A DNA stretch of 64,000 nucleotides. Origin: Tribonema minus. Lineage: Eukaryota; Sar; Xanthophyceae; Tribonematales; Tribonemataceae. Below, piece by piece: positions 1-64,000 of this stretch. A program made the position numbers and the translations under genes. The notes under the pieces were generated by a model, which was given only the letters and a program-made list of their open reading frames with translations, had not been told where the DNA came from and ran no database searches. Position 1 is the first letter of the stretch. Each line of letters begins with the position of its first letter. The stretch spans positions 868,001-932,000 of the forward strand of contig JAFCMP010000390.1 in the NCBI GenBank assembly GCA_017506865.1, written 5' to 3'.

Positions 1-209
1 GTCTCAGAGAGTTTGTTGCATCGCTGCATCCCGCTACCGAGCCTGACTGGCGTGCTGCTCCTGCTGCCCTGTCTGCTGTTCTGGCCCCCGTTGCTGTTGC
101 CTCCCAATTCCGTCTGTTGTGGCTGCTGTGACATCTGGCGCATTGGCAACATCAAACGACCCTGCCCGGGCTTTCCGGCGCTTCTACATTTATCACGACC
201 TGCTGCCAG

Positions 210-742
210 TTCCAACGCACGAGTACCTTGTGCAGTACCGGTGCTGCTGTGCCCGCCCCGGCACCCCTGATCAGCTGCTCGCCGAGAACCGCTGGCTTGC
301 GGAAGGCAGCCTACGTGACGCGAGCTACAGCAGGGACGAGGGACCCTGCTATGAGGCGCTGCTGCGAGCAGGCGATGCGGGCACCGTCAGGAGGCAGCCC
401 ATGACGGACGTGGCCTTTGCGGAACGCTTGCGAGAGGAACGTGCGTTTATGCACGATTGCATCGCGAAAGACGCGGCGGCGCGAAGCGAACGCAGCGCCT
501 CACTGTCTGTAGCTCTGGCGCTGGTGATGGCAAAGCGGCAGGCGCCGGCTCCGCCCTACGCAGGAGCTGCCGGGGCCGACGCAGACTGGTTGGACACGCG
601 CACTGCGTACACTCTCATGCCGTGCTCGCACTACCAGCAACGCGGTAATAGTGCAGATGGGAGCGCTCAAGACGACTGCGTGGTCGCATGCGTGGAGAGC
701 GCAGCGGATGCGCTGCTTGTTGTGATGCCAAGGCCGGTTTGA
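210..742 (+). CDS. Probable 3'-terminal exon of an unidentified gene (partial)
   Basis: The frame is open from base 47 to a TAG/TGA-type stop at 740-742. No in-frame ATG lies near its beginning, so I read it as a last exon whose gene starts left of the window. Bases 47-208 contain almost no AG and are pyrimidine-rich, ending in a good 3' splice site (AG at 208-209), which makes 210 the likely exon start. The product is about 177 residues and starts PTHEYLVQYRCCCARPG. It is rich in Ala, Arg and Cys, has no membrane segment, and contains none of the motifs I recognise. GC content matches the other exons here. It converges on the DEK gene. I do not recognise the family, and the exon could be spurious. 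Confidence 0.38.
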
Positions 743-1837
743 CGGGCACCCACCGCGCTTGTACGGATGTGATGCATTATAATGATGTGAAAGCTTCTTC
801 AAAATCGTTTTCGGAATCCAGCTGTTGCTGCCGCATCTCTGTCAAACCCGTAGCGTTGCGCTCACCGATGGTGCAGCACATGCGTTGTCGCCTTTCTTAC
901 AATGAAATTGTGCGCGCGTCGCTGTGGTGCAGCAGAAGTGACACATACATGTTCATGTACAAGGACTATCCATGCCATTTTGCATGTGATACCTGACTAG
1001 CACTGACCGTTCTTGCTGAAGAAGTCATGGCCCACTAACATCAATAATCCTGGCCGACTAACATCAATATTACTCCACGCGGACACCACAGCATCTAGAG
1101 AGGCACAGGGCAAACTGCAGCTTGCTTTTGCAGTATTTTGCAAAAAGAGCTGCGCAATGCTCAGCTGGTGTGATCACAGGAGCCTTGCAATGTCGATTGT
1201 ATACTTGATGCTTCCCAATAGCTGAAAAATTGTGTGTGGTTCATGTGCAACACACTGACTGAAGCTGTAATGGCGGAACATGGCGGTAACATTGCCAGGC
1301 AAAGCACACAGAAAGGATCACCATGCATGTGTGTACAGACAGTGCTTGCTGGTGCATGACAGTCCGACGTGCCAATGTAGGAAATCATGCAAGGACTTGA
1401 ACTTCTGACATGGAATGCCTGCATTCATGCAGTATGGCGACAGTCACAAGCGGTCATAGACCAGGTGCAATGCAGGACAGATTGAATTTCGGTTTGAATT
1501 GGCTAATGGCCATCTATTGTCCCTTCTCCCGGCGTTCTCTTGCTGGTCCTCTGTGCTGTGATGTTGGCCTTCAAACCAAACAGCACGCCACGCGCAATGG
1601 ATATGCAAGCTTCCGGCAACTCTGCATGCTCACTCCCACACAACAGCACGGATCGTAGATCGATGCCCGTCAAGCGTGCCTTCGACGGCATCGGCGGCAG
1701 CGATTGCCACCTGAATGCATGGTCGGTGCGTGAACGCAGCAGCGGCGCTGTGGCCGCGCCTGCAAAATGCAACGGTGACACCTGCGAAAAAACCTGCATC
1801 TTCCACTGTCCACTTGAACAGTGGAACGCGAGGGGCT
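743..1837. other. Convergent intergenic spacer
   Basis: This spacer lies between the 3' ends of the left-edge gene (+) and the DEK gene (-) and should hold both 3' UTRs. Base composition is clearly lower in GC than the exons. A short imperfect duplication of an ACTAACATCAATA-type motif occurs around 1034-1070. The open frames in it are short and do not look like genes. I see no RNA gene or mobile element. Confidence 0.5.
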
Positions 1838-4800
1838 CTACTCCTCCTCCGCCTCCTCCGCAGCTTCCTCCTTCTCCTCCTCCTCGTCGTTGCCGTTTTC
1901 CTCTGCCTTCTCGTCACCCTCCCCCGCTTCCTCCGCGTCCTCGCCCCCCTCCTCCTGACGATGGAAACGCGGGCAGGCCAGGTGTGTTCAGCGAGGTTGC
2001 TAGTGGAGTGCATGTAGCATTAAGTGTGCGTTGAAGCAATCCTCAGATGGTGACTCCGGCTTGTACAATGCAGTCAGTCTCGTCGTGTATGGCCTGCTGT
2101 GGCAGTGTCTTTGCCTATGTATTTATATTGAAAAAAATTAATGCTTGCATACACCTGCTTCAGAGTACTGCACATAAGTTTGAAGTTTGAGTACAATTCA
2201 AGAGTAGTGTGCTACAGTGATCTGACAGACTCAAGAAAGACAGGACTCTTCCAAGCAGCATCAGATCTGTGACAGCAGATGAAGGGTCACACCTCATGCT
2301 TGCTGACATGTGACCAGCAATTGCTTATTTATAAAAGTCTGTGCCGCTAAACATCGCCATTTCATGCAGCTAAACGCCGCCATAATGAAGGAAGATTACT
2401 GTGAGCAACCAAAACTGTGAAAAAGGTCTTAAAAGCCACTGACACTCCGCAGGCTTCACGCATGTGACTAGGCGCAAGCGTGCAGATATCGCATGCTGTC
2501 GTCGTGGAGACAGTCAACTTCAAGTTTGTGTTTGTGGTCAGCCTTAAACAGTTTTTACATGGAAATGCACAATGGCGGTACAGGGTCAAGGAAGCCCCAC
2601 ATGGCAAGTGGAAGGTTGAGAACAACCAGAGCTGCAGCCTCCACCAAATTGGCGCCGGTTTGAATAGTTCCAACTGCTAAGCCCAAGTGACTGTGGCGAA
2701 CGCGCAAGTTTAGTCACAAGAGTTACTGTTTACTCACAAGGTTTCTCAAGTCTTGACTTCTGAACCCTTGTTCATGTATCATATCATGGGCCTCAATAAT
2801 GATTGTAGAAACAAGTAAGCCTTGATAGCAGTTGCGCCAAGGCGTGTCTAGTTGCGTGTGACGCCAAACCTCAACTTCAACTGCACCAAGAGGATTTCAC
2901 ACGATGGAACCCCTGAGAGCCTTGCAAGGCAAACATGCAGATCATGTGCTACACAAGTAGGATGGCGTACCTCATCTGCCTCTGCCTTAGCCTCAGCCCC
3001 CTCCTCCTCCTCCTCCTCCTCTTCCTTCTCTGCCTCCTCCTCGCCCTTCTTCGCCTTCTTGGCCTTCTTCGCCGCAGGCTTCTTGGCGGCCTTCTCCGGC
3101 TGTGACACAAATGCAAATGCGCTGATATCAGAGCACTGTCTGCTAAATTCGCAGGCGTGCATGGCGCGCGTGGTGCTATAGGTGTGTGCAGACTTGACTG
3201 TCTAGCAGACGAGATTTGAGTGAACCGACTTGGTTGCTGAGCCAAGCTGAGCAATGAATCAATTTTATTTGTTGATTCAAACTGTTGTCCCTTCCATAAC
3301 TGTGAAACTGTGTCCGTTGCAAAGAGTCAGCATCCTGTATTGGCAATCAGGGAAGCTGTGGCATTCTCGAACGTGAGACAATCAGAGTACGGCAAGACTT
3401 CAAATAGCGTGCTCTGCACGCTGCTGTCAGCTGGATATTTGCAACAAGAATTGCTTTCGTACGTAAAAGACCAACCGCACATATGGAGGCCCACACAAGC
3501 TGCAACTGATGATGAAACTCAGACCGTCAACAGTAAAGGGCTGCTCTGTCGGATCACGCACACACCTTTTCCGTCTTGCCGGACTTCTTGGCAGCTTTCG
3601 CGGCCTCCTTCTCAGCATCCTTCTTCTTCTTGGCAGCGGCTGCCCGCGCCGGCCCGCCGCTGGCCTCAAACTCATCCTGCCCCTTCTTGGTGAACTTGTC
3701 CTTCTCGGACTGGCTCGCCTTGTTCCACAGCTCAGCGATCTTCGACATGATCTCCTTGTTCTGCAGATCTGCAGGATTGCGCGCGCGGCGTGACGGGCGC
3801 TGGCGTTACAAGCTGTGTGCAATGCGATGGACTGCATACCAGTGCTCATGATACTACATACCACATGAGTGAGCGGTTGCTGTGAAGTGGTTTTGATGCA
3901 CATGCAACAAGCGATTGTGCTTTTGTGAAGTGGTTTTGATGCACATGCAACAAGCGATTGTGCTTTTAAAGGTGATGACCTTGCGCAGATGAAAGCAGCG
4001 CCACCCACACAGCTCACACTCACCAGCTAAATCTTACGAAAGCTGAATCAGCACTCAGATTGGGCCCTAACAGGTGAATGCAAGAATTTCATCAGGAAGC
4101 AAAGAAACAAGACAATGGTGTGGGAGCGATGCTAGTAAATTGGATCCAGTGCCGCTTGTGCTCATCAGTTATGATGAGCTAGGCATCGTGTTAAATCCGG
4201 TGCCGCTTGTGCTCATCAGTTATGATGAGCTAGGCATCGTTTTGAAGCCACATGAGGCGTTTTGGGAACATTTGGACAGTCTAGGTGAAAGCTTTCAGAA
4301 CAAAGAGTGACCCGGAATATGCGGTTTAAAATATTGCCAGGGTAGCAACAGCTTCAACATTGAGCCTCTCTAAAAGCACAGCTGCAGCGAATAGAGGTTG
4401 TACCAGGTAAAGCACTCCTGTATCGTAGCGTTCAATGGAGTCATGCATTGTATATTGTGCTAGTGCTGCTGCCAAATGATGAACGGACAGTGGCATCAAT
4501 TCTAATCAGGTTTGACCAGGTTACGAGGATATCATAGAGACTGCACAAAAGCGCACGTACCTGGGTTCTTCTTCACCACATCAGCGCGCTTGGCTTTTGA
4601 AAACATGATGTAGCCTGAGTTGGGTCTGGTGGGCCCCTCCTTCGCCGCTGCCTTGGACTTCTTTGCCGGCTTGTCTCCGCTGTCTGACGCCTTGCGCTTC
4701 TGCACAAAGGCAGCGCCGTAATGGAGAGATGCTATCATTAACGCATTTGACGTGTTTGATCGGACAAAGTGGGCTTTGCAGTCACACGTGTGAAATTACT

Positions 4801-7027
4801 GTAGAACCGTAAAGCTAAGTTGAGGCAATTAATCGGCCTGGTGCTGGAATGTCAGATTGCAGGTGCATTTAATCAAGCATCGCAGCAACAGTGCTGCACA
4901 TAAGTAAACGGTGTGGTAACAGCATTCTTATGCATATATAATCACCATGCAACAGTTTCATTCATTCACACAAGGTACAATCATGACAAACACATACTGC
5001 CACTGATAAAACCATGACAAATGCTCCGGCACGTCTGCGCAGTTCAGCATGTACACATCAGTGTCAAAATCACAGACACTAAACAAACTGCAACAATAGC
5101 GATGTGGGAAACCAATTCTATTTCAACAACTGGCACCATGTGACGCCGAGGTTTCCCCAACATCTCTGAGGGGGTTCCCCTCACAACCACACACCTTGCC
5201 GGCTGCCTTCTTCTCTGTCACCGAATCCGAGCTGGGGTCAAGCAGGAAGTCGTTGATGCGCTCCGCCATCTCCACCTGCACGCAGGCCGTGCGAGCGCAG
5301 CGTATGTGCAGAAGACGGGTTTAGGCGGGGTGATCATGCAAGTACTGTATAATGACAACTAAAAACCTGCAGGAGCGCCTGCAGCGACTTGTGAAGGACG
5401 GGAGAAGAGAAACTGTGCAGGAGTCAGCGACTGAGATGCTACACGCCATAATAATTTGGGCACGTGGATTGCTATCCTGGCCTGATGTCAGTCATTTCTG
5501 AAACGCATGCTGGCAGCACAGGCACCAATATGCAACAGACTAGCAATGACTAGTAGTTGGACGAAATTCAACAAATGCCTAATATGCAAACAAATGGGCC
5601 AGCGACATGCACAGCTACTGACACAAGATCCTGTCACAGACAAGGAAGGGCGATATTGCGCCCGTGTCTAGGCCACAAATTCTTGCGCCAGTTGCTCGAA
5701 GACTTCTGGGGCGCAAGCGTCAGGGGTTTCATGCATCGGTGCAGGGCTGGTGCTCTGTGGCTCACATTGAATCTCTGTAGCTGATATTGAATGAGTGGAA
5801 CATGGTTGTTGCGGCGTTGACTGCCTTGCAGCAATGATGAACAAGTGTTAAACGGGGCTCAACTGCGTCTTGCCTTTGTTCCTGACACATGCAGCGCCAG
5901 CTGCTTGCACATGTCCTTGGTGTGCTTGCTCTGGGCCAGCTTCTCCAGACGGGACTCGTTGTTCGGGTCATCCTGGTGCAGTTAAAGGGGCACAGTCACA
6001 GGACTTCATTATGAGCACGCTCAGCCCAAGTGGAATAGCACAGATCTGATCAATGGTGCGTGATGCGATGATGAGCGGGTTCATCTGCTGAAGAGAGTGC
6101 CAACGTCTTTGAAGAACACTTGGTTCGCTGGCTTGCCCAGCATGGCTGAGGACAAATAAACCAATTGGAGTATGACACCATGACGAGCTGAGCAAGTTCA
6201 CAACACGGCCAGCCCAGAGATTCAAATAACCAGAGCAGCGCCAAAAGTGCGAAAGTGCGGATGGCTGACAGCGCACGACCCTTTCCGAATCGAAACATCG
6301 ACAGTGCCAGGCCAGTGTCTCACCTTGGCGAAACCGTGAAACTTCCTGCTCCCATTTTGCCCCAGCGTGGCAGCAACAAAGGCGACAGCCGACGGCAGCA
6401 CAGGCAAGAGCGAAATGGTGAGAACAGCGCACCAACTGCCGAAAAATGGAGCCGGCGAACGATTTGTTGCGCATTCATCACCACCAGGAAAAAATTTCAA
6501 GGCACCGGAATCCACTCACTTGATTGTCCTCCTGCGGTGGCCATCCTTGCCTGGTCTGCCGAAGAGTATGGAGTGCAAGGGCTTGAGTTCCTCCTCTGAC
6601 GCTGCCTTCAGAGCCTTTTCCACTGCAACGATCTCTCCCAGGACCTCACCGCTGCCCTCTGGGATGGTGACGCTTGCGGCCTCCTGGATGCGTTTGATGG
6701 AGCGCAATGATGGGAACGAGATGCACAGGGTCAGCACATCGCCTGCTGGATTCGATTGTGCAGAAGAGCTTCAACTGCGCTTGAACAGCGCACGAAGCCT
6801 CCACACGACGAACACCCCGCTGACAAGGCGCAAATGAGACCTCAGGGAGATTGACAGGCAAAAATTCGAGTTGTTTAACGGCAGCAGAGCCACAGGCGTG
6901 CGCACGCGCCCTCTGTGGGGCCCACAGCTCAAAGATACGTGCATCCGAAAAGTTGCCTCACCTTGACTGGAGCCTCTGTCGGTGTCATCCTGTCCACTGC
7001 TTTGCGGTCCCTGGTAGGCCTGGACAT
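1838..7027 (-). CDS. DEK-domain protein with an HMG box (chromatin architectural factor)
   Basis: Exons in order of translation are 7027-6962, 6683-6520, 6345-6324, 5972-5889, 5275-5195, 4699-4561, 3768-3566, 3099-2971 and 1954-1838 (TAG), giving 334 residues. The N-terminus MSRPTRDRKAVDRM and the segment LHSILFGRPGK (residues 58-68) match the DEK domain of plants and animals. Residues 85-130 continue it, ending VEMAERINDFLLDPSSDS, which corresponds to the helical part before the DEK C-terminal region. Residues about 162-222 form an HMG box with GPTRPNSGYIMFSKAKR, the core Trp200 and ELWNKASQSEKDKF. The rest is Lys-rich, then a Glu-rich acidic tail as in HMGB proteins. Exon 3 is only 22 nt, but it supplies the KKFHGFAK that corresponds to the KKN..FSGF motif of DEK. 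DEK proteins bind and supercoil DNA, and HMG boxes bend it, so a nuclear chromatin role is likely. A fusion of both domains is unusual to my knowledge. Confidence 0.86.
3882..3967. repeat. Tandem duplication, 2 x 43 bp
   Basis: Two essentially identical 43-bp copies, each starting GTGAAGTGGTTTTGATGC, lie head to tail in the sixth intron of the DEK gene (3769-4560). They contain no coding potential. Confidence 0.9.
4145..4246. repeat. Tandem duplication, 2 x 51 bp
   Basis: Two near-identical 51-bp copies containing GCCGCTTGTGCTCATCAG lie in the same DEK intron as the 43-bp duplication. The core also contains a small palindrome (CTCATCAGTTATGATGAG). The copies differ at a few positions only. 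Confidence 0.88.
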
Positions 7028-7951
7028 GATTGCAGAGTCTTTTGGCGCAGATGGCGTCTGTGCAAGGTGTGTGCACGGAGCTCAAGATGAGAACGCAAGG
7101 CAGGCTATTATACATACCCCATGATTTGGCGCGAAGTGAAGTGAACACAGACGTGCTGATGAGAAATGCTATGGTGATGCAGCCAACATCACCTTTAAAA
7201 TGTCAGAGAGTCTCGTTTGCGGACAGGCTGCTTCTCAACAAGTTTACACCAACACCAGTCAAGTGCACTGCCATACCTCAGGTCGCCCCAGGGAACCCTC
7301 CCAAGAGCAAAGTGATCAATGGGCATCAGACACTGGTGCTGAGGAGCATTCAAATGACAAGACAAAAGTTATAGTGGTAAACACTTGCATGCTAATAACA
7401 GCAGAGCTGGCGGCATGTTGGAAACAAGTCATTACTGGATGTGAGCTGCTTTGGACGTTTCAGCTACACACGGGAGCAGTTTGTGTGATGGATCAAGATG
7501 CTGGCATGGCTGATCGATCGCATCGTGCACAAGACAGTAGAGAAGGAGCAAAGCAAGAGAAGAGCTGTTAACGACACATGTATGGACTGCAAGATGCCGA
7601 CGCTCTCACCACGCGTCAATGTCCCGACAGGCTGTGATTGACACTAATGCTACTCGATTGCCTGGGACTGTGGCGATGCCACAGTGGCACAACATGTCAC
7701 ACACTCTTCTGATCCGCTATACATTATGAGACGTGCTTCAAGATCAGGCCGCGCTCGCCGCTGACTCGACTCTTCAAACGCGCCAGCACACAGTACATGC
7801 ATCCCCAACACCTGCTACCCCCCAGACCTAGCCACTGCGCCGAGCCTCTAGCCTCTCCATCCCCTGCAGCTGTGGAGCCAGCTGCGCGCACGAATAACTT
7901 CAGAAGATGCCCACCAGCGCACCCCACACACCCCCTCCCCCTACCCCTTCT
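7028..7951. promoter_or_regulatory. Spacer: DEK upstream region and SDR 3' region
   Basis: This 0.9-kb stretch separates two genes on the minus strand. It must hold the DEK promoter near 7028 and the SDR 3' UTR near 7951. I see no clear TATA box, repeat or additional exon. The open frames in it are short and unlike genes. Confidence 0.4.
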
Positions 7952-10900
7952 CTAGAGATAGGACCCGTCTGTGCTGGTGGTGGCGGGCCGGCGCAGCTGC
8001 GCCGCGGGCGTCAGCCGCGGCGGCCGCGTGTCCTTGGGCGCGCACAGGCGCAGCGAGGCCTCCCACAGCGCGCGCTGCGCCGCCGTGTCGCGCGCGTCCG
8101 GCGACGGCGTCACCTCCAGGAGCTTGTTCCAGTACGTGCCGCCCTCGACGTTGGGGCCTGCAGCGGCGGTGGCAGAGGCGGCGGCCGTGAGGGGAGTGAG
8201 TAGGGGGAATGGCATCGGTGCGATGGCACGCAACGTGGCGGAGCGAGCTGGCGCAGTGAGCAGAGGGGATGTGCTCGTGCAGGCGTAGCTCACAAGCATC
8301 ACATTGCGGAGTGCGGCATGTATGAGCACTGCGACCGTCAGTTGCGGCGAGCAGCGCTAAGCAGGGCTTGTGTGCAAGTGGCGTCGGCCAGTCTGAGTTG
8401 CAGTAGCACAACTCAGCCCAGTCCATGCATGCCCAGATACGGCTGCATCAAATCGAGCATTGACTTCTTGATTGCTGCCCCGTGTAGCAACCAGCGGTCA
8501 CAACATCAGCGGATGTGGCGGTCGCAAAGTCACTTGCTGACCAACTGCTGCAACAAATGGACAAGATCTGCACACAACTCTAACTTTCAAGACAACGCCA
8601 ATCATTGGATTGTCACTGAAGTGTCTTCAATGATGTGTACTTGACCATGCGTGAAGACAACGCTAAATATGGCAGCACCAATCTGTACGTGTGTGTCCGT
8701 CTGCCTCCTGATATTTACATCACCCCCATGCCTGGCAGCAGGGTTGCGGTCCATGGCTACGCACGGCGTGATGCTGACACACTATGCAAGTCCTTGACAT
8801 ACACAGCGGTCAGCATGTCACACAGGCAACCAATGAGAGTGGTACGTACCAAGGACAGCTGCAGCTAAAGATTGGCCGGCCTGGTCCACCGGCGTGAGTA
8901 TTGGCGACAGCAGCGCATACAAGACGCGCAGCAGCTTGCTGTGTCTTGTTATCGCTGTCCGGCACAACCCTGACGCAGCATGGAGAGAGGGGGGGGCAGC
9001 ATTGGCATCGAAAAACATCACAGACACAATGATGGCCTCTAAAGACTGAAAGTATCTGAAAGTATCAGGAGATGGATGCAATGTGGTGCAGCGCATGACG
9101 AAGTGACAGGAGACATGTTGAGCGTCAGCTGCACCTGGTCTTGCATGTTGACACCTTGGCATTGTACGTAAAGCGGAGGGGACGTGGCACTTACCAATGT
9201 TGTTACAATCCAACATTCTGCAGCTGCTATGTGAATACACTCAACGACACTCACACGGCCACCGCTGCAGTGGTACTATGTACCTCTAGAACTTGGTAGG
9301 CATAGGTAATCTTTGTCCAGCACCTCTTCTACTGCAAGCACTTGACCAAACAGAGCGCATGACTGAAGCGCAAGGGGAAAAAAAGCAGCACTGCTGCTGC
9401 TGCTGCTGTAATGCTTGAGTCGGATGCCATTCTCACCAGGTCTGACCGCGACGGCGGTGATGCCGAGCGTGCCCTGTCGCCGGTGCAGCTCCGACACAAA
9501 GAGTATGTTGTACAGCTTGGTGTTGGCATACATCTGCCACGGCCCGCAGGTCTTGTCGTTGTACAGGTGGTCCGGCTCAAAGCTCCCCCAGCGGTGCGTG
9601 CCGCTTGACACGACCACCACGCGCGATGACCTGCCCAGCTCTGCCAGGTGCAGCAGCAATAAGGGCAACGTGCAACGAATGAATGAATAAGTGAGTGAAT
9701 GGGTGAGTGAGTGAGTGAGCGCAGCAGAGTTTACTGCTCTGCGGCGCTGTGGTTCTCGGTTGCGTGTGTGAGCAAAAGCATTAGCGCATTCACGGCAGAG
9801 TATAGAACGCGAAGGACTGCCCGGAATCCGCAGACCGTGGTTGCATGCGTTGCAAGGCAGCTCTGATGCAGTGCTGAACGACACTTATTTCTACAAGACA
9901 CTGTTAGTAAACATAGGTGCAGCTGAGCTGTGCATGCGCATTCACGCACCTTTTGCCGCGGCCTTCATGTTGGGTAGCAGCAGGTTCGTCAGCAGGAACG
10001 GCGCCAGGTGGTTGACCTGTATCGTCAGGTCGTGGCCGTCTTTGGTGAGCTGCCGCGGCGCGCCCATTACCCCCGCGTTGTGCACGATGCTGCTGACGGG
10101 CCTGTCGCCGATGGCCTGCTCGGCGAAGGTCCTGACGGAGGCAAAGTCGGCCAGGTCCAGCTTCTGCGGAGAGCGGCCCGGCGCGCAGCAATTGGTGTTG
10201 ACGTGCTGTGTAATCTGTCATAGTGAAGGCGTAGGTCATGCTAAGCAGGTGCGACTGATGGCACCAAAGGATGTGACGTCCCCCCCATGGGAGTTGACGT
10301 TGAGCAAAACGTCTGCTCGCCGCCAACATGCACTGTGCGCTCACGAAGTTGTCTAAGTGGTGCTGCACAGGATTGCCTGCGCATGGAGCGCATTTTCTTA
10401 TAGCCACTGAAGTCTACTCCACAGCTCAGGAACAGGATTGGCAGTGGCGGCAGCAGCTGTATGTATGGCTGCTGCTGTGCATGTACTGACAGACAGAGGT
10501 GCTTAGAGAGTCAGCCCTTCACTTACCCATTGTGTTTGACAGCTGCAGATGCCCCACCTGGCGAGCATTCAACCGCATTGAGATATTGCTGACAACGATG
10601 CATTGGCAATAAAATCAGGTCATCTAAGCAGCTCAACTGTGGTGGTCTCTACATTCTGACGCAAATACTTTGATGCATGTTGGGAACACTGATGGCACAT
10701 TGTGGCTTCATCAGCCAGGCTGCTGTCCTGCTGCCAAGTGAGGTTTGCCTCGCAATCATGACTGTTGATAATAAATAGCAGCGGTCGTAGTTTGCAGAAG
10801 TTTACTAGAAGCACTGCTTGCACGAATCCCTGTGTGCAACCAGCACCTTCTTTTCTGACATGAACGTGCTGGCTTCGAGCACAGCCGTTCTTGTGCGATA

Positions 10901-11509
10901 ATGCTTGAAATATGGTTACCGACCAGCCTGCCGCATGTGAAAACCGTCCACACAGCAATGTTGCTGCCATGATACAATCTGACCTTTTGCATGGGCTTAC
11001 CGCCACAGCGAAAACTTGGATCGATGAAGCGAATTGATAATGACCTAGGTCTGCGTTACGACATGTATTGAAAGCAGGGAACAACAATGCCCTGCGTCAC
11101 GTGCTTCGACGTTCTTCATCGTGTTACCTGGCACTCAAGGCTCGCACCAGGATGTACCTCCAAGATCTCCTCTACAACAGCAGCTCCAGCCTTCACATCC
11201 CGGCATGCCAGTATCACGTGCGTCTTTGTCGCCGCAAGCGTCTTCACGCATTCGCGTCCCAGGCCAGAGTTGGCTCCTGTAAGAATGCAGAGGGGCAGAT
11301 TGCCTAGCACCTTAAGTACCGCAGGTGTGGAAAGCCCCTCGCATGCCGTGCGCGCCAGCAGCAGCGCCAGCAAGCAGAGCACGAGCCGCACCTGTAACAA
11401 TGCAGATTGGCAGATTGCCTAGCACTTTAGGTACCGCAGATGTGGAAAGCCCCTCGCATGCCGTGCGCGCCAGCAGCAGCGCCAGCGGCAAGCAGAGCAC
11501 GAGCCGCAT
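7952..11509 (-). CDS. Short-chain dehydrogenase/reductase with signal peptide
   Basis: Exons are 11509-11392, 11276-11128, 10163-9950, 9640-9437, 8969-8850 and 8157-7952 (TAG), giving 336 residues. Residues 1-18 are a hydrophobic leader (MRLVLCLPLALLLARTAC), so the enzyme probably enters the secretory pathway or is ER-anchored. The Rossmann motif TGANSGLG is at 39-46, NAG at 118-120, the catalytic Ser in VVVVSSG near 173, and YANTK gives Tyr198 and Lys202. RPG near 227-229 follows the active site as in classical SDRs. The overall pattern resembles the retinol dehydrogenase/WWOX-like group, which uses NAD(P)(H); the substrate cannot be told from sequence. The start is an ATG (11507-11509) directly before the leader. 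Intron 1 (11277-11391) is a diverged tandem copy of exon 1; see the repeat entry. Intron 2 (10164-11127) is long and shows no nested gene. Confidence 0.85.
11277..11509 (-). repeat. Tandem duplication of SDR exon 1; the inner copy serves as intron 1
   Basis: Bases 11392-11509 (exon 1, 118 nt) and 11277-11391 (115 nt) align over their full length with about seven substitutions and one 3-nt gap, roughly 94% identity. The second copy begins GTGCGGCTCG where exon 1 begins ATGCGGCTCG, and both end TTACAG. The second copy therefore has a 5' GT and a 3' AG exactly at the duplication borders. Removing it restores the Rossmann motif TGANSGLG, with the Gly codon split as G|GA. Keeping it shifts the frame and meets a stop. 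Confidence 0.92.
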
Positions 11510-11654
11510 CCGCTGACTCTCCTTTCGGCGGCGCGAACTTCAACGCATCCTCAACCGTTGAAGTTTGCCTGAGAGACGTGTTGGGCTGGCGCGGCGCTGT
11601 GTGGAGCCAGAAGCGCGTTGATATGGAGGGCTAGCCGCCTCAGGTTAAGCGTCG
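11510..11654. promoter_or_regulatory. Divergent promoter region, SDR / MFS transporter
   Basis: Only 145 bp separate the start codon of the SDR gene (-) from that of the MFS gene (+). Both 5' UTRs and core promoters must lie in or overlap this interval. I see no obvious TATA box. Confidence 0.5.
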
Positions 11655-14600
11655 ATGACGCTGACACTTCAGGACGTTGGTGGAGGACGCGATGCCGTCT
11701 TCGACCCCGCGAAATCCGTGTCGAAGTACACGATCAGCAGTGAGAAGGCGATTGTGCTGCTGAATGCCATCGTGAGTACGCCACGTCGTACTGCTTTCGA
11801 GCGAGATCAACATCATACAGATCGATGATCCATGTCGATGTTGGCTTCAATCAGAACTGGCCTACTACTTGAGACTCAATTTGCACAAGCACTACAGATG
11901 CTGCAGTATATCACTCGGTGTGATTTTTGCAAACAACACATGGCCGAAATTAATTCGAGTTATGATATCGTAGTACGAAGGCACCGCAGTAATGCGTGTA
12001 CGCTGTCTAACGGGCGAACGTTCTTCGAGCACCAGCAAGATGCAGCCTCCATGGCATCAGCCTTTCCTATCTCAAAGTCCGACAATTAATGCAGAATGAT
12101 CAGCACACACAACGCCCGACTTTGTTGCCTAATCAGACAGCAGCCTGCGCTGGCCACGCCGCTGTCACATATGCACGGTTTTAGGGAAGTCATTGGCTCT
12201 TGTTACATCCCTGTTGTGAGCAACCAAGTGTACTGCCGTTTGCGGTTCTCGTAACGCTGCGCCGCAGTTCTCGTCTTCATGAAAAGCTGTGGTCATGAAA
12301 AGCAACAGCTCAGCACTCATGAGCTCCATGAATTTTCATCAGCGAACGACTCACTTCCACTGTGTAGCCGTCTCACCGCTACACGCGCTGCCACCGCTCG
12401 TATTCACTGCGTCTCCATGCACCACTCAGTCTGACTACTCGTCACTGACGCCACGCGCTCCACGCCTACACCACAGAATGCACGGCATCCCTGCCTCACG
12501 CTCTCTCTCTCTGCTGCTATCCACGTGCCCCCCGCCGCGCGCGTCGCCAGGCCGCCTTCTGCGTCAACACGCTCATCTCCGCGGTGAGCCCGTTCTTCCC
12601 GCAGTACGCCGTCATCTCCCTCGGCGCGAGCGGCGAGCTCGTCGGCCTCTGCCTCGCGGCGTTCCCGCTCGCCTCCATGATGACGGGGTCGCTCGCGGGC
12701 TGGGCGTGCTCGCGCCTTGGCCGCGGCGCCGTCGCCATGGCCGGCGCTCTCGCGCTCGCGGCCGGCACGCTCGCGTTCGGGCTGAGCGGCACCATGCCCC
12801 TGTGCATGGCGGCGCGCGCGCTGCAGGGCGCGGGCGCGGCGGCGATCAACATCTCCACCACGGCGCTCATGATGTCCGTCATGCAGGCCGACTTCAAGAG
12901 CGGCCTCGCCATACAGCAGATGTTCGTGGGCCTAGGTGAGGGCGGGCGGCACGGCGTGCGGTGCGTCGTGTGCTGGACTCCAGCGTGGCGCTCATTTGCA
13001 GACCGCGCAGCCTTGCCATCCCTGTGCCACATTTGTGGTCCGGTCACGGCTGCGCTGATCCCCTCAGGCCTGCACCAAAGAGCGGTGAAATGCGGCTTTC
13101 ATGTTTCAACGCTGTGCCTGCCGCCCCTCAAAATTTGGACTAGAAGCTCTGGCATGACGTGCAGCGCCACTCATGCACGCACCCTTTCGCGTCCCCCCCC
13201 CCCCCCCCCCCCCACCCCCTCTCGGCGTGCAGGCTACATCCTTGGCCCGAGCCTCGGCGGCGGCGTGTACGAGCTCGGGGGCTTCGAGGTCACTTTCCTG
13301 GTGCTCGCCTGCCTGCCGCTCACGCTGGCGCTCGTCATGCCGACGCTGCTCAGGGCCGCGGGCCTGCCGCTGGGCCACCGCAATCCCCCCTCCACGGTCC
13401 CCACGGCGCCCGCCTCTCCGGCGCAGGGGGACGCAGAGGCGTCGGGCCTCGAAGACGCAACGTGTCCCCCTACTGCTGCTGAGGGCAAGGCGGCAACGCC
13501 GCGGCCGTCATGGCGCGGCGCGCTGCTGCTGGTGCTGCGCAACGGCGGCGCGCTCGCGTGCTGCAGCTGCGCGCTGCTGTTCAGCGCGGCGTTCGGCTTC
13601 CTGGACTCGACGTTCGAGGACCACCTTGAGCAGTCGCTGGGCACGACGCCGTTCACGACGGGGCTCACGTGAGTTTGCGCTTGTGAACGGGGCTCACGTG
13701 AGTCCGCGCATGCCTGCCTGCCTGCCTGCACGTCTCCCGCTTGATGTCTGTGAGCCGGTGGCACCGCCTGCAACTGGCCAGGAATGCAGCCGACGCACGC
13801 TGCAACGGTGATGCGAGAACCACGCGTCACCGCTGCAGCGGACAAATGCTGTAGTTGCCACATGCACGCGGCGCCACTGATCTCGCCGGGGTTGCAGGGA
13901 CCGGTCATGCTGATGAGGGTCGAGGACTCTCGTCCCCCTCTCATCCCCCCCCCGCCCCCCCCCGCAACCGCGCCGCAGGTACTCCCTCCCGGCGGTCACG
14001 TACTCGCTCGGCTCGCTGCTGACGGTGCCCGTCGTCGACCGCGTCGGCTTCCAGCGCTGCATCATGGCCGGCCTCGTCGTCATGGCCGCGGCCATGTGGC
14101 TCATCGGGCCGCTGCCGCTGCTCGGCTTCGTCTTCTTCGACCGCGCCGTGACGTGGGTCATCTGGATCGCGGCGCTGCTCGCGCTCGGCCTCGGCATCGC
14201 GCTGCTGCTCGTGCCGTCGCTGCCGGCGATGCAGGCGTCGGTTGGTCTGCGGCGCGGCGCCGCGGCAGCGGCAGGGGCGGCGGAGGAGGACGAGGCGATC
14301 TCCGACGCGACGTCCACCGTGTACACGGGATTCATGAATGCAGGTATGTGTTGGGGATTTGTGTTCGCGTCATGGGGTCTGGTGTCGGCAACGAGCTGTG
14401 CATGTGCGCTTTCTTAGGCGCCGTTGTGGGTGTGATCGACGCACTGCTGTCGGTGACTTGAACTTGGCTGTACTGTACGTGACGCGCTCGTTCGTGTGAT
14501 ACACGTCGTGCCGGTCAACCACGCTGGTACACGCAGCCCTGTGTAGCTTTGCGGCAGCGTCATCTGCACTTGAAACTGGCTAGAGCCGACCATGACGTGC

Positions 14601-15107
14601 TGCAGCTCAGGCTGCACATGCAGGCTGCCATGAGCCACGCGCTACTGCGTTGCTGCCACGCCCACGCAAATTCTGCAACTAAATGCTGCTGCACCTCCCC
14701 CTCCCCCCCCCCCCGGTCCCGCAGGGGAGGTCCTCGGGCCCGTCATCGGCGCGAGCGCCGTCGCGCGCATGTGGCAGGTCAAGGAGGTGACGTGCACGCT
14801 GTCAGACGAGGAGTGCGCGAGCGGCTTCGCGTGGGCCGCCAGTGCGTTCGGCCTCATCATCCTCCTGTGTGCTCTAATGATTTGGTGGGCAGTGCCGCGC
14901 CACCTCGGCTGCGCGCGCGCGCATGCGCCCATGCCCGCGCCGTCCAAGCCGCCCGCCAAGCCCACCGTCCAGCGCGCCGCGGCGCTCAAGGGGGGGAAGG
15001 CGCACGCGAGCGGCGGCGGTGGCGGCGGCGGCGCGGCGCCGGCGGTAGCGGCCGCGCACGGCAGCGCCGTCCCGCTGCGGCAGGCGCTGCTGCAGGAGGA
15101 GCCATGA
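11655..15107 (+). CDS. Major facilitator superfamily transporter
   Basis: Exons are 11655-11771, 12551-12935, 13233-13668, 13979-14343 and 14725-15107 (TGA), giving 561 residues. The N-terminus is polar (39 residues, start MTLTLQDVGGG). After it come hydrophobic segments typical of a 12-helix MFS permease. The loop between helices 2 and 3 reads GSLAGWACSRLGRGAVAM, a match to MFS motif A (G..aD..GRr). SAVSPFFPQYA in helix 1 and LGYILGPSLGGGVYELGG after helix 4 recall the vesicular amine / SLC18-like drug:proton antiporters. A variable loop between the two halves (about residues 215-270) is Pro/Ala-rich, and the C-terminus is a cytosolic Gly/Ala-rich tail. It is a membrane protein, probably a proton-coupled exporter; the substrate is unknown. 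Exon 3 follows a run of about 21 C bases that forms its polypyrimidine tract. Intron 1 (11772-12550) shows no other gene. Confidence 0.82.
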
Positions 15108-16055
15108 CGGGGATACCGGGCAGCACGGCACTCGCTGCAGTGATGACACCGTGTCGCAGCCACGAGTGAAATTGTGTGCACGCGCCGCTGCTAGGCGGAG
15201 CTAGAATAACGGATGCAGCGCGCGCAGCCCTGGGTACTGTGCATCACACAGGCCAGCGCTGCGCCATGCAAGCCCCTTGGACCGAATGGAGGTTTGTCAG
15301 GGCGGCAGTCGGGCGCTGATGCAGTGCGGGGGAGGCGTTACGCCGCTGCCGCTGCTGCTGCTACCACCACAGGAGCCTGGACTACCAGCCGCAGACGTGT
15401 TGTGCCGTCTTCCGCTTACTAGATGTGTGTACACCGCCGCTGCCGGCTGGCAGCGTGCGTGTTACGTGTTTGTTTTGGGCATTTGGAGTGTGTGTGTGTG
15501 TGTGTGGCATGGGTTTGTATATAGCATGCGCCCTCAGTGCTCAGCACTGCCGCTGCCACCTTCGCGTCATGCTCATACGTCACAGCGGTGCTGCTCAGGC
15601 CGCAACGGCGTTCGACAGGATGCGCATTAAGAGCGCAGCCGGCATGGCACTGCAAGCCTTTAATGTTGATGTCGCTTGCGTCCGCAACGCAGGAACCAGG
15701 CTACATCCTGCTGCTGCGCCTGCGCTATCAAGGGCATATTTGCCAGTAGTTTCGGTTTGCTGTAACATGAAGCTCATCAGCTTTCTGCGCATTCCTGTGT
15801 GTGCGTTTCACCATACGAGTGGGGGCGCATACAATGAGATGTCGGCAGGATGCCATCACCATTCAGATCTGTGGGCAATTGATAGCGTTGCTGTCTGCTA
15901 CTTGTGCTTTCAAGTATGCACCAGCGCCAATGCTCGCCGATGCGTGTGATGTGCTGTGCCACGATCATGCCAAAGGCATGGGCAAGCAAGGCAGCAGGAG
16001 ACATACACATGCAGATGATGCCCCCATGAGGCAAGTGAAAGATAATTCCAGTAAA
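15108..16055. other. Convergent spacer, MFS / Tim10
   Basis: This stretch of 0.95 kb lies between two 3' ends. It contains a (GT)n tract at about 15487-15507. No open frame here looks coding, and I see no mobile element. Confidence 0.5.
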
Positions 16056-16283
16056 TTAAGAGCCGCCCTGTGGTCCGTTCGGCATCATGGATGCCTCCAT
16101 CTCCTTTGTCTTGCTGCCCACCACCTCCTGCGCACTGAGGTACTTGTGTACGCAGCGGTCCACGCACGACATCTCCCCAACGCTCAGGTCCCCCTCCTTC
16201 ATATTTGCTATGCACTTGCTAAAGCACGAGTCCACCATCTTGTTGTATAAGTCCGTCATCATCTCCACCTCCGTCTTTGCCAT
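16056..16283 (-). CDS. TIM10: Mitochondrial intermembrane-space chaperone, Tim10-type
   Basis: This is a single exon of 75 residues ending TAA. It has the twin CX3C signature of small Tim proteins: CFSKC at 20-24 and CVDRC at 40-44, with 15 residues between the pairs. The context DLYNKMVDSCFSKC and GEMSCVDRCVHKY matches Tim10 more than Tim8, 9 or 13. Known small Tims form hexamers in the intermembrane space that escort carrier proteins to the TIM22 complex, and the four Cys form two disulfides. The chosen ATG (16281-16283) is directly preceded by CAG after a plausible pyrimidine stretch. An upstream exon carrying a few more N-terminal residues, or a 5' UTR intron, is therefore possible; I found no convincing one. 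Tim10 proteins are usually 80-95 residues. Confidence 0.82.
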   Translation of the reverse strand: MAKTEVEMMTDLYNKMVDSCFSKCIANMKEGDLSVGEMSCVDRCVHKYLSAQEVVGSKTKEMEASMMPNGPQGGS

Positions 16284-17503
16284 CTGCGCATGCAGTCAGC
16301 GCAAGGTGCATGCGTTTAATCAAAGCACATGCAATCACTCCTGCGGTCACAAGGGCCGGCACTTGTAAAAGCGCCGCAACATCAGTCCTGATAGGCCCGG
16401 TCAATCAGCATGGGGTCTCAATGTAAGCCAAGGCATGTTACTTCAGTGCGCCGCGCTGCTCCCCATGAGCGCATGGCAGAAATGCCACACACACGCGCAG
16501 CGCCAGTCATGCTGACAAGTATGTCAGCCTGTGTCGGTGCAGTCATGCCTGCCATGGGTCACCTGCCGCTACCAATCACAAACCTCAATCGAACTGGAGT
16601 CTTAGCGTTGCTGCTACTTTCAGATCGTCTATAGCTGTGTGCAGACACACTTGGGCACTGCTGAGCAGTGCCGGAAACGGACGCAACTGCAGCAGCAGCT
16701 TGGTGGTCCGCATTGCATAGCTCGGCTTATTGAGCACGATTGAAGCAGGGGCGCGCTGACAGCAAAGCAACTGCTTGACATCATATTGAATCCGTTTTAG
16801 GCTGGGCAACTTCCGAACTAAGGGAGTTGTGCACAAGCGAGGCCTGGTGCGTGCGTTGTGGCGCAGCACTAGGATGACAGCAATGCCACAACGTATTCCA
16901 GAAGTGCAAACTTGTCATGCACATTTACTGGCCAGGTGTTTCTGACATCAAGCTGGTCAGGATTTTGATGACATCATGTCAGAGTGCCAGCATTTGGCGT
17001 GGAGCATTTCTCGAATTGAAGGTATTGAAGTTTCCTCATGACTTCTGCAGGCTACCGGCTCAGATGCTGAAGAAAATGCACGCAGCTCAAGGCTCCGTCG
17101 CTTGAACCAGCACACGCCACATAGAAAGTGCGGTTTGGCAGCGACATCAATGGACACCACGAGGGCTCACCTCTACTTTGTCTGGTCCCTGCTGCTGTTC
17201 GGGTTCTTTACTAAACCAGCTCATGGTCAGCTGCTGCTTTTTAGCACAAGGTGACCTTTGAGGCTCTGTAGTAAGCGTGCGTCCTGCCCCTCCTCCCTCT
17301 CGTGTGCCTTCTTACACTTCAAGACCACTTCCAAAAAAACTTCAACTCCCATTGTAACTGTAAACGGAAGCAAATCTGTGAGTTGTGTCATAACACCCAT
17401 AGCTGGGGTGTCGATGACGCCATCTTGCCACCAACAGCGGCTGCAGTGAGGGTATGTTGGCGTTTCCCAGCGGAACAAATGTAATCACTGCGTAGGCCCG
17501 GAA
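16284..17503. promoter_or_regulatory. Divergent spacer, Tim10 / coiled-coil gene
   Basis: The 1.2 kb between two divergent genes is lower in GC than the flanking exons. It should hold both promoters and possibly a Tim10 5' exon. No frame in it resembles a known protein, and I see no repeat. Confidence 0.4.
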
Positions 17504-20500
17504 ATGCAATCTGACGATCCTGCTGCAGCTGATGCTGCAGCAGAGCCGGCAGCTGCTGCCGCCCACGCCTTCACATGGACTGACATCGCGGGAGCTCTGG
17601 CAGGAGCAGGGTTAGCACGTGGACGACCCAAATGGCGGGGCATCAGGATCGTCGATACTGTTTTTATAGGGCCCGACGGCGCAGTGGAGAGGTGGGTCTT
17701 CACCGCCAAGTCGGGGGAGGCGACTGCCAAGAAGCGAGCTGAGGGGAGTGACAAAATAGTTGACAGGTTTACGCGCTTCGCGCTGGCCAATCCACACAAC
17801 AAAGAGCAGCTTGTGGCGGTGGCCACCTACAGGGATGGCACCAGGCGCGCTCTGTCGAGGAGCGAACTGACCGCAGCACTGTCGGCGGGGAACGAGCGCG
17901 ATGACGGCGCCATCGCCTGGGTGCAGTGTTTCCTGCGGCCCAGGGCAGGCCACAACTCATTTATCCGGTGCTCCTGGCAGGCGCAGCACGGCCAGGTGAA
18001 GTCCGTGTGGGTGTCGCCACTGTACGCGACGGCGCCGGACGCCTGCGCGCCGGAGCGCGAAACGCAGCTCCTCGCCGCCGCCCACCTCCACGCGGCGGCG
18101 CTGGAGAAGGTGCGGTCGGACGTGACGGCGGCGCTGCAGCAGCTGGCGGCGTTCCTGCACACCGCGCTCGGCGCGGAGGTGGTGGAGGCGTCCGCCGATT
18201 TCATCGTCGATGACAACGGCCAGGTGTGGCTGAGCGCTGTGCAGCGAGCAACGGCAGCGCCGGCGGCACCGCAGAACGCGGTACCGGACGCTGCGACGCG
18301 CTCGCAGAGGCACGCTGTGCCGGCCTTGGCGCCTGCCGCAGAAGCGCGGAACTCCGGCACAGGCGGCGGCGGCGGCGCAGGCCTCATATACCGCACGCCG
18401 AGCGGCGTCTACAGCGCGCGCTGCCGCCTGGAGGACCTGCGCGGGCTGGCGGCGTGGCGGCAGCGCGGTGACGACGCGCGCGTCTGGGAGATGTCCGCGC
18501 CCGTCGGCGGCAGCAGCGCCGGCGCAGCCGGTGCTGCTGATGATGCGGACGGCTATGAGGCACTTCGAGAGGAGCGCCACCAGATGGCAGCGCGTGGCGT
18601 GCTGCTGGCGATGGAGACGCAGGCCTTCCTGGAGGGGGATGCCACCGATGGCGGCGGCGGGGGTGCCGCTGTGGGAGGGGTGGGGACGGAGGCATATGCG
18701 CAGGCGTGGCGAGAGGCGGACCGCGCCGCGCAGCTGCGGCTTGCGTCGGCGAACCCTCAGGTGCGCGCGTGACGGCCGTCGGGAGGATGCCAGTTGTGCG
18801 GTTGTGGCCACGCTGCATTTGGTAGCGAGCGAGGCCGTTGCTATTATGGACATTCTGTATGGCAGGTGAATGGAAACATCTGTTGCGGAGCAGACACGGT
18901 GATGTGGTAGACGTGCGAGCGCATGGTTTCAGAGATGCTCCATCGTACAATCCCATGCTTTTACCCGAATGTGGTACAGCAGCCTGCACCTGCCTAATTG
19001 CATGTAGCAGACCAAGGCTTTGAATGTTACAGGGCGCCATTGCCGCCAACAGGCAAAGACAATGCTGCAACTGCATCCAGACGATCGAGTCGGCATTTAG
19101 CGAGCTATTCCGCGTTCTGTAATCATCCTGCAACCCACCCCTGGAGCACCTGCACTAACGCTGAGTTGGTGCCTGAAGAGCGTCAAGCCTTGAACGCGCG
19201 TCTGATGCTGCATCGCTTGAGCTGCGCATTGCAGTTGGCGTTCTTCACATGTGACCTTCCCGCGACCCCACCCTCTTAGGCCTATTACGCCAAGGTCTCC
19301 GTGTGCGGCAACTGCCGCCGCATTGTCCAGCGCCTCGACGCCATCCGCGCCGCCAGCTTCGGGCTGCCGCAGCCGACGACTGCTCCCATCGACGGCTCCG
19401 CAACGCTCCGCTCGCACTCGGCCCCCCTCAAGCGCCCCCCCGATGACGCAGCGAGCGGCTCAGCCAGGGCGGCGGCGCCGTCGTCCGCGCGCTCCGGGGA
19501 CCAAACGCAGCAGCAGGCTGGCGGGGACATGAAAGCCGCAGCTGCGGGGCCCGAGCAAGGCGGCGGTAGAAGGGACGCTAGCCCCACCACTGCTGCTGCT
19601 GCTGCTGCTGCTGCCCTCACGGATGAGCCGCTGGCGCTGCAGCACCCGGCCGCGGCGCTGTACGGCGCGGCCGCCAAGCCGCGCGCGCGCAGCAAGGCCG
19701 GCGGTGGCACGGCAGCGGCGCGGCGGAAGGCGACGCCCGCAGCAGCAGCAGCGGCCAAGGGTGTGAGCCCCATCGTGCTGGCGCAGTTTGCGGCGGAGCG
19801 CGACCGCGCGGCGCGCGCGCACGACGCCGCTGCGCTGCCGCCGATGACGCCGCAGCAGCCCGACATGGCGCTCGCGCAGCCGGTGGCGTCCCTGTTCTCG
19901 TACCGCGGCGCCGCTGCGGCGGCGGCGGCAGCGCCGGCTGCAGCAGTGGGGAGCAGCCGCCGCGGGTCCAGCGCGGGCACCGCCGGCGCAGCGCCGCAGC
20001 GCCAGCCGCTGCTGGAGCGGCTGGAGCGCGCCGCGTCGGACCTCGCCATGCGCAGCGCTCAGGCGGAGGGCGAGGAGGCGGGCGGGTCCGCGGCGGAGGC
20101 CGAGTTCCGCGCGCGCACCACCGCCGCCGCCGCCGCTGCTGCCTCCGCCGCCCTCCACGCCAGCGGCCACGCGGGCAGCGGCGGCGGCGGCGTGGGGGCC
20201 GAGTCCGGCAGCGGCGGCGCGCCCGCTGTGGAGGCCGCCTTCGGCGCCGCGTTTGCGCGCGCCGCCGCGGGCGTCGGCAGCAGCGGCGGCGGCGGCGGCG
20301 GCGGCGCGGCGGCGGCGGTGTGCGAGGCGCTGCGGTCGCGCGTGGCGGCGCTGGAGGGGGAGAGCGCGGGGCTGCGGCGGCGCGCCGCGCAGCTGGAGGC
20401 GGAGCGCGCCGCCGAGGCGCAGCGGGGGGAGCGCGCGGAGCGGCGGCTGGCGCAGGTTGGTGAATTGAGGGTAGAGGTGCTGCTTCCCTCACTGTTTGCG

Positions 20501-23240
20501 TCACGGCTGAATGATGGGCCTCTGCATCTCTCGACAGTTTGCAAGCGAGTGTGCGTAGGCAGGTCGGCAGGAGAGGGCTGCCGTTGGGTGCATCAGCAGA
20601 TATGTTCCGGATGCAAGCGTGCCCATTGGCGATGCACGTCAATGCATCACCACAGCGCCCGGCGGCGCACACGGCACAAGTGCAGGTCACCGCAGATGAC
20701 ACGCACGCGGTCAACTTGCAATATCAGGCATGCCAACTGTTGTCATGGCAGCTGCACACCTTGCAGCAGTCACATACTTCCACAAAATGACCGCAATAGC
20801 CCTCCCACGGCAGTAACTTCTCACGCCCCCCCTCCGCCCCTCATAACCCCCCACCCCTCACAGGCGCAGCAGGAGTTCTCGCGCGCCATGGCGGAGAAGG
20901 ACGAGGACCACGCCACGCGCGTCCTCGAGCTGCAGGAGCGCCACAACCGCGCGCTGCAGCGCCACCTCCAGTCCGGCCCGCCCTCTGTCACCGCGGCGCT
21001 GTCGCCGCAGCGCCCCGCCTCCGCCTTCGGCTCTGCCACCGCGGCAGCAGCGGCAGCGCCCACGGAGCTCCTCGCGCAGGTGCGGCGCCTGTCGGCGGAG
21101 CTGGAGGCGCAGCGCGCGGCGGCGGCGGCAGCGCGCAGCACGGCGGCGGCGGAGCGCGCGCGCGACGTGGCGGCGGCGGCCGCGGCGTCCGCCGGGGAGG
21201 CCGCCGAGAGCCGGCGGCGCGCGCAGGCGCTGGAGGACCGGTCCACGGCGCTGGCGTCGCAGGTGCGGAGGATGCTGGGGGGTTAGGGTGAGGGTTAGGG
21301 TTAGAGTTAGGTTTAGTGGAGCAGAGGCACGCGGCTGCAGCAGTTGTGGGAGGGGGCGGCGGCAATTGAGCTGGAAGGGGGGGGGGAGGGCAGCTTGCGG
21401 CCGTCGTGAGCAGACAGCTCACGGGGCGCTTGGCGCAGCTGCGGCGCCACGCGTCACTGCAAGCTCTGCGCACAAGGCAGATGCGCAGTTGGCGCAGCGG
21501 GCGTTGCGGCACGATGATGTCACTCACCCAAACGCAGCTGCCGCTGCGGCGATGGCGCCAGCGACACCGAGCGAGAGCGACACAGCAGCGCTGATCACTG
21601 CCCCCCCGCCCCCCCCCCCTTTGTGCTCACCGCCGCCGCCATTGCCGCCGCGCGACTGTCCGCAGATGTCGGAGGCGGCGCGCCAGATCAACCTGCTCAA
21701 CGTGCGGCTGGAGGAGACGGAGCGGCGCCGCGGCGCTGCGGAGGCGGACGCAGAGGCCGCGCGGCGCGAGGCGGGCGTGCTGCGGCAGGCGGCGGCGCAG
21801 GTGGCCAGCATGGAGGGGCAGGGGGGGGACGCGGGGGGGGAAGGGGGGGGGGGGCTTGCCGCCACGACGGAGGCGAAGCTGCGCACGCTGCAGAATAAGG
21901 TACTCCCACAATGAGACAAGAAATTTGAAGTAGGCGCTGACTACAGTGGCGGGGGGTTGCTGTATTGCTGAGCACTGGGGATAGCAGGAGGCACAGTATA
22001 GGAGGGTTTGCAGGTCACTGGCGTTGCGCTGCAGACGCAGTGCCGGTGGTCTCCGTGCTTGTCGCTTGTAGTACTTGCATATCACAACGTTAGGCGGTGC
22101 AACCATGCGTTCAGCTTTGTTGAAACGTTGTGGACGGTAACGTGTGCCTGTGCAGCGATGATGAGCGGTGAGACGGGTGACCCTCCCTTGAACTCATGTT
22201 GAACTCATGTTGGTATGCTCTCTTCTCAGCACAAAGAATGCACAGCCATGACTAGATTTTATGTGGGTATACATAGATCTGATACAATAAGGGGACACGT
22301 CCAAGGTCGTCCTTGCAAGATGCAGCAGACTGTACATGGCACGTAACGCACCAGTGCCGCAGATCCTGCTGCAGTGCTTTGACAGTGTTGCACATCATGT
22401 ACTCCTGAAAAGTAGTGGTAATTCGGTGAGGAGAGAAGCTTGCAAGACGACACCACTGCACAGCGCAGAGGCAAGCTTGGGGGCGATGCACTCCATGTGA
22501 TGGTCAGCAAAGCATTATCATGGACATTGGTACCAAACCAGAGCATGTCAGTCGAGGATCGCTGAGTCACCGCAACTACACACCGCGACTGAAGCAGTGT
22601 TCCAGATACGTCAAACACAAGAAACAGTGGTGATATAATCAAAGTGCTTCTCGCAGCTACTTCACCTTGTTGTGAGATAGTAGTCGGCTGCACCACGTGG
22701 CAAACTTGCCGCAGCAGCTCTGACCCTTCGAACCACTGCTGCCGACCAAATGAAAACAGACCATGCTCATTCATGCAGTGCTCTGTTTCAACAGTTTCAG
22801 ACCAAGCTCTTGTTATCTGCGCCATGTGGCAACGTTGTCACGGCGGCGCTGCGCACTAGCACCACCAAAGACGTGTGCGTCCCGCCTGCGCACTCAGCAA
22901 CCTCGCCGTCACCCCTCCCTCCTCATCACCACACACGCCCCTTGCACCCCCTCGCATCGACCAAGCCCCAGCCCCCCCCCGCCCGCCCGCACCAACTGCA
23001 ACCCCCAGGTCGAGTACCTCAAGGCGCAGCTGGCGTCCGAGCAGACGCTGCGCGGGGAGATGGAGGCGGCGCTGGCGGCGGCGCGCGCACGCGCGGAGGC
23101 GGAGCGTTGCGACGCGCGCGCCGCCGCGGACGCGCTCGACGAGAGCCGCCGCGCCGCCGTCGCCGCGCTGCAGGCGCGCGCGCAGAGCCAGCTCGACGCG
23201 CAGGCGGGCGAGGCCTTCGCGCTGCAGGGGAAGGTGCGCG

Positions 23241-23274
<34 letters not shown>

Positions 23275-26200
23275 TGCTGCTGCGATTTAGCGGCAGGGGT
23301 CTTGATGATGCGCGCTCATGAAGTGTTGGGGGTTGGGGGGGGGGGGGGCGGGGTGCGGCGGCGCCTTGCTGCGCGGCTTACGGGACGGGTGTGCGCCGCA
23401 GCGTCGCATGTGAAGCGCGCACTCGGCGGTGTGCTTATGCAAGAACGCTGTTATTGTCATCTGCACATCGTGTGCCAAGCGCGGCCGGCGGTATCGTTGC
23501 TTTTTTGCCAGAGTGGTCAGTGTTGGCGGCATTTGCCGAAGCCCCCCCGCACTCGAGCACTGTCACTTGTGCGGCTCAAACACACGCATGGTCTCTGACC
23601 GCATGTCCTCGTTTTTTCCTCGCTGCGCGCTGCACCAGATCACCACGCTGCAGGAGCAGCTGAGCGATGCCCTGGGCTCCGTGGCGGTCGCAAAGCGCAA
23701 GGAGGAGGCCGCGCGCACGGACGTCGCTGCCGCAGAACAGGTACGTCATGTTCATGCATGTTGTCAGGGAAGCGCTCTCCGGGCACGAACAAGGGATTCA
23801 TGTCGCAGTATGCACCCTCGCAGCACCAGAATCACGGCGCTGCAGAGGCCATGCACGTCCACGCTGCCGACTTTTGATGAGATCCCCGCATCTTGCAGCC
23901 ACGGGGCAGGCACCAGCATGCTCGTGCGTCCCGACGCAGCTCTTGCAGCGTCCCCGACGGTTCGCCGCCCTCGCCGCAGCATCGCTCAGCTCCTCTCCTC
24001 TTGCGCGCCCGCTCCCTCTCCGCCGCGCGCCTTACTGCACACTCGCAGCGGCTGGAGGAGCAAGCGGGCGACGTGGCGCGCGCGGTGGCGCGCGCGGAGG
24101 CGGCGGAGGCCGCGGCGGCGCGCCTCGAGGCAGCGCAGGCGGGGCAGGCCGCCAGCGAGGCGCTGCTGCGGCGGCTCGACAACGAGCGGCAGTACCTGCG
24201 CAGGTGCGTCCCGAGGGGGGCGGTGCATGCGCGCGCACGCGGGGACTGCTGCTGCCAATGCGCGAGTGGGTGCATGCAGGGAGCAGCGGCATGCGCGCGC
24301 TCGCCGTGGCTGTGACAGCAACGCTGCGAGGCGGCGGCGCGGGTGCGGCGCGGCGTCGAGGCCGCAGGCATATTTTGCGGGAGGTGCCGCGGCGCATCGT
24401 ACAGCATGCGTGCACTGCCGTGCATCCGTGCGCGCCGCGCTTCAGCGCGTCTGCTGCAGCGTCTGCTGCCTCCTGCGGTGTGCGCGCCTGTCAGCTATGC
24501 GGTCGCATAGCTGACGCCCGCTTTCTACACGACACCGCCGCTACCGCGCACTGGTGCTGTGTGTGACCTCTCACCTCGCTGTACCCTTCCCCCCCCCCGT
24601 CGCTGCTGTCCTGCCAGCCAGCTGGAGACGGAGCTTACGTGCAAATCGGAGCTGCAGGAGGCGCTGGACCGCGCCGCCAGGCAGCTCGCGGAGCTCAAGG
24701 CCACGTGGCAGCGCGAGCAGGACAAGGCCGCACAGGTATGGCGAACCCTGCCAGCCTCATTTCCAACGCTCGCCGTCAGCAGTTTTGCATGCAGCAGGCG
24801 GGGTCTTGCTGGTGCGGCGCCCCTGCGCCGTTGCATGGCACGAGCGGTGCGCCGCATTGTGGGACACGCCCGTAGCCCTGTGCTGCCTATGCACAAATGC
24901 CATCAGCCTCATCCGCAGCCTTGCCTTGCACCGCCCGTGCGTGCGTGCGTGCGTACATTCTGCCGCAGGAGAGCGGCGACGCGCTCGCCGCGCTGCAGCG
25001 CGAGCGCGCCGACCTGGCGGCAGCCAACGCGGCGCTCGCGGCGGAGGCGTCCACCGCCGCGCACCAAGTCGAGCTGCTCAAGAGCGGCTACGCAAAGGTG
25101 AGGATTGTGGCAGCTCGGCGGGTCCACGTGCCGCGGTGTTTCTGCATCTAGCGCATCGCCACTTGTGTGTGTGTGTTTGGGTGGGGGGGGGCAATGTCAA
25201 ATTGTCCACTGCACGCACGTCGTCAACCAGATCGCCCCGCCAAGCGGCGTGCACCGTCGTGTCATTGCCGCACCCTGCGCTGCGCACAGCGTCTGCGAGC
25301 CAATGACAGCAGGCGCTGATCATCGCCCTGTTCTGGTGCTGCTGCTTGCTGCTCCACACCGCAGGCGCGCGACCAGCTGCGGGCGGAGCAGGCGGCGCTG
25401 GAGGCAGCGCGCGCGGCGGCGCGGCGCCTGCAGGAGGCGCTGGACGCCGCCACTGCGGATGCGCAGGCCCTCCGCGAGCAGGTGAGCGCTCACGGGATGC
25501 GTAGGGGTCACTTGCTGCTTGTGGGTGGTGCCTTTTGATTTTTTTGGACATGCGCCAACAGCTTCGCAGAGAGGGAACCCGCTACATGTTGCGTTGCGCC
25601 GCACGTGCAGCTGAGCGTCATCGTGCTGCACGTCACATTGCGCGGCGACGCGCCACGCAGACCATGCCGCCGCTGCTCTACCGCCGCCTCCATGTGCTAA
25701 TGCGTGTGCTGACGCGCGCGCGACGGCCATGTGTTGCTGCCGTGCTCGCCAGGGCGAGGCGTCGGCGCAGCAGCACGCGCAGGCCCTGCAGGCGGCGCAG
25801 GCGGCGCTTGAGGGCGTGGAGAAGGCGAAGCGCGCCGCTGTGGCGGAGCTGCGGAAGCAGGTGATTTGAGCTTTTGGTCACGTGCCCCTGCGTGGTTATG
25901 CTTGGTCGAATGGTTCAGGTGCTTCAATTCCCGGCTGGAAAGTGCTTCAGGCAGCTGCTCAAAGAGGAGTGGTGTGTGTGTGCTCGGAGCTGTTGGACAT
26001 GAGTCACTGTTGCACAGCGCTCAAGTGCTCCGAGCGCTTCAGAGCACAAAGCCATTGTGAGCTTCGGCTCGCTTCTAGTACACCCAGAAACCACCACACT
26101 GCGCTCTCTTTTGCCGTGCCGTCTTCGCGTCACCACCTGCCCGACCCCACCCGCTTATCCCCCTCCCCCCCCCCCTTGCTCTCCCCCCCCCCCCCCCCCC

Positions 26201-29200
26201 CCTTCAGGTGGCGGCGCAGCTGGAGCGCACCGCCGACGCGCAGCGCTCCACGCTGGGCCTGCGCACGGAGTTCGCGGCGGCAGCGGCAGCGGCGCGGCGG
26301 CGCGAGGCGGCGCTGCGGCTGTGCGCGGGGCTGGCCGCGTGGGCGCGCAACCGGCGCGGCGCGGCGGTGGCGGCGTGGCGCTGCGGCGCGTGGCTCGCGC
26401 GTGCGGAGGGCGAGGTGCACGGGCGCGTCGCCGCGGCGGCGGGGGAGGCGGGGACGGCCGCGCAGGCGCGCCTGGTGAGTGATTGGGGGGGAGGGGGGTT
26501 GGTGTGTGAGGGGGGGGGGGGGGACGGAGTCGGTGAGTGGGTGAGTGAGTGAGGGCGAGTGGGAGGCAGGGAGCGTAGGAGTGCGCGCGGCCGCGGCGGC
26601 TGCGCTGCCAAGTGGCTGCACGGGCGCGCCCGATGGGTGGGCGAGGATCTCTGCGACAGAGTCAACGGTGAACGAGCAGAGTCTGTGCGTCATCCGACCA
26701 TGTGCGCAGAGCATTTGGTCCAGGGGGTGAGGTGCACTGAAGCCGCGTTCCTCAGCAATTTGTGTCTGTGGCCAAGCACAGTGGAGTTTGCGACCATGTA
26801 CGTTGCACCTTCAGTGCTTGTTTGTCGCGAGTCCAACGACCCGCTGCGTTCGCCTGCGCGCCTCGGAGCTCACGTTGCTGACGCCACAACACCACGGCGC
26901 CGACACATCCGTACGTACCTCGTACGTGACATGCTCTCCCTTGTGCTCTCCCGCCCGCCTCACGCCTCATGCTCAAATCCACCCTACCACAACTCAACAG
27001 GAGGCCGCGCTCTCAGCGGCGGCGCGGAGGGCGGCGGCAGAGCTGGCGGCAGGGCTCGCGGCGGCGCGCAGCGCCGCGGACGCGGAGCTTGCAGCCGCGG
27101 CAGCAGCGGCGCGCGCCGCCGCAGACGCGGCCGAGGCGGCGGCGGCGGCGCGGCTGCGCGATGCACAGGCGCGCGCGCGCGCAGAAGCTGCGCAGCTGTC
27201 TGAGGGCGCCAAGCAGGCGCTGGAGCGCGGGCTGGCGGCGGCGCGCGCGGAGGCGGAGGCGGCGGCGGCGGCGGCGGAGAAGCGGCACGTGCGACAGGTG
27301 AGGACTCTCCGCGCCCGCGCCTGGCAGCCGCGGCGCTGTCGAGTGCTTGCGCAGTGGCGCAAATTCCGCAGCGCCACCGCGACGTGACAGGACCGGCACA
27401 TCTGCACCGCAGTGCCGCCTGTTTGGGTGCGCGCTCTCATGAGCAGCCGGCGTACGGCGGCTGCCGCTGCATGCGTCTTGTTCAGCCTCGCACTAACATG
27501 CGTTTTGTACCATGATCATGCTCTGCGTTCTGCCTTCGATGTTGCAGCGAGAGGAGACGTTGTCTGCTGCCAAGAAGGCAGCAGCGGCGGCGCAGGCCGG
27601 CGCTCTGGAGGCCGCGGACGAGCGATGGCGCGAGACGCTGAGGCGGGAGCTGCAGCGCACGCGCGCGGAGGCTGCAGACGAGCTTGATCAAGTGGTGCAC
27701 GAGGCAAGTCTTCTGTGACACTACAGGCGCATGCAGGGGACAGGCTTGTAGGTGGCAGTGCTGCACAGCTTTGTCGTGCATTGAGCAATGTTACCGGACG
27801 TACGTAGCCAATGGAGTGGGGTCGCTATGAGCGGTATGAGGTTGAGACGGGATGGGCGATGAACGCAGGCGTGATGGGCTGATGGGTGCTGGAGAGGCAA
27901 AGCGCACGCTCGCTCACAGCGGCAACGGTTCAAAGGTGTGGAATTGTCCTGCCTGTGGCAGCAACCATGGGTAGGACCTGGCCATAGAATGCATGGTCGT
28001 AGCACATGGAGTCAGTACATGTCAATTGTGACGAGTGGTGCCATCACTGCTGCGTGCTGCAGTGATCGTCTTCTTCATGCCATACGATGAGACATGACGC
28101 ATGTGGCCACATTGAACACACAACGGTGAAGGCTCCATCCCGCTGCTATCATATTACGGGTACCATCACATCACTGTGTGCTACATACAACAGGTTATGT
28201 CACATCATACTTATGCCGCTGACAAAATCGCCGCTGCTATCTCCGTATTGCTTGCAGCACAACGACTTTGTGCACGCCAAGGACGCTGCCTTTGATGCCG
28301 AACGCGCACAGTTTGCTGCTCAGGTACGCTGCCTATGGCTGCCGTGTAGCATTCGCAGACAACATGCTACGGTACATGTAGTTTCTCAATGCGCAGCTGC
28401 AACAAATTGGTGCTGTGCTTCTCACAGGCCCACAGAAATGCTGTGCATCGTAGCAGTGTCATGACTCATGCGTTGTACTACTTCCGGGCTGGAGGTGAAG
28501 TTGAACATGCCAAAAGCTCAGTTTGCCGCTTAGATACTTCTGAAGTACATGACCTGTTGCCACTGCTGCATACTGGGTGTGTCATATACTACACTGCCTT
28601 ATCAGTATGATATTACAGATTGAGTCAAAAGCCATTGTCATAGGGCCGCAGAAGATGACATGTACTTGATGCACCATCATGCGCCGCACCATTACCAGCT
28701 CGCGCAGGCGTCGACTGTGACAAAACATGATTGTGGACTTGACAACTTGAGAAAGAGTTGTAGTCGATGACGACATCCTTGCTTCTAAGCAGTCACCTCT
28801 CTTGACGCAGCTGCTTGGAAATCACCTATAAACCATGGCACGCGCGACGACTGCAGCAGGCCCGCGTACGCGCCCGCGTGCGACGCCCCCTCTCACCAGT
28901 GCCGCTCGCTATCATCGGCGCGCAGGCAGACGCCGCCGTTCACGCAGCCGTGGAGGCGGAGCGCGCCGCCGCCGCCGCCCGCGCGCAAGCCGCGCGAGAG
29001 GAGGGCCACCGCGACGGCGCCGCCGCCGCCACGGCCTCCTTTGAAAAGGAGAGGGCAGCGCTCGCGGCGCACCACCAGCAGCGCTGCGCGGCGCTGGAGG
29101 CGGCGGCGGAGCGCGCTGCGGCGGCGGCGGCGGCGCAGGCGGAGGCGCGGTGCGGCCAGACGGAGGCCGCCAAGGCGCGCGCCGCGGCGGAGGCAGCGGC

Positions 29201-32200
29201 GGCGCTGCGCGCGCACGCCGTTGGCAAGGAGGTGCGCTCTCGCTGGGGCGCTCTGCGTCTCGTTGGTCTACTTAGTGGTGTTGATAAGGGACGGTGGCAA
29301 CGGCAGCGGCAAAGCAGGGTCTGCATGCGTGCGCCGCCGTCGCGTGTGAGCGACGTGCAGGGCAGCGGCACTGTAAGCACTCGTCCACTACCTGCAAGGC
29401 AGTGCGTGCATGCGCATGTGCAGCCCCGTGCAGACACAAACGGCACCGTTACTGCGCCGCCACGGCCTCCCCAGCTTATCAACGAGCACTGCAGCTGTGT
29501 GCCGCGCCCTGCTGGTCTGTGCCAGGCCACCTATGATACACACGTTGCTGCTTGTACGATCCTCCTCACTTCGCGCTTGATACCCTCAAGGCCTCGTCCC
29601 CCGGCAGCATGACCTGCACGCCTCGCTGCTTGCTGAGCGTCGCTGCCTTCACGCTCCCCCCCTGCGCACGCGCATGCAGGCCACAAAGTGGGAGCGCGCC
29701 GTCCAGGAGCTGGAGGCGCGCAGCGCGGCGGACCAGAAGGTCGCGCACGTGCGGGGCTTTGCGGAGCGCGACGCGCAGGCCAAGGTGCGCGCCGTCTGCG
29801 TCCGCTCGTGCGCGTTGCTTTATATTGCAACATCATTGTTGCATCATTGTTGGCGCTCGCGGAGCGCCTGTGCTGCTGCTTCTGTCGGTGGCGGCAGTAG
29901 CGTAACTCAGATACTGCCCTGTATACTGTGGTCACTGTACTCAGAATGTACTCGACATGTACTCTTTGGCGCCCCGCGCAGCCTGCCGCTGATGCACTCC
30001 ACGCTCGAAGTGCCAGCCAGACTTCTAATCACTTTGTATGTTTGTTGACGCACAGACGGAGATCGAGCGGCTGCGCCTCGCCGTGGAGCGCGCGCTGACG
30101 GAGGTCAAGAGTGGTGCGCGCGTCGCCATACAGGACCTGTCCGCACGGCACGAGAGGGACCTGCAGGAGACGGAGGCGCGCGCTGCGGCGCAGGTGAGTC
30201 GCCGCTTCAACTTCAACTTCAACTTCAACAGATGGCCCTCTGTGTGTCGAACTCAAGGCTGACGTGAGGTCCAATGCGTGCCGCAAGAGCTGCTGCCAAG
30301 CATAGTGCGGCGCAGCACTGCCGTTCACAGAGACCAGGTGCTCTGGCAGCGCGCCGCCGGCATCACCATGACCACAGTAGCAGAGGCTGAACTGCGGCTC
30401 ACTGCGGCTTGTTGCATGGCATGTGTTACACCATGGAGCTACAGTAGCAGAGGCTGGCCTGCAGCTCACTGCGGCTTGTTGCACGTTGTGTTTCGCGCAT
30501 GCAGGCGGCGGAGGCCTCGGCGGCGGCTGTGGCCGCATCGCGCGTCGAGTGGGAGAGCGAGTGCGCTGCCGCAGTCGCGAGGGCCGTCACCGCAGCACAG
30601 GTAATGCACTGTGCTTCGTGCGCCTTTGTTGCGGCCTGTGTCGATGATGGATAGCACTTGCATGGTGGTACGCAGCGGCGCCGCGCCCGTCTGCTGACTG
30701 CATGAGTAGGGGGTCGCTCCCGCGCGTTTAATGTCGACAGCGGCGTTGTGCCTCGGTAGGGCCGAGTGAGCTAAGCACTTGCAGGCAGGACAGCCACTGC
30801 CGTGACGATGGGACCTGATGCTTCCAACGCCACACAACCACAAGCGCGGCAAATCGCGGTTGATAGCAGCACGGTCGCATCAGCCAGCAGCAAGCGCGCA
30901 CATTCGTCACCGTCGTGGTCTTCTGCTGGACACACACTCGCCTGCGGCATGAACACGCGTTTCTGTGAGAGGCCTCACTCGCTCATGCGCTGCCGAGGCG
31001 AATGCCCACCGCTCACTCGACTGCCCCCAAGGAGGGCCACCCGTGTGCGCACCGCACGCAGAAGCGCGTTCGCAAGTGCCGCAGCGGCCACGGCATGCGC
31101 GCCGCACGGCAGCCACCGTCGCCACATTGTCATCTCAAGCATGCGCCCTCGCCCTCCGCTCGAGCGCGCCCGCTGCTCGCCCGCAGCCAACGGCAATCAT
31201 GCTCGCTCTCACACACACCCCCCTCCCCCCGCCGCCCCCGCGCCTTCGCCCATGTGCGCGCGGCGCGCTGCCAGGCGGAGGCGCGCACGCTTGGCGACCG
31301 CGACAAGCGCGCCGCCGTGGACGCCGCGCACCAGCGCGAGGCGCTGCGCGCGGAGCGCGCGACCGAGGAGCTGCAGACGCTTCGCACCAAGTGGGCCACG
31401 GAGAGCCGCGACCTCATTCGCGCGGCAGATGTAAGAGTTGATCACGAAAGCGCCAGCGGCCGCCGATGCCGCGCGCCATGCCGCATTTGCCATATAAGCG
31501 CGGTGGCGGCCATTGCAAGCTGCTTGTGTGCGGGTCTGCGAGCGGTGTCTCGAGTAGAGAGAGATCTGTGTGGAGGTGCGGGGGCGGCAGGGCAGCAGCG
31601 CCGAGTGCTGAGCGCTGTGTGCGTCATCGCTGAGGGCGCGCGGCCCCGACCGCAACGCAGCACATGGCTCACGCAAATATGACTTTTGCATGTGCGAGAC
31701 TGACGCGCTTTTGTGTGTGCGCCATGTGCCGCCGCCCACCACAGGAGGCTTCGCAGGAGGTGGTGCGGCTCAGGGAGGAGACGGCGGCCGCGGCGGCAGC
31801 ACAGGCGGCAGCGGCGCAACGAGCTCGCGCCAAGTGGGAGGATGCGCAGGTACGCCGCAGCCCCCGCGTTTGCGCCGCCATCGCCGCTGCGTGACAACGG
31901 CATCGCGGCGCCGCTCACAATGAACGCGCTCACACCGCCCATGCCTCACTGTCAGCGCAGCATCTGCGCTGACTGGCGGCACAGACGCTCGCTCGAGCAA
32001 AGGCACACACTCTATCATTCGCGCAGCCTCGCCCTGGCGCTTCGCCCAGGCATGAACCATGAGCAGCACGCAAGCGCGGTTCTGTGCGATGATGACAGGG
32101 CGCCAACGTGCCCCCACGCCGCCGCAGGCCGCAGCGCTCGCGGAGTGCGCGGAGGAGGGCACGCGCTCGACGGAGGCAGCGTTGAGGAGCGCCAGTGCCG

Positions 32201-35043
32201 CGGCAGCGCGCGAGAAGGCGCGCGCCGTCGCCAGCGCGCACAGCCAGGCGGAGCAGCGCGCCCAGGCCGTCATGGAGCAGGTGAGTGCTAGCGGTGGTGG
32301 CGGCATGCGGTAGAGGCTGCAGTGCAGCGTGTTGACGCGGTTGCACGGTGTCAGCAGATGCCCCCCCGGTGCTGCTGTGTGTGTTGGCGTGGTGTGTAGC
32401 AAGTGGAGCGTCACCGCGATGAAGTGGGAACTTAAAATGAATGTGCAGTGCTATGTGCGAAGAACATGGGACGCACAGCTGAATGTCAGCGAGCTGACCG
32501 CAATGCAACTGCTTGTTGCATTCTGTGGCGCGCTTCTCAGAGCGCAGTGGATGGCGTCTAGCCCACTGTGCACATGTGAACAAATGTGCTGATTGCGTCT
32601 CTTTCAAATGCTTCTTTGATGTTGTGACCAGCGCAGCTTCACGCCTACCAACAATAACCTCACTTACATTGTGGCCAACTTGACCTGTGCAGCACGATGC
32701 CGCTGCGGCCGAGCGAATAGCCGCAGCCGTGGAGGAGGCAAAGGCGGCGTGCGCGCAGCGCGACGATGCACGCGCAGAGGCAGCAGCCAGTCAAGCGCTG
32801 GCACAGAGCAAGGTGCGCACTTCAACTGTGCATGCGCAGTTGAACCTGGAGCCGGGGCCGCCAGACTCTGCGCGCCGCGCGGAGACGGCGCATGACTGGC
32901 GCATGGCGTTGTGCGGGCACGCGCTCACTGCACCCTGCCATGCGCACTCATGACTTATCACGCAATGATGCCGTGTTTCAAGATCATTGCCAACCATACC
33001 AGCGCCCCGCCCCTCCCCTTCTCGCGCGCTGCTTACACAGGCAGACGCGCTCGCGGCGGCGGAGGCTGCCGCCGCGGCGCGCAGCCTCGCGGGCAGCCTG
33101 CGCGCGTGGCAGGCGGCGGCAGCGGCGGCGCGCCGCGACGCGGCGCGCGAGCGCGCGGAGCGCGCCCGCGAGGAGGCGGCGGCGGCCGCGCGGCGCATGG
33201 ACGACGCGGCGGCGGCGCAGGCGCTGGCGGCGCTGCGCGCGGACGGCGCGCTCGTGGCGGCGGCGGAGGCTCACTCGCGCGAGCAGCGCGCGGCGATGCG
33301 CGACGCGCTCGTCAACTACAAGCGCGAGGTGCGAATATGAAGACTGCGGGCTGCGGTCGACGCGGGGGGCAGTGGCGGCGCGTGCCAGAGATGTCGGTGT
33401 TGCTGGATTGATTGAAGGCGTGAGGGCTCTGGGCATCAGGGCATTTGGCTGATGTGGCCCCTGTTGCCTTTTGCCGCCAGTGAGCCAGCGGCGCCGCCGG
33501 CAGCGGTGGCGTTTCCACGATGAGCGTCGCGCAAATGTTGATCTGCCACCCAGCGCACATCCCGTACACTCTCATGGCATCACGTGTTGGAGTTTAACTG
33601 GGCCTGATGACATGTGTGCGAACGGCATGTTGCGATTCGTGCGCAGGTGCTGGTAGACCACAAGCTCCAGAGCGAGGCGCTGCGGCGGCAGCTGGAGCAG
33701 CTCTCGCGCGACCGCGAGGTCGCGGAGAACAGGAAGTCGGAGCTCCTGAAGACGGCTGCCGAGGTGCGTGCGCGCTGCTGTAACTGGGGTACAGAGTGGC
33801 GGTGCTGACCAGACATGCTCGCGCAGGAATGAGGCCCGCAGCATTGCGTATGTAGATGTGTCTGCAGCAGTCTTCGCGAGGGTCCTCAGAGGGGACGCGT
33901 GCTGCTACTGCCGCACGTCGCCGACAACCTCCTCGCCGGCGTGTGTCCCGACGTCCTCAATACCGGCGCGTGCGCCGCGACACCCGCACGACACCATGCA
34001 TCAAGCAGCAACAAACGCTGCAACACATGCATGACACTTAAGGCCACCCGCACGCGCCACCAGCAGCGCACGCGCCTCTGCCAGCGACTGCCGCGAGCCC
34101 ACGTCGCCGCACACCCCCTGCGCCGTCCACAGGCGGAGCGCGTCGCGCGCGACGCGGAGCGCGAGCTGCAGCAACACAGCCGCCAGAGCGCGCTGGGCGC
34201 GGACGGCCGCGTGAGCGCCGCGCACCAGCGGCGGCGGCGGCGCCTTGACGAGGAGCTGGAGGAGGCGCTGCGGGCGCTGGAGGGGCGCCGCGCGGAGGTG
34301 GCGGCCGCGGACGCGCGGCTGGCGCAGCTGGTGAGCGCCGTCGGTCACGGCAGCGCGGCGCGGCGTGTGTGCTCGCGTCCTCGATGGCTTTGCGCACACC
34401 AGTGCAGTCGCAGAACTGTCGCAGTGCAATGAGATCGTCATTGCAAACGGGAGCGTGCAGTCGTCGTGTCGAGGCTGCGCCTGGGCCGATCGCACGTTGG
34501 CGTTGAAAGCGGAGGGGGGGGGGGGGGGGGGGCATAATCGTGTTTCACTTCATCATGTGCACGTGTGTTTATCGTGATCCGCCCCCTAACGGGGCATTTG
34601 TGACACCACATATCCGGCAGCTGGCCCAGCTACTGCGTGCGCCGCCTTCACCCGCCAAGCACTGAATGACCCCCTCCCCCACCGCCCCCCCCCAGGGCGA
34701 AGCGCGGATCGCCAAGGAGGGCGAGATGCAGGCCCTGGAGCGCGAGCTCGTGGGCGTCCTGGTGGACCAGCAGAAGCGCCTGCTCAGCATACTGGGCGCA
34801 GAGAGGGACGAGGACGACGAGGGGCTGCGCGCGCCGCTGCAGCGCCTCACCAGCGGCGAAGACGGTGGCGGCGGCAGCGGCGGCGGCAGCGGCGGTGGCA
34901 GCGGCAGCGGCGGTGGCCACAGCGCGCACACCAGTGGTGTCGGCAGCAGCAGCGGCGGCAGCGGCGGCGGCGGCAAGGGTTCGCTGGATGGGCACCAGCG
35001 CGCGCTGCCGCTGATGAAGGCGGTGCGGTTAGCGTCGTCATAG
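17504..35043 (+). CDS. Giant coiled-coil protein with N-terminal globular domain (cilium/centrosome-type, function unknown)
   Basis: Exons are 17504-18760, 19280-20455, 20864-21262, 21666-21899, 23009-23233, 23639-23740, 24049-24203, 24618-24735, 24969-25097, 25365-25481, 25753-25860, 26208-26474, 27001-27297, 27548-27703, 28258-28323, 28926-29231, 29680-29784, 30056-30193, 30505-30600, 31275-31430, 31745-31849, 32128-32280, 32693-32812, 33041-33328, 33647-33763, 34133-34330 and 34696-35043, about 2,311 residues. Residues about 20-250 are globular, ending DFIVDDNGQVWLSAVQ. A short motif AYYAKVSVCGNCRRIVQRLD at 420-439 carries a CxxC; this pairing is common in large coiled-coil proteins of ciliated protists. 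Residues about 640-2200 are almost pure Ala/Glu/Arg/Gln heptad-like coiled coil. The tail is Gly/Ser-rich. All introns but one (exon 7 to 8, phase 2) are phase 0, and intron 14 uses a GC donor. A structural role in a cilium, basal body or cytoskeleton is inferred from composition only. Individual small exons may have been missed in the longer introns. Confidence 0.7.
21281..21316 (+). repeat. Interstitial TTAGGG-type telomere-like tract
   Basis: About 36 bp of degenerate TTAGGG repeats (GGTTAGGGTGAGGGTTAGGG followed by variants) lie 18 bp downstream of the 5' splice site of intron 3 of the coiled-coil gene. The G-rich strand is the sense strand. Confidence 0.85.
30374..30485. repeat. Direct repeat, 45-bp units 67 bp apart
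   Basis: Two copies of a 45-bp unit beginning ACAGTAGCAGAGGCTG start at 30374 and 30441, in intron 18 of the coiled-coil gene. They differ at a few bases and are separated by 22 unrelated bases. Confidence 0.8.
34514..34532 (+). other. Sense-strand poly(G) tract in an intron
   Basis: A run of 19 G bases lies in intron 26 of the coiled-coil gene on the transcribed sense strand. Most other homopolymer runs here are C on the sense strand and abut a 3' splice site; this one is the opposite. Confidence 0.85.
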
Positions 35044-35640
35044 CGCTTGCCGCTGCACCTGCGCCATCGCGCTCCCCTCGTGACCGCTGTCATTGATGGG
35101 CCGGGGGCGGGGGGGGTGCGGCGGCCTCGTGCAGCACAGTGTATGCTTTAGCCATGTTGGTTTGCTTTGGCAGCGGTGAGCGTTGTACAATACCATTACT
35201 ACACATGACGGCACGCGTCCGAGCGGTACAGCCCTTAGCTTCAGTGCTGTGGAAGTAACATGCCATGCAGAGCATTGCAGTGCAAAATGTGATGCCTGCT
35301 GATGCCGCTGCCCACACAGCAAGAGTGTACAAACAAAGACGGCACAAGAAGAAGGCGCACGGCATAAGATGGAGCGCAACAACTTGAAGTGATAAAAATC
35401 AGCGCTGTAAATACTCGTGAGCCAAAATTGTTGAACCCGCGGCAACTGTGACCGTATGCTGCGCGGCGCGCATCGGCCGCGATCAGCACCAGAAGACGCC
35501 ACGGCTGTGTATCGTGCTGCGCGCTATGCCGCAGTCCTGGAGCCGAGCCGAGCGCCATGCGCGCTCGAAGCCCGCACTGGGAAATCAGGCGCGCTTCCCG
35601 TGCTTGTGCTGGCATCAGCACACGCGCGCCCGCAGCTGCG
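35044..35640. other. Convergent spacer, coiled-coil gene / HAD phosphatase
   Basis: About 600 bp lie between the two stop codons, presumably both 3' UTRs. I see no gene, repeat or RNA in it. Confidence 0.5.
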
Positions 35641-38270
35641 CTAGTCGTACTCAACCTTGCCGAATAGCAAGTGTTCTATTTCGAGCCAGCTCTCGGCGTG
35701 ATACACGGTGCGCCCCAGAGGCGACGTGCCGCTGCCAACGCCATCGTCGCCGGCCGGCGCTATCTGCACCGGCGCCGCACCGTCGAGTACGCGTCCCAGA
35801 GGCACAATGTCTATGCCGAATGCCGCTGCCACTTCCCTGCGACGCGTGGCGGTGAGCGCGTGCACGTCAGCTGCTGCGTTGATATCAAGGCGATTATTGG
35901 GAATGATGTGAGATAGCAACTGCAGTCGGCATCAGTCGCATCGGCGTCTTTGAGATCACAGCACCGCGACACAGTTGCCCTGGGTCGGTGGTGTAGCGCC
36001 ACATCTTGTGTGACTCGTTGCAAGTCTTGGCGCCAGCAGGGGCATGGCGACCGCATGCTGCAATGCGCGCGGTCGCAAGGTAGCAGTCGAAGCGTGCAGC
36101 AGGCAGCAACCAGTCAATGCTGTGCACGCTCGACGCGATGAGAACAGCTGCAGCGGCGGTGCATTCGGGCGCAAGGTATGCCCACAAACTGCATAGAGTT
36201 ACGCGTGAGCCAAAGCAAGACACCCATCCACAAGCAGTCGCCACTACATGAATGATGCTTTCTGGGTCTGATGCACTCACTTGAAAGTGCCACTGTTGCC
36301 CAGCACAATACCTATGTCCGCGCTCAGCATCGGAAGCAGGTCTGTCACGCTGTCGCCTATATACCTGCACAAAGCAAAGGGCACCGCATGAGCTCAACAT
36401 AGTGTCACTGCCCATATCACACAGCATTGCATGATATGCCTTGATCCAGGCCATCGACTATGGCGCCGGCAATGCGGTGCTGTCCAAGACGTGCCTTGTC
36501 TAGACATGCCTCTTGACCAGTACTTGTACGCAAGCACAAGCACTGCAAAGCTCCGTCATCGCACCGTGGCCGGAATTCAAGCGTTCACCTTGCCCAGCAC
36601 ATACATTGGTGAGACGCCCACTACCAGTATGCAGCGCCATGCGACGTCATGAACGAGCATCGCCCCTTACGGCACGCCAACCAGCGACGACAGCGCCGCA
36701 GATGTAGCACTTCACAACAGCACTGCATGATTGGCATCAGTAATGCAACGCTACCAGCACGTGACGCCGCTCACATGGTGGCGCCACCACCGCCGGCGCT
36801 CTCCGCGCGCAGCGCCCTGAACCGCCGCAGCTTCCCCCGCCCCCCCACCACGTCCATGGTGACCTCGCCCGTCGTGGCGCCGTCCGCGCCCAGCGCGAGG
36901 GTGTTGCAGTGCACCGTCAAGGCGTCCGCGGCGGCGGCGGCGTGCGCGCTGCCGCCGTCCTCCGCAGCGGCGCCCAGCAGCCCCCGCAGCACCGTGCGCA
37001 CGACAATTTCTGAGAAGTTGATAGAGATGATGTGGTGCGCACAGGACGTGGCGGAGAGGACGCGTGCGAGGCAGCGCGCGACGTGCGCGTCGCGCGGCCC
37101 CCACATGCCCTGCAGCGGCCCCTCCAGGGTCTGCGCGATGGCCGCGGGGGTCATGCCTGCAAGGACCTGGGCGATGGGGGGGGGGGGGGGGGGGGGGGGG
37201 TTGGTGACAGTGGGCATGCCTGTGTGCTTAACGATTGAGGCTGCGCTGCCTGCATCTCCGGCTGGTAACGCATAGAAGAGTGCCTGGAGCTACTGGTGAA
37301 CAAGATGCCATGTTGAGGTGACACAGCGTGTTGTCATCCAGTAGCGCTGAGAAGTTGATGATGGGCGGCGCAGCCTGCAGCACAATCATGTTGGCATGGA
37401 GTCCGTGACATGCACCGGTGCAAGCAGTCTGGCGACCAGGACCTTGTGCGAACGTCATCTCCGCAGACTGCTCTCGCTGACAGTTGTCGCGTTACAATGC
37501 AGTTGAATATATTCAGGCAGGTGTAATTCATGCGAGGCAGCACAGCTAGACCAGCAACTCGGTTCACATCGCAGTTGCCTGCGTGCAGGCATATGGAAAG
37601 CATGTGCGGCGAGTTGCCGGCGACACGATGTGTGTCCAGACTGACTGCCAGAGCGGACATGTGTTACTGTGCGTCGTGGCGCAGCACCCATGCTGCTCAC
37701 GCTACAGTTGATCTTATGCACCCCCAAGAACCGTTGATGGTGAGCATTACTCAGCAGCAGCTGCGCAAGGGAAGCCAACAGGTGCAGTTCACGGGGGGGG
37801 CTCACCTTGCTTTCAGTGACCCTTTCGATAGAGGATGTTTCCACAGCCTCCAGCGCAACAAGAAACGTCTCCAGGTCCTCCAACCGAGCTCCCTCCTTCG
37901 GCTGTGACAGATGCTCCCTGATGGCTCCATAGTAGCCTGTCACGAAAGCATCTGTGAGCGCTTCCCAGGCCAGAGTGATGTGCTGCTTCTGTGAGGGCCG
38001 GCACGTTGCCGCTATGAGCGGCAGGAGCGGCGTGGAATCTGAGCGCGTGAGGGTATCGTCGAAGTCAGCCACGAAGAGCCCCAGCTTCGGCGCTAAGGGC
38101 TCGTGGTGGGCCAGCATCTTCGAGGCAAGGCGACCCTGCCTCCTGCTGCTGCTGGCGGCTGTGCCCCAGGCCGCGGTGCACAAGGCCCGCGAGGCTGCCA
38201 GAAGGGGCAACAGCTTGGTCGTCGTCGATAGCCGCCTTCTTCTGCAGCGCATAGGCAGGCACACACACAT
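35641..38270 (-). CDS. HAD-superfamily phosphatase related to plant thiamin-monophosphate phosphatase TH2 (HAD part), organelle-targeted
   Basis: Exons are 38270-37806, 37166-36775, 36364-36281 and 35836-35641 (TAG), giving 378 residues. Residues 1-52 are rich in Arg, Ser, Thr and Ala and look like a transit peptide. HAD motif I is VADFDDTLT with nucleophile Asp69 and Asp71. YIGDSVTDLLPML (287-299) is motif IV with Asp290 and Asp294. The joins ESK|VLAGMTP and GATM|YIGDS reproduce the order seen in the HAD half of plant TH2. The C-terminal part, GIDIVPLGRVL then YHAESWLEIEHLLFG, also matches it. In plants TH2 couples this HAD domain to a TenA thiaminase-like domain and dephosphorylates thiamin monophosphate. 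No TenA domain is present here, so the activity is inferred and another phosphoester substrate is possible. Exon 2 follows a run of about 25 C bases on the sense strand. Confidence 0.78.
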
Positions 38271-38369
38271 GCACTTTTTCCAACTGCATACTTCAAGTCA
38301 GTGTTGAAGTTTGTTTTTGAAGTTTGTTCTTGAGAGAGAGAAGCTTGCCTTGGTTTGCTTCATCGTTCG
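38271..38369. promoter_or_regulatory. Divergent promoter region, HAD phosphatase / TPR protein
   Basis: Only 99 bp separate the two ATG codons. The interval includes two close copies of a TGAAGTTTGTT-like motif (about 38303-38327) and must contain or overlap both transcription starts. Confidence 0.5.
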
Positions 38370-41300
38370 ATGGCGGATGATGCAGAACTCGCAACCATAG
38401 ACAGCGGCGACAACACTGCCGATGCGTCGGCAGCATCATCACCGCTACCCACCGCTCGGGATGCAGCAGATTCCGAGGGTGATTTCTTTCAGGTGGTAGC
38501 TCCGCTGGATCTGTCAACCTTTCTGTCTGCCACACGCGAGGTGCTAGAGACATCGTTGATGCTCTTTGCACCACTGGGGCTGCCGCCTTTGTTGAAGCGG
38601 ATCTGCCCCAGCGAGGCTGGTTTCCTGGAAACCTATGGTCCCAGGTTCAGGGCCATCCTGGAGGCTGTGTCCGAGGCTGTGTACGAGGCACGAGGCATAA
38701 GCGAGAGCGAGGTGAGCTTTTTCTGATGCAGCTGGTGTAGCCTCTATTCAATGCAATTGCTACTGGCGCAGCGTCGACAGACCGGACATGTCACATCATG
38801 TCTGCATGGCATTCGTGACCGGCGTCATGTACAGCAATCTGCCCATGGCGCCAGCAGCAATTTCACAACGTCTTGCAAGCTGGTAGCTGTCAGCATGCAT
38901 TGCTCCTATATTGTGAAGGCATCACATTGTGTCCTGTCATGATGTCAACATCAATTTCACACTCAAGATACCCACCATCATACCTGTCGCCGTGCTGCTG
39001 CAGATGTCAGTGACCATACACAAGCTGGTCACGGAGGAGCGCGACGCGCAAGCCGTGGCGGCGATGCGCGACCTCGGCGAGGCCCTCAAGTTCGCCTACG
39101 ACGCGCCAGACGTCCTGGAGCTGCCGTGTATCGCCCCCGTCTCCGCCCTCGCGGACTTCGCCGCCGAAGTCACCGCGCACCGCGCCGCGTACCTCAAATT
39201 CGAGGCCGAACAACCGCAACAACAACCGCCCGACAACGACAGCGCCGCACCTGCGCCGCCGCTGCCGCCGCCCGAGCCGCGCCCGCCGCCGCCCTCCGCC
39301 GCCTTCGCCGCCACCATGTACCCCGGCGCGTTCGCCGCGCTCGGCTACGCGCTGCCGCAGCGCGGCGCGCTGCCCGCGGCGGGCGCCATGGAGGGCGGCG
39401 GCGGCGACGCGTGGGAGCGCTCCGCGGCGCTGCGCGCGCTGGCGGCGCTGCGGCCTGCGCTCGCGCGCCTGCAGCGCTCGCAGGGCCTGCGCCCCGACGC
39501 CATCGCGCGCGCCGTGGGGGGGCTCGGCACTGGCCTCGCGGACAGCGAGGGGGGCCTGCTGCAGCGCCACGTGCAGGCGCTGGTGGACTCGTACCGCGCG
39601 GGGGGGAGTTCGGGGGTGCAGGGGGGGGGGAGCGGGGGGGACAGCGGCGGCCATGCGGCGGCGCTGCGCGTGATCGACGACGCGGCGCGGTTGCCATTCG
39701 CGGCGGACCCGCTGTTTTTGCGCGTGCTGGAGCTGGAGGGGAAAGCGGCGGGGGACGCAGAAGGGGAGGCGGAGGAGCAGTTAGCGGATATATTTATGGC
39801 GGAGCGATACGAGGTGAGGCGTGATTCGCTGTGGTCAGTCAGTGGGTGCTCAGTGTCGCTGCTGTGTGCTGCTGGATCGCCACGGGCCACTTGCGGAGCG
39901 AGGGAGGCCACATGTACGTTTATGTAGGCTCACGTGCTGCAAAATCAAGGGGGAGCTTGCCATTATTTTCCTGTGTGCGTCACATTGTTGATGCACTGGC
40001 CGTGTCTGCGACATTGTGGTACATCACCTCAAAGCAAGTGGCAATGAGAGCTGGTCTTGGTGTGAACGAGGGCAAAGCAGCTTGGCACGGTGTGGCAGAC
40101 CTCAACGTCATCAAATGCTATGTAGAACGGCAGTGCACAACCACTGTCTCATTTGCTGTGTACAACAGTTAGTATCAGAGGCACAATGCCACAAGGACCT
40201 CAAAACCACTTCAACAAGCCACGCTGAAGCAGCAAGCATACGCCAACCTGCCCAAATGCGCATGCACGTCTCCATCTGAGTGGGTGTCGCCTGTCGGCAC
40301 GTTTATTCTAGGCGACACACTGACATCGTCTAGTCGCATGTATGATGCCGACCTGTATTCATGTGGGCGCCGTTTTTGCACATCAATGCAATTACAGCAC
40401 GACGTGGTTATACATTCAGCTTGTGGTGATAACAACAGCGTTCTTGGCCTCTCCTATGCGCATGCCAGTGCTGTACATACATATCATATAACCATACTTT
40501 TGACGCATGTAGAGGTTGAAAAACCTGACCACCTTGACCATACGAGTCACTCGTGGTGTGCAACTTACTGCTAGGGCTTAGTTTCCTCCTGAAAATGCCA
40601 AGAGGACACGGAATGTAAAAGCAACTTGTTTCTTACCGACATGTGGCTGAACAGTACATGTGCTGTTGACGGATGCTGAGCTGCTCAACGCTCAGCGGCA
40701 TCATATGATCAATTATGAGTGGCACTTCATGCACACACTGTCAAATGCTGGCATGCTGAGACCACGGTCACTGAACGGTAGGGGTGCACCCCCTGCAACT
40801 CGTCAAGCTGTTGCGTGTTATGTAACACACATACATAAACCAACTCATTTGTTCGCGCACTTTGTGCAGGGCTCAAATGCGCAAGCACAATCTGAATATT
40901 GACATTGTCCACATTGCTGCCAATGATGGCCAGGGCGCTGACGTTTCTGCATGCAGATGCAGCATACTACCTTGCAGTAGAAAGTTGGAGCGAAAACCCT
41001 ACTGCAATGCCAGCAAGGCGCACCGTGATCTGATGGTTGGCAGCCTATGATTGCAGCTGCGTCGTGTCAGGTGTCAACAAGACATTTGTGCTCTTCTCAG
41101 AGCTTTCAATTAGATCTGCAGAAGCCACAAGCTCGCTTCTCTTTGCTGTGGTATGGCAGTTGGCATTCACTGCAGAGCTTGCGCTGCGCTGTAAGTATCC
41201 CAGCACAAGGCTTCGATCGTTCAACGCCGGACGGCCGTCAGCAAACCATCATACGGCAAGCCCTGCCCCTGGTGTGCATGCCTCCTGTTGCTGACACATT

Positions 41301-44300
41301 CGCGCAGACCCCGCCCGCCACCACCACTTGCCATCGAACTTCATGCGCCTGCTTTGAGCGCGGCGCGTCAGCTGACATGTCGCATAGCCGACCATCTGCT
41401 CACCAGCCATCGCTGCCACCCCCTCACATTTCCCCCGTAGGCAGCTGCGTACGCCTACCTCGAGCGCGGCGACTTTGCGGAAGCCGCGCGCCGCCACGGC
41501 CAGGCGTTCGACGCGAGCTTCGGCGCCGCGCCGGCGTCGCGCTCCGCGCACTTCCTCGCGCGCCGCGCCGCCGCCGCGCTGTCTGAGGTGCGCGCCGACG
41601 AGCGCGACGGCGCGCTGACCTCCGCCGCTGCGGCGCTCGAGCGCTGCCGCGCCGCCGCGCGCGACGCGGAGGCAGCGCTCGGCCTCGACGAGTGCTGCGC
41701 GGGGGCGTGGGCGGCGCGCGCGGCGGCGCGGCGCATGGTGGCGGATGACGACGGCGACAGCGAGGATGAGGAAGGCGGCGGCGGCGGCGATGCGGACGGG
41801 CCGTACAGCTCGGCGGAAGCGCTGCGCGACATGGTGCGCGCGTTTGTGCTGGACGCGTGCGGCACGTGGGCGCCGGTGGAGGAGCAGGTGCGCGAGCTGA
41901 CTAATGCAATGTCACGGCAGCCACGCCTGAGTCACGGACGCCGTGGCGACCACGAGCCCGTGCAGTGCAATGCCTGGTGCACGTAGCATCGACAGCACAG
42001 GACGCGTCACAGCAGGCGTTCCGAGCTACTGTTGCTGCAGGCGCTCTGAGCATGCCGCTTCACAACGGCTGCAGGTACTTTGCGCTGACAGAGGTAAAGG
42101 TCGCATGCACGCGCTGGGTCAGGGATGCCCCACGACGCCCCCTCACCGCCGCGCCTCTGCCGTCGCGCTCGCTCCGCGCAGGCGGCGGCGATAGAGGAGG
42201 TCGCACGCGAGGCGTGCCGCGCCGAGGCGCACCGCCTCTTCACGCAGCAGCGCGCCGCCGCCGCGGGCGCGCTCACGCTGCCGCCGCCGTGGCTCTCGCG
42301 CAGCTACTTCGAGTCCTTCACGGGCGAGCTCGACGGCTCCTACTACCGCCGCCGCCTCGCTCTTTCCACCGCCGCGGCGCCGCCGCTCACTGCGGAGCCC
42401 TCCGGCATCGACGAGGACTCCGACGGCAGCGGCCTTGCGGCGGCGCTGGCGGCGCTGCGGGTGGCGGACGGCGGCGCGCAGCAGCAGCAGCAGGCGGCGC
42501 CGCCGCTCGCGGAGGCAGTCGCGGCGGGGGCGCGCGCGGGCGCGGCGCTGTCGCCCGCCGCCGCGGCGCACGCGTTCGACGCGGCGCTCGTCGCTCGCGC
42601 CGCCGGCGATCACCGCCGCGCCATGCAGCTGCTGGCAGCGGCGCGCGCGGGCGCCGACGCCGCGATCGCCGGCGCCGCCGCTGCCGCCGCTGCTGCTGCC
42701 ACGGCGGCGGCTGGCGCGGACGGCGACGGCAGCGGCGCGCATGCGGACGCGGCGGAGGCGTCGCCGCATCAGTGCTGCAGCGGTGACGGGAAGGAAGGGC
42801 GGGGGGGGGGGCACGGCGCGCTGGCGGCGGCGGCGCACGAGCAGCTGGCCTCGTACCTGTATTTGGCGGGCGACATGGCGGCGGCGGAGGCGGGCTTCAG
42901 GCGCGCGGCGGCGCTGGACGCGCGCAGCGCGCGCGCGCGCGTCAAGCTGGCGAGTCTGCTGTGCGACATGGACGACCGCGCGGGCGCGCTCGAGTGGTTC
43001 CGCCTCGCGCTCGAGGTGAGAGTCGGGTGCGGTTGCTGCGTGTGATGACAGGGGTAGACAAAAACGCGGGGTGGGGGGGGGGGGTGCACATTGAGTTTCT
43101 ATATGGTAGCTGTGAAGCCCAGGCTAAATCTACGTCAAGACGTTTGTGTGAGGTCCTGTATTGCAAACCTCCCAAGTTCATGATGGAGTGCACAATATGC
43201 TGCATGGGGGCACGTTCCAGAGAGTGCACAAAAGCTCGTCATCTGGGCAGTGCGACGTCCGGCGCAGGCGCCTTCTGCGCACGCTATACTCATGCATGGT
43301 ATCACCATCCTCATGAGAACGCGCCGCCACCCCCACTGCTCGTCACTCACAAAAACGTGGTGCCGTGCTGCCCCCTCTTAGACGCGTCACTGTCAACCCT
43401 TTCCCTTTCCTGCTTGACCGGAGAGTGCTCACCCCTGCCCCCCCCCCCTCCCCCCCCCCCGCCCCCTGCCACCCCCCCACAGGCGGACCCCAGCGACGCC
43501 GACGTGTACCTGCACCGCGGGCAGTACCACCTGCTCACCAACAACCCCAAGGCGGCGTCGTTCGACCTGCAGCGCGCGGCCGGCTTTGCGGAGGCGCCCG
43601 CGGTCGCGCAAGCCTCGTACGGCATCTCCCTCTTCAAGGTGAGGGCGCGCGCGCACGCGCTGGTCGATCGCTGCCGCTGTTCTTTGCGGCGCTGCCTCTG
43701 CAGCGCGCGGCGGCGCCGCAGGGCAGCCTGCGCAGACGGACTGAGGTGATGCGGTCGCCCCCCATCAACGGCGCGCTGATCCTCATCACCGTGGCGGCGG
43801 CACGACGGCGCGACGCCCGCCGGCGGGGATGTCCGTGCAGCGCGTTACCGCTGGCATGGTGTTGTGTACATGTTGTGCTGTTTGCGGCTTGCTGTGCGCC
43901 GAATTGGCTCTGCCTCACAACAGTTGAATCCGCACGCAGTTGACGTCCGCATGCGAACGCATGGCGCGTGCTTGCACTGCTGACTCGAGTTCCTGCGCGT
44001 TGTCTGCCGCTTCTGCGAGTGCAGCTGGGCATGAGCCAGGAGCCGTACCGCATGGACCAAGCCCTGCGCATTCTGAAAGACGCCTCCTGGACGCATCCAG
44101 ACAGTGTTGAGGTAGGTGCCTTGCACCAGGTCGTTCTTCTGTGTTGAACATTGCGGAATGCTTGTGGCTGTTAGCCGGTGGTTCCTTGTGTACCACAATA
44201 GCTCAACAGCAGCCACATTCAGAAAGGCCACGACGCAGCGCCAGCGGCGAGAGGAAGCAACAAGGCAAGTGAAAACTGATGATGATGAGCGTTGCTGCAT

Positions 44301-46583
44301 GCTGCAACTTTCATTGTGCTGTATCCTGTTCTGCCATTAAGCATCCAGTGTCTGGCACCGTAGTGTCCATGTGTTGCAGCCCGTGTCACTCACTGACTCA
44401 GGAGTACAAACAACCGTAGCTGTACGTGGGTCATGTCAACCTCTGAGCGCTGCTGCTGCCGCCTATCGGGCAGCCCGCACGACGCCCACTGCACCATGTA
44501 CTTTGCTGCACCGCCACCAGCCGCACTCTCTCTGCGCACCGCCCTCTTCTGCGCCTCATCCCACGGCCGCCGCGTGTTACTCTTGAGTAGTCCGCCCATG
44601 GCGACACCCCCCCAGCTTCGGATCGCAGGGGTGCGTTCGAAACATGGAGCTCTGAGCCCCGTCCCGCTGCCGCTGCGTCGCCACATATTTTGCGCGCAAG
44701 GTGGCGCTCTTCCACAGCGAGGTGCTCACGCACTTGGGCGACTTTGCGGGCGCGCTGGCGCTGCTCGCCGCCGCGGCCGCCAAGGACCCGTCGTGCCCGC
44801 TGCCGTACGTCAACGCCGGGCGCGCGTTCACGGGCATGGGCGACCTTCCCAGCGCGCGGCGGCATCTGGCCAGGGCCATGCAGGTGCGCGCGCGTGCGCC
44901 GTCACAGGAGGACGTGAGTGGTGCTGCTGGCATCGGCGCGCTGAGGCCGCGGCGAAAACTGAGACCACACAAGACTTTTGGCGCTTGCTGTTCGCGTGCA
45001 TCACTACAGCGTCCGCGTATATGTCAGCCTCAGGGTCGGTTGTCAAGCAGCGCTGACATAGGTGCACTCGGCGAGAGGGAACTCGGCGCGCACGTCTCGC
45101 TGCATCTGCACCAGCGTGGAGACTGTGTTTTGGTGCGCGGCGCATGCGCAGCGGCTGCCGTCAGCACTGTATTGACCCATGGCACCATGTGCACAGGCAG
45201 GACGCATGTCCTGCTCGACGCAGCGCGTCAAGCGGCCACAATGGCGACACGAACGCTGCCGGCGCAGACCTTCACCTCCCCGGCAATGCTGACAGTCGGC
45301 TGCTGCTTCGGCCAACACGTTTGGCAGGTCACCTCCTACCATTGCGGCGGTGCCCTATTGCCTGAGACGCACGCATGTGCTTCTACTCATGCCATCATTA
45401 CGCAATGTTGGGTGGCGGCTGCCCTCACGCTGACCGACTCCGCTGCCGCGCGCTGCCAGGTGGACCCCCTCTGTTCGGGGGCGTACCTGGATTTCGGGCA
45501 GGTGGAGACGCGCGCGGGGCATGTACAGGAGGCCATGCGCCTATACGAGCAGGGCGTACATTGTAGCAGGTGAGTTGGCATGCACGTGGCAGAAGTGGGC
45601 TGGTGCCGCAAGATCAGGGCATCAGTCGTGGAGTTCGATTTCATCAAGGCACTTCTGCTGTGCGTGCGTGCGTGCGTGCGCGGCGTGCACGGGAAGGCCA
45701 ATGCAGTCGTGTGAGCACGGCACAAACACGTCAGCGCGTGCGCGTTCTGCGTCGCGCATCTCTCTTGCATCTCTGAGTTTTCTGCATGCTGAGAGGTCTG
45801 CAGTTCAGCAAGTAAATCACCATCTGATGTTCGATTGGTCCCCATTTGGTGGTTCAACATGATACTTGCACTCAACTGCATTGCCAAGATACGCCCATAC
45901 AAAGGCAACACTTGAACACAGCTGCAGTGCCAAGATGAGTCCCAGACAAATCATCCGGACTGTGCACTGCCATGTGAGGTGGCGTGCAGCACCAGTGCAG
46001 AGCCACCTCTGTTCTTGCGCTGCCTGAAGTCAGCCAGCCTTGCTGCCACAGTGGTAATACCGTAAATCACGGGCTATAAGGCAGTGCCTCTGTATAAGAA
46101 ACGGGTATCTTATACGGCGCATAAGATACCTGTTTCTTATAGCATGTTGACAGTTGTGTATGTAAGATACTAGGTTTGCTGAATAAGATACTCCCTTTCT
46201 TATACGCCGTATAAGAAACCCGTACCTTGGAGGCCCAAAAAGCTGGCGTTGTTGAGGAACGGGTATCTTATACCCCGTGATTTACGGTAGAGGCCACTGC
46301 CACGCAGCTGACGATGGAGTACGGGCGCATCAACCAGGAGTGGGAGAGTCACTCTGCAACTTCAACATGCACAGCCTTGCAGGTGCTCAGTCGAGCTGAC
46401 GAGCACCGCCCTCTGCCATTTTCACATCTCTTGCCGTACCGCAGGTACCTCAGCGAATTGCACGACGCTCTGGCGTGCCTGACGATCGCACGCACCCACC
46501 TCGAGGCAAAAGCGTATTTCGAGCGGCGCGTGCGGCTGCTGCCGCCATTGCCCACTGCGGCAACAGGCGACGCGCCCTCATAA
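38370..46583 (+). CDS. TPR-repeat protein, Tom70-like C-terminal region
   Basis: Exons are 38370-38711, 39004-39813, 41441-41887, 42182-43015, 43483-43638, 44025-44111, 44701-44883, 45460-45569 and 46445-46583 (TAA), about 1,035 residues. The N-terminal 750 residues are helical and Ala-rich with Pro and Gly/Asp spacers. From about residue 760 there are TPR units: AHEQLASYLYLAGDMAAAEA, DADVYLHRGQYHLL, EVLTHLGDFAGALALLAAA, YVNAGRAFTGMGDLPSARR and YLDFGQVETRAGHVQEAMRL. The phrase VYLHRGQ, the order of the units and the final LSELHDALACLTIARTHLEA resemble the C-terminal TPR domain of mitochondrial import receptor Tom70. I see no N-terminal membrane anchor, and the protein is longer than Tom70 (about 600), so it may be another TPR adaptor. 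Exon 7 uses an AAG acceptor. Intron 2 (39814-41440) is 1.6 kb and could hide a missed exon. Intron 8 contains a MITE. Confidence 0.62.
46058..46289. mobile_element. MITE-like foldback element with terminal inverted repeats and TA flanks
   Basis: The element has outer inverted repeats starting CCGTAAATCACGGG at the left and ending with its reverse complement at the right, about 21 bp with one mismatch, flanked on both sides by TA (46058-46059 and 46288-46289). Internally it repeats the motif AAACGGGTATCTTATA in both orientations, forming nested hairpins. It is about 228 bp, AT-richer than its surroundings, and has no coding capacity. TA duplication and short TIRs suit a non-autonomous Tc1/mariner-type element. 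It lies in intron 8 (45570-46444) of the TPR gene. Confidence 0.8.
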
Positions 46584-47696
46584 TCAACACACGCTGTGAG
46601 TAGCTGTACCAGTAGGGGGGAGCGGTGTATTAATTTTTGATACACGAATGGTACGCAGTCGTCGCAACTGCTGCAGCGTCTCAAATTTACGGCGTCACAC
46701 AGCTTCGGAAGCGTGAGCCATACATCATGTTGCTGTCGCTGTCCTTGTTTGTGTTTCTGGTGTCGCCCGCACGTGCCACATGCCTTTCTGCCTGCTGCTG
46801 GTGCTTGGCATGTGCCCGTTGTGCTACTCAGTCTTGCTACTGTTGCGCTGTGGTTGCGACGGTGGGCAAGTGCTCTGCGTACACTGAAGACATTTCAGAC
46901 CCTTGCGTCACTTTGATAGAGCATGATAATGCTTGAAGCACATGAACACATACTCGTGCCTTGATCGAATGTGATAATTCTAGTGAACGAACACTTGAGC
47001 CTTGAAGCACTGATGGGGGGCATTGACCCATTTGACTCCTGCCAGCAACGACATGCCTCAAAAACAACATCAGTCATCTCATGCGGGTTGTCGCATGTTT
47101 TTTGTCTCTGAATGTTGCAAGACCATCTAGGGACATCCATCGTATCTTGGCGATTCATGAGCAACATCTCTTTATTCTGCTAGCTGCTGATTGGCGTACG
47201 GCTGCTCTTGAACAGAAATTCGCGCACACGTCAACACTGCACAGTGCAATGGGCATAGACACCATAGCACACATGTGCAGACCAGCAGCTGCAGAATTGA
47301 TCGTAGGCGGCAAGCAGCCATTCTATTCGCTCTGCCGAGCAGCGCTGCGGGCATTTGAGAGCACACGTGCTCTGGCAGGGCGTCCAACAAAACTGCCGCT
47401 GCGGCGAGACCGTGCGCTCCCCGCCATGCAGGGGCAACTTGAACCTGCGACCGACCGCACAGCGGCGTCTCCGCTGGCACGGAGGCAGCGCTGCACCGTT
47501 TGCGTGTGTGATGCATCACGACAGCTGGCGCGGCGCGCCGGTGTCTGTGATGTGTGTGTTGGTGTGCGTGACAAAATCGTTGTGCGCGCGTTACGTTCGG
47601 GACGCCAGCGCAATCTCGGCGCGGCGGCCGTTGCCGCCGCCGCAGTGGCTCGAAGCGAAGCAGACGAGGGGGGCCGTTGGCAGATGGTCACCCATA
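46584..47696. other. Convergent spacer, TPR gene / mitochondrial EF-G
   Basis: This 1.1-kb stretch lies between two 3' ends. Composition is intermediate in GC. No frame resembles a known protein, and I recognise no repeat or RNA. Confidence 0.5.
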
Positions 47697-49315
47697 TCAC
47701 TTCTTGTTGGCGTCGTCTCGAGACGTCTGGTACTCCTTTACGAGGCGCTCCTGGACGTCGCGAGTGACGGGCAGGTGCTCCTTGTACTCCATGGCAAACT
47801 CGCCCTTGCCCTGGGTGCTGCTGCGGAGGTCCGTGCTGCAAGGCGGGCACGCAGGGGGGTCGAGGGGGGGGGGGGTGGTGAGCACGAGAAGCATGTCATC
47901 AGCACCTGCTGCATGGGGCTCAAACCTGCTCTGGTGCCCCAGGCCATAAGCGCGCCAGCACACCCGCTCGCTGCTGGTGGTGCGACGGCGCACAAAAGCG
48001 CCAGCAGCAGCACAGGTCGTGCCATGTTGGCCCGCGCACACAGAGATGCGCGCACATGCGAGCCGCCGCTCAACGCAGCCGTCAGCGCAGCGAGCGGCGC
48101 GCCTGCGCACCACCATCAAGCACGCTCCACGCAGTCCATGCGCAGATGCCAGCGCAAGAGACGACCCAGAAGTGCCGCGCTGCTCCGTGCTTTGATGACG
48201 ACACAACCGCTCAGGCGTTCAGGCGGTGCAGGCGTTCAGGCGGTGCCACGGCGCAAGGGCTACCGTGCCGCAAGCGTGGCCTCGCCGCACCACTGATTCG
48301 GGCGCCACAACAACTATGTGCAGACGCCAACGGGTCAGACCTGCAGTTCCGCGCTGCGCGGCGTTCCGTCGCGTGCGCAACGCGCCTCACACGCTGGCGG
48401 CGCATCGCGCAAGCCGCACTTGCAATCCATTCACGCAGTCAGCGACCAGCGCCTCCCTCACCTGTAGCCGAACATCTGCGACAGCGGCACGTCCGCGCGG
48501 ACGACGGTGCTGGAGCCGTCGTCGTTCATGCCGGCGCTCTGTATGAGGCCCATGCGCTTGTTGAGGCCGCTCACGATGGTGCCCTGGAACTCGGCGGGCG
48601 CCGTCACCTCGAGCGCCATGATGGGCTCCAGGACCGCGGGGCCGGCATCCTGGGGGCAGCGCGCAAGAGCGTACCAAGCGCGAGCGTGCAAATGGGTTGG
48701 TGTGCTTGTGCGGATGGCAATAAATAGCGTACCAAAGCGCGAGTGTACAAATAGGTTGGTGTGGTGTGAGGATGGCAATAAATGTCGTATCAAGCACAAG
48801 CATACAAGTAGATGGGTGTGTGTGTTTGAGGATGGCAATAGAAGAAGTTGCAGACGGTCGATGGGCTGGGCATCCTGAGCAACGCGCAAGCAAGAATTAG
48901 GCAGCGAACGCGCAAGCAAGGATTACTGCAGGGAGCTCTGGCTGGGCGCCCGAGGCAGCGGGTGCCACTTCACAGCCCACCATGCGCTGTAGGTTTGGCT
49001 CGCTAGCCCTGCGCATTTGATGGTTCGCCTAGCTGCGGTAAGCAGGCGGCTGTGGTATCTATACAAGCACTCCGATCGCTTCATCTTTGCAGCACAGGTC
49101 TGCTTGACCAGCACCCGTGCGCTGCGCGGAGCCTGGCGCCATGGCTCGCTTTCTGCGTCTGTGGTGGGCGCTGCGCTTAGAACACGTGCGCCTATTCTGC
49201 CGATGCAATACCTGTGACCTTCGCATGGACCATCCATAAACAAGCAGAGCGTGCGCGCAGATATCAGCACGCGCGCTGCCTCACCTTCATGGCGCCGCGC
49301 AGCGCCGCGGCGGCG

Positions 49316-49348
<33 letters not shown>

Positions 49349-52300
49349 GCGTGCGCCTGGCCGTCCGTGAGGACAACGCGCATGCCCTGCACCTGCGCGC
49401 CTATCATGCCGCCCTTGTTGGTGCCGTCGGCGAAGCCCTTGCCGCATGAGGGTATGTACTCGGGGGGTATGTTGGTGCCGATGACGTCGTTGACGAACTC
49501 AAAGGTGATGGGCTCGCCGGCGGCGTTGACGGCGCCCTCCTGCGCGCGGAGGGGGGGGGGAGGGGACGGGGGAGGGGGTAACGGCAGGGCAAGTGGTGAG
49601 GTCATGTCGAGAGCAGTAGAGCCATGCGGCGCAATGCAATGAGAGGGGTGATGCGTGAAGCATGATGCCGATGGCTGAGACGCGGCTGCCAGGTGCGAGC
49701 GCGCCCGCGAATCTGCCACCAAACCCGTTGCCGTGTCCCCGTGCGAAACACGGAATGCGTGCAGACACGGGCGCTCTCTCGCGCTGCGTCCTGCATGCGC
49801 GCTGGCGCAGCATCGTCCTAACGACGCAAGGACACACGTAACACCACCGAACATGTCGCCGTCTCACCTCCAGCGGCTCAATGTAGCCAATGACGCGCGC
49901 GTACTGCCCGCTGCCGCCCGTCTGCTTCTTGTGCAGGTGGTTGAAGTCGGCGCGGCGCGAGATGGTCTCGCGGTAGTTGACGCTCGGGCGGCCGACCTGG
50001 CACTCCACCGCGTACTGCGCGGCGGCAGCAGCGGGCGGCAGCGGCGGCGCGGCGCGCGTGCGCACAAGTCAGAGGGAGCTTCAGAGCGACTCAGTGCTGG
50101 GAGTGCGTGCGGGTACGAGGGCGGGCGTGCGCCGCACGAGCGCATGCGGTACAGAGCGCGAGCACATGCATGGCACCTCCACAAGGGCCGTGCGGGGCAC
50201 GAGGAGCGGCGGTGTCCGGCCTGAAGCCCGCCCCTTCCACGTGCGCATAGTTGCACGCATGGACCATAGCATATGGACCAACATCACTGTTTCCGCGGCC
50301 AAAGTCTATGGTCATGCGGGTCCTGCTCGCGAGCGGCGGCGAAGGGGGCCAGCGCGTGCGACGTGCACCACCCGCGCGATTGCATATACTCTGAAGTTCC
50401 TTCTGATGCTTCAAAAGGGTATACTCGATGCACTTGACGTTCAACGCAGCATTCGTACATATACGTGAAGTGGCGCCCTCACTGACCTCGCGCTTGAGCC
50501 GCTCCACGTAGACGTCCAGGTGGAGCTCGCCCATGCCGCTGATGATGATCTCCTTGCTGTTGACGTCCGTGTGCACGCGCAGCGTGGGGTCCTCCTTGGT
50601 GAACCGCTGCAGCGCCTTGGCAAACGACGCCTGCGGCAGCGCAATGCGGCGCATCAGCGCAACGGTGAGGAGAGTCGGTGGCGGGATGCAGCACGGGCTG
50701 CTGCATTGTGTGCAAGACCAGCGGCCCACGCGGCACTGCACAGCGGCCCACGCGGCACTGCACAGCAGCTCGTCGGGCACGACAGGGCCATCATCACTGG
50801 CGGCACCACACCGAGACAGCTCCCGGCTTCTTGACACCAGTGACAGGCAGCATGTACTTGTCACGGGTGTGGTTGAGCGTTTCACACAATACAGAGGCTG
50901 CCATTCCGTGGCAAGCCACGTGCCCCGCCGTGAGTGCCGACTTCAACGCCGGCAGGGCAGTGGGTCCAGTGTGTACATACCCCCAAACCACAAGAGAGCG
51001 CGCTGCGCACCTGCGACTTCGGCCCGGCGTCCGGCTTGATGGCGAGGCTCATCACCGGCTCCGGCACGAACATGGAGCTCATGGCGAGCTGCGTGGTGCC
51101 GTCGGTGAACGTGTCCATGCTGGCGCAGTCGACGCCGAACATGGCCACCACGTCGCCCGCGCCGGCGCTGGTCACCTCCTCCATCTCGTTGGAGTGCATG
51201 CGCACGAGGCGCGGGACCTGGGCGGGGGGGATGTACGCAGGGGGGGGGGGGGGGGGGGGGGAGGGGTCAGAAGCGATACACAAACAGGCTCATGGGATGA
51301 CCCCGGGGAGGTCACAGTGCCATAGGTTCGACAGGTGTCGCAAGGGGCTGCCAGCGAGCGCAACGGCCCCCCGGTGGCACGCGGCGCAGTGTAGGCAGCA
51401 GGTATGCCGCGAGATCAGCCTCAAGAGGAGGGGGCCCCTCCCCCTTCCCCCCCGTCATCTGTATTGTCGACTCAGCGTCGTGAGCGCTCGCACGCGCAGC
51501 GCACCTTGATCTTCTTGCCCGTCTTGAGGTTGTGCAAGAAGTGCCCGCGCTCGATGCGCCCCTGGTACACGCGCATGTACGTAAGCTGCCCGAACTTGCA
51601 CTCCTCAAGCTTGAACGCGAGCGCGACGGTCGGCTTGTCGGGGTCGCACGACAGCGCCACGCGCGCCTCGTCCGCCGCCGTGTCAAGCGCAAAGTTGGGC
51701 ACCTCTGCGGGCGACGGCAGGTAGTCCACCACGCCGTCCAGCAGCGGCTGCACGCCCCTGCGGCGGCGGCGGCGGCAGCGGAGGTCGCGCACCGCAGGCA
51801 GAGGTCAGCGGCAGTGCGACGAGCCTGCAACAGTGGTGTACAGGCATGGTGTGTGGCACGCCCGCAGGCGACGGCAGGTAGACCACCACATCATTCAGCA
51901 GCGGCGGTGGTGGCGTGAGCGCGTGGGCATTGCGCGTTGCTTGACAAAGCATTGCAGGTGGTCACACGACGCCGCCCGGCACCAGCTGCACGCTCGTGCA
52001 GCGGCGGCGGCAGCAGCAGATCTGCAGCGCACGCGGAGCCTGAACAGACGCCGCGCACGTCAAGCACGCGCACACCGCGTGTGTGAGACAGCGTACGGAC
52101 TGTCCCTGCATGGCCACGTGGCACACCGCAGCGACTGCGTCCGCAGACCAGGAACTACAGTGCAAGCGCATTCGCTGACTGGAGAGCGGCTGCGAACACA
52201 AGGCGTGCATCGCAGCAGTCTGCCGGCGCAGCGGCGCATCGCGCAGGCGAAGCGCGTGCACGACTGCTGCAGCGCGGAAAGTAAACACGTATGCACACGC

Positions 52301-55300
52301 ATGCGCACCTGTTCTTGTACGCGCTGCCCATGAAGACGGGGACAAACTTCTGCGCGATGGTTTGTCGCCGGATGGCGCGCTTCAGCAGGTCCTTGGGTAC
52401 CTGTAAGGGGGGAGGGGGGGGGGGGAAGGGGTAACGAAAGCAGCAGCGCGAGGCCACAGTTGCGAGTGAGTGAGTTGCAAGCGAGACGATGGCGGCAGTA
52501 CTCTGCACACGGGCATCGTGACAAGAAAGTGGGCCGGGATCAGGACGCAACAGGTGGCGCCTGCCATGGGAGGGGCTGCTCATAGGCACTACGCGACACC
52601 ACACACATGACGCAAGGATTGCCTGTGCATTCTGTGCTCTTGCTGTAGGTACATAAGCCAACAAGCAGGGGCCTGGGCTGGGCCTGTGTAACCTGGTCCA
52701 TCTGTCTTGTGGGAACGATGCTAAGGCTGGCCAGGCAGGCATACTTCTTTTTGAAGTACATGGTCATCATCTCAAGTGCCCTTATCTATGAAAACGCAGT
52801 TAATGCATCGTCCGCGACGAAATCACACTGTGTTGTGACATGCCTCGCCACAGCGGCGGCTCCCACTTGAAGATGCAGGCGCTGTTGCTGTCAGTAGACT
52901 GACAAGGCGTGGTCAACGAGACATTCACTTCACGATGATGGCATCAAGCCCAGGGGTCTGGAAAAAGATTACACGGGCGTTCTCAGAAGGGCTACACATC
53001 GACTTTGAATTTGGGTGATCAATGTGAATCTGGCAGGACAATTCACGCTCCCTGCTGTCTTGTGCGTCTAGGTCCTAAGCCTCCTGCTGTCATCATGCAA
53101 CTACTACGGCAGTCTTCAGCCACAGCATGATGGCCGATATTTGAGTGCACGCATGTCAGCTGTGAAGGCATATTACTTGTTGATTCCGCTGCCAGGCATC
53201 TACACCCTGCTTGTTGAAGTTGAAGAAGGACCACTGGATGCCACTAGCCAGCGACGGTTGTATCAGCTCACCATTTTTACATGTTGGTGCGTGTTGTCAG
53301 CTGCAATCATGACTGAATTGTGGCGGATGATGAACTCGGACACCTGCTCACCGAAAGTGACACTCCTTGCACTTTTCATACCTCTGGCTCCACTGTACAG
53401 AGCAGCCGAGAGCCAGAAAACGGCCCTGACTGTGCTCTGAAAGTCATATTTATCATTTGAGTCAGCCGCCACTGAAAGGCGTGGCTCACACTCAGCTCTG
53501 GGAGGCAATGCCCGCTAAAGCTGAGCACACAAAATGCCAGTGATACATTTTGGGACAAATGAGGCTTGTACAAGCCAGATGCGCGAAGCACATCGGCTGA
53601 GAGTGTTGTGCTCTGCACGCACAATGGCGCAACGTAGGTCATCACCTATGCCAAATGGCTGCTTCCACGGACTTACACAGAAACTTCAACATGATATTGA
53701 AGTGACTTGCAGAATTCATCACATGGAGCCTGTTCGCAATAATCTGCACCAGCGCCTGCAGCAGCCATGCTGGCCGCTGAGGCTGATGCCACGCCTTCCT
53801 GCATTCAAAGTCTACAGCTCAAAACCAGCATGTGGAGAGCTGTGGCAGCGAATTGCCAAGAAGCGTTGGTGCAGCAAATTGCCAAGAAGAGTTGGTTCAT
53901 AGCCCCACCGAAAACTGACCACTGTACTTCAAGCACCAAACGCATGCCACTGCTTATAGACTAGGTTTATGATACGTCAGAGAGAATATGTACTAGCATG
54001 CAGCTGGCCATAGCTGAGAGGGTGCTCCGCCCTGGATCAACGACTCTCCTCAGACTTCAGCAGCCCCCTACATCGACTACTACTCCGTGGCGCGGCAACA
54101 TGGGCAGCTTGCAGCAAACCGAAGACTTCGTTGCGTGGCATGGGTCCCGGAAGTGCCCTGACTGCCATCAGATGGATATGGGTGTGGCGCGCCTTGACCT
54201 GCAAGGTCCACTCTCACAGGCCAACCACACCCTTACCTACTGGTCCCACGTAACACAATGCCTTCATCGCACCACGCCTGTGCACATTCCCTGACATCGA
54301 TTGCGGACGTGATCATCTGCGCTGCTGACCTAACCCTAACCCTAACCCTAACCCTAACCCTAACCACGTGCACCGCACTCGCAACGCAATGATGACGCGC
54401 GTGGGGTATCACATGTCGTCCACAACAACCTGACGCACGTCATCAGGTACATCCGACTCCTGACCAGACTACTCACCGCAACCGTAACCCTAATCCAGCC
54501 GCCACATACTTACCAAAATGACCTACATGTGTACGGATGGCGTCGCCTCAACCAACCTCAACCATCTGCCCCGTTTGCAGTATGCCACACCAATTGATGT
54601 CAGCAATGACGCATCACGGTGTCTACATATGTATACATATATGTAAGTGTGTTGTATGACTCAGTATGACTCAGTATATTGCATGACTCACATCTTCTTC
54701 GCAAATGAACAGCTCCGCCACCTCCTCATCCACGTCCGCCACCCGCTCAACCAGCTCCTGTCTTGCCGCCGCCGCCGCTGCCTTGAGGTCCTCTGGTACA
54801 GGCGCCTCCTCCACCATCTCCCCCTTCTCCCCCCTGCTCGCAGAAACATTTTAGAGAAGGCTTGGTCTTGTCAGGCAGGCGATTTCTCTAAAAAGCAGAG
54901 ATGACATTGGAACCCTCTGTGTCGGTGCGGTGATGTTCAAACATCTCAGCTGATGATGCAGACACAGCTTGCCACAGTTTGCTTTGCTTGCACCTGATGT
55001 AGCCCTAACCTATTTCTAACCCTAACCCTAACCCTCGTTGATGATGCAGCTCTGTACGCACGCCACCAGTGTAAGACAAGAAAGCGCCGCAGAGTGATGG
55101 AGTGCAGAAGTGCAGTCGTGTCACCATTGTGAGACAAACAAGCGCTGCAGAGTGAAATAGAACTTCAAACCTGAAGTAGTAGGCCACCCCCCTGATGACG
55201 TCCACCACGCCATCGTGCGCCGCCTCAAGACCGATGGGCACCTGCAGACCACACGGCATCGACAAAGCGTGTCAGGCACAAACAAAATTTCGAAGTCGAT

Positions 55301-56975
55301 GCAGGAAATAGAAGGGGACAGCGCCTACCCACAGCAGAAGATGAATCACACAAACCATGAGTGGAATCAAAATGATGAGCACTGCAGAGTTGCTGCCCAT
55401 CCATCCATCATGCCGAAAAACGCACGAAGCGCGACTTTATTCACACGGCCAGTTAGACGACAACACCATCGCGTGACAGCACAGCCACAACGCGCACGCA
55501 GCAGCAGCGCGCGGCGCACGCAGTCCTCCGCTGCCCACCTGCACGGCCGCGGCGTTGAGCTTGAGCTGGTTGCGCAGGTCCGCGATGACCTTGCGCGGCG
55601 ACGACCCCACGCGGTCCAGCTTGTTGATGAAGGCCAGGCGCGGCACGCCGTAGCGCTTCATCTGGCGGTCGACCGTGAGCGACTGCGACTGCACGCCGCT
55701 CACGCCGCACAGGACGAGGACGGCGCCGTCGAGGACGCGCAGCGCGCGCTCAACTTCAATGGTGAAGTCCACGTGCCCGGGCGTGTCGATGATGTTGACG
55801 TGCGCGTCGCCCCACGAGCAGAACGTCGCCGCCGACTGGATGGTGATGCCCTTCTCGCGCTCCAGCTCCATAGAGTCCATCTTGGCGCCGACGCCGTCCC
55901 TGCCGCGCACGTCGTGGATGGCCTGCGGCGGCAGCAGCGCGATGTGTGCGTGTTCTGAGCGCTGCTGCTGGGTTGGCGCAGTGTCAGGGGGGGGCTGGCC
56001 GCATGTGCTGCGCGGCGCGCGGCGCGTGGCGCAGCGAAGCGTGGCGGCGCCGCACGCTTGTTTGTTGCACAGCACAGGTTTTGTGCTGTGCGGCGTGCGC
56101 CGACACATGTGTGTTGCGACGATGACAGCAGCACAGCTCTAACACGCGCATGGGTGATGCCGCGTCAGGATGGTGCTGCAGCAGCAGCGCTGCAAGTCCC
56201 ATTCTGGAGGCGTCATGTGATGACAGTGGCCACATTTCGTAACTCGGGCATCGTGGTGGACACCCTCACACCCGCTGACGGTGCACTGGTGCGAACACCA
56301 AGACGGTGATGGATCCTTGAGAACACCTACAGCGATTTGTGAGGTAGTCCTTTGTACAACACGTGCGGTTGCTTTCAAACTTCAACTATCGGGTTGCCTG
56401 TAGGTTGTGCTGATGCAATAGATGAGAACTTGGCGTGATAAGCTTGGACGTAGTAAAGCCTACCTACTGGCTGCAACAACCAGACTTTCAACGTCGGCGT
56501 CAAAGTGAAAGGCACATCAAGCTGCAAAATGTCCGAAATGCCGATCTCTGGATGAGTCAAACTATCGTCCCAGGTGCGATGAACTTGCATACAACTTGAA
56601 GTCTTCGGCACGGAAACTAGAGTGCCTGCTTTTATTGCAAAGTGAGCATCGTGATCATGCACTCCACGAAGTCAGTGTCGTGGGCTCACAAACATGACGC
56701 GCGGCCGCAGCTTCGCTCACCTTAATCCTGCCAGTGTAAAACAAGATGCGCTCCGTCAATGTGGTCTTCCCACTGTCGATGTGAGCGGAGATGCCGATGT
56801 TCCGCACGTTCGCCATGTATTCAGCGGCTGATGCAGCTGCATCGGTACTTGAATCCTCGGTGGCTGCGACTGAAGCACTCAGACACCGCGACCAGGGCGC
56901 TGGGAGCCTGCTGCTGGCGCCACGGCAGGACAACAAGCCCCTGCGGGCCAGCGTCGCCCTGCTTATGCGCAGCAT
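47697..56975 (-). CDS. GFM1: Mitochondrial translation elongation factor G (mtEF-G1)
   Basis: Exons are 56975-56721, 55922-55539, 55241-55171, 54833-54692, 52400-52309, 51757-51505, 51217-51011, 50630-50487, 50014-49868, 49539-49285, 48649-48462 and 47835-47697 (TGA), giving 758 residues, close to human GFM1 (751). Residues 1-50 form an Arg/Ser/Ala-rich mitochondrial presequence. GTPase motifs are AHIDSGKTT (64-72), DTPGH (131-135) and NKLD (185-188). The switch I region reads [16 protein letters not shown]. Domain II contains [48 protein letters not shown] and [18 protein letters not shown] mark domains III to V. All intron phases agree across joins. Such proteins translocate tRNAs on the mitochondrial ribosome; the sequence resembles the mEF-G1 type more than mEF-G2. 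Intron 3 (54834-55170) and intron 4 (52401-54691, 2.3 kb) contain TTAGGG tracts; no nested gene is supported. Confidence 0.95.
48663..48846. repeat. Minisatellite, about 3 copies of a 58-bp unit
   Basis: Three diverging copies of a unit of about 58 bp contain GAGGATGGCAATAAAT-like cores and GCGTACCAA-like starts (near 48669, 48727 and 48786). They lie in the EF-G intron between exons 10 and 11. Confidence 0.8.
50719..50762. repeat. Tandem duplication, 2 x 22 bp
   Basis: Two identical 22-bp copies starting CAGCGGCCCACGCGG lie head to tail in the EF-G intron between exons 7 and 8. Confidence 0.9.
54329..54365 (-). repeat. Interstitial TTAGGG telomere-like tract
   Basis: About six perfect CCCTAA units (37 bp) lie in intron 4 of the EF-G gene. 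On the sense strand of that gene they read TTAGGG. Weaker remnants (CCGTAACCCTAATCC) occur near 54482-54496. Confidence 0.95.
55003..55035 (-). repeat. Short TTAGGG-type tract
   Basis: A second tract, CCCTAACC followed after an imperfect stretch by three CCCTAA units, lies in intron 3 of EF-G. Its G-rich strand is again the sense strand. Confidence 0.85.
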
Positions 56976-58657
56976 GATTGCTGTGCACGCCAACACGGCA
57001 GGAATTGCGAGGGCATCAGATCCGCTGTTGGAGTCCTTATTAGTGTCGTTCTGGCCACGAAAACCTGACTTGAACTTGTTTGGTTCAACTCCTAAGAGGG
57101 GTTTGTGTGTTCCCCCTCTGCATCTATATACAGTGGAAGCAGTGACTAGGGTGATGGGGGTTGATATGGGATAATTCTTGATGCTGAGGGAGGTGGCTCA
57201 TAACATTATGTGGACCAGAATCCAATGGATAGGCGAAAGCATATCCGACTTCAGCCGACATCAGCCGACTTTAGTCGTCAAAAATCTCAGAAAATCGGAT
57301 ATAACCGGCTGTTTTTCGACTATCGCCGACTACAATCGGCTATAACCGCCCAAATCCGCGAAAATGGCCCTGAAACTTGCAGTGATCTGTAGGCTTCGAA
57401 GCAAGGTCTTCCTGCACATGTGCACCTGTCACTACCACGCTGCTGGTCATTTGTGTGTAGCAGGGTAAGCAGCATCAATAACTGACAGCGAACGCTGCTG
57501 CTGCGTCGGCAGCAGCGAACACACACAAGTTGCAGGCATGCTGCGAGTGCTACGTGTTCTCTCCGTTTCAACTAAGTGCTTGACGGTGTCTACATCGGCT
57601 GGGTGCCACAACAGCGGCCGCAGGGCTGCAGTGGCTGATCGCCGATTTCAGCTGTCAGCAGACCGGCTTGCCTTGAAATCACCGCGAGTTGCCCGCTGTT
57701 TTAGCGGGATCTGGTTGCATCGCTAGAAGGCCCCACGTGTTTGGCGTCGATTGGTCAGGTCCCCGAGTCAAACAAACTCGATGACACCGAGTGAGGCCAA
57801 GCCCTAGGTCAAACCCTAGCAACTTCAAGCAACCAAAAAAGTCACCTTATTGCCTGTAACTTTTGAAGTTCAAGGTTGTTTGACTCGAGGATAAGCGCAT
57901 TCGAAAGGCCTTGTCAAGCCCGACAATCTGAGCTACTGAACACAATCAGGAAAGGCGGACACCTGGAGATTTTTTCAAGAGGGGTTGCTCATCCCCCGAG
58001 TCACTGCTTCCACTGTACGCATTCCAGTTCTGTCATTACGTACTGAAGCCCCGAACTGGCTGCTAACAGCCACCAGACATATGCAGTTATCCTCTTGGCC
58101 CTCATGGCTCGAGTTGTCACCGGTTGACTTGGCACACGGTTAGGATGGCCATACACCAGTCATGCCAGCAATGGACTGCTATACAGCACGCAGCAGTGAC
58201 GTCAAGGATGGTGCAACAGTACATGCGGTGTTGACGAAGTAGTAGCAGCATATACCAACTTAAGCCCGTCCACGACTTGGTTGCTGCACATGAGCAGGAA
58301 ATCACCAAGCACCACACAGAACCGCAGATGAGCAGGGCGCCACGGTGCAAAAGTAAAGACGCTCAAGATGAGGAGTCATTCATACAACGAAATAGTATTT
58401 CTGGGCACGCGAGCATGAATTCACCGGGCAAAGCTCGGCAATGCCTTTGAAATCGCGCATGCGTTGGAACTCCCCGCATCCAAAACTGCGAGAGGGACGG
58501 GCTCACACAGCACTTGCCCCCGGGCGCCGGCCGTAAATCGTGGCTTCGCTGGCGTGTTGACACATATTCCTGTGCTGCAGCATTGCCAAAGGGTCGTACT
58601 ACAGCAGCGCTACTGCCATTTGATGGCGTGTGTTGTCTGCTCTACGGTCGGTCCGCT
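56976..58657. promoter_or_regulatory. Spacer: EF-G upstream region and 3' region of the next gene
   Basis: This is a 1.7-kb low-GC stretch between two minus-strand genes. The EF-G promoter should lie near 56976. Bases about 57240-57362 hold a cluster of diverged short motifs (GCCGACT, ATCGGATATAACCGGC, ATCGGCTATAACCG) that look like a decayed repeat. A long C-free purine-poor AT-rich block follows up to about 57960. I see no gene. Confidence 0.45.
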
Positions 58658-59424
58658 CTAGTGGTGGCCGCCGCCGTGCTTGGCCCTCTCCGCCGCCAGC
58701 AGTTTGAGCCCCTCCTCCTGGTCGTGGTGCTGGTGCGCCACGTGGTAGCGGCCCAGGCCAAACCACTCCATCGTGTAGCCGACAGTGCCCACCAGGAGCA
58801 TGAGGTGAACCGCAGGCCTGAAGGTGCTGCGGGGACCAAGGGCGCAGCGGGACGGGGGCATTGCAAGAGGTATTGGCCGGAGGTTATGTGATTGCCGGCA
58901 TGCTTGTGAGCTGACGTGGTGTGTACGAGGAGATGGAGTGCAGTATGCGCTGTTTTCAAGGGACTCCACAAAAACCAATACGTCTTGAAAACAGCAGATG
59001 GGCTGCTGCAGGTCTGCTAGATTTCTGCAAGGAACATAAATTGAATAATGTGCTTTGATCACAGAGGGGGACCACAACATTGGAAGGCAAGGCTCAGCCA
59101 CCATGGCAATGGAGCTGTTGCAGTTTCCTTCTCGCTGCAGTAATCAGACAGCAGCACACTTGCGGATTTTGTGAGGGGGGGCGTCAGTGCCCAGCTTCGG
59201 TACCAGCAGCGCAGATGCGCGCCAAGCTGCGCTGAGGTCTGCAACCGAATCGAGTGCCCTCCCTGCAGCTTGATGGTCGTTGTTGACTGGCATGCAAACT
59301 GCAGACGCACTTACCCCATCCGACTGGTAGGCTTGAAGTATCTGGCGTGGTACGAGTTCCTCCACTTGTCGAAGTGCTTCAGGTAGTCATCGGGGCTCAG
59401 CGAGAGCTGCTTCAGGAAGCTCAT
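58658..59424 (-). CDS. Small mitochondrial membrane protein, probably F1Fo-ATP synthase subunit f
   Basis: Two exons, 59424-59315 and 58826-58658 (TAG), give 92 residues. The N-terminus is soluble (MSFLKQLSLSPDDYLKHFDK), followed by a basic aromatic stretch RNSYHARYFKPTSRM. One membrane helix, PAVHLMLLVGTVGYTMEW, comes next, then a His/Glu/Lys tail ending KHGGGHH. The layout (basic YxxRY segment, one helix with GY, charged short tail) resembles subunit f of mitochondrial ATP synthase, which sits in the peripheral stalk/membrane part. The similarity is short, so another respiratory-complex subunit is possible. The 3' splice site of intron 1 has two in-phase AGs nine bases apart, so exon 2 could start at 58826 or 58817, adding or losing three residues. 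It is divergent from the MINDY gene. Confidence 0.6.
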
Positions 59425-59531
59425 GGTACTTTGCTTACTTACTTTTCTTCACCGGCAAACTGCAAACTCGCTGAGCGTTGCTGCTGATGTTGAAGTTGGC
59501 CGCCGATGTGTTGCTCGTCCACACCTCGTCC
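59425..59531. promoter_or_regulatory. Divergent promoter region, ATP synthase f-like / MINDY
   Basis: The start codons are 107 bp apart if MINDY starts at 59532, or 62 bp apart if it starts at the in-frame ATG at 59487. Both transcription starts must fall here. Confidence 0.5.
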
Positions 59532-62500
59532 ATGAGCATCCAGGGAGGGAACTACAGGCTAAAACGGATTGAATTTGACGGCGCTCGGCGGCCTGTGCTA
59601 TGTCAGAACGAGGGCGGGCCGTGCCCGCTTCTTGCTATCCTCAACGTGCTACTTCTGCGGGGCTCTGTACAGCTGCATCCCGACTACAGCGAAGTAGGGT
59701 TGCATCAGCTGGTGCAGCTGCTGGCAGGTCACTTGTTGGAGCTGTCCGCCAGGCACAGCGAGCCCGCTCAGGCGGTGAATTTCCAGCAGCAGGTCAGCAC
59801 TAGCCTGCTTTAATCACCGCTGCAATTTTTTGTGCATGTTATGTTCTTGGTAAGCTGTGGTGCAGCAGCTGCTTTCCTGGCGTCATCAATGCTGTTTTCG
59901 GTTCAAATGTTGCTGCTGGTGCTTGTTTCTCACATGATGAAGCCACGCTTCAGCAGGGTACATGCCAATCCGAGTTCGCGCTTCCGGATTCATTTCTACG
60001 AATTTGCCCCCTCATCACCACCATCATCGTCTGATTTTGCTGCAACAGCTGCATGGCGTCATGGAGTTACTACCCAGGCTTCAGTACGGCCTGGATGTCA
60101 ATGTCAAGTTTCTGGATCCCCAGGGCTTCGAGTTCACCAAGGAGCTGTCCACCTTTGACCTCACCGAGGTCACCCTGTTTCACGGCTGGCTCATAGACCC
60201 GCAGGACGCGCACATGATGGAGGCGGTAGGTTCCCTTAGCTACAACCAACTCGTTGAAATTCTAGTGGAGTACAGAGCAGCGTTGCATGATCTGGAGACA
60301 GATCCACACAAGGCGCCGCTGGCGTCTGTCGCAGTTGAAGTTGCTGCCGCACCAGCTCCCGCTGCAGACGCCGTGCAGAGCGGCACTGCTGCCGCCAGCA
60401 CCGAAGCAGCTTCAGCTTTTGTGCCTGCAGAGCCTCCGCCATCGGAGAGCAGCAGCTCTGCTCAGCCAGTGCCGCAGCTGCCCGCAGTTGAGCCAGCAGA
60501 CGCGGAGCAGCCGACGGGAGCAGGCGCTATGGACACCTCCGCTGACGACGCCGCGCAGTCGCCGCCACGCTCAGAGGCCGTCGAAGCCGCTGAGGCGTTG
60601 ATCGCGGATGTGGTGGCGGCTGCCACAGGCGCGCGCGCGGGCGCCGCCGCTGCGGGCGACACCGCAGCAGACGCTGCAGCAGGCAGCGCGCCGGCGGAAG
60701 CAGCAGCGGAGCCCCCCTCCGCTCCAGTCGGCGCAGCCGCAGACACTCTGCTTGGCGTGCCCGCCGTCGCTCTCACGGCGGCCGTCGGCGACCGTGACGC
60801 GGCGCAGGCGGGGGAGCCGCCGGAAGGGGCAGCAGCGATGACGGATGAATCGGCAGATGCGGACACCACAGCAGCTGCTGGTGCGGAGAGGGTGTTGATG
60901 GAGGTGGAGGATGTGGCGGCCGCAGCAGCAGCGGCGCCACTGGCTGCGGCGGCGGCGGCGGTGCGCGGTGAGGTCGCGGAGCGGCAAGAGCGGGCGCGCG
61001 TGGAGCGGCTGGAGCAGCTGCTGAGCAGGGGCGCCGCCATCGATCACTTTCTGGCGGACACGGCGACGCAATTAACGTGGGTGCCCATAACCATGGCCAT
61101 CGGCAATGATTTTATCACTGATCACAATTCAAATGAGATTTGTGAGGCAACTGGCTAAGTACAGCACTGTGTACATAAGGAGTTGAAGCTTCCTAGGTAG
61201 TGGGGTCGCGCTACAGGGCATCAGATCACACCTGGTGCAGTCGTCAATGCCACAGTTGAAGTCGAGCACAACGGTGCGCGTTTTCAACACCAACAGAACG
61301 TATGCGGAGGCCATGGCTATCAGCGCGTTGGTGATGATGTGCAAAGTTGTGCTGTGGCAGTGCGCTGTCCATCGGCGCTGTTGAAGTTGAGTTGAGCACA
61401 AGATGGGGCCAAATGACTTTGCAAAACCATGCAGCCCTCTCTCAGTCATCACTCAAGAGGGCTGACATCTGGGACTGCCACTCCTACGCCTACGCTCTGT
61501 AGTGCAAGACACAGTAATCTTGGCAGAGAATTCGTAGCAGCAGGCTCAAAAGATGTACAACAGGCTTGGGTTTCCAGCACCTCTTCACCAGACAAGCAGG
61601 AAAATGATTTTTCCTGAGATGGTGAAGAATTGAATGTATGTGCCAGATATCTGTGCCAGGAGTATTGACCCCCACAGAAGCTACCACAGGATGCCCTTGT
61701 GGCTTCAAAAGGCTGTTGTTGTGGCACGGTGATGTTACCAGCGCATTGATGTTTTGAACTTCGTCATGTTGAACTTGCACCTGCGGACTCCTGTCTTGGC
61801 AAGGCATGCAGAGAAGGAGACGGCTACCTGACTGGATAGGCATCTACGAATCAAATCTGCCTACGTTTGCCTACCACCCTCGACCCTGGCGGGGCATGGG
61901 TAGGCTCCGCAATGCAGTGCTTTCTTTATGTCCTTCAAATACGCCATGACGCCAGATACACAGAAGGCAGCAGACAACCAGGAGTGCAGGAGTTCAATGT
62001 ACTGGGTTGTTGCGAGACGGGTTTACGCAGATTCACTCACACACACCCTGCCGCTGTTACAAACGTGAGGAGACACAGAGAAGGCCGGTTCCGACCTTGC
62101 ACAGCTCATGCATACTTCGCACACCACCAACCAAGGGGCTGCCTCAGATGCTGGGCACTGTGCTTTATTCTGACTCTGTGGCCGTAACCGCCACCTGCGC
62201 CCACGATACATACCCCTGCAGGTACCACGGCCTGGCACGGCTGCACGCGGAGGTGCCGGAGGGCTCCCTGTGCGTCTTCTTCCGCAACAACCACTTCAGC
62301 ACCATGCACAAGCACCACGGCAAGTTGTACCTGCTGGTGACGGACTACGGCTACGCAAATCAGCCAACGGCCGTGTGGGAGAAGCTGGACGCCATCGACG
62401 GTGAGCGCTGCTGCGTGCTCAGTCTTCGAGGGACTTGACTGTGTGCGAGAAGATACTGTGCAGGCTGCCTGGTTACGGGGCAGAGACTTGAGGCGGGCTC

Positions 62501-63835
62501 ATTGAGCAACTCATGAGCCGTTGACGTCACACTTCAAGAGTTGTTGACAGCAGCGGGGCGCCCTGTCACTGCGCCCTGTCACTGCGCCACCAACGCACTG
62601 AGCGCGTGCGCTGCTCATGACCATAGCAGGGGCCGCATCAGCCGCTGCGCGTCAGCGACGCCCATGAGCCGCGGCGCTGCTTTGCTGACTCTGGGGACCA
62701 TATGCTTCTCGTACAGTCGCCGCGCTTTGGTTAACTTTGTGTATCGCCAGGCTTGCCACTTGCCTAGCCCATTTGGTTTCACATACATGTGCGCAGCGTG
62801 TGTTGGCTCTGCTTGCACAGTAGGGTGGCCTGCAGAGGGGACCTCTGGTTGCTTGATTCTTGTAAGCTGACGTGGCACCTGTCACCATCTATGTCAACAC
62901 TGTCACAGGTGACACGGTGCTGGTGAATGCATTCTTTGAGGAGCGCAACCGGCCGCGCTCGCCGCCGGCGCCATCAGAGGAGGGCGGCGCGGATCCAGAC
63001 CACCTTCTCGCCTTGCAGCTGCAGCAGGTAGGCACTGACACCCGCCGATGCTGCAATCATGTCTGTGCGTGAGCGCACAGGCAGACATGTTGGTTGTGGA
63101 CATGCACACGCAGCAAGGATGCGAAAATGCGCAGTCATGGGCTCAGTGTTCAATGTACGTGGCACCCGTAAGGACGTGCACTGCAGTTTGTGAGACGCAA
63201 GCGGTGCGGATCTGCCCTGCAGCCCTCAGCGGCCGTGGAAGGCAGCGCATGCGCACACAGGCAGCCCAGCCCAGCACGCTTCCCTGAATGCGCATGCGGC
63301 GGTTGAACTGCTGAGCACGGCCTGATGACTCAGCATGCGCGCCGCGACCGACGAGTCACAGCCGCCGATAGCGGTCCAACGCGCGCGCGGCCGGTGCTCA
63401 CCCCTTCTGCTCTCCGCCACGCCGCCGCCCCCGCCGCGCGCGCGCGCGTAGGCGGACAGCGCGACGGACCAGCTGCGGCCGCGCGCGCGCTCGCCGCCGC
63501 AGGCCACAGCGCCGCCCGCGCCGCTCGCCGCCGCCGCTGCCGCTGGCGTCGCGCTCAGCGACGAGGAGCTTGCACGCGCGCTGCACGCGGAGGAGCAGCT
63601 GGCGGCGGCGCGGCACGCGTCGGCAACGCCTGCGGCGGCGGCGGCGCAGCGCGTGGACACGAGCGGCGACGCCGCGCTCGCGCGCGCGCTGTACGAGGAC
63701 GAGCAGCGCAGGGGGTCAGGGGGGGGCGGGGGGGGAAGGGGGGGGAGGGGGCGCGCCGTCCCTGGCGAGAGCCGGCACCACCGCCAGAGCAGCAGTGCCG
63801 GGTCCGGGACGGGGTCGTCGTGTTGTGTGCAGTAG
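59532..63835 (+). CDS. MINDY-family deubiquitinase (Lys48-linkage type)
   Basis: Exons are 59532-59792, 60049-61076, 62222-62400, 62909-63027 and 63452-63835 (TAG), giving 656 residues; an upstream in-frame ATG at 59487 would add 15. The catalytic core matches MINDY-1/2 (FAM63): QNEGGPCPLLAILNVLLLRG carries the oxyanion Gln25 and nucleophile Cys31. LQYGLDVNVKF, then LFHGWLIDPQ and VGSLSYNQLVE, follow. FFRNNHFSTM has the catalytic His454, and KLYLLVTDYGY comes next. The join TQLT|YHGL reproduces the family. Between the two catalytic halves is an insertion of about 200 residues, Ala/Pro/Glu-rich. The C-terminal part has three ubiquitin-interacting-like helices: LLALQLQQ, DEELARALHAEEQL and DAALARALYEDEQRR. 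The protein ends in CCVQ, a possible CaaX prenylation box. MINDY enzymes trim Lys48-linked ubiquitin chains. The start at 59532 is chosen because the core begins directly after it. Confidence 0.9.
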
Positions 63836-64000
63836 CGGATCGGCAGGGTAGGAGGACGTGACTGGATGGCCATGTTTGTCGTCGTACATGAGTCGTGGTG
63901 CGGTAAACCTGTCGACAGATGGCTGGGCAGACGATGTGTGTGTTTGGCGGAGCCTACCGCCACTGTATGCGCCCATGTGCGTGCCTGGAGCGAGCCTGGC
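63836..64000. other. Downstream flank of the MINDY gene
   Basis: The last 165 bp hold the beginning of the MINDY 3' UTR. No further gene can be recognised. Confidence 0.5.

Follow-up and report, generated by a model that had tools for sequence, protein, structure and literature searches.

A short-chain dehydrogenase/reductase (SDR) gene of Tribonema minus carries a second copy of its first coding exon directly behind the original. It lies in a 64,000-nucleotide stretch of contig JAFCMP010000390.1 (positions 868,001 to 932,000; hereafter the window, to which our coordinates refer unless the contig is named). The locus raises the question of whether the copy serves as an intron and, if it does, how duplicated coding sequence came to possess splice sites.

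Anatomy of the duplication and of its host gene

On the minus strand, positions 11391-11277 (copy 2, 115 nt) are a head-to-tail copy of positions 11509-11392 (copy 1, 118 nt). The two match in 108 of 115 aligned columns (93.9%), with 7 mismatches and a single 3-nt gap, and the TRF score of the array (399) is the top one among the 67 rows reported for the window. The original prediction had described a 115-nt intron, about 94% identical to the 118-nt exon 1, whose borders coincide with those of the duplication; both our alignment and TRF agree with this description. The alignment likewise places a GT right after TTACAG and a second TTACAG, ending in AG, at the 3' end of the copy, as had been proposed. 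When positions 11150-11520 were searched as DNA against the entire assembly (158.2 Mb, 554 contigs), one locus was found among the best candidates scored, so that the sequence gives no sign of a dispersed repeat. An introner or transposon origin was rejected on the same count, since such an element should be present in many copies and one locus was found in 158 Mb.

The SDR gene lies on the minus strand and was modelled with six exons of 118, 149, 214, 204, 120 and 206 nt and introns of 115, 964, 309, 467 and 692 nt, the consensus splice sites being picked by eye. Translation, alignment and the frame shared with exons 2-6 identify copy 1 as coding exon 1 (11392..11509), which opens with ATG, encodes an N-terminus that by eye resembles a signal peptide and continues through the first Rossmann strand to ACA-G. 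According to translation and the gene model, the first two bases of exon 2 (11128..11276) are GA, which complete the interrupted glycine codon G|GA in TGANSGLG. The gene model then gives exon 3 (9950..10163), exon 4 (9437..9640), exon 5 (8850..8969) and exon 6 (7952..8157), the last with the stop codon TAG. Once copy 2 is spliced out, the predicted product has 336 aa without interruption. As expected for an SDR host gene, it matches Pfam PF00106 adh_short with 80.8 bits (cut-off 26.6); its best solved-structure match, obtained with a slightly mis-joined 229-aa version as query, is 3rd5 (E 6.3e-28).

The divergent neighbour of the SDR gene (12452-13669, plus strand) is a fragment of a major facilitator superfamily transporter (PF07690, 69.5 bits), and a MINDY-type deubiquitinase domain (PF04424, 99.6 bits) occupies 59944-61155 on the plus strand of the window. 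The genome holds at least 92 matches to the chlorophyll-binding family PF00504; for the one light-harvesting protein compared, the nearest solved structures were fucoxanthin chlorophyll a/c proteins, as would be likely for an alga of the red lineage.

Exon 1 ends, and exon 2 begins, inside the codon for the cofactor-motif glycine (ACA G|GA GCC AAC, T-G-A-N). Joined directly, copy 1 and exon 2 translate as MRLVLC...CIVTGANSGLG, while the succession of copy 1, copy 2 and exon 2 shifts the frame and then meets a stop. Translation thus agrees with the earlier claim that removing copy 2 restores TGANSGLG in frame and that retaining it causes a frameshift and a stop. Copy 2 followed by exon 2 is open in the same frame, yet it begins with GTG and has no Met inside, so that, if it is unspliced, no ordinary start would reach the Rossmann fold. 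Exact removal of copy 2 leaves the protein unchanged, that is, the predicted intact SDR. Because an intact gene (six exons, 336 aa, adh_short) requires that copy 2 be taken out, we infer that splicing occurs. On the alignment and the gene model, copy 2 (11277..11391, minus strand; GTGCGG...TTACAG, GC 0.63) is most likely a genuine new intron, here called putative intron 1, and its sequence is a tandem copy of the neighbouring exon.

Splice-site quality and the rank of the duplication

Splice statistics were drawn from a small gene finder, self-trained on 264 kb of the same contig, whose 374 predicted introns form a noisy reference. Over successive rounds, the gene finder shifted towards GC-rich exons (115 genes in the first round, 67 in the last), and it was used for splice-site frequencies only, with 101 strictly selected introns (the strict set) and a textbook matrix as checks. 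On the minus strand, the new 5' splice site CAG|GTGCGG (11386..11391), astride the duplication junction, stands at the 57th percentile of the model-predicted donors, and the new 3' splice site CCCTCTGCATTCTTACAG|G (11277..11294) at the 56th percentile of the acceptors, the matching end of copy 1 reaching the 31st. Both sites are therefore typical of U2-type GT-AG introns, relative to a reference that is itself predicted. The commonest predicted donors are GTGAG (74/374), GTGTG (29/374) and GTGCG (28/374), GTGCGG itself occurs in 7/374 and CAG is found in 76% of the predicted acceptors. Intron 3 of the same SDR gene, which follows exon 3, uses the donor GTGCGT, close to the new GTGCGG. In the duplicated region, 13 GT..AG pairs were found that keep the frame and avoid a stop; the exact-copy pair, which removes precisely copy 2, has the highest score (8.22; next 7.41). 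In predicted coding sequence, such scores are attained by 14.9% of 4,374 GT and 21.8% of 5,949 AG.

We then ranked the duplication among all units of 60-200 nt in exon 1, exon 2 and the 60 nt upstream (22,277 units); an exact GT..AG intron of any kind results from 1,473 of them. Including the unit that occurred, 6 units score at least as high with the 371-intron model (the predicted introns minus the three of the SDR gene), 4 with the strict set and 3 with the textbook matrix, a fraction of 1.3e-4 to 2.7e-4 that is to be read knowing that the feature had been picked by a reader searching for such borders. With units of 40-220 nt, the corresponding counts are 6, 4 and 4 of 28,597. This rank is explained if splicing made the duplication tolerable; random duplication would not account for it.

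Good introns made by duplication are not generally rare. When 40,000 duplications of 118 nt were placed at random in predicted coding sequence, 2,887 attained a score of 7.1, 2,876 through an internal AGGT and 11 through the junction. In a smaller control at a score of 8.2, with 4,000 duplications for each length, the proportions are 1.3% (60 nt), 2.2% (118 nt) and 4.1% (200 nt). The rank is thus extreme for SDR exon 1 and not for exons at large; good duplication introns are rare in this one, whose copy 1 state has no AGGT.

These results bear on three other readings of the locus. The strongest of them, though an unlikely one, is that the duplication disabled the gene, copy 2 being un- or barely spliced, the allele broken or weak, and GT and AG present by chance. 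Despite about 5% divergence between the copies, however, the five downstream exons are all open in one frame; borders this good arise in just 3-6 of the 22,277 units, and the acceptor of copy 2 outscores the end of copy 1 (4.41 vs 3.31). In favour of a disabled gene, a search of copy 2 by eye gave no convincing branch point, and the gene finder, when run on the SDR locus, did not call the intron, its path taking a donor GTACCT within copy 1 and skipping exon 2.

It is very improbable that copy 2 is instead the working coding segment, with a hidden upstream ATG exon splicing to the TTACAG of copy 1 and copy 1 itself removed or bypassed. Such an arrangement requires an extra hypothetical exon, whereas copy 1 already gives an ATG and the same frame. 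It can draw on the open frame of copy 2 into exon 2 and on the end of copy 1, which at the 31st percentile could serve as an acceptor, but the better adh_short fit belongs to copy 1 and the better acceptor to copy 2. Less probable still is an assembly artefact in which two alleles, or an error, were placed head to tail. The 7 mismatches and the gap make an assembly error unlikely, and differences at 7/115 sites plus 3 nt are much for alleles of a coding exon. Moreover, the sequence was found at one assembly locus, and a splice rank within the top 3-6 of 22,277 would be unexpected for an artefact.

Origin of the borders and later changes

The original prediction attributed the donor to a change in the first base of the copy, from ATG to GTG, and set the case within the textbook theory of AGGT duplication. 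The GTG at the start of copy 2 is indeed there, while the mutation is not needed. If the unit is shifted by one base (TGCGG...TTACAGG), duplication predicts ...ATTGTTACAGGTGCGGCTCG..., which is the observed junction base for base with zero mutations; a unit starting at ATG would instead yield ...TTACAGATGCGG... at the junction. An A-to-G point mutation as the source of the donor, although possible, was set aside as unnecessary, since the shifted unit gives GTG directly.

The textbook theory does not fit either. In the copy 1 state, AGGT is absent from exon 1 and from its border with exon 2, which closes the textbook duplication route; across the two exons together the motif occurs once, at offset 235, a position that belongs to exon 2 and lies beyond the duplicated unit. 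If copy 1 is ancestral, the locus falls outside the strict Rogers model, in which the AGGT of the ancestral segment supplies both sites. Copy 2 has an AGGT at offset 79 (AAGT in copy 1), away from the intron borders, and had this been the ancestral sequence, duplication of a textbook AGGT unit could have occurred. The GT..AG pair matching this AGGT gives an in-frame product and a score of 5.40, fifth of the 13 pairs, against 8.22 for the exact-copy pair.

We therefore consider it most likely that the donor CAG|GTGCGG arose where the two copies meet, without point mutation, a route that is rare a priori (11 against 2,876 internal cases among the 40,000 random duplications). The ancestor would have had an intronless 5' coding region, with exon 1 fused directly to exon 2. 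Tandem duplication would have affected a unit that begins at the second base of the ATG (TGCGG...) and ends with the G directly behind the ACA of the T-G-A-N-S-G motif (...TTACAGG). The copy junction TTACAGG|TGCGG would then create the donor, while the pre-existing ...TTACAG|GA, now closing copy 2, would act as acceptor. Since the donor consists of the first G of exon 2 and the TG of the start codon, the intron would, on the junction reading, have been spliceable at birth. The spliceosome would excise copy 2 exactly and leave the protein unchanged, and copy 2 would then have drifted as an intron to its divergence of about 5%. Three purines near its 3' end would have become pyrimidines, bringing the acceptor to about the median strength of the genome's predicted introns. 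We regard it as somewhat probable that the junction, by setting the initial G of exon 2 before the T(G) of the ATG, made an exon copy without AGGT spliceable in one step, and that selection on the pyrimidine tract followed.

With the junction base left out, the copies differ at 6/114 sites (Jukes-Cantor 0.055) and by the 3-nt gap. Counted from the intron end, three of the 6 differences are at -7, -16 and -17, each a purine in copy 1 and a pyrimidine in copy 2; the adjacent changes at -16 and -17 may represent one event. Between -17 and -4, copy 2 has 11/14 pyrimidines and copy 1 has 8/14. With the three pyrimidines, the acceptor ranks at the 56th instead of the 31st percentile among the 374 introns, and at the 55th instead of the 17th among the strict 101. 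The GC content of copy 2, 0.63, is exon-like, while that of the four other SDR introns is 0.50-0.56.

That copy 1 represents the older state is supported by its Pfam adh_short score (80.8 bits, vs 78.0 for the copy 2 version) and weakly by homologues; PF13561, among the four families listed, scores the two versions equally. The direction of change was examined with 37 prokaryotic and 4 paralogous loci, 40 of which align over the site. Since 35 of these 40 carry ICIVTGAN, one of our own search patterns, they were excluded from the count. In the 5 remaining homologues, 3 of which are paralogues from the same genome, TGA is preceded by V in 4, by I in 1 and by L in none, and these few sequences point weakly to a change from purine to pyrimidine. 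A pattern search of viral contigs matched 5 stretches, none of which is a relative.

The nearest SDR paralogue found in the genome is 49% identical over 34-105, and in two paralogues (L006 and L010) the exon seems by eye to begin 16 nt upstream of the equivalent position. With identities of at most 49%, and two exon starts apparently displaced by 16 nt, the paralogues are uninformative on the ancestral state. Introns thus occur nearby, and an old intron might have been overwritten or shortened and exon 1 sequence copied in later, or an intron copied to become exon 1, but this is barely credible, given that the L006/L010 position differs from the border of copy 2, that exon 1 explains the entire intron with no remainder and that copy 2 encodes the first SDR strand in frame, which indicates that copy 2 derives from coding sequence and not vice versa. 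Exonization, with the intron first and the exon as its copy, was rejected because copy 2 encodes in-frame SDR sequence.

The best explanation, in which we place considerable confidence, is thus the whole account: a tandem duplicate of exon 1, a donor made at the junction, splicing and later drift. The central proposal, a tandem exon duplicate that serves as an intron, is upheld by the anatomy, the frame, the splice-site quality and the rank test, with two details of its birth revised. The phrase "in the act", used for this birth, is too strong for copies that have diverged by about 5%.

Local repeats, published parallels and significance

Sister cases were sought in the window and a further 200 kb of its contig, together 264 kb or about 0.17% of the genome, in which TRF gave 29 rows with a period of at least 35 and at least 1.7 copies. 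According to the gene-finder labels of these 29 rows, and to the sequence of three arrays other than that of the SDR gene, an exon/intron copy pair occurs only in the SDR array. Two of the three arrays viewed (contig positions ~745,145-745,341 and ~758,423-758,635) look by eye as if they span the 3' end of an intron and the start of the next exon and merely lengthen the intron. The former (window -122,855 to -122,659) is a 108-nt tandem duplication with 84% matches in TRF; it covers the 3' end of a predicted intron and about 20 nt of exon, so that CAG|CTGGAGGAGTACCGAGG occurs twice, as two competing acceptors. The latter (window -109,577 to -109,365) is a 102-nt repeat whose later copies contain CACAG|GTGCGG, and a further copy seems to enter the start of a predicted exon.

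Other tandem duplications in the window lie at 3881-3967 (43 nt x2, 100%), 4144-4240 (51 nt x1.9) and 48668-48840 (58 nt x2.9); these are AT-richer (GC 0.41-0.49) and labelled non-coding by the gene finder. A 777-nt satellite of 4.7 copies, 98% alike and with inner 67-nt and 346-nt repeats, occupies contig positions ~839,239-842,910 (window -28,761 to -25,090). Local tandem duplication may be frequent in this region. The window also contains two interstitial telomere-like arrays of the TTAGGG type, with about 6 units each, at 21280-21316 and 54329-54365, about 72 kb and about 39 kb from the nearer contig end.

Of 374 real pairs of an intron and its flanking exon, 8 (left) and 16 (right) had 14-mers in common, vs 8 and 9 of 1,864 mismatched pairs; at least 5 shared 14-mers were found in 7 and 10 real vs 2 and 3 mismatched pairs. 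Among the 13 introns listed with sharing, 10 lie in the one 777-nt satellite, one is the SDR locus, which is mis-modelled, and one is the 745-kb duplication. We do not count this sharing as evidence of a genome-wide pattern. The thirteenth, a predicted 643-nt intron at contig positions ~718,938-719,580 (window -149,062 to -148,420), has seven 14-mers in common with its left exon.

Tandem duplication is an accepted mechanism of intron gain; for it, a 2012 review (PMC3443670) counts 188 unambiguous events, of which many are imprecise and draw on latent sites, as well as a demonstration in vivo. In vertebrate ATP2A1 (Hellsten et al. 2011, as outlined in PMC4974935), as in the SDR gene, an exonic segment is in tandem, the GT and AG of the copies bound the intron and the protein is unchanged. 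That segment carries AGGT, so both sites pre-exist, whereas copy 1 of the SDR gene has none: its donor AG|GT exists only across the junction, and its acceptor side reads CAG|GA.

The nearest published relative that we found is intron 2 of potato RdRp (Ma, Lan and Niu 2016, PMC4974935), which is also recent, with a readable source (ten differences between the copies) and a non-textbook origin of its splice signals. The potato unit is described there as crossing an old intron-exon border, from which it inherited an acceptor, a pyrimidine tract and a putative branch site, and as using a cryptic donor; by contrast, the SDR unit is wholly coding and no older intron is involved. The potato case is backed by RNA-seq and outgroups, whereas the SDR intron is predicted from genome sequence.

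In Drosophila (Lehmann et al. 2010, PMC2891723), coding sequence with a proto-splice site is likewise duplicated and the intervening sequence becomes an intron. There, 5/31 novel intron positions are credited to duplication from proto-splice sites AG/GY, whereas the SDR gene still shows its duplicate. Introners (Gozashti et al. 2022, PMC9860276) also place new introns in genes, but they copy into many genes genome-wide, unlike the SDR intron, whose sequence is found at one locus.

Among the listed titles and abstract openings of the open-licence literature, we found no description of a junction-made donor or of such cases in algae, and we do not claim that none exists. Tandem duplication is not mentioned in PMC12124190, and in PMC3488318 the term occurs in the reference list only. 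Relative to these published cases, the SDR intron belongs to the broad tandem-duplication class and falls outside its strict AGGT form; its donor origin seems uncommon.

Many introns regarded as recent have no recognised source: PMC4974935 cites one source for 21 new introns in Daphnia and one for 7 in a Drosophila pair. The SDR intron has its source in the exon next to it; its birth can be retraced as a single event, and each later change can be set against the corresponding base of copy 1. This birth appears to be fairly recent, the source being still legible in the sequence. The SDR intron is a testable example of how coding sequence may be tuned into an intron, with a stronger pyrimidine tract and a GC content that is still exon-like. 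For research on intron origin, it offers a clean, traceable case rather than a new principle.
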